This document shows positions 1 through 42,447 of a DNA stretch of 42,447 nucleotides, in pieces. Under the pieces are notes generated by a model. The model was not told where the DNA came from and ran no database searches. It was given only the letters and a program-made list of their open reading frames with translations. The position numbers were made by a program, and so were the translations under genes. The DNA lies in IMG/VR virus record IMGVR_UViG_3300042861_001339, positions 1 to 42,447 of that record; one strand, written 5' to 3'. Numbering within the stretch: the first letter of the stretch is position 1; each line of letters begins with the position of its first letter. Source of the DNA: a virus.

Positions 1-127
1 AGCGTCTGGAAGCTTGGCTTCCGGTAGCGTGGAATCCGGTAGCGTAGCGTCTGGAAGCTTGGCTTCCGGTAGCGTGGAATCCGGTAGCGTAGCGTCTGGA
101 AGCTTGACTTCCGGAAGTGCGGCTTCT
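1..127. repeat. 127-bp terminal direct repeat, left copy (contig-circularisation overlap)
   Basis: Bases 1-127 are identical to bases 42321-42447. The reading frame of the SGS-repeat gene continues exactly across the join. An overlap of 127, a common assembler k-mer size, points to a circular assembly rather than a physical terminal repeat. The overlap lies inside low-complexity repeats, so copy number here may be wrong. Confidence 0.9.
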
Positions 128-382
128 GGCAGCGGTATATCCGGAAGTGGCGCGTCTGGTAGCGGGTTGTCCGGAAGTGCGGCTTCTGGTAGTCTTGCGT
201 CTGGAAGTGGAGCAAGCGGAACGTCTGGAAGCGGTGGCGGGAGTGGCGGAAGTGGCGGAAGTGGGCCTTGTGGCGGATCAGGCAATTTGGTAATTGAGGT
301 TGTTACCAACGTTTCGTGTGTTGACGGCAATATCGTTGTTACTAAACAGCAAATTTCGATACCGGGTGGGGTGCTTTGTTGA
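2..382 (+). CDS. SGS-repeat tail protein, C-terminal part (continues from 41626)
   Basis: This is the 3' part of the gene that starts at 41626. Joining 42320 to 1 keeps the frame and gives a 358-residue protein. This part encodes the end of the Ser-Gly-Ser pentapeptide region, then a GGSGGSGG linker and a C-terminal domain of about 39 residues with three cysteines (GPCGG, VSCVDG, VLC end). The flexible repeat between an N-terminal domain and a small Cys-containing cap suggests a virion surface or tail-tip appendage. The apparent TTG start at 14 is not a real start. The stop TGA (380-382) overlaps the TTG start region of the next gene. Confidence 0.85.
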   Translation, partial: ASGSLASGSVESGSVASGSLASGSVESGSVASGSLTSGSAASGSGISGSGASGSGLSGSAASGSLASGSGASGTSGSGGGSGGSGGSGPCGGSGNLVIEVVTNVSCVDGNIVVTKQQISIPGGVLC

Positions 383-783
383 CAACTGAAACTAACATAG
401 GGCCGTGCGGTTGCTGTAGCGGAAGTTGCAATTGCACGTTAGTTAATTGCCTTTGGCGTTGGGTCGATGGCGCTTGGACAATAATAGATTATTGCGGTGG
501 CGGTGACGGAAGCACAGCGCCATGTTGTGGTTGCCCAGACCCGCCAAGAGACGGTGAGGAAGATGAAGAGTACCCAATAGTTTGCGTTGGCGCTGCGGAC
601 AAGTGCATATGTACAACTTGTACCGGTTGGTGGGATTCTTTTTTGGTAGAATGGGTTCCCGCCACGGGTTGCAAGAATACGCTTACCAATATCTTTTATC
701 CGGCTTGCGTTTGCGATTTGTCGGGAATAGAAGCTGGCACAGAACATGGAGAAATAAGTAGGCCGCAGGCTTGCACTTGTTAA
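376..783 (+). CDS. Cysteine-rich virion-associated protein (135 aa)
   Basis: I do not recognise a family. The protein has 19 cysteines in 135 residues (14%), many as CxC, CC or CxxC (GPCGCC, CNC, APCCGC, CICTTC, ACVC, final CTC). There is an acidic Pro/Asp/Glu stretch in the middle. This pattern suits a small metal-binding or disulfide-rich fold. It overlaps the stop of the SGS-repeat tail gene, whose C-terminal domain also has cysteines, so the two may act together on the tail surface. Start: TTG at 376 (or TTG at 379) after a GGTGGGG Shine-Dalgarno-like stretch; no ATG is available. No signal peptide is visible. Confidence 0.72.
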   Translation: MLTTETNIGPCGCCSGSCNCTLVNCLWRWVDGAWTIIDYCGGGDGSTAPCCGCPDPPRDGEEDEEYPIVCVGAADKCICTTCTGWWDSFLVEWVPATGCKNTLTNIFYPACVCDLSGIEAGTEHGEISRPQACTC

Positions 784-883
784 CGCGTGCAAAAACGTTA
801 TTTTGGTACTCAGCCGGTTGTTCTATGCGAAGTGTTTTTGCTGTTTCCTGCTTGGGAGAACATTTAAGCGGTGGGTGAAGATT

Positions 884-918
884 AACAGCGTCAACCCCTG
901 CTACGGCTGTTTTTTTTT
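884..918 (+). terminator. Possible intrinsic terminator
   Basis: Stem AACAGC (884-889) / GCTGTT (906-911) with a 16-nt loop, running into nine T (910-918). It sits in the 144-nt gap between 783 and 928, directly before the GGAG ribosome site of the next gene. The stem is short and the loop large, so termination may be partial. Confidence 0.5.
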
Positions 919-927
919 GGAGCGATT

Positions 928-1323
928 ATGTCACCGGAACAAATCGTTGAAGAAGCCGCAAGGCTGGGAATTCTTTTATACGTTCAAGACGGAAAGCTCA
1001 AGTATTTTGGCACAAGGCCAGAAGGATGGCTTGAAATTTCTAAAAGTTGGCTTGAATTTCGTAATGACATAATAAAGTATTTAGAAAGCCCTTTGTGGGC
1101 GCATAGGGTCAGACTAGCAAAAGCTTTTGCGGCAAAAGCGAAATCCACTTCAGGAATTCCTTGTAAATTTTTGGGAATTCTTTTAGAATTGAAGCCTTCA
1201 TGCGGTTGTGGCCCGCGTCATTCCTGTGAGAAATATGGCGATTGCGTTTTATCTGGTTCCGGTGGCGGAAAGTGGAAAGTCTGTTCTCAATGTTCAGACT
1301 ATATTGCCCTTGGGGATTCTTGA
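928..1323 (+). CDS. TubC_N-like docking-domain protein with Cys-rich C-terminus
   Basis: 131 residues. Residues about 1-50 (SPEQIVEEAARLGILLYVQ, then GKLKYFG, RPEGWLE, FRNDIIKYL) resemble the TubC N-terminal docking domain: a small helical fold in which a helix is followed by 'Gi.L...dgkL.y.gp.g.L' and a final helix. TubC_N is known for protein-protein docking and also occurs alone in mobile elements. The C-terminal third holds seven cysteines (CGCG, SCEKYGDC, VCSQC), probably a zinc site. Start ATG at 928 follows GGAG at 919. Its TGA overlaps the ATG of the glycosyltransferase-methyltransferase gene, so the two are probably coupled; it might dock that enzyme (inference). Confidence 0.65.
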   Translation: MSPEQIVEEAARLGILLYVQDGKLKYFGTRPEGWLEISKSWLEFRNDIIKYLESPLWAHRVRLAKAFAAKAKSTSGIPCKFLGILLELKPSCGCGPRHSCEKYGDCVLSGSGGGKWKVCSQCSDYIALGDS

Positions 1324-2858
1324 TGTTTTATGACCCAATCAAAACTGCTGAACTTTCTCCAGTACCAGCCGGTTGGTTCAACCAGCCCGAAATTATAAAC
1401 TCGCATCTGGAAAGCTTAAAATCTTTATTGACGCACGATTGGGGCAAGCCAATTACTGATTTGCCGTATGGCGGCAAAGCTTCAGAATACGGTGTACTTT
1501 ATATTGGCGGTGGCGCGTATTGGCCCGGTATCGTTGTGGGAATCAGGATGTTACGCCAATTTGGTTGTAACCTTCCGGTTCAAGTATGGCACCGTGGCGA
1601 CGATGAGCCAATAAACGTTGATCAAATCAAAGGCCTTGGCGATGTTACCGTTATTGACATACGCAAACACGCAGCTTCTATGGGAGGCGCGCGTATTTTG
1701 CGCGGTTGGGAGTGTAAGCTTTGGGCTTTATCGTATTGCGGATTTGAAAAGGTTTTGTATTTGGACGCAGACGCTTATGTGGTTTCCAACCCGGCTTCTT
1801 TTCTTCTGGAATTAGACAACGCGCCATTTGTATTTTGGAACGATTTGCCGTTCAATTACGGCACAGTAAGATGGCAGACGGTTTGGCCTTCTGGTGATTT
1901 TGGAGTACCGGCCATTCAAGGCGGACAACTCGCAATCGACCGCGTAAAAGCTTGGCCTACGGTGATGCTATCCCATTGGATGAACCAACATTCCGATTTC
2001 TATTACAGCCATATGTTTGGCGATCAAGATACTTGGCGCGTTGCGCTTGCGGCTCAAGCTGATAGAAGCCTTTGGGCAAGTATGGGCGCTGCTCCTTGGC
2101 AAAATACCGCATTCGTTTGCCCAACGCGCGATGGCGTGAAGACTATCGTCCACCGTTGCCAAGGCAAGCTTTTTAGGCCAAAGGATATTCCGGTTGGAAA
2201 GCAAGCATACTCAAGCCCACAGTATTCTTTGCCTATGGAAGCGCTTGTATTCAATCACTTGTCAGAATTATTGCAGCAAGACGTTGGAAGCTGCGAAACA
2301 GTTTTTGGTGACGTTTACAGGAATAAACTTTGGGGTGAAGGCAGTGGACCCGGCTCACTTGGGGAAGAAGCACAAATCTATGTGAACCTAGTGAATACTT
2401 TATTGGAATGGGGCAATATCGAAAGCGTTGTTGACCTTGGAACGGGTGACGGGAAGGTTGTTTCAAATCTTAAAGTCAAAAGCGTTGTTGCGGTTGATTG
2501 CTGTAAAGATCAAGTTGAAAAGTCTAAGGCTGAGTTCCCAGAAATTTCTTGGAGGCACTTGGATTTCTATTCAAACAGGGAATTGCTTCCCAAAGCAGAA
2601 ATTGCTTTTATGAAAGACGTTTTGCACCACTGGCCAACTTCCATGATTATCGACTGGATTTCTTGGGCTAAAACTTGCGGCAAGTGGAAGAAGCTTATCT
2701 TGACTCAAGACGTTCAGCAACCAGAATCCGGAATGGATTGCCACCTTGGAGGCTACAGAGCGTTGGACCACCGTATGGAGCCATTAAAACAACTGGGTTT
2801 GAAACTAATTGTTAAATACTTACACAAGGCTATGTACGTTTTAGAATGCGGCGCTTAG
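1323..2858 (+). CDS. Glycosyltransferase-methyltransferase fusion protein (511 aa)
   Basis: Two enzymes in one chain. Residues about 55-300 look like a GT-A glycosyltransferase related to mannosyltransferase/glycogenin-type families: VLYIGGGAYWPGIVVGIRML, EVQVWH-like strands, and a DxD motif DADAY (148-152) after KVLYL, with later conserved GGQLAIDR and GDQDTWR segments. Residues about 360-505 look like a class I SAM-dependent methyltransferase: motif I DLGTGDG (371-377), VDCC at 391, and KDVLHHWP (431-438). It probably adds and then methylates a sugar on a virion protein or host surface polymer; the acceptor is unknown. The ATG at 1323 (TGATG overlap) is preferred over an upstream start at 1242 that overlaps the preceding gene. 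It lies among tail genes. Confidence 0.8.
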   Translation: MFYDPIKTAELSPVPAGWFNQPEIINSHLESLKSLLTHDWGKPITDLPYGGKASEYGVLYIGGGAYWPGIVVGIRMLRQFGCNLPVQVWHRGDDEPINVDQIKGLGDVTVIDIRKHAASMGGARILRGWECKLWALSYCGFEKVLYLDADAYVVSNPASFLLELDNAPFVFWNDLPFNYGTVRWQTVWPSGDFGVPAIQGGQLAIDRVKAWPTVMLSHWMNQHSDFYYSHMFGDQDTWRVALAAQADRSLWASMGAAPWQNTAFVCPTRDGVKTIVHRCQGKLFRPKDIPVGKQAYSSPQYSLPMEALVFNHLSELLQQDVGSCETVFGDVYRNKLWGEGSGPGSLGEEAQIYVNLVNTLLEWGNIESVVDLGTGDGKVVSNLKVKSVVAVDCCKDQVEKSKAEFPEISWRHLDFYSNRELLPKAEIAFMKDVLHHWPTSMIIDWISWAKTCGKWKKLILTQDVQQPESGMDCHLGGYRALDHRMEPLKQLGLKLIVKYLHKAMYVLECGA

Positions 2859-2863
2859 GCTTG

Positions 2864-2891
2864 TTGCTATTACAAGTTTTTGTGTTAAAAT
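2864..2891 (+). promoter_or_regulatory. Candidate sigma70-like promoter
   Basis: TTGCTA (2864-2869), 16-nt spacer, TAAAAT (2886-2891). It lies in the 62-nt gap between 2858 and the next gene, whose ribosome site GGAG is at 2911-2914. Moderate match only. Confidence 0.4.
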
Positions 2892-2920
2892 TTTGAGCAG
2901 TACAAGGCGTGGAGACTGTT

Positions 2921-3196
2921 ATGGACTTTATTCAAGCCGCAAGAGATCTTGGCATTCCAGTCGCCGCTTTGATTGCGGTTGGCATAGGTTTGTGGCGAAT
3001 AATCGAATGGCTTGGAAAGGAAGTAATTATTCCGCTCAAAGATCGGCACTTGGCCTTCCTTGACTCTTTGTCAATAACGTTGGCAACGCTTGCCGATACA
3101 CAAACAAGTATGGTTTCTGCTCAACAAGATATCATGAGAGAGATGGAAGCTATCTCAAGGGTGCTTGACACAAAACGTAATGGAGTCGAAAAATGA
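2921..3196 (+). CDS. Single-pass membrane protein, possible holin
   Basis: 91 residues. One hydrophobic segment (residues about 13-29, IPVAALIAVGIGLWRII) is followed by a charged turn (LGKEVIIPLKDRH) and a helical, probably coiled-coil tail with Gln/Ser/Met-rich heptads. The size and single membrane span fit small phage holins or membrane-anchored accessory proteins, but no family signature is visible. ATG 2921 is chosen over GTG 2909 because GGAG lies 6 nt upstream. The stop overlaps the start of the next gene (ATGA). A candidate promoter sits just upstream. Confidence 0.6.
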   Translation: MDFIQAARDLGIPVAALIAVGIGLWRIIEWLGKEVIIPLKDRHLAFLDSLSITLATLADTQTSMVSAQQDIMREMEAISRVLDTKRNGVEK

Positions 3197-3636
3197 GCAG
3201 CGTAATTTACAACTCTTATGTGCGAGATGTAATTACCGGCTCAATTGACATGGATACTGACTCTTTCAAGATGATGCTTGTTGGGTCAACGTATGACGCT
3301 ATTGCCGACGAAACAAAGAAGGATACCCACTCAAAGCGCAGCGATATAACAAACGAAATTACTGGCGTTGGCTATACCGCTGGCGGCAACGCGGCAACGG
3401 CTTCCGTTGGCGCTATTGACACAACAAACAATCGTGTAGAAGTTACATTTACGATTTCTAACTGGACAAGCGCGACGATTTCCAATACTTATGGCGGTGT
3501 GATTTATAAATCACGCGGCGGTGCCAGTTCCGCTGACGAGTTGGTTGCATATGTGGCGTTTTCCAACGCGCCTGTAAGTTGTACCAGCGGTACACTTTCT
3601 GTGTCGTTTACAAGCAACTTGCGGTTCCAAAACTAA
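3193..3636 (+). CDS. Virion structural protein, GYTAGG type (paralogue of the next gene)
   Basis: 147 residues, beta-rich. The N-terminal pattern (YNSYVRDVITGSIDMDTDSF, then KMMLVGSTYD, a Ser/Asp loop with DITNEITGVGYTAGGNA, and a closing strand series) matches a widespread family of small phage structural proteins that I know from head and tail modules. The family has no agreed function. The next gene carries the same GYTAGGN motif at a similar position, so the two are tandem paralogues. ATGA overlap with the preceding membrane protein. Confidence 0.65.
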   Translation: MSSVIYNSYVRDVITGSIDMDTDSFKMMLVGSTYDAIADETKKDTHSKRSDITNEITGVGYTAGGNAATASVGAIDTTNNRVEVTFTISNWTSATISNTYGGVIYKSRGGASSADELVAYVAFSNAPVSCTSGTLSVSFTSNLRFQN

Positions 3637-3668
3637 CAACGTATTTCTGGAAAGGAATTTGAAACCTC

Positions 3669-4091
3669 ATGGCCGTCTTCAATAAGTATAATTGCTTTGT
3701 GGAAAACGTGGCTGAAAAGGTTCATAACCTTGGTTCAGACGTATTGAAAGTTGCCCTAACGAATACAGCCCCAACTGCCGCTGATACGGTTTGGAATACC
3801 ACCGTGTACCCAGCGCCTGTGGCGGCAAACGGTTATACCGCTGGCGGAAACACTCCAAGTATTACAAGTTCAACGCAAACTTCTGGAACGTATAAACTGG
3901 TGCTTGCCGATACGGTATTCACAGCAACTTCTGGCGGTATTGGACCATTCCGTTATGTGATCCTTTATAATTCCACCGCATCTGGCGCAGTGATTGGATA
4001 TTACGATTATGGCTCAAGTATCACGCTTGCTGATACAGAAACGTTCACAATAGACTTTGACGGTACTAATGGGGTTTTGACAATCGCATGA
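3669..4091 (+). CDS. Virion structural protein, GYTAGG type (second paralogue)
   Basis: 140 residues, beta-rich and low in charge. It shares with its upstream neighbour the order 'long N-terminal strand, then (L/M)KVAL, then GYTAGGNT, then an alternating Thr/Ser strand region', and ends with TFTIDFDGTNGVLTIA, typical of the family's last strand (compare 'FTI.wdatGil.l' in other phages). Likely a minor tail or tail-fibre component. ATG at 3669 follows GGAAAGGAATTTGAAACCTC, with AAGGA as ribosome site. Confidence 0.65.
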   Translation: MAVFNKYNCFVENVAEKVHNLGSDVLKVALTNTAPTAADTVWNTTVYPAPVAANGYTAGGNTPSITSSTQTSGTYKLVLADTVFTATSGGIGPFRYVILYNSTASGAVIGYYDYGSSITLADTETFTIDFDGTNGVLTIA

Positions 4092-4111
4092 TTGCGATCT
4101 GGAGCGAAACA

Positions 4112-4261
4112 ATGCAGGAAGCCAAGCCAAACGATAGCGCGGCCAAAGACGAAAATGACGCGCGCAAAATAAATTATTTGTATCAGATGGCTTGTTTGGA
4201 CGCGCTAATCCACGGTATGCCTATGCCACAATATCCTGTGGAGGAAGAAAAAAATGCCTGA
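4112..4261 (+). CDS. Small protein of the tail module (49 aa)
   Basis: An acidic helical ORF of 49 residues starting MQEAKPNDSAAKDENDARK. ATG 4112 has GGAG 7 nt upstream; an in-frame ATG at 4088 overlaps the previous stop as ATGA and would add 8 residues. The TGA at 4259-4261 overlaps the next gene start at 4254, keeping the tight packing of this operon. No family recognised. It could be a small partner of the next protein, as split small ORFs before tail fibres often are. Confidence 0.55.
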   Translation: MQEAKPNDSAAKDENDARKINYLYQMACLDALIHGMPMPQYPVEEEKNA

Positions 4262-4676
4262 AATCGACATGGGGAATGGAAAACAGTTTGACGCTTCAAA
4301 CGGAAGCGTCACGCAAGATGAGCATGAGGTTGTTCTTGCCCAATCTATTTTGCAACGCGAAAATGAAGTCTATCAGTACCAGATGAATGTTTTTAATTTT
4401 CAATCAATTTTAGACGGAATGGCCAACCTAACGTGGCCCGCTCACTTGTTGCCATATCGCGGCATGGGCAGAGAACAACTTGCGGCTAACGTAATGAATG
4501 ACAACGATTTGGATCTTGCGGCAGAACTCATGTTTCGTGATGAATTACGAACAAGATTGCGTACTGAAAAGATAGAATTACGAAAAACAACTATGATGCT
4601 AGAATCGTTGGTTGGTCAATCTACAGATATTGCCAAAACAAGGGCAATAATTTTAGAATTGAAAAGAGTTAAATAA
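4254..4676 (+). CDS. Helical protein of the tail module (140 aa)
   Basis: Not recognised. An N-terminal 25 residues with Gly/Asn are followed by long helices: a QRENEVYQYQMNVFNFQ segment, a central segment with WPAHLLPYRGMGRE, and a C-terminal coiled coil rich in Arg/Glu/Leu (residues about 95-140). Start ATG 4254 follows GGAGGAAGAAAAAA, a strong ribosome site. It ends in TAATG shared with the large fibre gene, so production of both is coupled; a fibre chaperone or attachment role is possible but unproven. Confidence 0.6.
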   Translation: MPEIDMGNGKQFDASNGSVTQDEHEVVLAQSILQRENEVYQYQMNVFNFQSILDGMANLTWPAHLLPYRGMGREQLAANVMNDNDLDLAAELMFRDELRTRLRTEKIELRKTTMMLESLVGQSTDIAKTRAIILELKRVK

Positions 4677-7507
4677 TGGGGCTTTATGTCGCGGTTGGAT
4701 CAAGCTCATCCAGCCCCGGCATTCACGCCTATGATTTTACGTCTTTGTCTGGATGGGGCACCAAGTTTCCTGCTCCTTCCAGTTCATTATCAACCCCTGC
4801 AAGACGCATTGCGTTTTCTGCAAATAAAGATTTTGTTGCTATTTCCAGTCAGACAAGCCCATACGTTCATTCTTATGCCTTTTCTTCTGCCGGATTTGGA
4901 ACAAAGGTATCCAATCCAAGCACGCTTATTCCGTCCGGCGGTCAAGATTTGGCTTTGAATTCCGGGGCTGTTGCGATTAGCGCCGGAACGCAAGGCATGG
5001 GCGTTTATCCAATTACAATATCGGGATTTGGCACACGTTTTACCAATCCAACGTTTGCCGCCAATGGCGTTGCGGTTGCGTTTTCACCAAATGAAGATTA
5101 TATCGTTGTTTCCGCAAGCAATTTGACGCCATATATTCATGCTTGGGCTTGGTCGAATTCTACCGGTTTTGGAGCCAAGGTTTCAAATCCGGCAACTAAT
5201 CCGGGTGCGCAACCAAGAAGAATAACGTTTTCAAGAGATGGGGCGCAAATTGCGGTTGCTCATCCCAGCGTGCCGTACGCGTACGCGTGGCGTTGGTCGG
5301 GCGGATTTGGCACAAGAATCAATCCAATTGGAATTACGTTAGCTGGTCAAGGACAAAGCGTATCGTTTGGAAATTCATCCGCTGTTTTTGCCGCAAGCGC
5401 AACTAACATTGGCGGTTTGCGCGGTGGGCCTTGGTCAAGTTCAGGATTTGCAAGCACGTCTGTTCCGCCAAGCACAACCGCACCTTGGCCCGCTGGCGGC
5501 GGTCAAGAAGTTCAAATAACCAAATTACCAAATAAAGTATTTTCATCGTTTCAAAGTAACGCTACTCCATATGCTATGTCGTGGAGCGAAACAACCGGCT
5601 TCAACGCGGGAACAAGCCTTTATACTGCACCGTCAACCCTGCCAAATTCAACGTTGCTTACAATTGCTGTAAGCAAGGAAGATTACGTTTTGCTTGCCGA
5701 CGTTAGGTCATATCTTTTTACAGGGATTGCTGCTAATTTAACAAGAACAACAGCTCAAAGAATAATAGCTTGTGACGTTGCGTCATTTACGTTATCTGGT
5801 ATTTCTGCCGGTTTGAAAATTGATCGAAAGGCATTAGCAGGTAGCCAATCTTATGCGCTTTCCGGCAATAACGTTGTTTTAACAGTTGACCGTAAAATAA
5901 CAGCCGCTCAATCTTCATTTACGTTATCTGGTCCAGATATAGGATTGCGCACAGGGCGCATAGTATTGGCCAACGCGCAATCGTTTGGTCTTACTGGCAA
6001 TACCGTTGGCCTATCCGTAGTCAGGCGCGTTGTTGTTACTTCCGGGTCATTTACTCTGACCGGAAACAACGCAACCCTAACCAAAACAACGGCCACTTCC
6101 GCGTATACTTTGGTAGCGTCTGCGGCTTCTTTTTCGTTGTCCGGAACGTCTTCAGCGTTGGTTTGTTTAAGAAGGTCTACAGCCTCAACCGGCTCATTTA
6201 ATCTTGCCGGAATTGATTCTAGACTTGCCGTTGAAAGAAAAACTGCAATTTCGACTGGCGCGTTCAACTTGGTTGGAATTGACTCTAGAATTGCTTGCTC
6301 AAGAAAAGGTATAGCGTCAACTGGTTCATTTAGTTTTCTGGGAATTGGCTCTAGGCTTGTTTGCGGAAGAAGGTCTACAGCTTCAACCGGCTCATTTAGT
6401 TTGGCAGGCGTTGATTCTAGCCTGCTAGCCGCAAGAAGAGTTGGGGTAACGGTTGGGCCATTTTTATTGTCCGGCGTCAACTCAATTATAAAATCAAATA
6501 GAATTATATTGCCGGAAAGTGTTCCTTTTCTTTTTAATGGCAACGCTTGCCCTTTGCTGTCAATTAGAAAAGTTCAAGCAAGCCACGGCCAATTTCTTTT
6601 GTACGGGTATGACGCCAATTTCGTAAAGTCAAGTTCAAATACGTTGTTTGCGGCAACGGGTCACTTTTCACTTTTAGGCAATTCTGCTGTTCTTTTCTAT
6701 AACGTTATTGTTTCGGCAACCGGAAGCGTTGGGTCAATAAACGTTCAAGCGTTGTCTTCCTCTGGCGCTTCAGCTTCTTCTTCCATTTCAAGCTTCCCAA
6801 TAATTTCTTTATTGTCTCAAGCTTCTGAGCCGTCTGGCAGTTCAGTTTCTGCTTGCCAGATCCAAACGGTCACCTTACTTCAACCGTATTTCTCAGCGTT
6901 GACTTCTTCCTCAGCTACCGGAAGCCTTGCGGCTATTTTGCTTGACCCTATCGGCTCAAGCCTAGTTGCGACCGCTACCGCTGTTTGCGGTATTGGTTCT
7001 TTGTCGATATTTGCGCCAAGCTCAACGGGTTTGGGCACTATTGGGGCGATAGGCCAAATTCCTTCCGTAAGCATCTACGCGGCAAATTTGGTTGGTTCCG
7101 GGCAAGCTGTTTCTGTTGCCGGTATTGGGTCGATCTCAACTCAGCCTTTTTACGCTTATTGCCTACAAGACGCTGGAAGCCAACTCATAGAAATTAGAAA
7201 TTGGCTTATTGATAAAACTAGAGTGATTCCGGCACTGATAGAATCTACAACGGTCTGTGTAACTTCTGTTCAAAAAGTTTGCGTTTCAGTATATTTTATT
7301 GGGCCTTTATATACCTTTTCATCGCAAAATCTTAATGCTCAACCGGTTCAAATTAAAAGTTGGTGCGTTGATAAAACTAGGGTGATTTCTTCAGCGGTAA
7401 AATTATCCACAGTTTGTGTTTCTTTTACAAATAAAATTTGTGTTACGCCATATTCTATGCTTTCTTCAAGGCAGGTATGTTTTGATAAGATAAGGCGCGT
7501 CAACTAG
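4676..7507 (+). CDS. Large tail fibre or receptor-binding protein: beta-propeller plus 22-residue repeats
   Basis: 943 residues, the largest protein in the genome. Residues about 1-350 contain repeated blades with the pattern 'GFGTK.SNP..., (6-12), .AFS...D.IAV..S..PYI.AY.WS', which I read as a WD40/YVTN-like beta-propeller. Residues about 362-680 contain at least eleven 22-residue repeats, pattern R(K/R)x7-F-x-L-x-G-x4-L; some copies are near identical in DNA (6170-6200 and 6368-6398, offset 198 = three units). This looks like a beta-solenoid shaft. Ser/Ala-rich repeats follow, then a duplicated C-terminal module with DKTRVI and STVCV. Start ATG 4676 (TAATG). Confidence 0.75.
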   Translation: MGLYVAVGSSSSSPGIHAYDFTSLSGWGTKFPAPSSSLSTPARRIAFSANKDFVAISSQTSPYVHSYAFSSAGFGTKVSNPSTLIPSGGQDLALNSGAVAISAGTQGMGVYPITISGFGTRFTNPTFAANGVAVAFSPNEDYIVVSASNLTPYIHAWAWSNSTGFGAKVSNPATNPGAQPRRITFSRDGAQIAVAHPSVPYAYAWRWSGGFGTRINPIGITLAGQGQSVSFGNSSAVFAASATNIGGLRGGPWSSSGFASTSVPPSTTAPWPAGGGQEVQITKLPNKVFSSFQSNATPYAMSWSETTGFNAGTSLYTAPSTLPNSTLLTIAVSKEDYVLLADVRSYLFTGIAANLTRTTAQRIIACDVASFTLSGISAGLKIDRKALAGSQSYALSGNNVVLTVDRKITAAQSSFTLSGPDIGLRTGRIVLANAQSFGLTGNTVGLSVVRRVVVTSGSFTLTGNNATLTKTTATSAYTLVASAASFSLSGTSSALVCLRRSTASTGSFNLAGIDSRLAVERKTAISTGAFNLVGIDSRIACSRKGIASTGSFSFLGIGSRLVCGRRSTASTGSFSLAGVDSSLLAARRVGVTVGPFLLSGVNSIIKSNRIILPESVPFLFNGNACPLLSIRKVQASHGQFLLYGYDANFVKSSSNTLFAATGHFSLLGNSAVLFYNVIVSATGSVGSINVQALSSSGASASSSISSFPIISLLSQASEPSGSSVSACQIQTVTLLQPYFSALTSSSATGSLAAILLDPIGSSLVATATAVCGIGSLSIFAPSSTGLGTIGAIGQIPSVSIYAANLVGSGQAVSVAGIGSISTQPFYAYCLQDAGSQLIEIRNWLIDKTRVIPALIESTTVCVTSVQKVCVSVYFIGPLYTFSSQNLNAQPVQIKSWCVDKTRVISSAVKLSTVCVSFTNKICVTPYSMLSSRQVCFDKIRRVN
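6170..6398 (+). repeat. 66-bp coding repeats of the fibre shaft
   Basis: Within the fibre gene, a 31-bp block at 6170-6200 recurs with one mismatch at 6368-6398. The offset of 198 bp equals three 66-bp (22-codon) units. The intermediate units are diverged but keep the frame and motif, so the shaft can lengthen or shorten by recombination. Confidence 0.7.
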
Positions 7508-7517
7508 GGGAATGAAT

Positions 7518-7802
7518 ATGAACTACGATATTGGTGACGTTGTAAGAATTATGGTCACGTTCCAAACGATTTCTGGCGCATATATTGACCCAACTACCGT
7601 GACGCTTAAAATTCTTTTACCAACTGACGTTGTTTTGCAAAGGCAATATCCATCAGAAGTAGTCAAGTCATCGTCTGGCCAGTATTACTATGACTTTTTA
7701 GCAACTGATTCTGGAACGCACAGCATTCGTTGGGAAGGAACAAGCCCGGCACAAGGCGCTGGCGAGTCAACGTTTGAGGTCAACGTTTCAGCGTTTTCTT
7801 GA
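7518..7802 (+). CDS. Small Ig-like virion protein (94 aa)
   Basis: Beta-rich domain: YDIGDVVRIMVTFQ, a short loop DPTTVTLKILLP, then SSGQYYYDFLATDSGTHSIRWEG and a last strand STFEVNVSAF. The 'G.YY.DF..t.sGth..RWeGt' pattern is common in small phage structural proteins with an immunoglobulin-like fold, often located between tail and lysis genes. ATG 7518 is preferred to ATG 7512 because the AGGGG ribosome site at 7506-7510 is 7 nt from 7518 but only 1 nt from 7512. A consensus-like promoter begins at its stop codon. Confidence 0.65.
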   Translation: MNYDIGDVVRIMVTFQTISGAYIDPTTVTLKILLPTDVVLQRQYPSEVVKSSSGQYYYDFLATDSGTHSIRWEGTSPAQGAGESTFEVNVSAFS

Positions 7803-7829
7803 CATATCCTTAGAAGTTTGTTGTATAAT
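7799..7829 (+). promoter_or_regulatory. Sigma70-like promoter with consensus hexamers
   Basis: TTGACA (7799-7804) and TATAAT (7824-7829) are both perfect consensus, but the spacer is 19 nt instead of 17. It lies in the 61-nt gap before the GTG-started gene at 7864 and could drive 7864-10044 (protease and HNH genes). Confidence 0.65.
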
Positions 7830-7863
7830 TGAACGCGCAAGCTAAAAGCCAAGAGGGAATGCC

Positions 7864-8502
7864 GTGCTTACATTTTTTTCCATTCTTATGTGCTGTTTTC
7901 AAGAAATTAAATTCCCTGTGGAAATTTCTGGGAATACCGGTGAATTTATTGCTATTCGTGGCGAATGTACTGGTAAGAGCATAAGATACTACGCAATTGA
8001 TTCCGGAATCAGTGTTTTTCCGGCTTCATTACTTTCTGATCCAAAAGCTACGGTTGTGACTTCTACCAACCCCGGCAAATATAGAATTCTTGCTTACACA
8101 TGTTTTAATGACGTTCCAAGTGAACCGGTAGTGGTCACAGTATTTATTGGACAGAAGCGCTTGGAAAGCGAGTTTGCCAAAGAAATACAAGCTATTTGGA
8201 ACGGCACCAAAGAAGAAGGAAAGGAAACAAATAGACAAAAGCTTGTTTCGTTATACAGGAAGATTTCTGAAATGTGTCTCAACCAAGAGTTTGTGACCGT
8301 GTCTCAGCTATTCCAAGCCGCAGTAAAAGAAGCTAACATCGCAATTCCTTCTGATTGCTTGTCTAGTTTGCGCGATAGGGTTGCCCAAGAAGTCAAAATG
8401 GTTTTAACTTCTGACCCTGATAAAGTAATCACAGGAACCATGCGCGTTGACGCTTCCCAAGTTTACAAGAAAGCCTCACAAATCCTTGAGGAGTTAAAAT
8501 GA
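7864..8502 (+). CDS. Unknown protein with hydrophobic N-terminus (212 aa)
   Basis: Not recognised. The first 12 residues are hydrophobic and contain CC (LTFFSILMCCF), possibly a short signal or lipoprotein-like start, though no charged n-region is present. Residues 20-95 are beta-rich and Ig-like ('TGEFIAIRGE', 'KYRILAYTCFNDVPSEPVVVTVFIG'). Residues about 100-212 are helical, ending in a Lys/Glu-rich helix. The GTG start is supported by AGAGGG upstream. It overlaps the papain-like protease gene by ATGA, so it may act with it (export, inhibition or targeting). Confidence 0.55.
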   Translation: MLTFFSILMCCFQEIKFPVEISGNTGEFIAIRGECTGKSIRYYAIDSGISVFPASLLSDPKATVVTSTNPGKYRILAYTCFNDVPSEPVVVTVFIGQKRLESEFAKEIQAIWNGTKEEGKETNRQKLVSLYRKISEMCLNQEFVTVSQLFQAAVKEANIAIPSDCLSSLRDRVAQEVKMVLTSDPDKVITGTMRVDASQVYKKASQILEELK

Positions 8503-9380
8503 ATAGCTTGCCCGGCTGGATAGAAGACAAGGAAGCAGTTTTGGAAATTGCTTCTGCCCTAGACTTTCCAACGTTTTCAACCACCGGTGCCTATTCTTTG
8601 GAAAGCGTACCAACGGAAGTATTTGGTTGGAAACTACACGAAAGCTTGGTTGGAGGCGCTTGGCCGTCACGCGATCAAGGCCAAGTTGGATCGTGTGTTA
8701 GTTTTGGAACTTGCGCGGCAATAGAATTCACCATGCTCGCTGAGATTTCTAAGCTTGAGCCGGAAGCCTACAAGCCATTAGCTCAAGAAGTTGTGTACGG
8801 TGGAAGCCGTGTGGAAATCGGCAAGGGAAGGATTTCTGGTGACGGTTCAATTGGCGCTTGGGCCGCAAAGTTTGTCACAAACTATGGCGTTGTTTCTCGC
8901 GGAGTTTATGGCAAAAACGATTTGTCAGCGTACAACGAGTCACGGTGCAGGGAATATGGGCGCGTTGGCGTGCCGGATGACTTAGAAGTTGAGGCTAGAA
9001 AGCACCCAATAAATAGCATAACTCTTGTGGAAAGCGCTGACCAAGCGGTAAAAGCGTTGGCGTCTGGGTACGGGATTTCTATATGTAGTAACCAAGGATT
9101 TACAAGGCAACGCGACAAAAACGGATTTGCGGCGCCACAAGGAAGATGGGGCCACTGTATGGCTGCTATCGGCTATCAGCTTGGCGAAAGGCCCGGCATA
9201 TGGATCTGTAATTCTTGGGGTGAACGATACCATACGGGTCCAGTAGGTAATGGAAATCCACCGTTGTGTGGATTTTGGGCTGATATGGAAATCGTTGACA
9301 AAATGCTTGGCTTGGGTGATAGTTGGGCTTTCAGCAGTTTTCTTGGCTTTCCCAAGAAGATGATCGACTGGAAGATATGA
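8499..9380 (+). CDS. Papain-like cysteine protease (C1 family)
   Basis: 293 residues. The active-site pattern of papain-like peptidases is complete: DQGQVGSCVSFG with Gln60/62 region and catalytic Cys66, GHCMAAIGY with His219, and CNSWGERY with Asn238. The order Cys-His-Asn and the spacing fit family C1. No signal peptide or propeptide is obvious; the N-terminal 50 residues could be a short leader. It stands in the block between virion genes and the operon terminator, where phages usually keep lysis genes, and no peptidoglycan hydrolase was recognised elsewhere. A lysis or host-envelope role is therefore possible; virion maturation is the alternative. Confidence 0.82.
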   Translation: MNSLPGWIEDKEAVLEIASALDFPTFSTTGAYSLESVPTEVFGWKLHESLVGGAWPSRDQGQVGSCVSFGTCAAIEFTMLAEISKLEPEAYKPLAQEVVYGGSRVEIGKGRISGDGSIGAWAAKFVTNYGVVSRGVYGKNDLSAYNESRCREYGRVGVPDDLEVEARKHPINSITLVESADQAVKALASGYGISICSNQGFTRQRDKNGFAAPQGRWGHCMAAIGYQLGERPGIWICNSWGERYHTGPVGNGNPPLCGFWADMEIVDKMLGLGDSWAFSSFLGFPKKMIDWKI

Positions 9381-9389
9381 GGGATTGAC

Positions 9390-9734
9390 GTGCTTATTCC
9401 ATATCCTGATGAATTTCCACTTGAGGCGTTTTCTTTGCTTCTTGACAGAGTGCGCGGCAAATCAATTCCGATTTCAGACCTTGCCCATTCAGCTTGGAAC
9501 GTTGCTGGGTATTGCCTTTCGCAGATGCTACCAGCCGGTCCAATGATTTCGTCCGCTCTGGCGGTTGAGTCAGAAATTGCTTCCAAATTTGATTTTAGTG
9601 ATACAAAGCTTTTGGAATACGCAATTGAAAACGGTTATAACCCGCCATCAGAAGATGGAGTTTCACGTGGCGTTATTCCTTGGATGTCAATCTTCTTGCT
9701 GGCAATAAAATTATTGAGGCAGCTTAATGTTTGA
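9390..9734 (+). CDS. Unknown protein (114 aa)
   Basis: Not recognised. Mainly helical; a hydrophobic stretch near residues 38-60 (AWNVAGYCLSQMLPAGPMISSALAV) and another near the C-terminus (WMSIFLLAIKLL) could be membrane-interacting. Start GTG 9390 with GAGGGA upstream. The last 8 nt overlap the HNH gene. Its position directly after the protease makes a role in lysis conceivable, but nothing in the sequence proves it. Confidence 0.5.
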   Translation: MLIPYPDEFPLEAFSLLLDRVRGKSIPISDLAHSAWNVAGYCLSQMLPAGPMISSALAVESEIASKFDFSDTKLLEYAIENGYNPPSEDGVSRGVIPWMSIFLLAIKLLRQLNV

Positions 9735-10044
9735 CTTCATCGGTTGGCGTTTTACGCGCACGCTTCAATCCTTGACCGTAAGGTCAGGACGCTGGCCAAC
9801 CGTGAGGTCGAAATTCCTTGCTGGAAAGCGCTGTTCAGCTTGCGACGATAGCGCAAAGCTTGAGGCGCATCATATCGTGCCGTTTTACGTTGACAGCGCA
9901 TTAGAATTGGAAGAGTCCAACCTTATTGCCCTTTGTCGCGATTGCCACTGGTTTATTGGCCATCTCCAGCACTGGGACAAATTCAACCCAAGAGTTGTTG
10001 AGGATTCAGCGCATTTTCTTAAGCGTGTAAAAGAGTTTACTTGA
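9727..10044 (+). CDS. HNH endonuclease
   Basis: 105 residues with a full HNH signature: CxxC (Cys36, Cys39), LEAHHIVPF (His48-His49), NLIALC (Asn65) and CRDCHWFIGH (Cys70, Cys73, His74, His79). The two Cys pairs bind structural zinc, and the His/Asn/His residues form the metal-dependent nuclease site. Phage HNH proteins of this size often stimulate terminase cutting or act as nicking or homing enzymes. Here it is the last gene before the terminator at 10110 and is not next to the terminases, so its role is open. Start ATG 9727 overlaps the previous stop. Confidence 0.82.
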   Translation: MFDFIGWRFTRTLQSLTVRSGRWPTVRSKFLAGKRCSACDDSAKLEAHHIVPFYVDSALELEESNLIALCRDCHWFIGHLQHWDKFNPRVVEDSAHFLKRVKEFT

Positions 10045-10109
10045 AAAAGTAATTGCGCGGAATAATATGACGTTGCCAAGGTCAGGATGACAGCGGGCAC
10101 GCTGGCACG

Positions 10110-10146
10110 AATAGGCTCCCAAGTTGGGAGTCTATTTCGTTTTATA
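10110..10146 (+). terminator. Intrinsic terminator closing the late region
   Basis: An 11-bp stem AATAGGCTCCC (10110-10120) / GGGAGTCTATT (10126-10136) with one G-T pair and loop AAGTT, followed by TCGTTTTAT. It lies 65 nt after the last late gene and before the long non-coding stretch. Confidence 0.75.
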
Positions 10147-10783
10147 TGCTAGCGAATAGAAAGATATCTTCAGCTTCTTTTCTATTGTCTACCGTTTTGG
10201 TTTATATCCTAGAAAAGTCAATTTTGCGCTAGTGCAACGATCTGAGGCAACATCAACCTTACTCCCAATGGACCGGTATCACCAAGCCTTGCGCAAATAC
10301 GGCAACGTGAGGCGCCTGCTCAACTTAAACACAGCCCTATCTTTCCGGATTGGTCCAATACCGCCTAGTCAACCTATATTTGCGCCAGACCGTTTTTGTG
10401 CCGTCAATCCGGGCAACGGGATTGGGCCTTCTTGCTTGGCCTTACTAGAGGAAAGCTTCCGTTCCAATGCGCGTAAAAAGTGCCCCAAAACGGCAAGCCG
10501 GAAGCCCCTATAGAGACAAGCGCTTGACCGCAAGCCTTAAAAGGATCAGCCGGGCAACCCGTAAAAAGGCAAAAAGAAGAAAAGCCACAGGGGTAAATAC
10601 TTTTACTGGGTGTGTTTGGAATACTTAACTCTTGACGGAAGCATCACTTAAAACTTTTCTGTTTTTTTTCTTTTTACGGTATGCCATGAACTATGGACTT
10701 CTCATAAAGCAAAAAGGTTTGCCCCCTTGGGGTTGACGCTTTTTGCGCATTTTTACTGGCCTAAAAAAAAGGTAATTCTGAGC
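10147..10783 (+). other. ~640-nt gene-free structured intergenic region
   Basis: No ORF with a ribosome site and phage-like composition. It holds several potential hairpins: AATAGAAA / TTTCTATT (about 10155-10187), CAATCC / GGATTG (around 10407-10427), and GCAAAAAG / CTTTTTGC (around 10708-10746). There is an imperfect 12-bp direct repeat TTTATAT(G/C)CTAG at 10141 and 10201. Poly-T and poly-A tracts occur at 10660-10680 and 10763. It may be a replication origin, a large structured RNA or a regulatory leader before the early promoter; I cannot decide which. Confidence 0.45.
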
Positions 10784-10812
10784 TTGACTTATTTCTGACT
10801 TAGAGTTTTAAT
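10784..10812 (+). promoter_or_regulatory. Strong sigma70-like early promoter
   Basis: TTGACT (10784-10789), a 17-nt spacer, and TTTAAT (10807-10812). This is the best-spaced promoter in the window and points into the ribozyme-containing early operon. The first start codon is at 10858. Confidence 0.7.
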
Positions 10813-10857
10813 TGGACTTGTAAGGTTGATCGAGTTGAGTGGAAAGGAAGTGACGCG

Positions 10858-11019
10858 ATGCTGACGCTTGAAGAAAAGGGCAAAGACGTTTTAGCCTATG
10901 CGATTTCGGTTGGAGTCGTTGAATACGATCTCAACGATATGATTGAGCTTCTCAAGGCAAACTATGAGATGCGCAAGGTTTGCTACCGGATTATTGACCA
11001 GTTCAACTTGATGAAATGA
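10858..11019 (+). CDS. Small early protein (53 aa)
   Basis: An ORF of 53 residues beginning MLTLEEKGKDVLAYAISVGV, acidic in the first half and basic near the end; predicted helical. ATG 10858 has a strong AAGGAAG ribosome site and the GCGATG start context seen in seven other early genes. It is the first cistron behind the promoter at 10784. Its TGA is 5 nt upstream of the hammerhead catalytic core that follows. No family recognised. First-transcribed small phage proteins often target host functions, but that is only positional inference. Confidence 0.65.
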   Translation: MLTLEEKGKDVLAYAISVGVVEYDLNDMIELLKANYEMRKVCYRIIDQFNLMK

Positions 11020-11072
11020 CCCGCTGATGAGCCACGCGATGTGGCGAAACAAGCCAACGGGCTTGTCCGGGT
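11019..11072 (+). ncRNA. Hammerhead ribozyme 1 (type I)
   Basis: Complete catalytic core. CTGATGA at 11024-11030; stem II GCCAC (11031-11035) / GTGGC (11041-11045), loop GCGAT; GAAA at 11046-11049; stem III ACAAGCC (11049-11055) / GGGCTTGT (ending at T11066), loop AACG region; cleavage nucleotide C11067 (GUC). Stem I is ACCCG (11019-11023) / CGGGT (11068-11072). Stems II and III are closed and stem I is open, which is type I topology. Self-cleavage would fall between 11067 and 11068, leaving a 29-nt leader before the ATG at 11097. Confidence 0.92.
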
Positions 11073-11096
11073 AACATAAAACCACAGGAGTTTGCG

Positions 11097-11393
11097 ATGA
11101 AATCTGGGTACGTTTATTTGATCCAAAGGTCTGGTCCAAACAAGATGTACTTCCGACACAGCCCCGATTATCACTATTCCGACCGCGTTCACTATGGCCA
11201 TTGGGGCGATTTGTTTATGAATACCGGCAAATCAATGCTCACGGAACAAGCCGGTTTGGCGCAAGCTTTCGATAGTAGGGAAGAAGCTCAGGCGCATATC
11301 AAACCAACGTCTCATTCATCTTGGAAAGTTTTGCGCGTTTCAAGGGCCAAGTATCAGGAAGAAGCGCTCAAATTCCTCAAACCAACCCGCTGA
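11097..11393 (+). CDS. Early protein downstream of hammerhead 1 (98 aa, paralogue of 12524 gene)
   Basis: Not recognised. It starts MKSGYVYLIQRSGPNKMYFR; the middle has Y-H-Y..W.DLF..TG, and the end is a Lys/Leu helix. The protein at 12524 has the same order: 'W.DLF.(H/N)TG', then an Ala/Leu-rich turn, then 'A..F.(T/S).(E/Q)EA.A.I', then a 'HW/SW' strand. The two are paralogues. Start ATG 11097 follows GGAGTTTGCGATG. The final TGA (11391-11393) lies inside the catalytic core of hammerhead 2, so translation to the end would place a ribosome on that ribozyme. Confidence 0.7.
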   Translation: MKSGYVYLIQRSGPNKMYFRHSPDYHYSDRVHYGHWGDLFMNTGKSMLTEQAGLAQAFDSREEAQAHIKPTSHSSWKVLRVSRAKYQEEALKFLKPTR

Positions 11394-11450
11394 TGAGTCA
11401 CGATAGGTGACGAAACAAGAACACGGCCAATTTCGTGTTCTTGTCCGGGT
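11385..11450 (+). ncRNA. Hammerhead ribozyme 2 (type I)
   Basis: CTGATGA core 11390-11396; stem II GTCAC (11397-11401) / GTGAC (11407-11411), loop GATAG; GAAA 11412-11415; an 11-bp stem III from A11415 to T11444 (ACAAGAACACG / CGTGTTCTTGT) with loop GCCAATTT; cleavage base C11445. Stem I is ACCCG (11385-11389) / CGGGT (11446-11450). Every conserved core base is present. Cleavage gives a 36-nt leader for the gene at 11482. The stop codon of the upstream gene is TGA 11391-11393 within the core. Confidence 0.93.
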
Positions 11451-11481
11451 CAAATTTCTTTATTGCGGAGTGAGGTGCGTC

Positions 11482-12114
11482 ATGTTTTCCAAGGAATTTC
11501 ATGAGGTTCATGAAAGAGAAATTGCCAACATCGTCAAGCAGTATCTGGATGACACCGATTTCGATCAATACATGGAAAAGCCAGACTATTCCAAAGATCG
11601 TGAATCTTTCATCTATGAGGTCCAAAACGAAATTGAAAAGAAGGTAGTTGCGGCATCCAGCGAGTTGGAGTCATACGCGGAAGATATTCAGACCAATTTG
11701 GAAAGTGAATTAGAAGGGAAGGTGGAGTCCGCAACCTCAGACTATCTTGACGGTATTGATTTTGACGAGTATGTGGCAGAACGTGTCGATTGGGACAATC
11801 TTGTCAAGGATTGCAACGTTGATTTCGAGCAGCTTATCAAAGAAAACGTGAATTTCGACCTAGTTGCTGGCCCGTTTGTGGAGCGCATGGCAGAGAAGGC
11901 GGTAGAAAGGCTCTCAGATATCCGCATCGCCGATATGGGCCAAGAAATCAGGACGGCATTCAAATACGATATTGAGGCGGTACAGAATTCCTTGTACGTG
12001 GCGCGCGAACACATTACTTTCTTGGAGGGCCAGATTTCGGAATTACGTGAACAGATTTCTCAAATACGCAACCAGCCCAAGAAATCGTGGTTTGCCAGAC
12101 TCATTGGCGCGTAA
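11482..12114 (+). CDS. Acidic coiled-coil early protein (210 aa)
   Basis: Not recognised. It is very acidic and helical; repeated 'YLD..DFD.Y' motifs (about residues 20-30 and 90-102: YLDDTDFDQY, YLDGIDFDEY) suggest an internal duplication. The C-terminal 45 residues form a coiled coil (ITFLEGQISELREQISQIRNQ) and end with a basic KKSWFARLIGA. ATG 11482 is chosen because GAGG precedes it; the longer frame from 11407 reads through hammerhead 2 and is not used. A DNA-mimic or scaffolding role is imaginable from the charge only. Confidence 0.65.
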   Translation: MFSKEFHEVHEREIANIVKQYLDDTDFDQYMEKPDYSKDRESFIYEVQNEIEKKVVAASSELESYAEDIQTNLESELEGKVESATSDYLDGIDFDEYVAERVDWDNLVKDCNVDFEQLIKENVNFDLVAGPFVERMAEKAVERLSDIRIADMGQEIRTAFKYDIEAVQNSLYVAREHITFLEGQISELREQISQIRNQPKKSWFARLIGA

Positions 12115-12119
12115 AACAT

Positions 12120-12177
12120 CCCCTTCACCCCACAAGGAATTCCCACTTGTGGGCCATAGGGGCTGTTTTTCTCACAG
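12120..12177 (+). promoter_or_regulatory. Structured leader A: nested hairpin plus second hairpin
   Basis: Outer stem CCCCT (12120-12124) / AGGGG (12158-12162); internal loop TCAC / CCAT; inner stem CCCACAAG (12129-12136) / CTTGTGGG (12146-12153). It is followed directly by CTGT (12163-12166) / ACAG (12174-12177). The second hairpin overlaps the ribosome site AGGAG, so it could control translation of the gene at 12189. Confidence 0.6.
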
Positions 12178-12188
12178 GAGTTTATGCG

Positions 12189-12443
12189 ATGGTCAAGCTT
12201 TCTGAGCGTGCTACGGAATTGTTTACAGCTTATGCCCGTGACGCGGGCAATTGGAGCGGCAACCCTATGGTTGGCGGCAACGTACCAAGCAACGGCAAAT
12301 CAGACCGTGGGTACATTTTAGCCTTAAAACGGCAAGGCCTTATTACAACGTACACAGAATATGGGTGCGTGTGGATCGTGTTCACCGACAAGGGATTGGA
12401 ATACGCGTCAACCCTAGGCATAAAAGTTTGCCTTCCCCACTGA
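12189..12443 (+). CDS. Winged-helix-like early protein (84 aa)
   Basis: The C-terminal half reads as a winged-helix wing: 'GYILALKRQGLITTYTEYG', then VWIVFTDKGLEYA, matching the 'L..L...GLI......g....W..lT.kG...a' form of MarR/PadR-like folds. The N-terminal helix LSERATELFTAYARDAG fits the preceding helix. Probably a small DNA-binding regulator; target unknown. Start ATG 12189 with GGAGTTTATGCGATG. The stop TGA (12441-12443) is inside the core of hammerhead 3. Confidence 0.6.
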   Translation: MVKLSERATELFTAYARDAGNWSGNPMVGGNVPSNGKSDRGYILALKRQGLITTYTEYGCVWIVFTDKGLEYASTLGIKVCLPH

Positions 12444-12498
12444 TGAGCCACAAAACGTGGCGAAACAGGAACACGAAATTGTCGTGTTCTTGTCTGGG
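12436..12498 (+). ncRNA. Hammerhead ribozyme 3 (type I)
   Basis: CTGATGA core 12440-12446; stem II GCCAC (12447-12451) / GTGGC (12457-12461), loop AAAAC; GAAA 12462-12465; stem III A12465-T12493 of 11 pairs with one G-T, loop AAATTGT; cleavage base C12494. Stem I is CCCA (12436-12439) / TGGG (12495-12498), slightly shorter than in the other two. Stem III shares GAACACG / CGTGTTC with hammerhead 2. Cleavage leaves a 29-nt leader before ATG 12524, the same length as after hammerhead 1. Confidence 0.92.
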
Positions 12499-12523
12499 TA
12501 ACATCAACCTTTGGAGTATTGCG

Positions 12524-12814
12524 ATGAAGGCATACGTTGGAATAACGTATTTTGTCAAGTCAATCACTAGGCGGTATTTAAGGGAAAGTGGATTCTACTG
12601 CCACGACAACCCGCCATATAATTGGAGCGATTTGTTCAGCCATACCGGAATTCAGCACACTACGGCAGACCTTAAGGAAGCTCAGGAATTCTACACGCCG
12701 CAAGAAGCGCTGGCCAATATACCAACGGAAGGCCATTGGGATATCGTTTGCATGACGGCACAAGAATACCAAAACGCTGTGAGAATTAACAATAACGAAA
12801 TAGGTGCCACATGA
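12524..12814 (+). CDS. Early protein downstream of hammerhead 3 (96 aa, paralogue of 11097 gene)
   Basis: Not recognised. It begins MKAYVGITYFVKSITRRYLR and contains 'NWSDLFSHTG', 'FYTPQEALANI' and 'HWDIV', the same landmarks as the protein at 11097. Leader and start region are also alike (GGGTAACAT, 3-nt changes, GGAG, GCGATGAA). The ribozyme, leader and gene were therefore duplicated as a unit. ATG 12524 is chosen from the GGAGTATTGCGATG context; the upstream extension overlaps the hammerhead. ATGA overlap couples it to the next gene. Confidence 0.7.
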   Translation: MKAYVGITYFVKSITRRYLRESGFYCHDNPPYNWSDLFSHTGIQHTTADLKEAQEFYTPQEALANIPTEGHWDIVCMTAQEYQNAVRINNNEIGAT

Positions 12815-13116
12815 ACCAAACAAATACGGAATTGCTTTGCCAACTGGCAAGGCTGGCGATTTCGCGCAACGATAGTTACAACGTGAAAGGCTATCAAAAC
12901 GATATTGTAAAGCGTTGTAGCTGGATCAAGCGCCAGATGTATGGATATCTTTATGAGTATTGGCTTCTGCGCAACGAAACACACGTTTCCGGATTGGACC
13001 GCGTTGGCTTGACCCATAGAATTACGGAATTGAAACTAGAGTTGGACAAGTTTGAGGCTTGCCTAGTGGAAGTCAAGGAATTCATGAGCAACGTCTGCTC
13101 TGTGCTGGACCGATAG
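12811..13116 (+). CDS. Helical early protein (101 aa)
   Basis: Not recognised. Helical, moderately basic, with aromatic residues (IKRQMYGYLYEYWLLRNE) and a C-terminal heptad helix (ITELKLELDKFEACLVEVKEF). It has no own leader: its ATG overlaps the TGA of the preceding gene (ATGA), so it is translated by coupling and belongs to the same RNA unit that starts at hammerhead 3. Confidence 0.6.
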   Translation: MNQTNTELLCQLARLAISRNDSYNVKGYQNDIVKRCSWIKRQMYGYLYEYWLLRNETHVSGLDRVGLTHRITELKLELDKFEACLVEVKEFMSNVCSVLDR

Positions 13117-13132
13117 AAAACGTTTTTGACAA

Positions 13133-13188
13133 CCCCATCACCGCCCACAGCAAATTGTGGGCGGAACTGGGGCTGCCAATTCCGGTAG
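13133..13188 (+). promoter_or_regulatory. Structured leader B: nested hairpin plus second hairpin
   Basis: Outer stem CCCCA (13133-13137) / TGGGG (13168-13172); internal loop TCA / AAC; 9-bp inner stem CCGCCCACA (13141-13149) / TGTGGGCGG (13156-13164), loop GCAAAT. A second hairpin CTGCC (13173-13177) / GGTAG (13184-13188) abuts it. Same architecture as leaders A and C; precedes the DUF932 gene. Confidence 0.6.
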
Positions 13189-13219
13189 CCAATATGACAG
13201 CAAGTATGGAGTTTCAGCG

Positions 13220-14188
13220 ATGGCACACGAAATTGATACGACTGGTGGCGTTGAGCGTTGCGTATTTGCCCGGCAACCGGCTTGGCACGGTTTGGGGAAA
13301 GTTGTACCGGAAGCGATGACCAGTGAAGAAGCCATAAAACATGCCGGTTTGGATTGGGCAGTGGATCTGAGGCCAATCTTCCGGAAGTCCAACAACAACG
13401 ATTTGATTGCCGTGAAAGATCGGCGCGCTGTGGTGCGGGTTGATTCTGACACAGAGCTTGGAATAGTTGGGATGCAGTACCAGCCAGTTCAGAATACGGA
13501 ATTGGGCGGTTTCATGGATCTTGTGCTAGGGCAAGGCGCGAAATACGATTCAGCCGGTAGTCTGCACGGTGGCAAGCGCGTGTGGCTGAACGCCAAGGTG
13601 AAGGATTGCTTTGAGGTTATTCCCAACGATCTTGTGGAAAGCTATATTGCCGTTCTGAACGGGCATGACGGCAACCTACGCATGATGGCCGTTGCCACAG
13701 GTACTCGCGTGGTTTGCGCAAACACGTTCCAGCTAGTCATGGACGAAAGCAAGTATGGCAAAAACAGGTCCATCGCAATCCGCCATGACGGAAAGCTCAA
13801 GGATAATGTTGAAACGGCACGGGTTGCCCTTGGCCTAGTTCATACCGCTACAGAGCGGATGGCACTTGAGGCAAAGGCCTTATTGAAGATAAAAATGGAC
13901 GATGAAGCCTTGGCCAAGTTTTATGTGGACCAAGTGCGAAGTCTCAAGCTCACCAAAGAGCGGGCTGAGGCGGTAGTTTCTGAGCTTGTCACGCTCCAGC
14001 ACAGCAAAACCAATACGTTGCGCGGTATGGAAGGAACGGGTTGGCAAGCCTATAACGTTTGGTCTGAATGGACCGACCACAGCACGCGCAGAACGGGCAA
14101 AGACGTGAGGCTTGAATCTACATGGTACGGTGAGGGAAGCCGCAGCAAGATCAACGCTTGGGATTCACTACTCCAGCAAGCTGTGTAA
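13220..14188 (+). CDS. DUF932 family phage/plasmid protein
   Basis: 322 residues with the family landmarks: an early 'PAWHGLGKVV' with 'MTSEEAIKHAGLDWAV', then 'RAVVRVDSDTELGIVGMQYQPVQN', 'SLHGGKRVWLNAKV', a central 'YIAVLNGHDGNLRMMAVATGTRVVCANTFQ', and a C-terminal 'TLRGMEGTGWQAYNVWSEWTDH' (excerpts, discontinuous). DUF932 (also known as TIGR03299) occurs in phages and plasmids; its biochemical role is not established, though it is often near recombination genes, as here. Start ATG 13220 in GGAGTTTCAGCGATG; the longer frame reads through leader B. Confidence 0.85.
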   Translation: MAHEIDTTGGVERCVFARQPAWHGLGKVVPEAMTSEEAIKHAGLDWAVDLRPIFRKSNNNDLIAVKDRRAVVRVDSDTELGIVGMQYQPVQNTELGGFMDLVLGQGAKYDSAGSLHGGKRVWLNAKVKDCFEVIPNDLVESYIAVLNGHDGNLRMMAVATGTRVVCANTFQLVMDESKYGKNRSIAIRHDGKLKDNVETARVALGLVHTATERMALEAKALLKIKMDDEALAKFYVDQVRSLKLTKERAEAVVSELVTLQHSKTNTLRGMEGTGWQAYNVWSEWTDHSTRRTGKDVRLESTWYGEGSRSKINAWDSLLQQAV

Positions 14189-14215
14189 ATTCTCAAAATA
14201 GAAAGGAAGTGCGAC

Positions 14216-14575
14216 ATGGCGACAAAGGAACAAGAAATTTTGTACCTTCACAAGATTTCTTCTGAAATCCCACAGGAGTATGGCTATCTTGTCGATTTGT
14301 TCAAGGAAGTTGTGCCGATTATGGAAGGCGCGATCAAGGATGATTTTTGCACCATAGGCTATGGGAGTTTGATGGACTCCAAGCTTGAATTGATCAAAGA
14401 GCGTGACGATATGCGCAAACAGGCCTTTATGGCTGGACTAGATGTGCGGCGCATCCAACGCGAAATCGAAAGCCTCAACGATCAAGTCAAAGGCCTTGAA
14501 CTCAGGAAGTCCAGCCTGAAGCACAATATCATGGAGACTTTCCGCTCAATGATGGAAAGGGTCAGAGAATATTGA
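14216..14575 (+). CDS. Coiled-coil early protein (119 aa)
   Basis: Not recognised. The N-terminal half is acidic and helical; residues about 65-115 form a coiled coil (heptads in 'RRIQREIESLNDQVKGLELRK'-type sequence, Met-rich tail). Short protein with a good AAAGGAAG ribosome site 8 nt before ATG 14216. It may oligomerise or serve a DNA-metabolism partner, but no motif identifies it. Confidence 0.6.
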   Translation: MATKEQEILYLHKISSEIPQEYGYLVDLFKEVVPIMEGAIKDDFCTIGYGSLMDSKLELIKERDDMRKQAFMAGLDVRRIQREIESLNDQVKGLELRKSSLKHNIMETFRSMMERVREY

Positions 14576-14586
14576 GACTTGACCGT

Positions 14587-14653
14587 CCACCTAACCTATC
14601 GCGCAGATTCTTGTGCGATAGGCGTGGTGGCTGGCCAAATCGACCAGCTTTTT
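14587..14653 (+). promoter_or_regulatory. Structured leader C: nested hairpin plus terminator-like hairpin
   Basis: Outer stem CCACC (14587-14591) / GGTGG (14626-14630); internal loop TAA / CGT; inner stem CCTATCGC (14595-14602) / GCGATAGG (14615-14622). The second hairpin GCTGG / CCAGC (14630-14648) runs into TTTTT (14649-14653), so it could be an attenuator before the gene at 14674. Confidence 0.6.
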
Positions 14654-14673
14654 GTGGGTATTGGAGTAAAGCG

Positions 14674-14988
14674 ATGGACGTTCATATCCGGGTTGATTGG
14701 AAGCTTCCGTGCGGTACATCGCAAGCAGAAGCTGGTGCCCAAATCTTTGCTCAGTTGCGCAAAGACGGGTTATTGGGTCAAGCGCCAAGCAAGGGTCAGA
14801 AAGTTGCGCTGAAGCAAAAGCTGGCGTTAGCTGCTGTCACGTTGACGTTTGGTAACGATCCATACGTCAAGGTCATACCGGCTGATGACCAGCTTGACGA
14901 TACCGTGCTTGCTCAAGGAATTCTTGCGCTAATGGTTTCTGACTCGCTGGAACGGGTGAAGTATAGCGTGATTGGAGGCGCATTATGA
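14674..14988 (+). CDS. Unknown early protein (104 aa)
   Basis: Not recognised. Mixed fold: N-terminal strand MDVHIRVDWKL, then 'GTSQAEAGAQIFAQLRKDGLLG', a Gln/Lys/Ala helix, 'LTFGNDPYVKVIPADDQ' and a C-terminal helix plus strand. Start ATG 14674 in the GGAGTAAAGCGATG context; the upstream frame reads through leader C. ATGA overlap with the next gene. Confidence 0.6.
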   Translation: MDVHIRVDWKLPCGTSQAEAGAQIFAQLRKDGLLGQAPSKGQKVALKQKLALAAVTLTFGNDPYVKVIPADDQLDDTVLAQGILALMVSDSLERVKYSVIGGAL

Positions 14989-15404
14989 TCAGTGGCAGAA
15001 CGCAACTGGCAGATTGGATAGTCAAGAAACATGGGTGCGCAACGCTTGGTGAGGCAGAATATCTCACAGATCTTTGCCATACCATGAACAGCTTTCCCGG
15101 TTATGGATCAGCGGAATTGGAGTCTTGGCTGTCGGTGCATATTTTCACGCTGAAGGCACACGCCTACCAGCTTAGAGTTGGGGGTGACCTTAGCTGGAAG
15201 CGTCACGCGTCAAGGCAAGGCCTTGTGGAAACGTTGAAGGAACTCAAAGAGTGCGTTGATAACCTTATTGAGTATTACGGTTCAGAACGTGTCAAGCCAA
15301 GTGAAATTCCTGACACTACTGAAGGCCTTGGGCTTGCTTACAATAACGTAATTATTGCGTTTGGCCGTTTGGCTGAGTCTGAGGAAAGGCAGGTGGTTGT
15401 ATGA
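14985..15404 (+). CDS. Unknown early protein (139 aa)
   Basis: Not recognised. Almost entirely helical: 'RTQLADWIVKKHGCATLGEAEYLTDLCHTM', 'WLSVHIFTLKAHAYQLRVGG' and a final long helix with 'LVETLKELKECVDNLIEYYGS' (excerpts). No catalytic or metal motif. Coupled by ATGA overlaps with genes on both sides, so it belongs to the 14674-16151 group. Confidence 0.6.
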   Translation: MISGRTQLADWIVKKHGCATLGEAEYLTDLCHTMNSFPGYGSAELESWLSVHIFTLKAHAYQLRVGGDLSWKRHASRQGLVETLKELKECVDNLIEYYGSERVKPSEIPDTTEGLGLAYNNVIIAFGRLAESEERQVVV

Positions 15405-15841
15405 AACTAATAGGTTGCGACCCAATAGCGGTTGAAGAAGGAGTTAAGGCCATGTCAAAAAGCGGTATCTTGGACGAAATTGCCGCAAACCACATCAGCC
15501 GTGATACCGTTCAGCGGTTGGCCGACAATTTGAAAGTTATGAGCTTTGGTCACATAGTGCTGGAAAGGCAGACGTATGAACCGTTGCTGATACCAATTAC
15601 TATGGATGAAAACAACCGCAGCGAGTATTGTGACGCGGCAAATACGATATTGCGCTGGATAGACAATAAGTCAACCGTTGGGGATATCCTCAACGAAATG
15701 TTTGGAAGGTACATGCCTTTTTATAGTAAATGGTTGCGCGAAATTATATGGAAGCACAACGATTATGACGATATCAGGAAGAAGGAAGCGCCAATTTCGT
15801 ATGCCTTAACAGCAAGGAAGGCTGACCAATGCGATTACTAA
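15401..15841 (+). CDS. Unknown early protein (146 aa)
   Basis: Not recognised. Starts MKLIGCDPIAVEEGVKAMSK, helical, with a central strand pair 'KVMSFGHIVLERQTYEPLLIPI' and a helical C-terminal half with aromatics. No known motif. ATGA overlaps with its upstream neighbour; its end overlaps the small lipoprotein-like ORF at 15829 by 13 nt. Confidence 0.6.
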   Translation: MKLIGCDPIAVEEGVKAMSKSGILDEIAANHISRDTVQRLADNLKVMSFGHIVLERQTYEPLLIPITMDENNRSEYCDAANTILRWIDNKSTVGDILNEMFGRYMPFYSKWLREIIWKHNDYDDIRKKEAPISYALTARKADQCDY

Positions 15842-15945
15842 TTTGTTTCTTTGTTGTGTTTGCCGGTTGCGCGTATACAAAAACGGAATTGTCGGTCACA
15901 TATTACCGTGACCCAGTCGATGTTACGGTGAGGGTGACTAGATGA
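15829..15945 (+). CDS. Small predicted lipoprotein (38 aa)
   Basis: MRLLICFFVVFAGC is a short basic start plus a hydrophobic core ending in a lipobox-like FAGC, with the lipidated Cys at residue 14; the mature part would be only 25 residues (CAYTKTELSVTYY, then DPVDVTVRVTR). The -3 position is Phe rather than the usual Leu. Small lipoproteins in phages serve as outer-membrane spanins or as superinfection/receptor blockers; the early position argues for the second or for another envelope role. The ORF overlaps its neighbours by ATGA-type joins on the downstream side, typical of real genes in this operon. Confidence 0.6.
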   Translation: MRLLICFFVVFAGCAYTKTELSVTYYRDPVDVTVRVTR

Positions 15946-16151
15946 AAAGATTTCACGCAACGCTGCAAGAATCCGCCAAGGCGCATCAGGCCTTGTTGGC
16001 TTGGAAGGCTTGTACAGGAAGCGCTGACGATATCATGGCGCTTGTAAAGGTTTGGAAGAAGCTTGCCACAATTTATGAGCTAAAAGAAGAATGGCGCCCA
16101 TGGATGGGACCATATCCAAGAAATGGTGGTGGACGCGCGCACTTTGATTGA
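15942..16151 (+). CDS. Small unknown protein (69 aa)
   Basis: Not recognised. Helical first 50 residues (RFHATLQESAKAHQALLAWK, VKVWKKLATIYELKEEW), then a Trp/Pro/Gly tail (PWMGPYPRNGGGRAHFD). Basic overall. ATGA overlap with the lipoprotein-like gene. Last gene of this translationally coupled group before the structured region D. Confidence 0.55.
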   Translation: MKRFHATLQESAKAHQALLAWKACTGSADDIMALVKVWKKLATIYELKEEWRPWMGPYPRNGGGRAHFD

Positions 16152-16158
16152 TTATAGT

Positions 16159-16230
16159 ATTCTGCGCTGGCGCTGTGACTTAGTCACGGGTGGATCGTTT
16201 CCACAGCAGAATATGCGGTAACTTTGCCGC
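16159..16230 (+). promoter_or_regulatory. Structured leader D: three-way junction RNA
   Basis: Closing stem ATTCTGC (16159-16165) / GCAGAAT (16206-16212). Inside are hairpin GTGAC (16175-16179)-TTA-GTCAC (16183-16187) and hairpin GTGGA (16190-16194)-TCGTT-TCCAC (16200-16204). The first junction strand is 9 nt (GCTGGCGCT), the others are GG and A. A further hairpin GCGG (16215-16218) / CCGC (16227-16230) follows. It lacks the hammerhead core. Precedes the ATPase gene at 16259. Confidence 0.6.
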
Positions 16231-16258
16231 TGTTTCAGGTATCCATTAGGGGTATGCG

Positions 16259-17212
16259 ATGTTTAAAAAGGCTATAAAGTCAAGGTCCAAATTGCGCATG
16301 GCAATTATTGGGCCTAGTGGTTCCGGCAAGACGTACACGGCTTTGGTTGTCGCGAAAGGCCTTGCGTCAAGCCCAAGCAAAATCGCTGTGCTAGATACAG
16401 AACACGGAAGCGCTTCAAAGTACAGCGATATATTTGATTTCGACGTTTCTGAGCTTGATAGCTTTTCTCCAGAAAAGTATGTGGAGGCAATTAAAAAGGC
16501 AGTAAGTCTTGGTTATGAGGTTTTGATTATTGACTCGCTGAGTCACGCTTGGATTGGGAAGGATGGAGCGCTGGAACTTGTTGACCGCGCAAGCGCTCGC
16601 AGCAAGTCTGGCAATTCCTTTGCCGCGTGGCGGGAAGTCACGCCCCATCACAATTCTATGGTTGAGGCTATAGTTACTGCCCAGATCCATATTATTTGTA
16701 CTATGCGGTCAAAGACGGAATACGTCCAAGAGCGCGATGAGAAAACGGGCCGCACCGTAATTAGAAAGGTTGGCCTTGCGCCAGTTCAAAGGGATGGATT
16801 AGAGTATGAATTCGATATTGTGGCCGATATGGACCACGACCACCGTTTGGTCGTGACCAAAAGCCGCATACCAACGATTTCTGATTTGGTAGTCTCCAAG
16901 CCAGATCTTGCTTTCGTTACCCCAATCAGACAATGGCTTTCTGGCCCTGAACCAATTTCTGTAATGCCCGATATGCCTGTTTCGGAATTGGAATCAGCGG
17001 TCAACGATTTCTCCACAGCTTTTAACGCAAAAGTTGTGGTGATGAAGGCAAGCGCCAGCCAACTGAGCGAAATTAAAAGGTTGGCCGATAATATCGGGGT
17101 GTCTGGTAACTACTGGAATGGCGTGAAGCAAAGGTTCAATATCGGAAGTTCAGCCAATATGACTGAAGCTCAGGCCAACGAGTTGATTACGGAATTGAAC
17201 GGTTTACAGTGA
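16259..17212 (+). CDS. RecA-like P-loop ATPase, Sak4/AAA_24 type
   Basis: 317 residues. Walker A GPSGSGKT (18-25), an aspartate loop VLDTEHG (44-50) and Walker B VLIIDSLSH (88-95) give the RecA-fold order of phage Sak4-like and AAA_24 proteins. These promote single-strand annealing or recombination and help replication. The C-terminal 90 residues are a less conserved helical part. The next gene encodes an SSB-like protein with an acidic Pro-Phe end, the usual partner. Start ATG 16259 in AGGGGTATGCGATG. Name given at family level; a DnaB- or RadA-like role is less likely without further domains. Confidence 0.78.
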   Translation: MFKKAIKSRSKLRMAIIGPSGSGKTYTALVVAKGLASSPSKIAVLDTEHGSASKYSDIFDFDVSELDSFSPEKYVEAIKKAVSLGYEVLIIDSLSHAWIGKDGALELVDRASARSKSGNSFAAWREVTPHHNSMVEAIVTAQIHIICTMRSKTEYVQERDEKTGRTVIRKVGLAPVQRDGLEYEFDIVADMDHDHRLVVTKSRIPTISDLVVSKPDLAFVTPIRQWLSGPEPISVMPDMPVSELESAVNDFSTAFNAKVVVMKASASQLSEIKRLADNIGVSGNYWNGVKQRFNIGSSANMTEAQANELITELNGLQ

Positions 17213-17253
17213 TTCTTGTGGTTTAGTTGTTATTTCTTTAACAGGAGTTTGAC

Positions 17254-17736
17254 ATGAGCGATATCGTCGGTTTGGATAGTTTCGATGGCGGATTTGCGCC
17301 GGTTATGCAGGGGCGCGCGTTAAACTTGGAAAGCTTGCAAGATGGCGAGTATACCATGGAAATTGACACGGCAGAATTAACTATGACTCAGCGCACGAAT
17401 GAGACCATCATTCGTTGGGTATACCGCGTTGTTTCTGGTCCCGGTCATATCGGGCAGAAGATTGAAAACGCGTCATTCCTACGAAATCAAGAACAGGCCA
17501 ATATGATTGGCGCTGATCTGCTAGTGCTGGGAATTCCAACAAATGAATGGCTTCCCGGTCACAAGAGCGGGAAGAAGTTTTCAAAGGAATTGCCTCTGGC
17601 GCTGAAGCAGATTGTAGGGTATACCATGACAGCGGCAAAAACGTCCAAGGTTAGTGGTTCTAGAACATACCACAATCTTAGAATCAAGGGCAAGACGGTT
17701 GTCAGCGATATGCCCGCTGAACCGTTGCCCTTCTAA
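17254..17736 (+). CDS. SSB-like single-strand DNA binding protein (DUF669 type)
   Basis: 160 residues. The core has beta-strands with basic and aromatic residues (YTMEIDTAELTMTQRTNETIIRWVYRVV; IGQKIENASFLRNQEQ), a pattern I link to DUF669, phage proteins that stand next to Sak4-like ATPases and act as ssDNA binders. The C-terminus, DMPAEPLPF, resembles the acidic tip of SSB proteins that recruits partners. ATG 17254 follows ACAGGAG. Adjacent to the ATPase gene at 41 nt distance, so the pair probably forms a recombination/annealing unit. Confidence 0.7.
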   Translation: MSDIVGLDSFDGGFAPVMQGRALNLESLQDGEYTMEIDTAELTMTQRTNETIIRWVYRVVSGPGHIGQKIENASFLRNQEQANMIGADLLVLGIPTNEWLPGHKSGKKFSKELPLALKQIVGYTMTAAKTSKVSGSRTYHNLRIKGKTVVSDMPAEPLPF

Positions 17737-17751
17737 GGGTGAGGATGGCAA

Positions 17752-17807
17752 GGGTATCGCACCCTGAACTTCGCACCAGCCACTAGGCACGGCCATCACC
17801 TAGTGGC
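17752..17807 (+). promoter_or_regulatory. Two hairpins upstream of the tRNA-like element
   Basis: A small hairpin GGGT (17752-17755)-ATCGC-ACCC (17761-17764), then a 9-bp stem GCCACTAGG (17779-17787) / CCTAGTGGC (17799-17807) with an 11-nt loop. There is no T-run, so it is not an obvious terminator. It ends 3 nt before the tRNA-like element and could separate or protect it in the transcript. Confidence 0.5.
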
Positions 17808-17810
17808 AAA

Positions 17811-17880
17811 GTGGAGCGCAATGGTTTGCTAAGGCCCAGCCGGTGTGCTGGAAAGGTTGGTTCGATTCCAACGCTCTGCA
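17811..17880 (+). ncRNA. tRNA-like element with abnormal anticodon arm
   Basis: The 70-nt segment has a 7-bp acceptor stem GTGGAGC (17811-17817) / GCTCTGC (17873-17879; two wobble pairs) with discriminator A17880, and a perfect T arm GTTGG-TTCGATT-CCAAC (17856-17872). The anticodon-arm position holds CCAGC (17836-17840) / GCTGG (17847-17851) with a 6-nt loop CGGTGT instead of 7, so no normal anticodon can be assigned. The D arm is irregular (GCAA / TTGC at most) and the element is short. A tRNA remnant, a tRNA mimic or a processing signal are possible. Its last base is the A of the next start codon. Confidence 0.6.
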
Positions 17881-18446
17881 TGATTACGATATTTGAGGCT
17901 CACGCGGTTATGGAACGGGAATTGATAGGCTTGCCAGAATCAGAAGCGGTGGCGCTCATATATTCCGGAGCAAGGAAGTATATGATGCGCGGCGTTGAGG
18001 TAGATGAATGGTGCCAAGATTTTGCGGCTCATATACTCAGAAACACAGAAAGATATGACCCGTTATTGTCCAAGCCAAGCACTTGGGTATACGCTTGCGC
18101 AAGGAATTACTATTTGAACAGGCTGAATTCACATAAAGCCATGAAGCACGTTTCAAAGTTTTCAATACATAGGCTTGAAGGCGAAACCATAGATTTGGTT
18201 TCAAAATCTTCAGAATCGCAGTATTTGGTGGACTTTTACCGTTTGGACTCAGACCTACGATCAGCGTTAAGATTTGTGCCAGAAATTGAAAAAGAAGTGG
18301 TGGTCAAGCAGCTTGACGGGATTTCTAAAATAAAACAGGCCAAGATTTGTGGCGTAACAAGGCAAATGATTGATATGCGTTACAAGCGCGCATTGGGAAG
18401 GCTGAAAGATCGTATGGTCGATTTGGGGTATGGCCATGATGATTAG
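17880..18446 (+). CDS. Sigma-70-like (ECF-type) protein
   Basis: 188 residues. The first half resembles sigma region 2 ('VDEWCQDFAAHILRNTERYDP', 'STWVYACARNYYLNRLN'; excerpts), and the C-terminal third resembles region 4, with a helix-turn-helix around 'KQAKICGVTRQMIDMRYKRALGRLK'-type sequence (about residues 150-178). It may redirect host RNA polymerase to phage promoters, perhaps late ones. No clear extended sigma domains are present, so a related DNA-binding regulator remains possible. ATG 17880 starts with the last base of the tRNA-like element, an unusual leaderless arrangement; the longer frame from 17811 would run through it. Confidence 0.65.
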   Translation: MITIFEAHAVMERELIGLPESEAVALIYSGARKYMMRGVEVDEWCQDFAAHILRNTERYDPLLSKPSTWVYACARNYYLNRLNSHKAMKHVSKFSIHRLEGETIDLVSKSSESQYLVDFYRLDSDLRSALRFVPEIEKEVVVKQLDGISKIKQAKICGVTRQMIDMRYKRALGRLKDRMVDLGYGHDD

Positions 18447-18957
18447 AATTCCTTTGGATAGCTTCATGATAGATGACGCCAAGAGAAGGGCTGAAAAGCT
18501 TGGCAGCTTGGACTTTTCTATATTGCGCGGCAACGGCAACCTCACAGGGATGCTTGGGGAAGTTGCCTTGTCCAAATTCCTTGGTTGTCCAATCGACAAT
18601 ACTTCCCATTACGATATTCCATACAACGGTTACAAGCTTGAGGTCAAAACGAAATTGACAACCGTTGTTCCAAATAAAACTTATGAGGGAAGCGTTGCGG
18701 CTTCCGGTAGCAGGCAGACTTGTACGCATTATGTTTTTACAAGAGCGCTGTGGCCGCGCGGTGGAAGTGGCTACACGGACGTGTATATTATGGGCTTTAT
18801 AGAAAGGCTCAAATTCTTTGAAGAGTCAACGTTTATAAAGTCTGGTGACGTTGACCCGACCAACCAATTTATGGCTAGCGTTGATTGCTATAACATCGAG
18901 TATTCTAGGCTTGACCCGATCTTGAACCTTTTTGGTAATTCCTATGAAACGATATAA
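18430..18957 (+). CDS. PD-(D/E)XK-type nuclease
   Basis: 175 residues. Glu44 in GMLGEVALSKFLG is followed by Asp62 (YDIP), then GYKLEVKTK with Glu71 and Lys73: the classical E...D-x(8)-E-x-K metal-binding core of PD-(D/E)XK nucleases (restriction-endonuclease fold). The rest contains beta-strands 'THYVFTRALWP' and 'TDVYIMGFIERL'. In phages such enzymes trim recombination intermediates or cut host DNA. Start ATG 18430 (18436 or 18439 are alternatives) overlaps the previous gene by 17 nt. Neighbouring genes are all DNA metabolism, which fits. Confidence 0.72.
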   Translation: MAMMIRIPLDSFMIDDAKRRAEKLGSLDFSILRGNGNLTGMLGEVALSKFLGCPIDNTSHYDIPYNGYKLEVKTKLTTVVPNKTYEGSVAASGSRQTCTHYVFTRALWPRGGSGYTDVYIMGFIERLKFFEESTFIKSGDVDPTNQFMASVDCYNIEYSRLDPILNLFGNSYETI

Positions 18958-19630
18958 ACGTTTGCGCCTAGTCATGGTTAATGAAATCAAGCCACTAGGC
19001 GTTGGGGAAAGCCCATTTAGTAGCAACGGCGTTACTGGTTACAGCATAAACTTTCCTATAGCCAAGACGTGTTCGCCAACAACGGTTTGTGGCGCTACTT
19101 GTTATGCCGGTTGTGGTCCAATAACGTGGTCCGCGTCATTAGCCAAGCAGCAACGCAATCTTATTACTTGTATGGAGAATCCCATAGCCTTTGCCAATAT
19201 CGTTTGGACTAGGGCAAAGAAAATGGGCCTTGATTTTATAGTCTGGAACGGGTCAGGTGATTTATTTGCTGAGTCAGTAATTGCCATCAACCATATTTCT
19301 AAGGTATGCCCAGAAATAAGGCAATGGGTCAGAACTAGAAAGCCATTGTTTGCTGGGCAAATCAACGATTCCAAAAACGTTTTTGTTCATTTTAGTCTTG
19401 ACAAGGACAGCATGGATAGGGCTGAACGGGTTGTATTCAAGGCAAGGAATCACTTCTTCAGCTACCAGTACGCGCCAAACGAAATTGGGCCATATCCCAA
19501 AAAGTGCAAGGTTGTTTTTGGGCACGATTACAAGATGCCGGAAGGAATCACCGGCAAGGAAGTATGCCCGTTGAATACCCTTGAGAATATCAAGGGCGCT
19601 TGTGTTTCGTGTAGAAGATGTTTCACCTAG
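18944..19630 (+). CDS. GP88-family protein with Cys cluster
   Basis: 228 residues. The N-terminal part carries 'GYSINFPIAKTC' then C43, C49, C53, C57 (CSPTTVC, CGATC, CYAGC), and the C-terminus has another cluster (CPLNT, ACVSCRRC). This pattern ('sinfP...C.PT..C...CYA') matches the GP88 protein family of phages and related bacterial proteins, whose function I do not know. The Cys spacing resembles but does not equal the CxxxCxxC of radical SAM enzymes, so an Fe-S role is only a possibility. ATG 18944 overlaps the upstream gene by 14 nt; the in-frame ATG 18974 is the alternative. Confidence 0.72.
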   Translation: MKRYKRLRLVMVNEIKPLGVGESPFSSNGVTGYSINFPIAKTCSPTTVCGATCYAGCGPITWSASLAKQQRNLITCMENPIAFANIVWTRAKKMGLDFIVWNGSGDLFAESVIAINHISKVCPEIRQWVRTRKPLFAGQINDSKNVFVHFSLDKDSMDRAERVVFKARNHFFSYQYAPNEIGPYPKKCKVVFGHDYKMPEGITGKEVCPLNTLENIKGACVSCRRCFT

Positions 19631-19659
19631 AAAGCGCTCCATATTTCATGGACGTTTCT
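19629..19659 (+). promoter_or_regulatory. Structured leader F: nested hairpin before the primase gene
   Basis: Outer stem AGAAA (19629-19633) / TTTCT (19655-19659); internal loop GCGC / CG; inner stem TCCAT (19638-19642) / ATGGA (19648-19652), loop ATTTC. The architecture (outer stem, small internal loop, inner stem) resembles leaders A-C but the pairs are AT-rich and short. Ribosome site AGGGG lies 8 nt before the ATG at 19679. Confidence 0.45.
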
Positions 19660-19678
19660 ATTAACATAGGGGTTTGCG

Positions 19679-21781
19679 ATGCAAGAAGTACAGCGTATCG
19701 TGGGGTATTTGAAAACGTTTGTCCAGCCCGGACAAATTACGGAATTGAGAGCGTTTGGATCAGAAACGTACAGCGGCACGTTTTCTTATGATAGCTTGGA
19801 AACTATGGCCGTATGCGCTATGGAACTGGAGCGGAAGTGCAGCGGTGTTTATTTCGTTCCAAATCCTATTTCTTCAGCGGCAACTAACGAAATAAAAGTT
19901 GGCGGCAACTGCGCCAGCGATTCTGACGTTATCGAAAGGCGCTGGTGTTTAATTGACGTTGACCCAGTAAGGCCAGACGGTTTGTCAGCAACCGATGAAG
20001 AGCGCCAAGCCGCGTGGAAAGTCTTGTGTCACGTTCAAACTTCTATGGAAGCTTCCGGCTTTACCAACCCAATCATCGCTTGCTCTGGTAACGGTTGGCA
20101 CATATCTTTTCCAATATCGTTGCCAAACGATGAGGACACTAGGCTCAAGATGAAAGCGCTTCTACAAGGCCTGCATAAACGCTGTTCAACGCCAAACGCC
20201 AAGGTCGATGTAAAAACATATAATGCGTCAAGGATTTGGAAGCTTTATGGCACAAAGGCCAAGAAAGGCGTTGCCACCGAGCAACGGCCACATAGGGTGG
20301 CTTGGGTCAGCAAGTCTTCAGAATCTTTGGATGATTCCGTACGGAAGTCAAATTCCAATTCCTTGATTTCTATATTGAGCGCTTGGGAAGGGCAAGAATC
20401 AGCGTTGGCCCAACTTGAGACCCAGCGGCAGCAAACGCCAGTATCCGGTGAGATTTCTAGGCGTGCTGCGCAATATATCGGAAAGATTTCTCCAGCGATT
20501 AGTGGCCAAGGCGGTCACGATAAAACTTTTCACGTTGCTATGGTTCTGGTGGAAGGCTTTGGCTTGAGTCCGGAAGAAGCGCTTCCGGTTATGAACGATT
20601 GGAACCGTGGTTGCGTACCACCGTGGCCTTCTTCCGATATAGCCTACAAGCTCAAGGAAGCCGCAAAACTTGCGTCAAGGCGCGGATATCTTCTTGAATC
20701 AGCCCAAGCGCCAACCGCGACAAGATCGTCACGCTCAGTTGAAACTAGACAAGCCTACACTGGACCGGATTGTGTTGCGGCTCAAGAAATTTCGGAAGAT
20801 GACCCGGATGCGACCGCTGGTGATTTGATCCGTCAGCAAACTACGGTATCGTGGATTTGGCCCGGTTGGATTCAAAAGGGCACCATTACCGCCATAGCGT
20901 CTGATCCGGGCATCGGGAAGACAAGGCTATGCGCGGATTTGCTCAGGCGTGTCAATTTGGGCCTTCCTTGGCCTGACGGCCAACCAGCTACGCTTCCGGC
21001 TGGCTCAGTTGCTATTTGGTTGGCAGCGGATAGCCAATGGGCTGAGTTGGCTTCCTTGCCGGGTGAAATGAACTTTCCGCCAGAGGCTATAGTTCTGAAC
21101 GGAAGAAGAAGCAACCCGTACAGCGGTACAAATCTTGATTCTATGGAAGACTTGGCTGAATTTGAAAGAAGAATCAAGCGAGTCAAGCCCGGCTTGATCT
21201 TTGTGGATACTTGTGGAAGTGCGACAGACCGCAACACGACAAGGCCAGAGGAAGCCAAGGGATTCTTCAAGCCGCTGGCTGAGATAGCAACGCGTTGTGG
21301 CGTGAGCATTGTTTTAGTTACGCACTTAAACAAAGGTGGGGAAGCGCTTGGCCGTAGAATCGTTGGCGCTTGCCGCCAAGTCATAAAGCTTGAGCAACCT
21401 GACCCGGAAGGAAGCCCCAACCGCAGGAAGCTATGGGTTGACAAGACCAACTCAAAGAAGCCTGAAGCGCTTGGCGTAACCATGAAAGATGAGGGTAATG
21501 ACTACGATAACAGCCCGCCACAAACGATTGCCAGAGGAAGCGATGAACCCGGAAGGCCAAGCGCGATGCGCGGAAGGCCAAGCAACTTGATTCCGGATTC
21601 TGCTTGGCTGACAGAATTCCTAGCAACCGGCGCCAAGCGCGTGAAAGATTGTATTGATGACGCTGAGGTTGCCGGAATCAGCATGGATAGACTTTACAGG
21701 GCCAAAAAGAATATAACGGTTGAAGAGTATCAAGTGGACAATAGAAAGTGGTGGAAGCTTGGGAGTTCAACGGATGCCTGA
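19679..21781 (+). CDS. Bifunctional primase-helicase (AEP primase plus RepA-like ATPase)
   Basis: 700 residues. The N-terminal AEP primase-like motifs are WCLIDVDP (89-96, catalytic DxD Asp93/Asp95), SGNGWHISF (136-144), and DVKTYNASRIWKLYGT (177-192). A linker domain with QGGHDKTFHVAMVL follows. Residues about 395-600 hold a RepA-like hexameric helicase: Walker A SDPGIGKT (408-415), Walker B LIFVD (506-510), and LVTHLNK (547-552). The C-terminal 60 residues look like a winged helix. Such fusions both prime and unwind phage DNA; no DNA polymerase gene was seen, so host polymerase is presumably used. Start ATG 19679 with AGGGGTTTGCGATG. Confidence 0.85.
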   Translation: MQEVQRIVGYLKTFVQPGQITELRAFGSETYSGTFSYDSLETMAVCAMELERKCSGVYFVPNPISSAATNEIKVGGNCASDSDVIERRWCLIDVDPVRPDGLSATDEERQAAWKVLCHVQTSMEASGFTNPIIACSGNGWHISFPISLPNDEDTRLKMKALLQGLHKRCSTPNAKVDVKTYNASRIWKLYGTKAKKGVATEQRPHRVAWVSKSSESLDDSVRKSNSNSLISILSAWEGQESALAQLETQRQQTPVSGEISRRAAQYIGKISPAISGQGGHDKTFHVAMVLVEGFGLSPEEALPVMNDWNRGCVPPWPSSDIAYKLKEAAKLASRRGYLLESAQAPTATRSSRSVETRQAYTGPDCVAAQEISEDDPDATAGDLIRQQTTVSWIWPGWIQKGTITAIASDPGIGKTRLCADLLRRVNLGLPWPDGQPATLPAGSVAIWLAADSQWAELASLPGEMNFPPEAIVLNGRRSNPYSGTNLDSMEDLAEFERRIKRVKPGLIFVDTCGSATDRNTTRPEEAKGFFKPLAEIATRCGVSIVLVTHLNKGGEALGRRIVGACRQVIKLEQPDPEGSPNRRKLWVDKTNSKKPEALGVTMKDEGNDYDNSPPQTIARGSDEPGRPSAMRGRPSNLIPDSAWLTEFLATGAKRVKDCIDDAEVAGISMDRLYRAKKNITVEEYQVDNRKWWKLGSSTDA

Positions 21782-22238
21782 AATAAGCTGGCCAACTGGT
21801 AAGTTTTGGTCTTCTGACTATTCATCCTTGAGTGATAGTCAGAAGATGGAAATTGACGATACCGAAATTGAAACGTTTGGCGATGAGGCACTAAGCGTTG
21901 CTGATATGTTTTCGATTTGTAGGTCAAGAAGTCATTACCATACAGTTTTACTGGACGATAATAAGGTATCTGCATATTCCGTTATTAGAATGAAAGATGA
22001 TAAGATTCTTTTAAAAAGGCTTGTTGTTCTAAAACCATACAGAAATCTTGGACTTGGAAAGATCATACACAATTCTATAATACTTCCGGGTGGTTTGTAT
22101 TGCGCTTTCGTTCATGAATCTCACTTTTCTTCGCAGATTTGGCTAAGATCTTTTGGTTGGCGCGCGGTGAAGCTTCAGGACGCGCACTGTGTATTTTACA
22201 GGGATTTGAGAAAGGCGGTGATACCTGAAGACAAATAA
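21774..22238 (+). CDS. GNAT-family N-acetyltransferase
   Basis: 154 residues. The central strand-helix 'ILLKRLVVLKPYRNLGLGKIIHNSII' contains R90-N-L-G-L-G95, the acetyl-CoA pyrophosphate-binding Q/RxxGxG/A motif, followed by the strand/helix pattern typical of GNAT. The substrate cannot be read from sequence. Some phage thymidine hypermodification pathways end with an acetyltransferase acting on an aminomethyl-dU in DNA, and the other genes of such a pathway lie 0.8-4.7 kb downstream. Small-molecule or protein acetylation is the alternative. ATG 21774 has GGGAG upstream and overlaps the primase stop by 8 nt; the earlier frame is not used. Confidence 0.75.
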   Translation: MPEISWPTGKFWSSDYSSLSDSQKMEIDDTEIETFGDEALSVADMFSICRSRSHYHTVLLDDNKVSAYSVIRMKDDKILLKRLVVLKPYRNLGLGKIIHNSIILPGGLYCAFVHESHFSSQIWLRSFGWRAVKLQDAHCVFYRDLRKAVIPEDK

Positions 22239-22261
22239 CGTATTGCTTTCTACAAGCTTTT

Positions 22262-22780
22262 ATGGTACAGGTTGCTGTTATGAAAAATGCTTCAAGCTTT
22301 GATGACGGTTTCAACCCCGGACAAGGAATGGTGGAGCGTTTGGAATTAAAATTGCCTGCGCCAGTATCGGCCAATGAAATGAACTCTTATGGCCGTGGCA
22401 AGTTTTACAGATCGGCAAGTTACAGGAAGTGGATCAATACTTGTAAATTCCTTGCTGGAACGGCACCCGGAAGGGTGAATGGGCCTTTGTACGTCCATCT
22501 AATCATGACAGGCGGCAAGGGCTGGAAGGCTGGCAGGGATTTGGACAATATAATCAAACCGACAATAGATTTGCTAAGATATCTTGGCGTGATTGAGGAA
22601 GACAACGTCAAAAACGTGGTTGGGATTACAGCGCTTTACTTTGGCCCGTCATCCAAGAAAGATGTGGCCTTCTTGAAAGTTGTTGTCAGAGGGTTGACGG
22701 ATGAAGAAGCGCGCAGCAAAGATTTCGTTGGATTTGCTGGCGCAGAGGCTGGAAAGTATTTCGGACTCGATGGACCTTGA
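22262..22780 (+). CDS. rusA: RusA-like Holliday junction resolvase
   Basis: 172 residues. The RusA signature is clear: SANEMNSYGRGKFYRS (N-terminal DNA-binding loop), then GRDLDN (91-96), D103 in PTIDLL and D114 in EEDN, giving the acidic metal site, and 'VVGITALYFGP' strand. RusA enzymes cut four-way junctions, which is useful before packaging. The domain begins near residue 27; start ATG 22262 may be replaced by ATG 22280. The C-terminus overlaps a real or putative gene at 22701 by 80 nt. Confidence 0.85.
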   Translation: MVQVAVMKNASSFDDGFNPGQGMVERLELKLPAPVSANEMNSYGRGKFYRSASYRKWINTCKFLAGTAPGRVNGPLYVHLIMTGGKGWKAGRDLDNIIKPTIDLLRYLGVIEEDNVKNVVGITALYFGPSSKKDVAFLKVVVRGLTDEEARSKDFVGFAGAEAGKYFGLDGP

Positions 22781-23006
22781 AGCTGGTTTTTGGGAGTATC
22801 TTTGCATGAAGATTGCGCCTGAACTATACGCGGATTGCCCAGTAGACACTGAGGTTTGCAAGCATCCACCCGGAAGCAAAGAGAAATTGGAAACGTTAGT
22901 CAGAAGGGAATCCGCTGGACTTTCGTTGTGGAATCCGCAAGATGCTACTTGGGCAAGCGCAGGTGACAAGGAAAATGGGCAGAAGGAAGGGAAGTTAAGG
23001 CTATGA
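22701..23006 (+). CDS. Small protein overlapping rusA (101 aa)
   Basis: Not recognised by family. 'FWEYLCMKIAPELYADCPVDTEVCKHPPGSKEKLETL' (discontinuous excerpt in two parts) has a conserved look; the N-terminal helix MKKRAAKISLDLLAQRL is plausible coding sequence even though it overlaps rusA by 80 nt. If the overlap is not used, ATG 22806 follows GGGAG closely enough to be an alternative start. The last 4 nt overlap ParB (ATGA), so it is part of the hypermodification operon. Function unknown. Confidence 0.55.
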   Translation: MKKRAAKISLDLLAQRLESISDSMDLEAGFWEYLCMKIAPELYADCPVDTEVCKHPPGSKEKLETLVRRESAGLSLWNPQDATWASAGDKENGQKEGKLRL

Positions 23007-23656
23007 AAATACGCGACAGGATCAAGGAATTCAGGCGTGTAAACGCAAACGAAATCCTGCCAAATCCCAAGAATTGGCGGACGCACGGAAAGGATCAAGG
23101 CGATGCGCTGAGAGGCGTGCTGGCAGAAATTGGTTTTGCCAACGCGGTATTGGCAAGGGAAACGCCTGAAGGCCTTATGCTAATTGACGGTCACCTTAGA
23201 ACAGAAACAGCCGGTGACGCAGAAATACCTGTGCTTGTTTTGGACGTGACTGAAGAAGAATCTGACAAGCTTCTACTGACGATTGACCCGTTGGCTTCTA
23301 TGGCTGGAAGCAACGCAAAGGCTTTGGGAGACTTACTGGATAGCGTAAAAACAGACAACTTTGCTGTTGGTTCTATGCTTGCTCAATTACGCGAACAGAC
23401 CATAGATTTCAATGCTATGAAAGATAGCATGGATTCTACTGGAAAGGCTACAATTCTCAAGACGAAAGAAGACTATGAAAATTCATCTGTTCGCCAGATC
23501 ATTTTAGTTTTTGATGTAGACCAATACGCTCTTGTTAATGAGGCGCTTGGCGATTATTGTGATAAGAATGGGATTTCAAGCAATACCGAAGCAATTGTAA
23601 ATTTATTGCAGGAGCAAGGGTATCATGTTACTACGCGTCAAGAAGATTCCGATTGA
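23003..23656 (+). CDS. ParB-like domain protein (hypermodification locus)
   Basis: 217 residues. The N-terminal ParB/Srx-like fold shows 'VNANEILPNPKNWRTHGK', then 'VLAEIGFANAVLARE', 'LMLIDGHLR' (the signature GxxR-like 'iDGHlR'), 'EIPVLVLDVTEEESDKLLLTIDPLA'. ParB-like domains of this type occur in phages next to DNA base-modification enzymes, where a targeting or nucleotide-binding role has been proposed. The C-terminal half is helical and unassigned. It overlaps the dioxygenase gene by 32 nt, a close coupling. Not a plasmid-type partition gene: no ParA is present. Confidence 0.78.
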   Translation: MKIRDRIKEFRRVNANEILPNPKNWRTHGKDQGDALRGVLAEIGFANAVLARETPEGLMLIDGHLRTETAGDAEIPVLVLDVTEEESDKLLLTIDPLASMAGSNAKALGDLLDSVKTDNFAVGSMLAQLREQTIDFNAMKDSMDSTGKATILKTKEDYENSSVRQIILVFDVDQYALVNEALGDYCDKNGISSNTEAIVNLLQEQGYHVTTRQEDSD

Positions 23657-24434
23657 CCTCAATAAGTATAAAAGAAAGTCTGCAACTGAGAACGATTGCA
23701 GCAGGTTCATAGATTATGACGCCGAAATCGAAATTGACGGCAGGCTTGCCATAGTTTACAGGCACCGCCTGCAAGAAGATGGTTTGGAAGAAGTCAGAAA
23801 CTCTTTGACTATGGTGAAATATAACGTTGCTCACCGCACAGGCGGTATGACTTCAACGTCAAGGATCTTTGGATATTCTCCAAGAAATCATGTAAAAAGT
23901 CAGCCTTGCCGCGCAACTTCTTTGGCTATAGAAAACCAAATTGCTCATTCTAATTTATGCAAAACCGCACTGATTGTTGAAAAGATATATTCCGAAATCA
24001 ACCCGCAACTTTATAAAAAACACAAAAACGAAACAGACCAAAACCTACAAGATTCTTGGAAGATGGAAGGCACCTGCTTTACTTCAGGAATTGCCAACGA
24101 TTGCAACCCGTTGCAGTATCATTTTGATTCAGGCAACTACGCTGGCGTATGGTCCGGAATGATAGTATTCAAAAAGCACATATCCGGTGGCCATTTATCA
24201 ATTCCGGAATTAGACTTAACCATAGCTTGTGGTGATAAGTCTTTGCTATTGTTTGACGGTCAAAGCCTTCTTCATGGCGTCACGCCAATCAGAAAAGTAA
24301 GGCCAGACGGAAGAAGGTTCAGCTTGGTTTATTATTCTCTCAAACAAATGTGGAGGTGCTTGGATATAGATGGAGAAATTGACCGTTTGCGGGAAGTAAG
24401 AACAAAGACAGAACGCAAGGATAGAAAAGATTGA
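23625..24434 (+). CDS. TET/JBP-like 2-oxoglutarate/Fe(II) dioxygenase
   Basis: 269 residues. The metal and cosubstrate residues of the double-stranded beta-helix fold are present: H166-x-D168 (QYHFDSGN), H217 (LLHGVTPI) and R230/R231 (RRFSLVYYS). The arrangement is like TET/JBP-type enzymes that oxidise methyl groups of thymine or 5-methylcytosine in DNA. The neighbouring kinase and thymine-pyrophosphorylase genes point to thymine as the substrate, giving 5-hydroxymethyl-dU. No cytosine methyltransferase gene is visible, which argues against 5mC. ATG 23625 has GGAG...AAGGG before it and overlaps ParB. Confidence 0.75.
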   Translation: MLLRVKKIPIDLNKYKRKSATENDCSRFIDYDAEIEIDGRLAIVYRHRLQEDGLEEVRNSLTMVKYNVAHRTGGMTSTSRIFGYSPRNHVKSQPCRATSLAIENQIAHSNLCKTALIVEKIYSEINPQLYKKHKNETDQNLQDSWKMEGTCFTSGIANDCNPLQYHFDSGNYAGVWSGMIVFKKHISGGHLSIPELDLTIACGDKSLLLFDGQSLLHGVTPIRKVRPDGRRFSLVYYSLKQMWRCLDIDGEIDRLREVRTKTERKDRKD

Positions 24435-25171
24435 ACATATTAGAATTTGGAAGGAAGCTGATAGCAACGCAAGACCTTGACCCGGTATATACCATGCTTT
24501 ATGGGGCAAGGCTTGAAGAAAAGTTATTGAAGCGTTGGCTGTTAGCGTATTGGTGCTTTTACCATTCAGGCGTGGCTTCCAAGATTGCTGAAAGCAACGA
24601 TTGGTTCGAGGAAGCCTTGGCGTTATATCCAAATTGCCCGCGTGGCGCTGAAAGGCGGCACTTTCGCGGCAAAAACGGAATGAACGCAATTTCTTTTCTC
24701 AAGGCCAGATTTCCAAATCCTGAAGACGCTGTTACGAAATTGCAAAGCTTATGCCCGGCAACTTTCCCGGTAGTTTGCGCGGAAGTCTTAAGCTGGAACG
24801 GTTTTGGGCCTTGGATGGCTTTTAAGATTTGCGATATGGTTGAGCGGTTGTTGAAGTCTAAAATTGATTTTGGAAGCGCCAAATTAGAATTGTACGATCA
24901 CCCAGCAAAAGCTGCGCTAATGATTGCCCCAAATAGAAATCCAAGCGAAACTGCACGCGCACTTGCCGCCAAGTTAAATGCAGATTATTGCCTAAAAGCG
25001 CCACCAGACTTTTCTAGGCCATTAAACGTGCAAGAGTCAGAAACGATTTTGTGCAAGTATAAAGCGCATCTGAACGGCCACTACACCATAGGGAAGGACA
25101 GCGTTGACCTTAAGAAATCGCTGGTTGGTTGGGGCAATACGGCACAGCGTCTTGTGGAGTTTGTACCGTGA
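24431..25171 (+). CDS. Alpha-glutamyl/putrescinyl-thymine pyrophosphorylase-like DNA base transferase
   Basis: 246 residues. The family landmarks are 'LDPVYTMLY', a helix 'LAYWCFYHSGVASKIA', the signature PRGAERRHFRGKNG (70-83) and a helix-hairpin-helix-like segment 'WNGFGPWMAFKICDMVERL'. This matches the aGPT-Pplase families described in phage genomes; studied members transfer amino acids to phosphorylated 5-hmdU in DNA. The HhH part recalls a DNA-glycosylase fold. It starts at TTG 24431 (TTGA overlap with the dioxygenase gene) and is directly followed by the FAD enzyme. Which amino acid is added cannot be read. Confidence 0.75.
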   Translation: MNILEFGRKLIATQDLDPVYTMLYGARLEEKLLKRWLLAYWCFYHSGVASKIAESNDWFEEALALYPNCPRGAERRHFRGKNGMNAISFLKARFPNPEDAVTKLQSLCPATFPVVCAEVLSWNGFGPWMAFKICDMVERLLKSKIDFGSAKLELYDHPAKAALMIAPNRNPSETARALAAKLNADYCLKAPPDFSRPLNVQESETILCKYKAHLNGHYTIGKDSVDLKKSLVGWGNTAQRLVEFVP

Positions 25172-25935
25172 ATAACCTTATTGTCGTTGGAGGCGGTATC
25201 GTTGGCTCAGTGATTGCCAGATACTCTCAACTCAGCGGGTTGGGCCTTTCTACGGTTATTGACAGCGGCTTCTCATTTTCAGCCAGCCCGGCTGCGGCTT
25301 GTTTGCTCAAAGAGTCTTGGCTACCCAAGGGCCATTATTCCAAGTCAATGGAAATACTTACGAAATTGGCAACCCCAAGAACTGTGACGTTTCAAGGCCA
25401 GCCCGGAAGCGCTTCTTGTTTTACTCCAGAAGACTTGATGGTAAAGCAGCCGGTGCGCGATACCGTCCAAGAAGTTTCAGACGGATATGTGCGCTGTATT
25501 TCTGGAAAGGAATATCGTGGAACCGTTGTGGTTGCCGCAGGAGTTTGGACAAAAACGTTATTGAACGTTGACGTTCACGGCATGGCAGGAATGGCGCTCA
25601 TATATCCAAATCAGACTGAACCCAAATATAAAGTCTGGGCACCGTACAAACAAATCATATCTTTCCCTATCAGGGAAGGAAGGATGTATGTCAGCGATGG
25701 TACTGCGGTGAGGGTTTGGAACCATACCTTGACCAAGCGTCTTCACGAACACGCCAAGGACGTTGGGCTAACTGGCCCCAGCACGTTCAAAATCGGAATG
25801 AGGCCTTACACGAAAGAAAAGCCGAAATTGATTAGGATATCCAAAAACTTATGGGTGGCTACCGGGACAAGAAAGTCTGGAACCGTTTTGTCCGCGTTGT
25901 GGGCTGAGGAATTTGTGAGGTACTATAAAAAATGA
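25168..25935 (+). CDS. FAD-dependent amino acid oxidase/lyase-like enzyme
   Basis: 255 residues. 'LIVVGGGIVGSVIARYSQ' is the N-terminal dinucleotide-binding GxGxxG (residues 8-13), and the C-terminal 'LWVATGTRKSGTVLSALWAEEFV' (excerpt) is the usual FAD closing motif of DAO-like oxidases. In the studied thymidine hypermodification pathways a flavin enzyme acts on the amino acid attached to the base. Its position between transferase and kinase fits that role. Start GTG 25168 (GTGA overlap), with GGAG 9 nt upstream, is preferred over a longer frame from 25129. Confidence 0.72.
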   Translation: MNNLIVVGGGIVGSVIARYSQLSGLGLSTVIDSGFSFSASPAAACLLKESWLPKGHYSKSMEILTKLATPRTVTFQGQPGSASCFTPEDLMVKQPVRDTVQEVSDGYVRCISGKEYRGTVVVAAGVWTKTLLNVDVHGMAGMALIYPNQTEPKYKVWAPYKQIISFPIREGRMYVSDGTAVRVWNHTLTKRLHEHAKDVGLTGPSTFKIGMRPYTKEKPKLIRISKNLWVATGTRKSGTVLSALWAEEFVRYYKK

Positions 25936-26528
25936 ACGTCATAAATATCCGTGGAACTAATGGAAGCGGCAAAACCACGTTATTGAAAAGGCTTGTGATT
26001 GGTGATAAGCTTTCACGCGAAATAGAAATTGGGCCGCATAAAACCAAGGGCCACTACATACCTTCCCTATATGCCATAGTCGTTGGATCGTACGTTGCTG
26101 GCCAACCGATCAGCGGCATGGATCGTGTTAAAACAACCGCTGAGGCGGTTGATGCGGTTATTGCCGCTGCAACCGGTGACCATACTGGCGGGAAGGCTTC
26201 CTGTGTCCTTTTTGAAGGCGTGATAATTTCGACCGTCTGGTCAACTTGGTTTTCTACCAGCGAAATTTTGCGCAAGCACAACGGCATCGGGATGACTTGG
26301 GCCTTCCTTCAAACGCCGGTCTGGCAGTGCCTTGAGCGCATATCGGCAAGGCAAAGAGCGAAAGGCGCGCAGCGAGAAATCGACAAGAAGCTTGTTGAGG
26401 GAAAGCACCGGTCAATCGACCGGATTAGACACAAGGCGATGCTTGCCGGTGAAATAGTTGTAGATTTGCCAATAGAATCTGAATACAATGCGCTTGTTAG
26501 CTTGATCATGCAATCTTGCAAGGCATAA
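25932..26528 (+). CDS. 5-hydroxymethyl-dU DNA kinase-like P-loop protein
   Basis: 198 residues. The P-loop GTNGSGKT (8-15) at the very N-terminus ('VINIRGTNGSGKTTLLKRL') and later basic helix 'ERISARQRAKGAQREIDKKLVEGKHRSIDRIRHKA' (excerpts) fit P-loop kinases of the HMUDK type, which phosphorylate 5-hydroxymethyl-dU in DNA to give the pyrophosphorylase substrate. It may instead be another nucleotide or DNA kinase, but the operon context is strong. ATGA overlap with the FAD enzyme; the small terminase subunit follows after 4 nt. Confidence 0.72.
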   Translation: MNVINIRGTNGSGKTTLLKRLVIGDKLSREIEIGPHKTKGHYIPSLYAIVVGSYVAGQPISGMDRVKTTAEAVDAVIAAATGDHTGGKASCVLFEGVIISTVWSTWFSTSEILRKHNGIGMTWAFLQTPVWQCLERISARQRAKGAQREIDKKLVEGKHRSIDRIRHKAMLAGEIVVDLPIESEYNALVSLIMQSCKA

Positions 26529-26532
26529 AACG

Positions 26533-26952
26533 ATGGCGGGAAAGCCCAAATTTACAAGCGCAAGAATTACTGAAGCCTTGATAAGATGCAAGGGGCTGAT
26601 ATATCTTGCCGCCAAGGAATTACGTTGCGACCCGTCAACCGTACATCGGCGCATCCAACGGAATGAAAAGCTCAAAGGAATTGTCGAGCGTGAGCGCGGT
26701 GAATTCTGCGACACAGCGGAATTGGCCTTGCTCCAAGCCGTTCTGCGCGGTGAAGCTTGGGCTGTTTGCTTCACGCTTAAAACGCAAGCAAAGCACAGAG
26801 GTTATGTCGAAAGGTCTGAGGTCAGGCAAGAGTCAAGGGTGACTTTGACAACAAGCGCTGAGGCACTAACGGATGACGAACTTGCTGCTATCGCCACAGG
26901 ACGCGGCAAAATTACTAATTCAACGCAGGATAGCGAAACGCAGTCTGGTTGA
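26533..26952 (+). CDS. terS: Terminase small subunit (predicted)
   Basis: 139 residues. The N-terminal helix-turn-helix ('FTSARITEALIRCKGLIYLAAKELRCDPSTVHRRI', discontinuous excerpt) is followed by helices and a Ser/Thr/Gly-rich tail, the layout of small terminase subunits that recognise the packaging site. The large subunit follows directly and overlaps it by 80 nt. The assignment rests on position plus the helix-turn-helix; no unique motif exists for the family. Ribosome site AAGG is 11 nt before ATG 26533, rather far. Confidence 0.7.
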   Translation: MAGKPKFTSARITEALIRCKGLIYLAAKELRCDPSTVHRRIQRNEKLKGIVERERGEFCDTAELALLQAVLRGEAWAVCFTLKTQAKHRGYVERSEVRQESRVTLTTSAEALTDDELAAIATGRGKITNSTQDSETQSG

Positions 26953-28354
26953 CTTTGCCCAGTATTCTATGCCTACTTATCAGCCGGGTTGGTATCACCG
27001 TCTGATAAGCGACACCGTTCACGGCATGATTCATGGGCCTTTAAGAAGGCTCATAATTTCGTTGCCGCCAAGACACGGCAAATCGGAATTGATTTCAAGA
27101 AGGCTTCCCGCATATCTTCTTGGCGTGAACCCAAACACTTCTATAATTGCCGCAAGCTATTCCGCTGACCTTGCGTCAAGGAATAACCGTGACGTTCAAA
27201 GAATCATAGACTCAAGCCTCTACAAAACGTTGTTTCCTAAAACTAGGCTCAATGAGGGCAATAGTAGAACAGTTTCTGTGAACTGGTTGCGCAATTCCGA
27301 TTTGTTTGAAGTTGTAGGCCATAAAGGCGTGTACCGTTCAGCAGGCGTTGGAGGCGGTATTACCGGCATGGGCGGTCAGTGGTTGATCGTCGATGACCCG
27401 GTCAAGAATCGTGAGGAAGCAGACTCAGCCACATACCGCCAAGCTACTTGGGATTGGTACACGTCTACCTTTTCTACTCGACAAGAAGCTGATGCAAGAA
27501 TTCTTATTGTCATGACGCGCTGGCATTCCGATGATCTTGTTGGAAGGCTGCTGGACCTTGCCGTTAATGAGCCGCAAGCCGATCAATGGACCGTCATTAA
27601 CCTTCCGGCAATATCTGACAGAGGCGACAAGCCTTTGTACGATCCACGCGCGGAAGGTGAACCGCTGTGGCCAGAGCGTTTTGGGATTGACGATCTGATG
27701 AGGATGAAAGCTTCTATTGGAGAATACCAGTGGAGCGCTTTGTATCAGCAAAAGCCAAGAAGCGGTGGCGGAACGGAATGGCCAGACTCTTACTTTCCCA
27801 AGTCTATATGGTTTGACGAATGGCCAAAAACGATATCATTGAAAACGATAGGCGTTGACCCGTCAAAAGGCCGTGATGGAAAACATGGAGACTATTCCTC
27901 AATAGTAAAGTTGGGGCGTGATACTGACGGCACGCTTTATGTGGAAGCCGATATGGCCAGAATGAATTCTGAACTTATCGTTTCAACGGTATTGGAGACT
28001 CAGCGAAACTATAGGTCAGACGCAATTGCTATCGAAACAAATCAATTTCAAGAGTTGCTTGCCGTCCAACTTCAAGAGCGCGCAAGGACGGCTGGCATGG
28101 GAATTCCGATTGTGCCTATCGTCAATACCGTGTCAAAGAACGTGAGGATCAGAAGGCTTGGGCCTTACTTGGGTCAAGGCCAGATGCGTTTTAAGGCTGG
28201 AAGCGCTGGCACAAAACTTTTAGTTGATCAATTGCGTGACTTTCCTGTTTCAGAGTATGATGATGGCCCGGACTCATTAGAGATGGCGCTGCGCGTTATG
28301 ATTGACATACATAATGGCAAAGCGAACAGGCTAGCAAGGGGTGTCAGGATATGA
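26873..28354 (+). CDS. terL: Terminase large subunit
   Basis: 493 residues. ATPase: PPRHGKS (65-71) is the Walker A-like P-loop of large terminases, and WLIVDDP (170-176) the Walker B. Nuclease: GVDPSKG (Asp329), Asp340 in 'GKHGDYSSIV' and a later acidic residue in 'IAIETNQFQ' form the RNase H-like site. It packages DNA into the prohead and cuts it at the end of packaging. Start ATG 26873 is preferred because it gives the normal N-terminus before LVDFAQYSMPTYQPGW; it overlaps terS by 80 nt. ATGA overlap with the portal gene. Confidence 0.92.
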   Translation: MTNLLLSPQDAAKLLIQRRIAKRSLVDFAQYSMPTYQPGWYHRLISDTVHGMIHGPLRRLIISLPPRHGKSELISRRLPAYLLGVNPNTSIIAASYSADLASRNNRDVQRIIDSSLYKTLFPKTRLNEGNSRTVSVNWLRNSDLFEVVGHKGVYRSAGVGGGITGMGGQWLIVDDPVKNREEADSATYRQATWDWYTSTFSTRQEADARILIVMTRWHSDDLVGRLLDLAVNEPQADQWTVINLPAISDRGDKPLYDPRAEGEPLWPERFGIDDLMRMKASIGEYQWSALYQQKPRSGGGTEWPDSYFPKSIWFDEWPKTISLKTIGVDPSKGRDGKHGDYSSIVKLGRDTDGTLYVEADMARMNSELIVSTVLETQRNYRSDAIAIETNQFQELLAVQLQERARTAGMGIPIVPIVNTVSKNVRIRRLGPYLGQGQMRFKAGSAGTKLLVDQLRDFPVSEYDDGPDSLEMALRVMIDIHNGKANRLARGVRI

Positions 28355-29907
28355 ACATATGGGAACGTTTGTTTACAACCCAGAAAACGCCAAAGCAAAA
28401 GCGTGAAGACGTTGAAGAAGAAATCCGGTTGCGTCATTTAGAAAGGGCAAAACGTTTTCTTGAAAGTGGCCCGTCCAGCGATTATTGGCTCACGGCATAC
28501 GCTAACGTTTTGGACCGCTACAAAGATGGCGGAGTAATAAACTATCCTATTAGCCAACCAACCGATAGGCGTTGGGGCAGCAACTTTCCTTTTTGGACTT
28601 CTGAAGCACAGCTATCGTTGATACGCGCGCAGTCACGTTTGTGCGTTGCGACCAACCCCAACGCTTATGGGCTTTTGAACGGGTTGACTTCTTACGTTAT
28701 TGGTTCAGGCTATACTTACCGTGCCCAAGCAAAGATTCAAACGGGAATCACAGAGGACGTTGTGTTAAAGGTTCAAAACGTTATTGACGATTTCTGTAGC
28801 AACAACGCTTGGAGCGAGATGGAACAGGAATTGTTCTGGCGCAGTAGGGAAGATGGTGAATTCTTTTTGCGTTTATTCCCACAGCCCGATGGATCTTTGA
28901 CCGTCAGAACGGTTGAGCCTGAGCAGATCGTTCAGCCCGGAAACAGCCAATTTCAGAATTGGTCATATGGAATTGAAACAGAAGAAGATGATGTTTTCGC
29001 AATAAAGAATTATCACGTTCATTACGCGGCACCCGGTGGAGAAAAGGAATCAACCCCGACTATGGGAGAAATTGTTCCGGCTTCAGAAGTTGTCCACTTG
29101 AAGGTGAACGTAAAACGTTCCATCAAACGTGGGCTTTCAGATTTCTCTTATGAGACTCTTGACGCTTTTCATTCCGCTGGAAAGCTGCGCAGAAATCTTG
29201 GGGAAGGCGCAGCGGTTCAAGCCGCAATTGCCGCAATCCGCCAGCACGATACTTCCACAGCAAGCCAAGTTGAAACGTTTATACAATCAGCCGTGGATTA
29301 TTCGATTAGTGACCCGGTGACAGGAAAGCCACAAGATTATCAGAAATTAGAATCAGGAAGCTTTTTGGATATTCCGAAAGGCATGTCGTATGTACCGCCA
29401 CCGGGTGCGGCCAACGCTGCGGCTCATTTAAGTATCTTTCAGGCGTTGTTACGTTCAGCCGGAAACAGGCACAACGCACCGGAATGGCTCTGCTCAAGCG
29501 ATGCGTCAAACAATAATTACTCGTCAAGCCTGACAGCAGAATCGCCATTCTTGCGTCATTGCTTAAGGCTTCAGGAATTATACAGAAGAAGCTTCCACAA
29601 AGTAATTTGCGCGGCAATAGAACACGCTTCTGCTTGCGGTATCCTTCCTCCAAACGTTATTGATCACGTTGACATAAAAGCAACCGCACCTTCCGTTGAG
29701 ACAAGAGACAAGTCTATAGAAGCAAACGCAAACCAGATATATATCGCAAACAAAATAAAGTCACCGCAGATGGTTGCGGATGAGCTTGGAATTGATTACG
29801 AAAGGAATGTGCGTGACTGGCAAGAATACGCGGACGATTTTGGACCGCCACTTTCGCCAATGAATCCTGACCTTTCCGCCGGACAAGACCAAGGCGGTTT
29901 CGCATAA
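28351..29907 (+). CDS. Portal protein (lambda-like)
   Basis: 518 residues. N-terminal basic/acidic helix, then 'WTSEAQLSLIRAQSRLCVATNPNAYGLLNGLTSYVIG' (excerpt), 'DGEFFLRLFP', 'EPEQIVQPG', 'VVHLKVNVKRSIKRGLSDF', and a helical clip/wing region ending in an acidic Pro-rich tail. This is the order seen in lambda-type portal proteins, which form the dodecameric ring at one capsid vertex for DNA entry and tail attachment. Location right after terL supports it. ATGA overlap with terL. The next gene begins 72 nt later. Confidence 0.85.
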   Translation: MNIWERLFTTQKTPKQKREDVEEEIRLRHLERAKRFLESGPSSDYWLTAYANVLDRYKDGGVINYPISQPTDRRWGSNFPFWTSEAQLSLIRAQSRLCVATNPNAYGLLNGLTSYVIGSGYTYRAQAKIQTGITEDVVLKVQNVIDDFCSNNAWSEMEQELFWRSREDGEFFLRLFPQPDGSLTVRTVEPEQIVQPGNSQFQNWSYGIETEEDDVFAIKNYHVHYAAPGGEKESTPTMGEIVPASEVVHLKVNVKRSIKRGLSDFSYETLDAFHSAGKLRRNLGEGAAVQAAIAAIRQHDTSTASQVETFIQSAVDYSISDPVTGKPQDYQKLESGSFLDIPKGMSYVPPPGAANAAAHLSIFQALLRSAGNRHNAPEWLCSSDASNNNYSSSLTAESPFLRHCLRLQELYRRSFHKVICAAIEHASACGILPPNVIDHVDIKATAPSVETRDKSIEANANQIYIANKIKSPQMVADELGIDYERNVRDWQEYADDFGPPLSPMNPDLSAGQDQGGFA

Positions 29908-29979
29908 AGCAAAATAGTAATTCCCATGGGGGTGCTAGGCTTTTACTTTATACGTTGCGTCTTATCAGGAATTGTGTAA

Positions 29980-31203
29980 ATGATTATATCATCTAGACTT
30001 GCGTCAAAGATAGGTGTTACTCAGCCAAGGCAATTACTCAAACAAGACGAAATTGCTTTGAGGGTTGACAAGGGTGTCTCTAAGGCTTGGCGTGAACTTT
30101 TGAAAATACTGAAGAATCCTACCGCACCCGGTGCGCAGTATCAGATTGCCCAGATTTTGCGCCAGATGGTCCATAACGGTATCGTTGACGTATACCTTGG
30201 GCTTGCCAAAATGGCGCACAGCGCTTACAAGGACACGTCAAACGAAATTGTTTCAGAAGTGCCGGTTGCGTTATTGACTACCGCACTTTCAAAGCGCAGA
30301 ACTACAGAGGCGATGAGGAAGGCAACCGACTCAGAACACGACGAAATACAGCGTATGCTATTCCCTGCGCTTTCAGACCGGAAGGTTCAAGATATCGTTT
30401 TCAGCCCAAGCGCTGGAACTTCTTGGACGGCAAGAATGACTCAGTTGACTAGGCTTGCGCCGCCAGATCAAGTTGCCGCCCTTGTGACGCAGTGGGCAGC
30501 GCAAGGAAGGCCACCAAGAGACTTGGAAGCCGCGTTGCTTCCGTTAGTGAACGGTGTAAGGTCTACAGCAAGGCGTGTGGCCAGAACGGAAGGGCAACGC
30601 GTAGCAAATAAAGTAAGGATGGAAGCTTACTCAGGCCTTGAAGACGTTATTGCCGGTTATCAAATCCATGGAACTATGGACTCTAGAATCAGGCCGCATC
30701 ACGCCGCAAGGAATGGCACGATTTATTGGAAAGATCCAAAACCGGGTCAACCCGGATTGAAAGACCTTCCTCATCCGCCAATGGAAGCCGATGGAACCGT
30801 TGCGCATAATTGCCGTTGTTGGGTAACGCCTGTTTTGTCGGTTGACCAAGAAATCGTGGATGACCCGGTGGCGCAGCAACTCTTCAAGAATAATGAGGGA
30901 AAGCTGATTCCTGATCCAACGGTATATTCCGATTGGTTTCAAACAGCGCCACAAAACGAAAGGGCATATGCGGTTGGCCCAAAAAGAATGGCAGCGGTAG
31001 CGGCAAGGCTTCTTCCGGGTCAAGCAGACGATTGGTCAAATTACGTTAATGATAAAACTGGAAAGCTTTTAACGCCAAAAGAAATACGCGCAGAACAGCC
31101 AAAGAAGCGAGAAAAGCGCATTAAAAATGTAAAGGCAGGGCTTGCTTTGAAAAGAAAGTTGATTAGAAATTCTACAAAGTATGGGTTCATTCCAGCGCGT
31201 TAG
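29980..31203 (+). CDS. MuF/SPP1 gp7-like head morphogenesis protein
   Basis: 407 residues. The N-terminal 200 residues are helical. The C-terminal MuF-like motif reads 'RPHHAARNGTIYW' (about residue 238), then 'PHPPMEADGTVAHNCRCWVTPVL' (about 265-285, excerpt), matching the 'HA..nG' plus 'NCRC' signature of minor head proteins of the SPP1 gp7/Mu gpF group. Such proteins enter the prohead with the portal and may leave with the DNA. Basic Lys/Arg-rich C-terminus. Start ATG 29980 with AGGAAT upstream. Promoter and leaderless protease gene follow. Confidence 0.8.
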   Translation: MIISSRLASKIGVTQPRQLLKQDEIALRVDKGVSKAWRELLKILKNPTAPGAQYQIAQILRQMVHNGIVDVYLGLAKMAHSAYKDTSNEIVSEVPVALLTTALSKRRTTEAMRKATDSEHDEIQRMLFPALSDRKVQDIVFSPSAGTSWTARMTQLTRLAPPDQVAALVTQWAAQGRPPRDLEAALLPLVNGVRSTARRVARTEGQRVANKVRMEAYSGLEDVIAGYQIHGTMDSRIRPHHAARNGTIYWKDPKPGQPGLKDLPHPPMEADGTVAHNCRCWVTPVLSVDQEIVDDPVAQQLFKNNEGKLIPDPTVYSDWFQTAPQNERAYAVGPKRMAAVAARLLPGQADDWSNYVNDKTGKLLTPKEIRAEQPKKREKRIKNVKAGLALKRKLIRNSTKYGFIPAR

Positions 31204-31225
31204 TTGATTAGAAGGTCCAGTTGAT

Positions 31226-31253
31226 TTGACATTTTTTTTAAGTTGTACATAAT
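31226..31253 (+). promoter_or_regulatory. Sigma70-like promoter for a leaderless head gene
   Basis: TTGACA (31226-31231), 16-nt spacer with a T8 run, CATAAT (31248-31253). The next ATG is at 31260, where transcription would be expected to start, and no ribosome site is seen between them. The mRNA from this promoter would be leaderless. Confidence 0.6.
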
Positions 31254-31259
31254 ACGCTC

Positions 31260-32372
31260 ATGGCTACAGCAAAAAAGATTTCTACAGTATCTTTGCAGGA
31301 ACGGTCAAGCCTTTCTGGAAAGCTAATCGTTGACCGCGAACGGGCAATCATTAGCAACGTGAAGGTGCTTGGGTTCAATAGCTTGAATGGAAGGAAGTAT
31401 CTTCCGGAAGCGTTGAAATCGGCTGTAAAACAGTATGAAGGCGTGATGGTCAACGTCAATCATCCTGAAGGCGATGGCGATGAACCAAGAAGCGCTTATG
31501 ACCGTTGCGGCAAATTGAAAAATGTACGGTACGTTGAAGGCGCAGGGATTTATGCCGATCTTCACCTATTAAAAAGTCATCCAATTACGGAATGTGTCCT
31601 TGACGCGGCAGAGACTATGCCAGAAGCTTATGGCTTAAGTCATAACGCGAAAGGTGACGGTGAAGACGACGAAAATGGCGTGTTTGTAGTCCAAAGAATT
31701 GTGGACGTTAGACACGTTGACTTAGTTGCCGATCCAGCAACTACTCGCGGTTTGTCGGAAAGTAAGAAAGAAATCAAACTTGAGGAGTCAGATAGAATGG
31801 AAAAGCTTAAGCCGCACTTGATGGACGTTATTGATTCTGAAGGCCTTTCTACTGAAGAGAAAGTTGCCAAGATTCTTGGGCTTGTCGAGCTGATTACCGG
31901 GTCAGCCGCAGAAGAACCAGAAATTGAAGGTGAAGACGAAACGTCAATGGAAGCTGATGGCGAAATTGACGCTGAAAAGAAGGAAGAAGAAGAAAAAGAA
32001 AAGATGGAGGAAGAAGAAGAAAAAGAAGAAGAAGAATACCCTGACAAGAAATCTGAAATGAAAGCAACTGAATCACGTAAAAAGCGCGGCATACTTTCCG
32101 ATCTGAAAGCAATCAAAGAAGACTTGCAGAAGGCAAAAACTGAAATGAGGAAGCAGACCTTGATCCGGAAGTGCGAGGAATCGCGCCTGCCGGTCAGCAA
32201 GGATTTGCTCAGTGACCTTATTGCGCTTCCCTCTGAGTCAGTTGACAGGCATATCAAACGTTTGGCAGAAGCGCACAAAGCGGCAAAACCCAGAACGATG
32301 ATGCCGATTCAAGAAGGAAGCGCGTACGCTGGTGTACCAAAAACAGACGTATCGTCGTGGCTGAAGGATTGA
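31260..32372 (+). CDS. Head maturation protease fused to scaffold
   Basis: 370 residues. Residues about 15-175 look like a prohead protease: 'VKVLGFNSLNGRKYLPEAL', 'VNVNHPEGDGDEPRSAYDRCGKLKNV', 'MPEAYGLSHNAKG', 'VRHVDLVADPATTRGLSES' (excerpts) give candidate His and Ser catalytic residues (HP and LSH). Residues about 180-330 are a scaffold domain: very acidic, with long Glu runs (around 31980-32036), Lys/Glu coiled coils and a basic end. The protease-scaffold fusion is common in tailed phages. The start is the leaderless ATG 31260. An internal ATG at 31797 probably makes scaffold alone. Confidence 0.8.
   Translation: MATAKKISTVSLQERSSLSGKLIVDRERAIISNVKVLGFNSLNGRKYLPEALKSAVKQYEGVMVNVNHPEGDGDEPRSAYDRCGKLKNVRYVEGAGIYADLHLLKSHPITECVLDAAETMPEAYGLSHNAKGDGEDDENGVFVVQRIVDVRHVDLVADPATTRGLSESKKEIKLEESDRMEKLKPHLMDVIDSEGLSTEEKVAKILGLVELITGSAAEEPEIEGEDETSMEADGEIDAEKKEEEEKEKMEEEEEKEEEEYPDKKSEMKATESRKKRGILSDLKAIKEDLQKAKTEMRKQTLIRKCEESRLPVSKDLLSDLIALPSESVDRHIKRLAEAHKAAKPRTMMPIQEGSAYAGVPKTDVSSWLKD
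31797..32372 (+). CDS. Nested scaffold protein from internal start
   Basis: The ATG at 31797 is in frame with the protease gene (codon 180). GAGGAG at 31782-31787 lies 9 nt upstream, a near-perfect ribosome site in the middle of a coding region. The product of 191 residues would be the acidic coiled-coil scaffold only, like the lambda C/Nu3 arrangement. Prediction from the ribosome site and domain boundary, not proven. Confidence 0.65.
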   Translation: MEKLKPHLMDVIDSEGLSTEEKVAKILGLVELITGSAAEEPEIEGEDETSMEADGEIDAEKKEEEEKEKMEEEEEKEEEEYPDKKSEMKATESRKKRGILSDLKAIKEDLQKAKTEMRKQTLIRKCEESRLPVSKDLLSDLIALPSESVDRHIKRLAEAHKAAKPRTMMPIQEGSAYAGVPKTDVSSWLKD

Positions 32373-32395
32373 TCAACAAATATGGAGGCTAAGGT

Positions 32396-33214
32396 ATGAG
32401 CGCAAACTTTGGTGGCAGTAGGCTTGTGCTGCCCAGCGATTTGTCAACGGTTGTTCTTCCGGTCGCAAGCGGCGTGGTGATTTCACCGGGCGACTTACTT
32501 TATTGGGACTCAGCCAATTCAGTAGTCAAGCCTTTTAGTTCAAAAACTGGTCTTGGATCAGCGGCGCTTGACCAAGCAGATATCACGTTGACCTACGCAG
32601 GCGTTGCGCTACAAGGGCGCATTGCCGCACAAACTACCAGCGGGTATCCAGCCTTTCCTGCGGCTGGTATTACCGTTGGCGTTGACGTTGTTTATGAAGC
32701 CGATTGCGCCAGCGCAACGTTTGAAGCCGGTGACTTGGTAGGCGTGGTATCTTCTGGTGCTTCAGCAGTAGCGGCAATCAGCGATCAATCGGTTGTTGCC
32801 GTGTCTAGAGAAAACCTCGCAATTGGTTACGTTGTTTGCCGTTACGCAAGCGCTGTGACTAAAGTGCGCGTAAGGCTTCTTGGAAAGACAAGCGATGTTG
32901 GCAACCCAAATATCCATAATGGGATTGGCAACAAACAAGGATATTCAAGCGCTTCATTAGCAGACAGCAACGTTACATTAACCGTGGCAAGCGCTCCAAT
33001 TCAAATTGGAATTCCTACCGCTGCGAGAGATGTTACGCTTCCCGCAGTTGCTCAAAGCGCTGGAATGCAATTTTGGATCGTGAACAATAGCGCAGGCGCT
33101 TACACGCTTACTGTGAAAAACGCTGCCGCAGCAACAATTGTGTCTGTAGCTCAGAATAAAAGAGCCGCAGTTATTTGTGATGGTACCGCGTGGTATGGCC
33201 TTGTAGGCGCGTAA
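32396..33214 (+). CDS. Head decoration protein (predicted)
   Basis: 272 residues. Beta-rich, with 'SGVVISPGDLLYWDSANSVVKPFSSKT' (excerpt), 'YAGVALQGRIA', 'DLVGVVSSG' and 'VRVRLLGK' in the first 170 residues, as in capsid decoration/stabilisation proteins that sit between scaffold and major capsid genes. The C-terminal 100 residues form a separate beta domain ('VTLPAVAQSAGMQFWIVNNSAGAYTLTV', excerpt) seen at the ends of several phage surface proteins. GGAGG ribosome site 9 nt before ATG 32396. Located directly before the capsid gene. Confidence 0.68.
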   Translation: MSANFGGSRLVLPSDLSTVVLPVASGVVISPGDLLYWDSANSVVKPFSSKTGLGSAALDQADITLTYAGVALQGRIAAQTTSGYPAFPAAGITVGVDVVYEADCASATFEAGDLVGVVSSGASAVAAISDQSVVAVSRENLAIGYVVCRYASAVTKVRVRLLGKTSDVGNPNIHNGIGNKQGYSSASLADSNVTLTVASAPIQIGIPTAARDVTLPAVAQSAGMQFWIVNNSAGAYTLTVKNAAAATIVSVAQNKRAAVICDGTAWYGLVGA

Positions 33215-33237
33215 CATAAATTTATGGAGGAAGAAGA

Positions 33238-34599
33238 ATGGGCGTCAATATCGTAAAGCTTGCGTCTTTGTTTGAGTCACGTTCGCGTGAAGAAAACGGC
33301 CAATTGCGTTTTCTGGAAGAAATTCGCAGTTATCTTGGGCTGTCAAATAAGAATGGAACAGACTACAAGGATCAAGCCGGTAATAAAAGGCTTGGCGAAA
33401 GATCTTTGAAGCCTGAAGATTTCTCGCTGCGGGAATTGGCTGAAGGCATCCTTGGGCCTTCCTTCCGCGTAATGTTCGATGACTCGCAGAAGGGCACGCT
33501 GGCGCGCGTTATTGCGGCCAAGAATATGGTTGGCCAGTCCAGTCCGGGCAACCGTAAGGCCTTGTTTGAGTCCACCGGATTTGGAATCGACCCAACTGCG
33601 TTTTTGAACATCAATACGTTCACAAGCGTGGTTGGCGGTCTGATTGAAGTAAAGATTCTGGAAGCTTTTCAGAATCCGCAATTGATTGCTGATAAGCTTT
33701 GCCCGGCAGAGCCTACGAAATTGAATGGCCAGAAGATGATTGGCATTCAGTCTATTGGCGATAGGGGCAAGAAGAGACTTCCCGGTGAGGCTCATACGCG
33801 CGCACAGTTTGGTGAGCGTTGGGTATTGACGCCTGAAACTAGGGAAAATGCGCTTGCCGTAGACGTCACAAAAGAAGCTGTTTTCTTTGACTATACCGGC
33901 GATGTGTTAAATATGGCCAGTTCGATTGGACTGGAGCTTTCGTATCGAAAAGAGCTGGAAGTGCTTGGCGTTATTACAGGCGCAACCAACTCTTTCAATT
34001 ATAACGGGGTTGCGTATAACACCTACCAAACGTCAAAGACGCTTGGATACCTGAACGATTTCAGCAACCCGCTGATTGACTGGACGTCAATCCAAGCAGA
34101 TATGCTGGCGTTTATGCGCACTGAAGACCCACATACCGGAAAGCGTATTTTGCTTCAGCCAAATACGATTTTGGTTAACCCAGCGAAATTGGCAACGGCC
34201 AATCTTATTATCAACGCAACTTCTATTGAGCGCAGAACGGGTGCCGGTGCCACTACGCCACAAACAACGTCAAATCCGTTGTTTGCCGCGCAAGGCGCTG
34301 GAAATCCATACGGTGGTCAATTTGAAGTCTTGACCAGTCCACTTTTGGAGCAGATTTGCACAGCTTCCGCAGCGGATGGCGGTTTGGCCCTTAGCCAAGC
34401 AAACGCTGACGAGTATTGGTGGATGCTTCAGAGCGGCAAATCGTTCAAATATATGCAGAACTATCCACTGACCATCACCCAAGCGGCTCCAAATCAATAT
34501 GAGATGCTTGACAAGGGATTGGTTGCCAGTTATTTTGCAAATGAGCGCGGTATCGCAGCCGTGGTGAGCCCTTGGCACATCATCCGCAATAAGAACTGA
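33238..34599 (+). CDS. Major capsid protein (HK97 fold, predicted)
   Basis: 453 residues, the right size and place after scaffold and decoration proteins. An N-terminal helical arm (about 1-120) is followed by 'NTFTSVVGGLIEVKILEAF', 'IQSIGDRGKKRLPGEAHTRAQFGERWVLTPETRENALAVDVTKE' (excerpts), then an E-loop and A-domain-like segments, ending 'YFANERGIAAVVSPWHII'. I infer the HK97 fold from order and size. Strong GGAGGAAGAAG ribosome site before ATG 33238 fits high expression. Confidence 0.82.
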   Translation: MGVNIVKLASLFESRSREENGQLRFLEEIRSYLGLSNKNGTDYKDQAGNKRLGERSLKPEDFSLRELAEGILGPSFRVMFDDSQKGTLARVIAAKNMVGQSSPGNRKALFESTGFGIDPTAFLNINTFTSVVGGLIEVKILEAFQNPQLIADKLCPAEPTKLNGQKMIGIQSIGDRGKKRLPGEAHTRAQFGERWVLTPETRENALAVDVTKEAVFFDYTGDVLNMASSIGLELSYRKELEVLGVITGATNSFNYNGVAYNTYQTSKTLGYLNDFSNPLIDWTSIQADMLAFMRTEDPHTGKRILLQPNTILVNPAKLATANLIINATSIERRTGAGATTPQTTSNPLFAAQGAGNPYGGQFEVLTSPLLEQICTASAADGGLALSQANADEYWWMLQSGKSFKYMQNYPLTITQAAPNQYEMLDKGLVASYFANERGIAAVVSPWHIIRNKN

Positions 34600-34607
34600 G
34601 GAATTTC

Positions 34608-34832
34608 ATGAAACGTTCTGCCCAGATGGCAGCGAATATGGGCGGGGTATCACCCCGTCCAATTTCGTATTTGGTGATGGGCGCAAGTTGCCCAAGGATT
34701 TGTGTAGAAGCGTATACGATGATTGAAGCAATTTCGAGATATAAAGAACATTTTCGGATTCATCACTCGCGGCCAAACAGTGATTTCGATATTATTTCTC
34801 AATCTGAGGTCGAATCAAATGGCAGCGTCTGA
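34608..34832 (+). CDS. Small protein after the capsid gene (74 aa)
   Basis: Not recognised. Basic, with three Cys/Met-rich segments and 'GVSPRPISYLVMGASCPRICVEAY'. TGAGGAATTTCATG gives a good ribosome site for ATG 34608. It sits where many phages have a small head-completion or neck protein. Its end overlaps the next gene by 14 nt. Confidence 0.5.
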   Translation: MKRSAQMAANMGGVSPRPISYLVMGASCPRICVEAYTMIEAISRYKEHFRIHHSRPNSDFDIISQSEVESNGSV

Positions 34833-35034
34833 CGATATCTCAACGGGGCTGAACCAGATTTCTGGTTTGATAAAATTATTGACGGCAAGCCCTTCCCCAA
34901 CGATCACGATAAATGGGGAAACTATCGACACGGCAGGCTATCTTTCTAATTTGAAAGATACCTTGCCAGTTTTATTGCAGGTTCAGCAATCACTCCAAGG
35001 CCCGTATCAACGCGCAACTAGGATGAGGACTTAA
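34819..35034 (+). CDS. Small head-tail region protein (71 aa)
   Basis: Not recognised. Short helix (DDISTGLNQISGLIKLL), a strand 'SPTITINGETIDTAGYLSNL' and a Gln-rich helix ending with basic residues. ATG 34819 is chosen for the upstream GAGG at about 10 nt; the ORF is open further upstream to 34723 but that part overlaps the previous gene in another frame. Confidence 0.5.
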   Translation: MAASDDISTGLNQISGLIKLLTASPSPTITINGETIDTAGYLSNLKDTLPVLLQVQQSLQGPYQRATRMRT

Positions 35035-35037
35035 TAA

Positions 35038-35358
35038 ATGAAAACTGCCATAATATCTGCGACAACCGGAACAACGGAAGTAATTGCTGGAGTTTCTGGA
35101 AAGAAATTGCGCATACTCGCTTACACGTTTAGTGCTTCCCATAACGCAGAAGTGACTTGGAAATCCGGAACCACAGCAATTTCTGGCGTTATGCACGTTG
35201 GAGCGCATGGAAACATCGCCATTCATCTTGGCGATAATTGGCCTTCTGGCGGGCTTCCAGTTCTTCAAACAGAAGTTGGTGAGTCTTTGAATTTGACGGT
35301 GGCTGGTGGTTCCCCAACTATCGGTGGCCATTTAACGTATGTTGAGGTGATGGTTTGA
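35038..35358 (+). CDS. Small beta-sandwich virion protein (106 aa)
   Basis: 'SATTGTTEVIAGVSGKKLRILAYTFSASHNAEVTWKSGTTAISG' and 'PVLQTEVGESLNLTVAGGSPTIGGHLTYVEV' (excerpts) are the two halves of a small beta-sandwich widely found in phage head-tail regions; known as minor structural proteins of unknown role, possibly capsid- or neck-attached. ATG 35038 with GAGGA upstream; TTGA overlap with the next gene. Confidence 0.6.
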   Translation: MKTAIISATTGTTEVIAGVSGKKLRILAYTFSASHNAEVTWKSGTTAISGVMHVGAHGNIAIHLGDNWPSGGLPVLQTEVGESLNLTVAGGSPTIGGHLTYVEVMV

Positions 35359-36029
35359 AATCGTTTTCTCAATCTTTGAAAGATATTACAGCGAATAGCT
35401 GGAAATACTGGCACGGGAAAGAAACTGTGACCTTGGTTGTTTCTGGCACGCCTGAAATTTCGTATTCAGTAGATGAGGCAAAACGATTTGAAGTCACTAC
35501 GCGTGATATTCCCACACAAAAAACTGGGGCGTTTGTGGGGGCTGACTTGATTTGGATTATTCCTTCAGCAAAATTGCCGGGCATACTCAACCCTAAAATT
35601 GCCGATAGAGTAGTTGACGCTTACGGAAACAGCTACACGGTGCTTGATACGTTTGAAAACGGCTGGAGGAATTGGTGGAAGCTTACAACTAGAAATCTTG
35701 TGTTCGCATATTCCTTGAAAGACGTTATTAGCCACTGGACGGCACAAAACTCCAAGGATTCTGGTGGCGGTAGAATTGCTGGAACTTATACAAAAGTCAA
35801 AGAAAACGTTCCAGCCAAAATCCAAGAAATAACGTCTGCGCGCGAAGATCTTCTTGGAAAGCGTCAGGCAAGAAGGATATACGAAATTCATTGCGGTGAG
35901 ATGATAGACTGGTCACCAACCGATCAGATCAGGGACCAGCACGGTATTATTTATCAAACTGTTTCCGCTGGCGCTGTAGGTATAATTGACGGCGCTTCTA
36001 CAGTTTTAACTGTGGAAAGGGTGCTATAA
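35355..36029 (+). CDS. Head-tail connector-region protein (224 aa)
   Basis: Not clearly recognised. Mixed alpha/beta: 'TVTLVVSGTPEISYSVDEAKRFEVTTRDIPTQKTGAFVGADLIWIIP' (excerpt), then 'VVDAYGNSYTVLDTFENGWRNWWKLTTRNLVF' and a C-terminal repeat-like 'DWSPTDQIRDQHGIIYQTVSAG'. The two 'D.YGN.Y.VLD' and 'D.HGIIYQT' segments suggest duplicated beta domains. Position between capsid and gp10-like genes suggests a neck or stopper protein. TTG start at 35355 in TTGA overlap, GAGG upstream. Confidence 0.55.
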   Translation: MKSFSQSLKDITANSWKYWHGKETVTLVVSGTPEISYSVDEAKRFEVTTRDIPTQKTGAFVGADLIWIIPSAKLPGILNPKIADRVVDAYGNSYTVLDTFENGWRNWWKLTTRNLVFAYSLKDVISHWTAQNSKDSGGGRIAGTYTKVKENVPAKIQEITSAREDLLGKRQARRIYEIHCGEMIDWSPTDQIRDQHGIIYQTVSAGAVGIIDGASTVLTVERVL

Positions 36030-36454
36030 TGTTTGGATTCACGTTCAAGGCCAATACGACAAAGTCAATAAACAATGCGTCAACGCTATCAAGCGCGTTG
36101 TCGAAAGATATCGGAATGAAGTTGGCAAGGTGCGCAATTTACTTTTCTAATTATCACCAGCAAAAGCTGGGTGTTCCTTGCCCCAAAAACGATTTTGGAT
36201 ACTACAACGCAAGCGTTGCCGGGCAATACCCTAAAAAGCGCACAGGATTCTTGCAGTCTTCAGTTGCTTTTGCGCCAGATACAATACCTGAACTTGCGCG
36301 CGCCTCAAGGGTGAAGATTGGCTACCAAAAAGCGGCTTTTTATGGGCCTGTTTTAGAAATCATGATGAAGCGCTCAGGCCTTGTTAGAAGCCTAACGGAT
36401 ATCACGCCAATACTTTCAAAGATTGCTGGCGCTCCAATGCGGGTCATAAAATGA
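36029..36454 (+). CDS. HK97 gp10-like tail completion/neck protein
   Basis: 141 residues. 'KKRTGFLQSSVAF' and 'VKIGYQKAAFYGPVLEIMMKRSGL' correspond to the 'rtG.L..s......v.vgy...aaYa..vE.G' pattern of HK97 gp10-like proteins, with helices before and after. These proteins lie at the head-tail joint. TAATG overlap with the previous gene, ATGA with the next. Confidence 0.7.
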   Translation: MFGFTFKANTTKSINNASTLSSALSKDIGMKLARCAIYFSNYHQQKLGVPCPKNDFGYYNASVAGQYPKKRTGFLQSSVAFAPDTIPELARASRVKIGYQKAAFYGPVLEIMMKRSGLVRSLTDITPILSKIAGAPMRVIK

Positions 36455-36885
36455 TACCGTTATCAAACTTGCTTGTTTACGTCCAAGAAAGGTGGGCGCT
36501 CAACGCTTCCTTGCCAGCGCTTGTTCCCGGTGGCCTGTGGCATAAAAGAGTTAATGAGGATACAACGGCACCGTATGCGACGATATCAGTTACCGCTGAA
36601 AGCGTTCAGATGATTGCTACAGGCGATTATTTGTGTGGGGTTGCCGTAACTATCACTGTTTGGTCTACCGCCCAAATTGGAGGAACAACGCTCAGGGACA
36701 TACAACTAGCTGTTTCTTCCGTCATGTCATCCTTAGCTGGTAGCGTTGCCTTGGAATCTTGTAGGCTTTTGGGCCTTATTCCTGATGCGGCAATTATTGA
36801 ACTGGACGATATTCCAAGGAATTCTGAAGACGTGATTTTGATTCAGACAACCTATCGTGGAATGATTTATGGGAGTGCTAGCTGA
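36451..36885 (+). CDS. Tail terminator-like protein (DUF3168/gp17 type)
   Basis: 144 residues with the fold order of DUF3168: N-terminal helix 'LLVYVQERWALNASLPALVPGGLWHKRV' (excerpt), strand 'APYATISVTAESV', 'VAVTITVWST', a helix 'TLRDIQLAVSSVMSSLAG', and strands ending 'DVILIQTTYRGMIYG'. These proteins cap the tail tube. Placed between the gp10-like and tail tube genes, as in lambda/HK97-type phages. Confidence 0.72.
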   Translation: MIPLSNLLVYVQERWALNASLPALVPGGLWHKRVNEDTTAPYATISVTAESVQMIATGDYLCGVAVTITVWSTAQIGGTTLRDIQLAVSSVMSSLAGSVALESCRLLGLIPDAAIIELDDIPRNSEDVILIQTTYRGMIYGSAS

Positions 36886-37400
36886 TGGCCTTAACAGCAA
36901 CCTTGGCGTTGACGGTGAGCGGCACGCTTACAAAGGATGATCTTGTTTCCGTTGTTTCTGACCCGATTTCCAGCGGGTCATATTCTTTTCCAGCTATGAA
37001 TTTCGATTTGACTACCGGAACTGGCGCCGCGCAGTCTAATGTTTGGCACAGATCGTTGAGGACTCTTGCCGCAAGCACTGGAGAAAGCATAGATTTGTAC
37101 GGAAGCCTTTTGGACCCGTTTGGGGCAACTATTTCTTTTTCAAGAATAACCGGTGTTCTTGTTTCTATAGTTGACCCAGACGGTACAAAAACTTTATTGA
37201 TGGGGCCACAATCCGTTGCCAATTATTGGTCTGGCCCTTGGGCCGCATCGACCGACTCAGTGAACGTGAAGTATTGGCAAGCCTTTGTTAATCCAAGCGC
37301 AGCCGGTTGGGCCGTGACTTCTGGAACGGCAGATATCTTGAGGATTTCCAACTCAAGCGCAACTTCTGTACAATACGTTTTGTGGATCGTTGGGAGCTAA
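36885..37400 (+). CDS. Tail-region beta-rich protein (171 aa)
   Basis: Not recognised. Beta-strand pattern throughout ('ALTVSGTLTKDDLVSVVS', 'ISFSRITGVLVSIVDPDGTKTLLMGPQ', 'TADILRISNSSATSVQYVLWIVG'; excerpts) with many Ser/Thr and no charges near the ends. Similar proteins sit before the tail tube in some phages as tail accessory or Ig-like subunits. TGATG overlap with the tail terminator gene. Confidence 0.5.
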   Translation: MALTATLALTVSGTLTKDDLVSVVSDPISSGSYSFPAMNFDLTTGTGAAQSNVWHRSLRTLAASTGESIDLYGSLLDPFGATISFSRITGVLVSIVDPDGTKTLLMGPQSVANYWSGPWAASTDSVNVKYWQAFVNPSAAGWAVTSGTADILRISNSSATSVQYVLWIVGS

Positions 37401-37415
37401 CTGGAGGAATTTGAA

Positions 37416-37832
37416 ATGCCGCCTGTAAATCATTCTGGTGTCGGTGGAAAACTTACAGCTACCGCCACAGATTTTCAAGTACTGGATTGGTCTTTTACTA
37501 CAACCAATAGGCTTGCTGAGGTTACAAACTCAGGAAGTCTTGGATATGCCGAGTATATTGCCACAGTTACTGAAGGAAGCGGAACGGCCAACTGCGTATG
37601 GGACTCTACAAACATACCGGATAACGGCGCGCCGGGACTCCTTGAGCCTTTCCGTGGAATTAGTGGAACAACTGATACCGTAGTCTTAAAACTTTATTGC
37701 GGTAACTCAACAAAGTTTTATTCTTTCACAGCGGTTATTGAATCTTTACAAGTCACTAGCAATTCTCAAAATGACGCGGTAAAATTCACTGTGAACTTTA
37801 AGTCAACAGGCGTAATAACGCCACCGGTGTAG
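37416..37832 (+). CDS. Major tail tube protein (predicted)
   Basis: 138 residues. 'DWSFTTTNRLAEVTNSGSLGYAEYIATVTEGSGTANCVWDS', 'VVLKLYCGNSTKFYSFTAVIESLQVTSNSQNDAVKFTVNFKSTG' (excerpts): the long alternating strands and 'V.F.V.FkstG' end match tail tube proteins of siphophages. The strongest ribosome site in the tail block (CTGGAGGAATTTGAAATG) fits a highly made subunit. The frameshifted assembly chaperone follows, as usual. Confidence 0.78.
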   Translation: MPPVNHSGVGGKLTATATDFQVLDWSFTTTNRLAEVTNSGSLGYAEYIATVTEGSGTANCVWDSTNIPDNGAPGLLEPFRGISGTTDTVVLKLYCGNSTKFYSFTAVIESLQVTSNSQNDAVKFTVNFKSTGVITPPV

Positions 37833-37841
37833 GCATAAAAT

Positions 37842-38297
37842 ATGAATCAGATTGAAGCGAATGAAGCGATTTCTGCCGCCAAGGGAACAATTTCTCTTGG
37901 CGGCACAACTTTTCTTGTGTCACCGGTGACTGAAAGGATATTCGCAACGCTTTCTAAATGGCTGAGAAAGCGCTTGGCTGATCCAATTTCGTCTATTGCG
38001 GCAAGCCTTGCCACGTTGCCAAAACACCTGCAAGAAATTGCTGTAAGAGAAGCCGTCCAGCTAAAAGCTGGAGGCGGTGTTGAGATGACTAAAAGTTACG
38101 TTGAGCAGCAATTATATGAGCCAGAACCATGCGCGTTTTTGGTTTGGTTATTGATCAAAGAGTCTCACCCTTCTATGACCCACGAACAAACTACGAAATT
38201 GGTTCAGGAAAGCGGTGTAGAAAACGTTTTGTCTGAATTGTATGAGGCTGCTGGACTAAAAGGCTTGGAGGGAAACGCGAATGGGCCGATTGGTTGA
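37842..38297 (+). CDS. Tail assembly chaperone, short form (gpG-like)
   Basis: 151 residues, helical, located between tail tube and tape measure, the usual place of the lambda G protein analogue. It holds a -1 slippery heptamer GGGAAAC at 38270-38276 in the right register (G GGA AAC) close to its 3' end, which makes a longer fusion with the ORF at 38297-38530. Function: chaperone for tape measure folding and tail tube assembly. Confidence 0.75.
   Translation: MNQIEANEAISAAKGTISLGGTTFLVSPVTERIFATLSKWLRKRLADPISSIAASLATLPKHLQEIAVREAVQLKAGGGVEMTKSYVEQQLYEPEPCAFLVWLLIKESHPSMTHEQTTKLVQESGVENVLSELYEAAGLKGLEGNANGPIG
38270..38276 (+). other. Programmed -1 frameshift site GGGAAAC
   Basis: Heptamer of form X XXY YYZ in the reading frame of the short chaperone. 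After slipping, the -1 frame is open from 38276 through the following ORF to 38530, giving 145 + 84 = 229 residues. Lambda uses the related GGGAAAG at the same place in its G/T genes. Confidence 0.75.
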
Positions 38298-38530
38298 TGT
38301 CTTGGTCAAGCTTGGATCGGCCCAGTAGTTACAGAAAAACTCTTCAGGAATCAAACGGAAAGCTCACGCCAGACCGGTTACAGGATATTCCGTTATGTCA
38401 GCAAATCGCGCTTGATTGGTCCAACCCGATGCAGATGCAGATGACTTTGAAAGAGTTTGAGGAGATGATACAGAAGCGCTCAGAGGGCAAAAAAGATGCA
38501 GCAAACGGTGTTAGCCCAATCAGTAGTTGA
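38297..38530 (+). CDS. Tail assembly chaperone frameshift extension (gpT-like)
   Basis: This ORF is in the -1 frame relative to the chaperone short form. Alone it starts at ATG 38297 (TGATG overlap) and gives 77 residues: 'MSWSSLDRPSSYRKTLQES', a Gln/Met-rich helix 'NPMQMQMTLKEFEEMIQKR' and a short tail. Most likely made as the long form through the heptamer at 38270, the T domain that contacts the tape measure protein. Independent start is possible but has no clear ribosome site. Confidence 0.72.
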   Translation: MSWSSLDRPSSYRKTLQESNGKLTPDRLQDIPLCQQIALDWSNPMQMQMTLKEFEEMIQKRSEGKKDAANGVSPISS

Positions 38531-40634
38531 GATCATAGCCAAAGGCGTGGATAAGGTGCGCGCAGATTTCGTTAAGGCCGCAGGATCAGTTGCTCAATTT
38601 ACAACTTCTGCCAAAACAGCGTTTTCTGGGTTTGGAAAAGCGTTATTGGCAACTGGCGCTTTGATGTCAGGATTCTTTGCGTATTTTGCCCGTGGCGCCA
38701 TGCAGGGTACAGCGGAAGGCGAAAGGTTTGGAAAGGCGGTAGAGTTTGCTACAAGAGTAATTGGCGACATGTTTGCGCCTATTGTTAGGCTCGCAACTAC
38801 TGGATTGATTCAACTATCGCGTAGCATATTAAAAGTGCCAGAAAGCACAAGACTTTTAGTCACTTGGGCTTTTGCTGCGGTTGCGGCGGTCACAGCGCTT
38901 TCTGGCGCTTTTATGCTTCTTGCTCCTGTATTCTCGCCACTAATTTCTGCAATAATTTTATTGCTCAACCCGATGAAGTATATTTCGTTGTTGATGGTTG
39001 CCGCGTTGGCTCCAATAAAATTATTGGGTTCAGTATTTTCAATTTTAGCTTCTTCCTCATTATTGCTTGGCCGTGCTTTGTATTCCCTAATTCCTTCTTT
39101 GATTGCGACCGGCCAGCAGATGTTGTCTCTTGCTGCGGCAACCGCAACGTCTATTGTTGCTTCTATGAGGGCAATGGCTGTTTCCGTAATATCAGCGCTC
39201 AACCCGATGAATCTGATCAGAATTGCGATGACCGCGTACGCGGCAAGCGTTGCGGCTTCCAATACCGCTACAAGCCTTTTTACCATGCGGCTTTTGGCCT
39301 TAGAAAGCGTTAAGTCTGTCATATTGGGGCTTGCGTCATCTATGCGCGTTGCGGTTGCAGGCGCAGCGTCTTTGACTATTTCTTTGGGCACTTCCCTAGT
39401 TGCCGGAATTTCCAAGGCTTCAGCTTCTATGGTTGGACTTCTCAACCCGTTGAAACTCATTACGTTGTCTTTGGGTGCTTTTAGAGTTGCCGCTGGCACG
39501 ATAGGTTCAGCCGGGTTGGTTGGTTTTACGTTATTGAGAACAGCGATTGCCGGAATCATTCCCGCAATTACTTCCGCCACCACAGGCGTTTTGGCGTATG
39601 GGGCTGCGCTTACTTCTTCCGTTGCCGCCGCTTCAACAAAAGCAGCCGCATCTTTGTTGGCGCTTCTCAACCCTATGAATCTTGTTCGTGCTGGAATAAT
39701 GGGGATTCAAGGTGTATTTGCTTCTTTTACCGCTATTGTGAGCGGAACAGCCGCTGTTTTCTCAGGAGTTTTTGGCCTGATTGGCGCTTTGATCGGTCCA
39801 ATCGTAATTGGATTGATTGCGCTTGAAGCCAAAGCTACTGGCGCGTTTGCACCCGGAATTACTATGGGCCAACGTTTTGCTTCCGTAATTGAAGCGATGC
39901 TGAACCTATGGGAAGGCGTGAAAAGTATGGGGATGACCCTGTACACTGCTCTCAAGCCCACGATTGATTGGGTGATTTCTTCTTTCACTTCCGCGTGGAA
40001 GTACATAATGAAATTGCTTGGGGTTGATATGGATGACAGCGCCCAACAAGGCGCTGGCGCTATGACCTCAACGTTTTCTTCATTCTCTGAAACTATCGTC
40101 AGCATATTTGGAAGAATACGCGAATGGTGGTTAAAACTTGTGCATTTTATGTCTACCAAGTGGAGCCAAGCAATTGACGGTATCGCGCAAGGCCTTGCTT
40201 GGGTTGGCGAGCAGGTTGGCGTATTGCCAAAGGGCGTGCAAGATATTTTGAATCAAGATATTGCCGCGCAGCGGAAGAAGGATGCTGCCGAGCAAGTAAA
40301 ACAGATGGAAGAGTTAAAGGCGGCAACCGCAAAGGCCATGGAAGAACTTAAAAAGGCTCTTGAGAAAAACAAGCAAAAAGCCAAAGAGCTTGCCGCTCCA
40401 ATTTTAGAAATGCTTGGGCTTGCCAATAAAGGTGGCGGATTTCGTATAAAAATGGATGTAGGCTTCGAGACTCTTCAAGGTACGTTTGAAAGGCTACAGA
40501 AATCTATGGTGTCTGGCGGCGCAACGGTAGAACAAGCGCAATTAAAAGAAATGAAAGGTATGCGCGACGATATTCAAAAAGGTAATGCTGAACTCGTGAA
40601 CATTAAAAACAAGGTTGGAGGCGCTGTAGAATAA
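38496..40634 (+). CDS. Tail tape measure protein
   Basis: 712 residues. Long hydrophobic, Ala/Ser-rich central part with several membrane-like segments, an acidic/basic helical C-terminal part with Lys-rich coiled coil (around residues 585-650), and no catalytic domain recognised. Four LNP(M/L) landmarks at residues 157, 235, 316 and 391 (38964, 39198, 39441, 39666) mark repeats of about 78 residues. By the usual 1.5 angstrom per residue rule the tail would be about 100 nm long (inference). ATG 38496 with GAGGGC upstream; overlaps the preceding chaperone ORF by 35 nt. Confidence 0.85.
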   Translation: MQQTVLAQSVVEIIAKGVDKVRADFVKAAGSVAQFTTSAKTAFSGFGKALLATGALMSGFFAYFARGAMQGTAEGERFGKAVEFATRVIGDMFAPIVRLATTGLIQLSRSILKVPESTRLLVTWAFAAVAAVTALSGAFMLLAPVFSPLISAIILLLNPMKYISLLMVAALAPIKLLGSVFSILASSSLLLGRALYSLIPSLIATGQQMLSLAAATATSIVASMRAMAVSVISALNPMNLIRIAMTAYAASVAASNTATSLFTMRLLALESVKSVILGLASSMRVAVAGAASLTISLGTSLVAGISKASASMVGLLNPLKLITLSLGAFRVAAGTIGSAGLVGFTLLRTAIAGIIPAITSATTGVLAYGAALTSSVAAASTKAAASLLALLNPMNLVRAGIMGIQGVFASFTAIVSGTAAVFSGVFGLIGALIGPIVIGLIALEAKATGAFAPGITMGQRFASVIEAMLNLWEGVKSMGMTLYTALKPTIDWVISSFTSAWKYIMKLLGVDMDDSAQQGAGAMTSTFSSFSETIVSIFGRIREWWLKLVHFMSTKWSQAIDGIAQGLAWVGEQVGVLPKGVQDILNQDIAAQRKKDAAEQVKQMEELKAATAKAMEELKKALEKNKQKAKELAAPILEMLGLANKGGGFRIKMDVGFETLQGTFERLQKSMVSGGATVEQAQLKEMKGMRDDIQKGNAELVNIKNKVGGAVE
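38964..39900 (+). repeat. ~234-bp internal repeats of the tape measure gene
   Basis: The sequence CTCAACCC(G/T)(A/T)TGAA recurs at about 38963, 39197, 39440 and 39665, spacings of 234, 243 and 225 bp. Protein repeats have an LNPM-(x)-L core followed by an Ala/Ser/Thr helix. Gain or loss of units would change tail length. Confidence 0.6.
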
Positions 40635-41626
40635 TGGCAATTTGTAGTGAAATCAGTAGAAAAGTTCAAGCAACTCGTGACGGCGCTTCTGTCACAAGAA
40701 TTTTGGAAGTTGAACCGTATGCCGCGTGGTGGGATATGGCTGGCCTTCTTCTTGGAGGCGTGAAGCTTATTGGCGGTGGGCTTTATAGAATCCCACCGCT
40801 TTCTGATTCCGTAATTAAATGGGCTTTCTGTAAGTCTGTGGACGTTGAAGGCGTTGGCGTGTTTGCTGGAACGTCACCTACAGACCCACGTATTATGCTA
40901 CGCAGGCAAAACTATTACAGGCGTGCGCGTCTGACGGTTCAATATGAAACGTTACAAAATACGGAACAAGAAGTTGCCAATTCAAATAGCGAAACAGGCG
41001 GTGGCGGTGGTGGCGACGAAACTAGCGAAATTGAATTGGCCACAAATACTTGGGAAATATCTGGGCAGCAATTAACGTTACCGCACCAATACTATAAATG
41101 GCGCTATAATAACCAGCAAACGCTGGCGGCTTCTTCCACCAACGTTGTAAAAACGTTTCCACAGATAACAACCGTCAACACAAGAAATTTCGTTGTCAAC
41201 CGCCCATTAAACGCCATGGTTTCGTTATATGGCCGCATAAATTATTATTCCATTAGAATTGGTGGAATCACTTGGCCCGCTGAAACATTACGTTATGAAG
41301 GGTCAACAACTACTCAGAAGATTACTAACCAAGGCATAAAATTCTTTGAGATTCAACATAAATTTGCCGTGCAGCCCATTTACGATAGGTTTGCCACATC
41401 GTCAGAAACTGTAAATAATGAAGACCCAAGCGTGATTACCGTGCCGTCAACAACGGAATATGGATTTGTAGGTTGGAACAGAATATACCGCCATGACCGC
41501 GATTATTGGGACCGCGTAATAAGTTCAGCCAACGCTTTCACGGGAATCTACCAATATGATAAAGATATCATCCAGCCCGGTGTAACTTCCGGGTTCAAAC
41601 TTCTTTTCCATCCAAGGGCATACTAA
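40634..41626 (+). CDS. Distal tail protein-like structural protein (330 aa)
   Basis: Beta-rich protein directly after the tape measure, the place of distal tail/baseplate proteins. A Gly-run (residues about 120-130) separates an N-terminal domain ('WAFCKSVDVEGVGVFAGTSPTDPRIMLRRQNYYRRARLTVQYETL', excerpt) from a larger C-terminal domain rich in Thr and Tyr. No unique motif was found. TAATG overlap with tape measure, TAATG with the SGS-repeat gene. Confidence 0.62.
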   Translation: MAICSEISRKVQATRDGASVTRILEVEPYAAWWDMAGLLLGGVKLIGGGLYRIPPLSDSVIKWAFCKSVDVEGVGVFAGTSPTDPRIMLRRQNYYRRARLTVQYETLQNTEQEVANSNSETGGGGGGDETSEIELATNTWEISGQQLTLPHQYYKWRYNNQQTLAASSTNVVKTFPQITTVNTRNFVVNRPLNAMVSLYGRINYYSIRIGGITWPAETLRYEGSTTTQKITNQGIKFFEIQHKFAVQPIYDRFATSSETVNNEDPSVITVPSTTEYGFVGWNRIYRHDRDYWDRVISSANAFTGIYQYDKDIIQPGVTSGFKLLFHPRAY

Positions 41627-42447
41627 TGAGCCTGCGAGACTTTCGGCCACCCAAGAAGGGCCAACGTTTCAAAGAAAAGGACGTTGCCGACCAATTAGAA
41701 GAACTAAGAAGGCTTGGCAAGTTTACCATAGAAGGTGGAACGATATCGGACGGGCCTTCTGGAAAGCATATCGTAATTGATAGAAATAACGGGTTTTGGG
41801 CTGTGATAGGCGACAGAGCCGCACCCGGAACGGGCATGTATTCTTGGAAAGAAGTCAAACTATCTTTACTTGGAACAAACTGGTATTACCCAGAGCCAGC
41901 TCAAAAAGGATATTATAGTTCTGATCCAGCCGTTGAAGCTAACTTTAACAAATCCGTTCCAGTTGGAACGGTGGTTTGGTTACACGTTCCTGTGACCGGC
42001 GTGCCGCGCGGTGACGGTCATATCCCAAGATTTTATGTATTTGACTATAGCGCTTCAGCCCCGTTTATTTCTGGCAGCGGGCAATCCGGTAGTGGAAGCG
42101 GTAGCGGTGAATCCGGTAGTGGTAGCGGAATATCCGGAAGCGCAAGTGGAGTATCGGGCAGCGCAATATCCGGAAGCGTAGTGTCCGGAAGCGCAACTTC
42201 CGGTAGTTTGATTTCTGGCAGCGGTAGTTTGGCGTCTGGCAGCGGAATATCGGGAAGTGAAGCTTCCGGCAGTTTGGCTTCCGGAAGCGCAGCGTCTGGC
42301 AGCGTAGTGTCCGGAAGCGCAGCGTCTGGAAGCTTGGCTTCCGGTAGCGTGGAATCCGGTAGCGTAGCGTCTGGAAGCTTGGCTTCCGGTAGCGTGGAAT
42401 CCGGTAGCGTAGCGTCTGGAAGCTTGACTTCCGGAAGTGCGGCTTCT
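41626..42447 (+). CDS. SGS-repeat tail protein, N-terminal part (continues at 2-382)
   Basis: Starts ATG 41626 (TAATG after the distal tail gene) and runs through the end of the window; joining the circle gives 358 residues. Residues 1-148 form a folded domain ('MSLRDFRPPKKGQRFKEKD', 'GFWAVIGDRAAPGTGMYSW', 'GDGHIPRFYVFDYSA'; excerpts) that may attach to the tail tip. From residue 149 on, Ser-Gly-Ser-based pentapeptides (x-x-SGS, with Ala, Val, Leu, Glu, Ile) fill about 170 residues. Part of this region is a 15-residue (45-bp) repeat copied exactly. The protein ends with a small Cys-containing domain. Confidence 0.8.
   Translation, partial: MSLRDFRPPKKGQRFKEKDVADQLEELRRLGKFTIEGGTISDGPSGKHIVIDRNNGFWAVIGDRAAPGTGMYSWKEVKLSLLGTNWYYPEPAQKGYYSSDPAVEANFNKSVPVGTVVWLHVPVTGVPRGDGHIPRFYVFDYSASAPFISGSGQSGSGSGSGESGSGSGISGSASGVSGSAISGSVVSGSATSGSLISGSGSLASGSGISGSEASGSLASGSAASGSVVSGSAASGSLASGSVESGSVASGSLASGSVESGSVASGSLTSGSAAS
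42070..42447 (+). repeat. SGS pentapeptide repeat region and 45-bp tandem unit
   Basis: DNA repeats of 15 bp (one pentapeptide), e.g. TCTGG(A/C)AGC and TCCGG(A/T)AGC, fill the region. Near 42321-42420 a 45-bp unit (AGCGTCTGGAAGCTTGGCTT...) is repeated in exact copies. The low complexity and the 127-bp overlap mean the true copy number is uncertain. Confidence 0.75.
42321..42447. repeat. 127-bp terminal direct repeat, right copy
   Basis: Identical to 1-127; see the left copy. Removing one copy gives the unique circle of about 42,320 bp. Confidence 0.9.

Follow-up and report, generated by a model that had tools for sequence, protein, structure and literature searches.

The DNA analysed here, the window (42,447 nucleotides, positions 1-42,447 of IMG/VR record IMGVR_UViG_3300042861_001339; all coordinates are those of the window), comes from a tailed phage that has no close relative in culture and carries three complete type I hammerheads, H1, H2 and H3, all on the + (sense) strand. 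They are genuine hammerheads by structure and probably cut a polycistronic transcript after each stop codon and before each ribosome-binding site. Their structure, covariation, placement and occurrence in relatives are observed; that they cleave in this phage, and thereby affect expression, is what we infer. The relevant features are listed below, with E-values from R1, a covariance model built from 10 other viral hammerheads, none of them from the window.

10109-10137, + strand: terminator-like hairpin (consensus match only), downstream of an HNH gene (9727-10044) and upstream of the control region that precedes the hammerhead block
10858-11019, + strand: ORF of 53 amino acids before H1, no family; the last base of its TGA (11017-11019) is also the first of stem I
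11019-11072, + strand: H1, type I hammerhead, predicted cut 11067/11068, R1 E-value 6.4e-8; stem I 11019-11023/11068-11072, core 11024-11030, stem-loop II 11031-11045, GAA 11046-11048, stem-loop III 11049-11066, C17 at 11067
11097-11393, + strand: ORF of 98 amino acids between H1 and H2, with a 29-nt leader from the H1 cut
11385-11450, + strand: H2, type I hammerhead, core 11390-11396, predicted cut 11445/11446, R1 E-value 6e-5
11482-12114, + strand: ORF of 210 amino acids after H2, no confident family, with a 36-nt leader from the H2 cut
12189-12443, + strand: ORF of 84 amino acids, no family; the second of two genes in the H2-H3 unit, ahead of H3
12436-12498, + strand: H3, type I hammerhead, core 12440-12446, predicted cut 12494/12495, R1 E-value 2.7e-5
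12524-12814, + strand: ORF of 96 amino acids after H3, with a 29-nt leader from the H3 cut
13220-14188, + strand: DUF932 protein (phrog_1221), within the hammerhead gene block

Each hammerhead possesses the CUGAUGA core, a G-C pair closing stem II, GAAA, a closed stem III, the GUC triplet and stem I; three helices surround each core, and stem I is open. A strict descriptor finds H1, H2 and H3 and nothing else in the window, and R1 gives its top three places to H1, H3 and H2, the next best having an E-value of 0.42. Both methods place three full cores where an earlier note on this DNA had read them, and the cuts that it gave, after 11067, 11445 and 12494, are the sites predicted here. By script count, which takes in G-U and loop-closing pairs, stems I/II/III comprise 5/6/7 pairs in H1, 5/5/12 in H2 and 4/5/12 in H3. 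The hammerhead fold is the minimum free energy (MFE) structure of H2, and the hammerhead stems are present in that of H3. H1 has a competing MFE fold 3.9 kcal/mol below its hammerhead fold (-24.5 vs -20.6), and its stems II and III do form in the 53-nt prefix. Inspection by eye reveals weak outer stem I pairings with small bulges and no clear loop II/stem I contact, and no pseudoknot conserved across H1-H3 was noticed in the same way. With a short stem I of 4-5 pairs that shows no clear contact with loop II, the speed of cleavage at cellular magnesium is uncertain; the short stem I and the competing fold of H1 are among the points that speak against the main reading.

Judged from their sequences, the three ribozymes appear to be copies that have diverged while selection maintained their structure. 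Stem I reads ACCCG/CGGGT in both H1 and H2 and CCCA/TGGG in H3; all three have the stem II GnCAC/GTGnC, and H2 and H3 have in common a stem III of CA(A/G)GAACACG/CGTGTTCTTG. The changes among them are compensatory, with A-T in place of G-C in stem I and T-A in place of C-G in stem II, so that the earlier description of the stems as unrelated in sequence does not hold. The ORFs following H1 (11097-11393) and H3 (12524-12814) are themselves paralogues (34% identity over 53 amino acids, E-value 5e-8). Covariation extends beyond the window: in an alignment, fitted to the covariance model, of 107 viral hammerheads among the matches listed, 97.7% of cells are paired and the covariation value is 0.867 vs 0.168 after shuffling.

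The gene block starts past the terminator-like hairpin, with the hammerheads near its start; DUF932, Sak4-like and sigma-like proteins follow, then a primase/helicase, a RusA-like resolvase and a ParB-like protein, up to the terminase and portal. This gene order makes the term early operon a fair inference, and the transcript that holds H1-H3 is probably early and polycistronic. The hammerheads flank individual phage genes and lie outside reading frames, which for H3 is subject to the downstream start chosen: a TTG-initiated in-frame ORF (12251-12814) would read through H3, and the ATG at 12524 has a ribosome site. As the earlier note had it, the ribozymes are of type I and stand between consecutive cistrons; each predicted cut falls after a stop codon and before a ribosome-binding site. 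In H2 and H3 the stop is fused with the core: UGA 11391-11393 and UGA 12441-12443 (U4-G5-A6 in both cases) also end the ORFs 11097-11393 and 12189-12443, respectively. The location of two of the three window stops within the core UGA may be incidental. Enrichment of stops in the core UGA was considered as a rule and rejected, as it concerns only 14/128 hammerheads of the first set described below; the general feature is tight abutment.

This placement was quantified in two sets, counting each ribozyme for which an ORF of 40 or more amino acids has its stop codon -5 to +10 nt from the 5' edge. The first set comprises 128 distinct hammerheads from viral and some genome loci, among the matches listed; the second results from a scan, run to completion, with a CCCG/CGGG stem I as its pattern, and 91 of its hammerheads were counted for stops. 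An upstream stop abuts the ribozyme in 63/128 cases of the first set, vs 4.4% when positions are shifted at random and 4/128 for the mirror strand, and in 67/91 of the second, vs 5.3% when shifted. The median leader from cut to start codon is 31 nt in the first set and 38 nt in the second, within bounds set by a search range of 8-160 nt and by the start-choice score. Downstream genes lie on the sense strand in 79/87 cases (an earlier count, among the matches listed). Cuts that fall after stops and before ribosome sites would truncate no reading frame, and this is the geometry expected of mRNA processing. A literature search of partial coverage retrieved no paper that quantifies this rule of stop, ribozyme and leader; the quantified layout is new here, as are its conservation amid gene turnover and the blindness of Rfam to these ribozymes, both described below.

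We propose that each hammerhead would fold during transcription and make a single self-cut, downstream of the preceding stop codon and 29-36 nt ahead of the following start codon. The products would be a message with the leader gene, a fragment 11068-11445 with one gene, a fragment 11446-12494 with two genes, and the remainder. The earlier idea that each cut frees the mRNA of the next gene fits the placement, with the correction that the H2-H3 unit contains two genes instead of one. Hammerhead chemistry is well established as to cut site and end groups. The upstream message would keep its whole reading frame and acquire 3' ribozyme hairpins and a 2',3'-cyclic phosphate, and the downstream message would have a 5'-OH end and a short leader that includes a ribosome site of its own. 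Small accessory genes that lie next to each other would in this way probably become independent in decay and translation; the changes in mRNA stability and protein ratio put forward in the earlier note are likewise hypothetical. Folding may be delayed by translating ribosomes, because the stops overlap the ribozymes. The function of prokaryotic and phage hammerheads is described as an open question, with a persistent link to phages, in a 2017 review (PMC6155905); the exact layout observed here (stop at or in the ribozyme, cut, leader of ~30-40 nt, start) makes ideas of processing and insulation testable.

Processing of this kind has been proposed before. Perreault et al. (2011) described clusters of prophage hammerheads that flank single genes, and suggested that they process transcripts into single-gene mRNAs; tandem sets cleave in vitro, and a triple set does so both in vitro and in E. 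coli (PMC3088659). A triple set flanks ardA in Agrobacterium tumefaciens (PMC3088659). The window resembles these clusters in having several close hammerheads around single phage genes of varying identity. It differs in belonging to another phage with other genes, and in that the spacing and the persistence amid gene turnover are quantified here; the term stop codon is absent from the main text of that paper (PMC3088659). The series in the window is hence a known and common kind of phage feature, and the processing idea dates from 2011. The earlier note considered such a series unusual for the early operon of a phage, a view that these published clusters and the series found in other records do not support. 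Pattern scans returned at least 120 stretches from IMG/VR and at least 118 from bacterial and archaeal genomes, which are pattern matches and not all hammerheads. Among the matches listed, the descriptor and the model confirm many hammerheads in the viral set, with series in several records: model matches number 8 in the record of L070, 7 in that of L071, and 5 each in those of L024 and L067. Loci L347 and L351 of the second scan hold 10 motifs each. To note, the general pattern matches contigs assigned to many bacterial phyla, to Halorubrum and to Thaumarchaeota among the matches listed for loci L130-L209, of which the descriptor confirmed only a few as hammerheads.

Among 75 proteins encoded downstream of hammerheads, DUF932 occurs twice and ArdC anti-restriction domains twice, the remainder being mostly unknown small proteins. 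Relatives of the window DUF932 protein are encoded directly after hammerheads in two unrelated contigs, L070 (2952-3914) and L120 (2-868, - strand). These surroundings, a small sample, fit an accessory, possibly anti-defence, gene region. A search with DUF932 yielded 6 distant loci, none with a 4/4/4 hammerhead, and a search with the flanking gene 11097-11393 found no relatives.

A search for cultured relatives gave no DNA match for the hammerhead block or the structural genes of the window, nor for three other hammerhead series. The second scan used the RNA pattern only, yet it returned relatives of the window phage: G060/G061 (without differences in the part compared), G062, G063, G064 and G065. 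Their terminases are 61-76% identical to that of the window (68% for G063 and G064, over part of the protein), and their Sak4 or primase proteins 55-61%. Each relative carries one or two complete hammerheads in the syntenic place, with the HNH gene or its neighbours on one side and the Sak4 / 17254-17736 genes on the other; that of G063 was found by the descriptor and missed by R1, and G065 seems to carry a third, cut by the ends of the record, that bounds one more gene. Their stem I and core are kept, with variation at position 7, and stem II is recoded yet fully paired, usually with a GGCA loop. None of the small genes around the window hammerheads clusters with genes of the relatives. By this comparison of sequences, the ribozymes persist in place while the surrounding small genes change. 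In a set of 29 terminase relatives no hammerhead reached E 0.01, and a single weak match stood at E 0.039. The records are mostly short, and the ones that were probed are without the DUF932, 210-amino-acid and Sak4 genes of the window, so that this empty result says little.

This persistence bears on a plausible refinement of the main explanation, which does not compete with it: the hammerheads could be portable 5' leaders or insulators of the downstream gene that trim off upstream RNA and make accessory genes swappable without cross-effects. This is possible, at perhaps one chance in a few. Related hammerhead sites that conserve a single flank mostly conserve the downstream flank (11 downstream, 2 upstream; 51 vs 67 at control junctions, p 0.007). 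In G060 and G065 (L352/L353, L357/L358) an identical 56-nt ribozyme precedes different genes with unrelated flanks, and the downstream genes match crosswise (97% and 92%) next to unrelated upstream sequence. The paralogy of the genes after H1 and H3 points the same way. This asymmetry mildly favours a ribozyme that belongs to its downstream gene, but the 11 vs 2 pairs are not independent, one contig being involved in 4/11, and the majority of related sites (84 pairs) conserve both flanks. One-sided homology is also no commoner than at ordinary junctions (13/97 informative pairs at hammerheads vs 118/287), and a recombination hotspot was rejected on these figures. RiboJ-type insulators of synthetic biology consist of an engineered hammerhead before the ribosome site that cuts off upstream RNA. 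The placement in the window is the same; RiboJ is an engineered device, whereas a natural insulator role would be hypothetical here. A stronger version, in which a stop-fused ribozyme, a leader of ~30 nt and a gene form a standard portable module, staying with and insulating the downstream gene amid upstream exchange, is more doubtful still.

Beside cleavage that matters to the phage, the hammerheads might be decayed or neutral remnants, with cleavage lost or without effect on fitness. The competing fold of H1 speaks for this, but the cores are intact and the stems compensated in all three, and the relatives keep hammerheads with recoded stems, which makes decay improbable. Ligation of the fragments between cuts by a host RtcB-type ligase, giving functional circular RNAs, would be permitted by the established end chemistry and by the tandem arrangement. 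It is nevertheless highly improbable: the scan of window proteins turned up no ligase, the fragments have ribosome sites and the make-up of normal coding units, and Perreault et al. looked without success for products that were circular or spliced (PMC3088659).

The processing reading does not suffer from the silence of Rfam. At gathering scores, which are curation cut-offs and no biological criterion, the whole window has no hammerhead match and no match to another ribozyme class. The covariance check suggested in the earlier note fails with Rfam at these scores and succeeds with the independent R1, which ranks H1-H3 first. Hammerhead_1 (RF00163) has the same core and open stem I as H1-H3, which fall below its gathering score, with no sub-threshold match listed for them. 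The best sub-threshold match of H2 and H3 is RAGATH-1-hammerhead (RF03152), with 28.1 and 21.5 bits for a cut-off of 56.3, and H3 reaches 18.2 bits with Hammerhead_3 (cut-off 48.5). Membership of H2 and H3 in RAGATH-1 was rejected because these scores are far below the cut-off; the extra 5' hairpin of this family falls in upstream coding sequence in the window. Rfam 15 at gathering thresholds likewise finds no hammerhead in 15 viral loci totalling 116 kb (e.g. L070, L071, L116 and L118), which hold about 45 by R1; the nearest to the cut-off in two rechecked loci is the L116 hammerhead, with 30.8 bits vs 34 for Hammerhead_1. As Rfam also misses these clear viral hammerheads, its silence on H1-H3 is no counter-evidence, and its blindness to such ribozymes means that their abundance is probably underestimated. 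Chance similarity, to which the unmet thresholds might have pointed, can be dismissed given that shuffling leads one to expect 0.05 motifs in a window at 3/3/3 pairs and gave none in 40 shuffles at 4/4/4, and given the independent R1 E-values and the conservation in relatives.

Two further features of the window deserve mention. Similar long hairpins occur at 12120-12165 and 13133-13176, in hammerhead-free gene gaps of the same block; both consist of CCCC, an internal loop, 8-10 pairs, a second internal loop and GGGGCTG, match no Rfam family at gathering score, and differ in that TTTTT follows the first and not the second. Positions 23625-24434 encode a queuine tRNA-ribosyltransferase-like phage protein (phrog_6059, E-value 1.3e-36), perhaps tied to 7-deazaguanine DNA modification.
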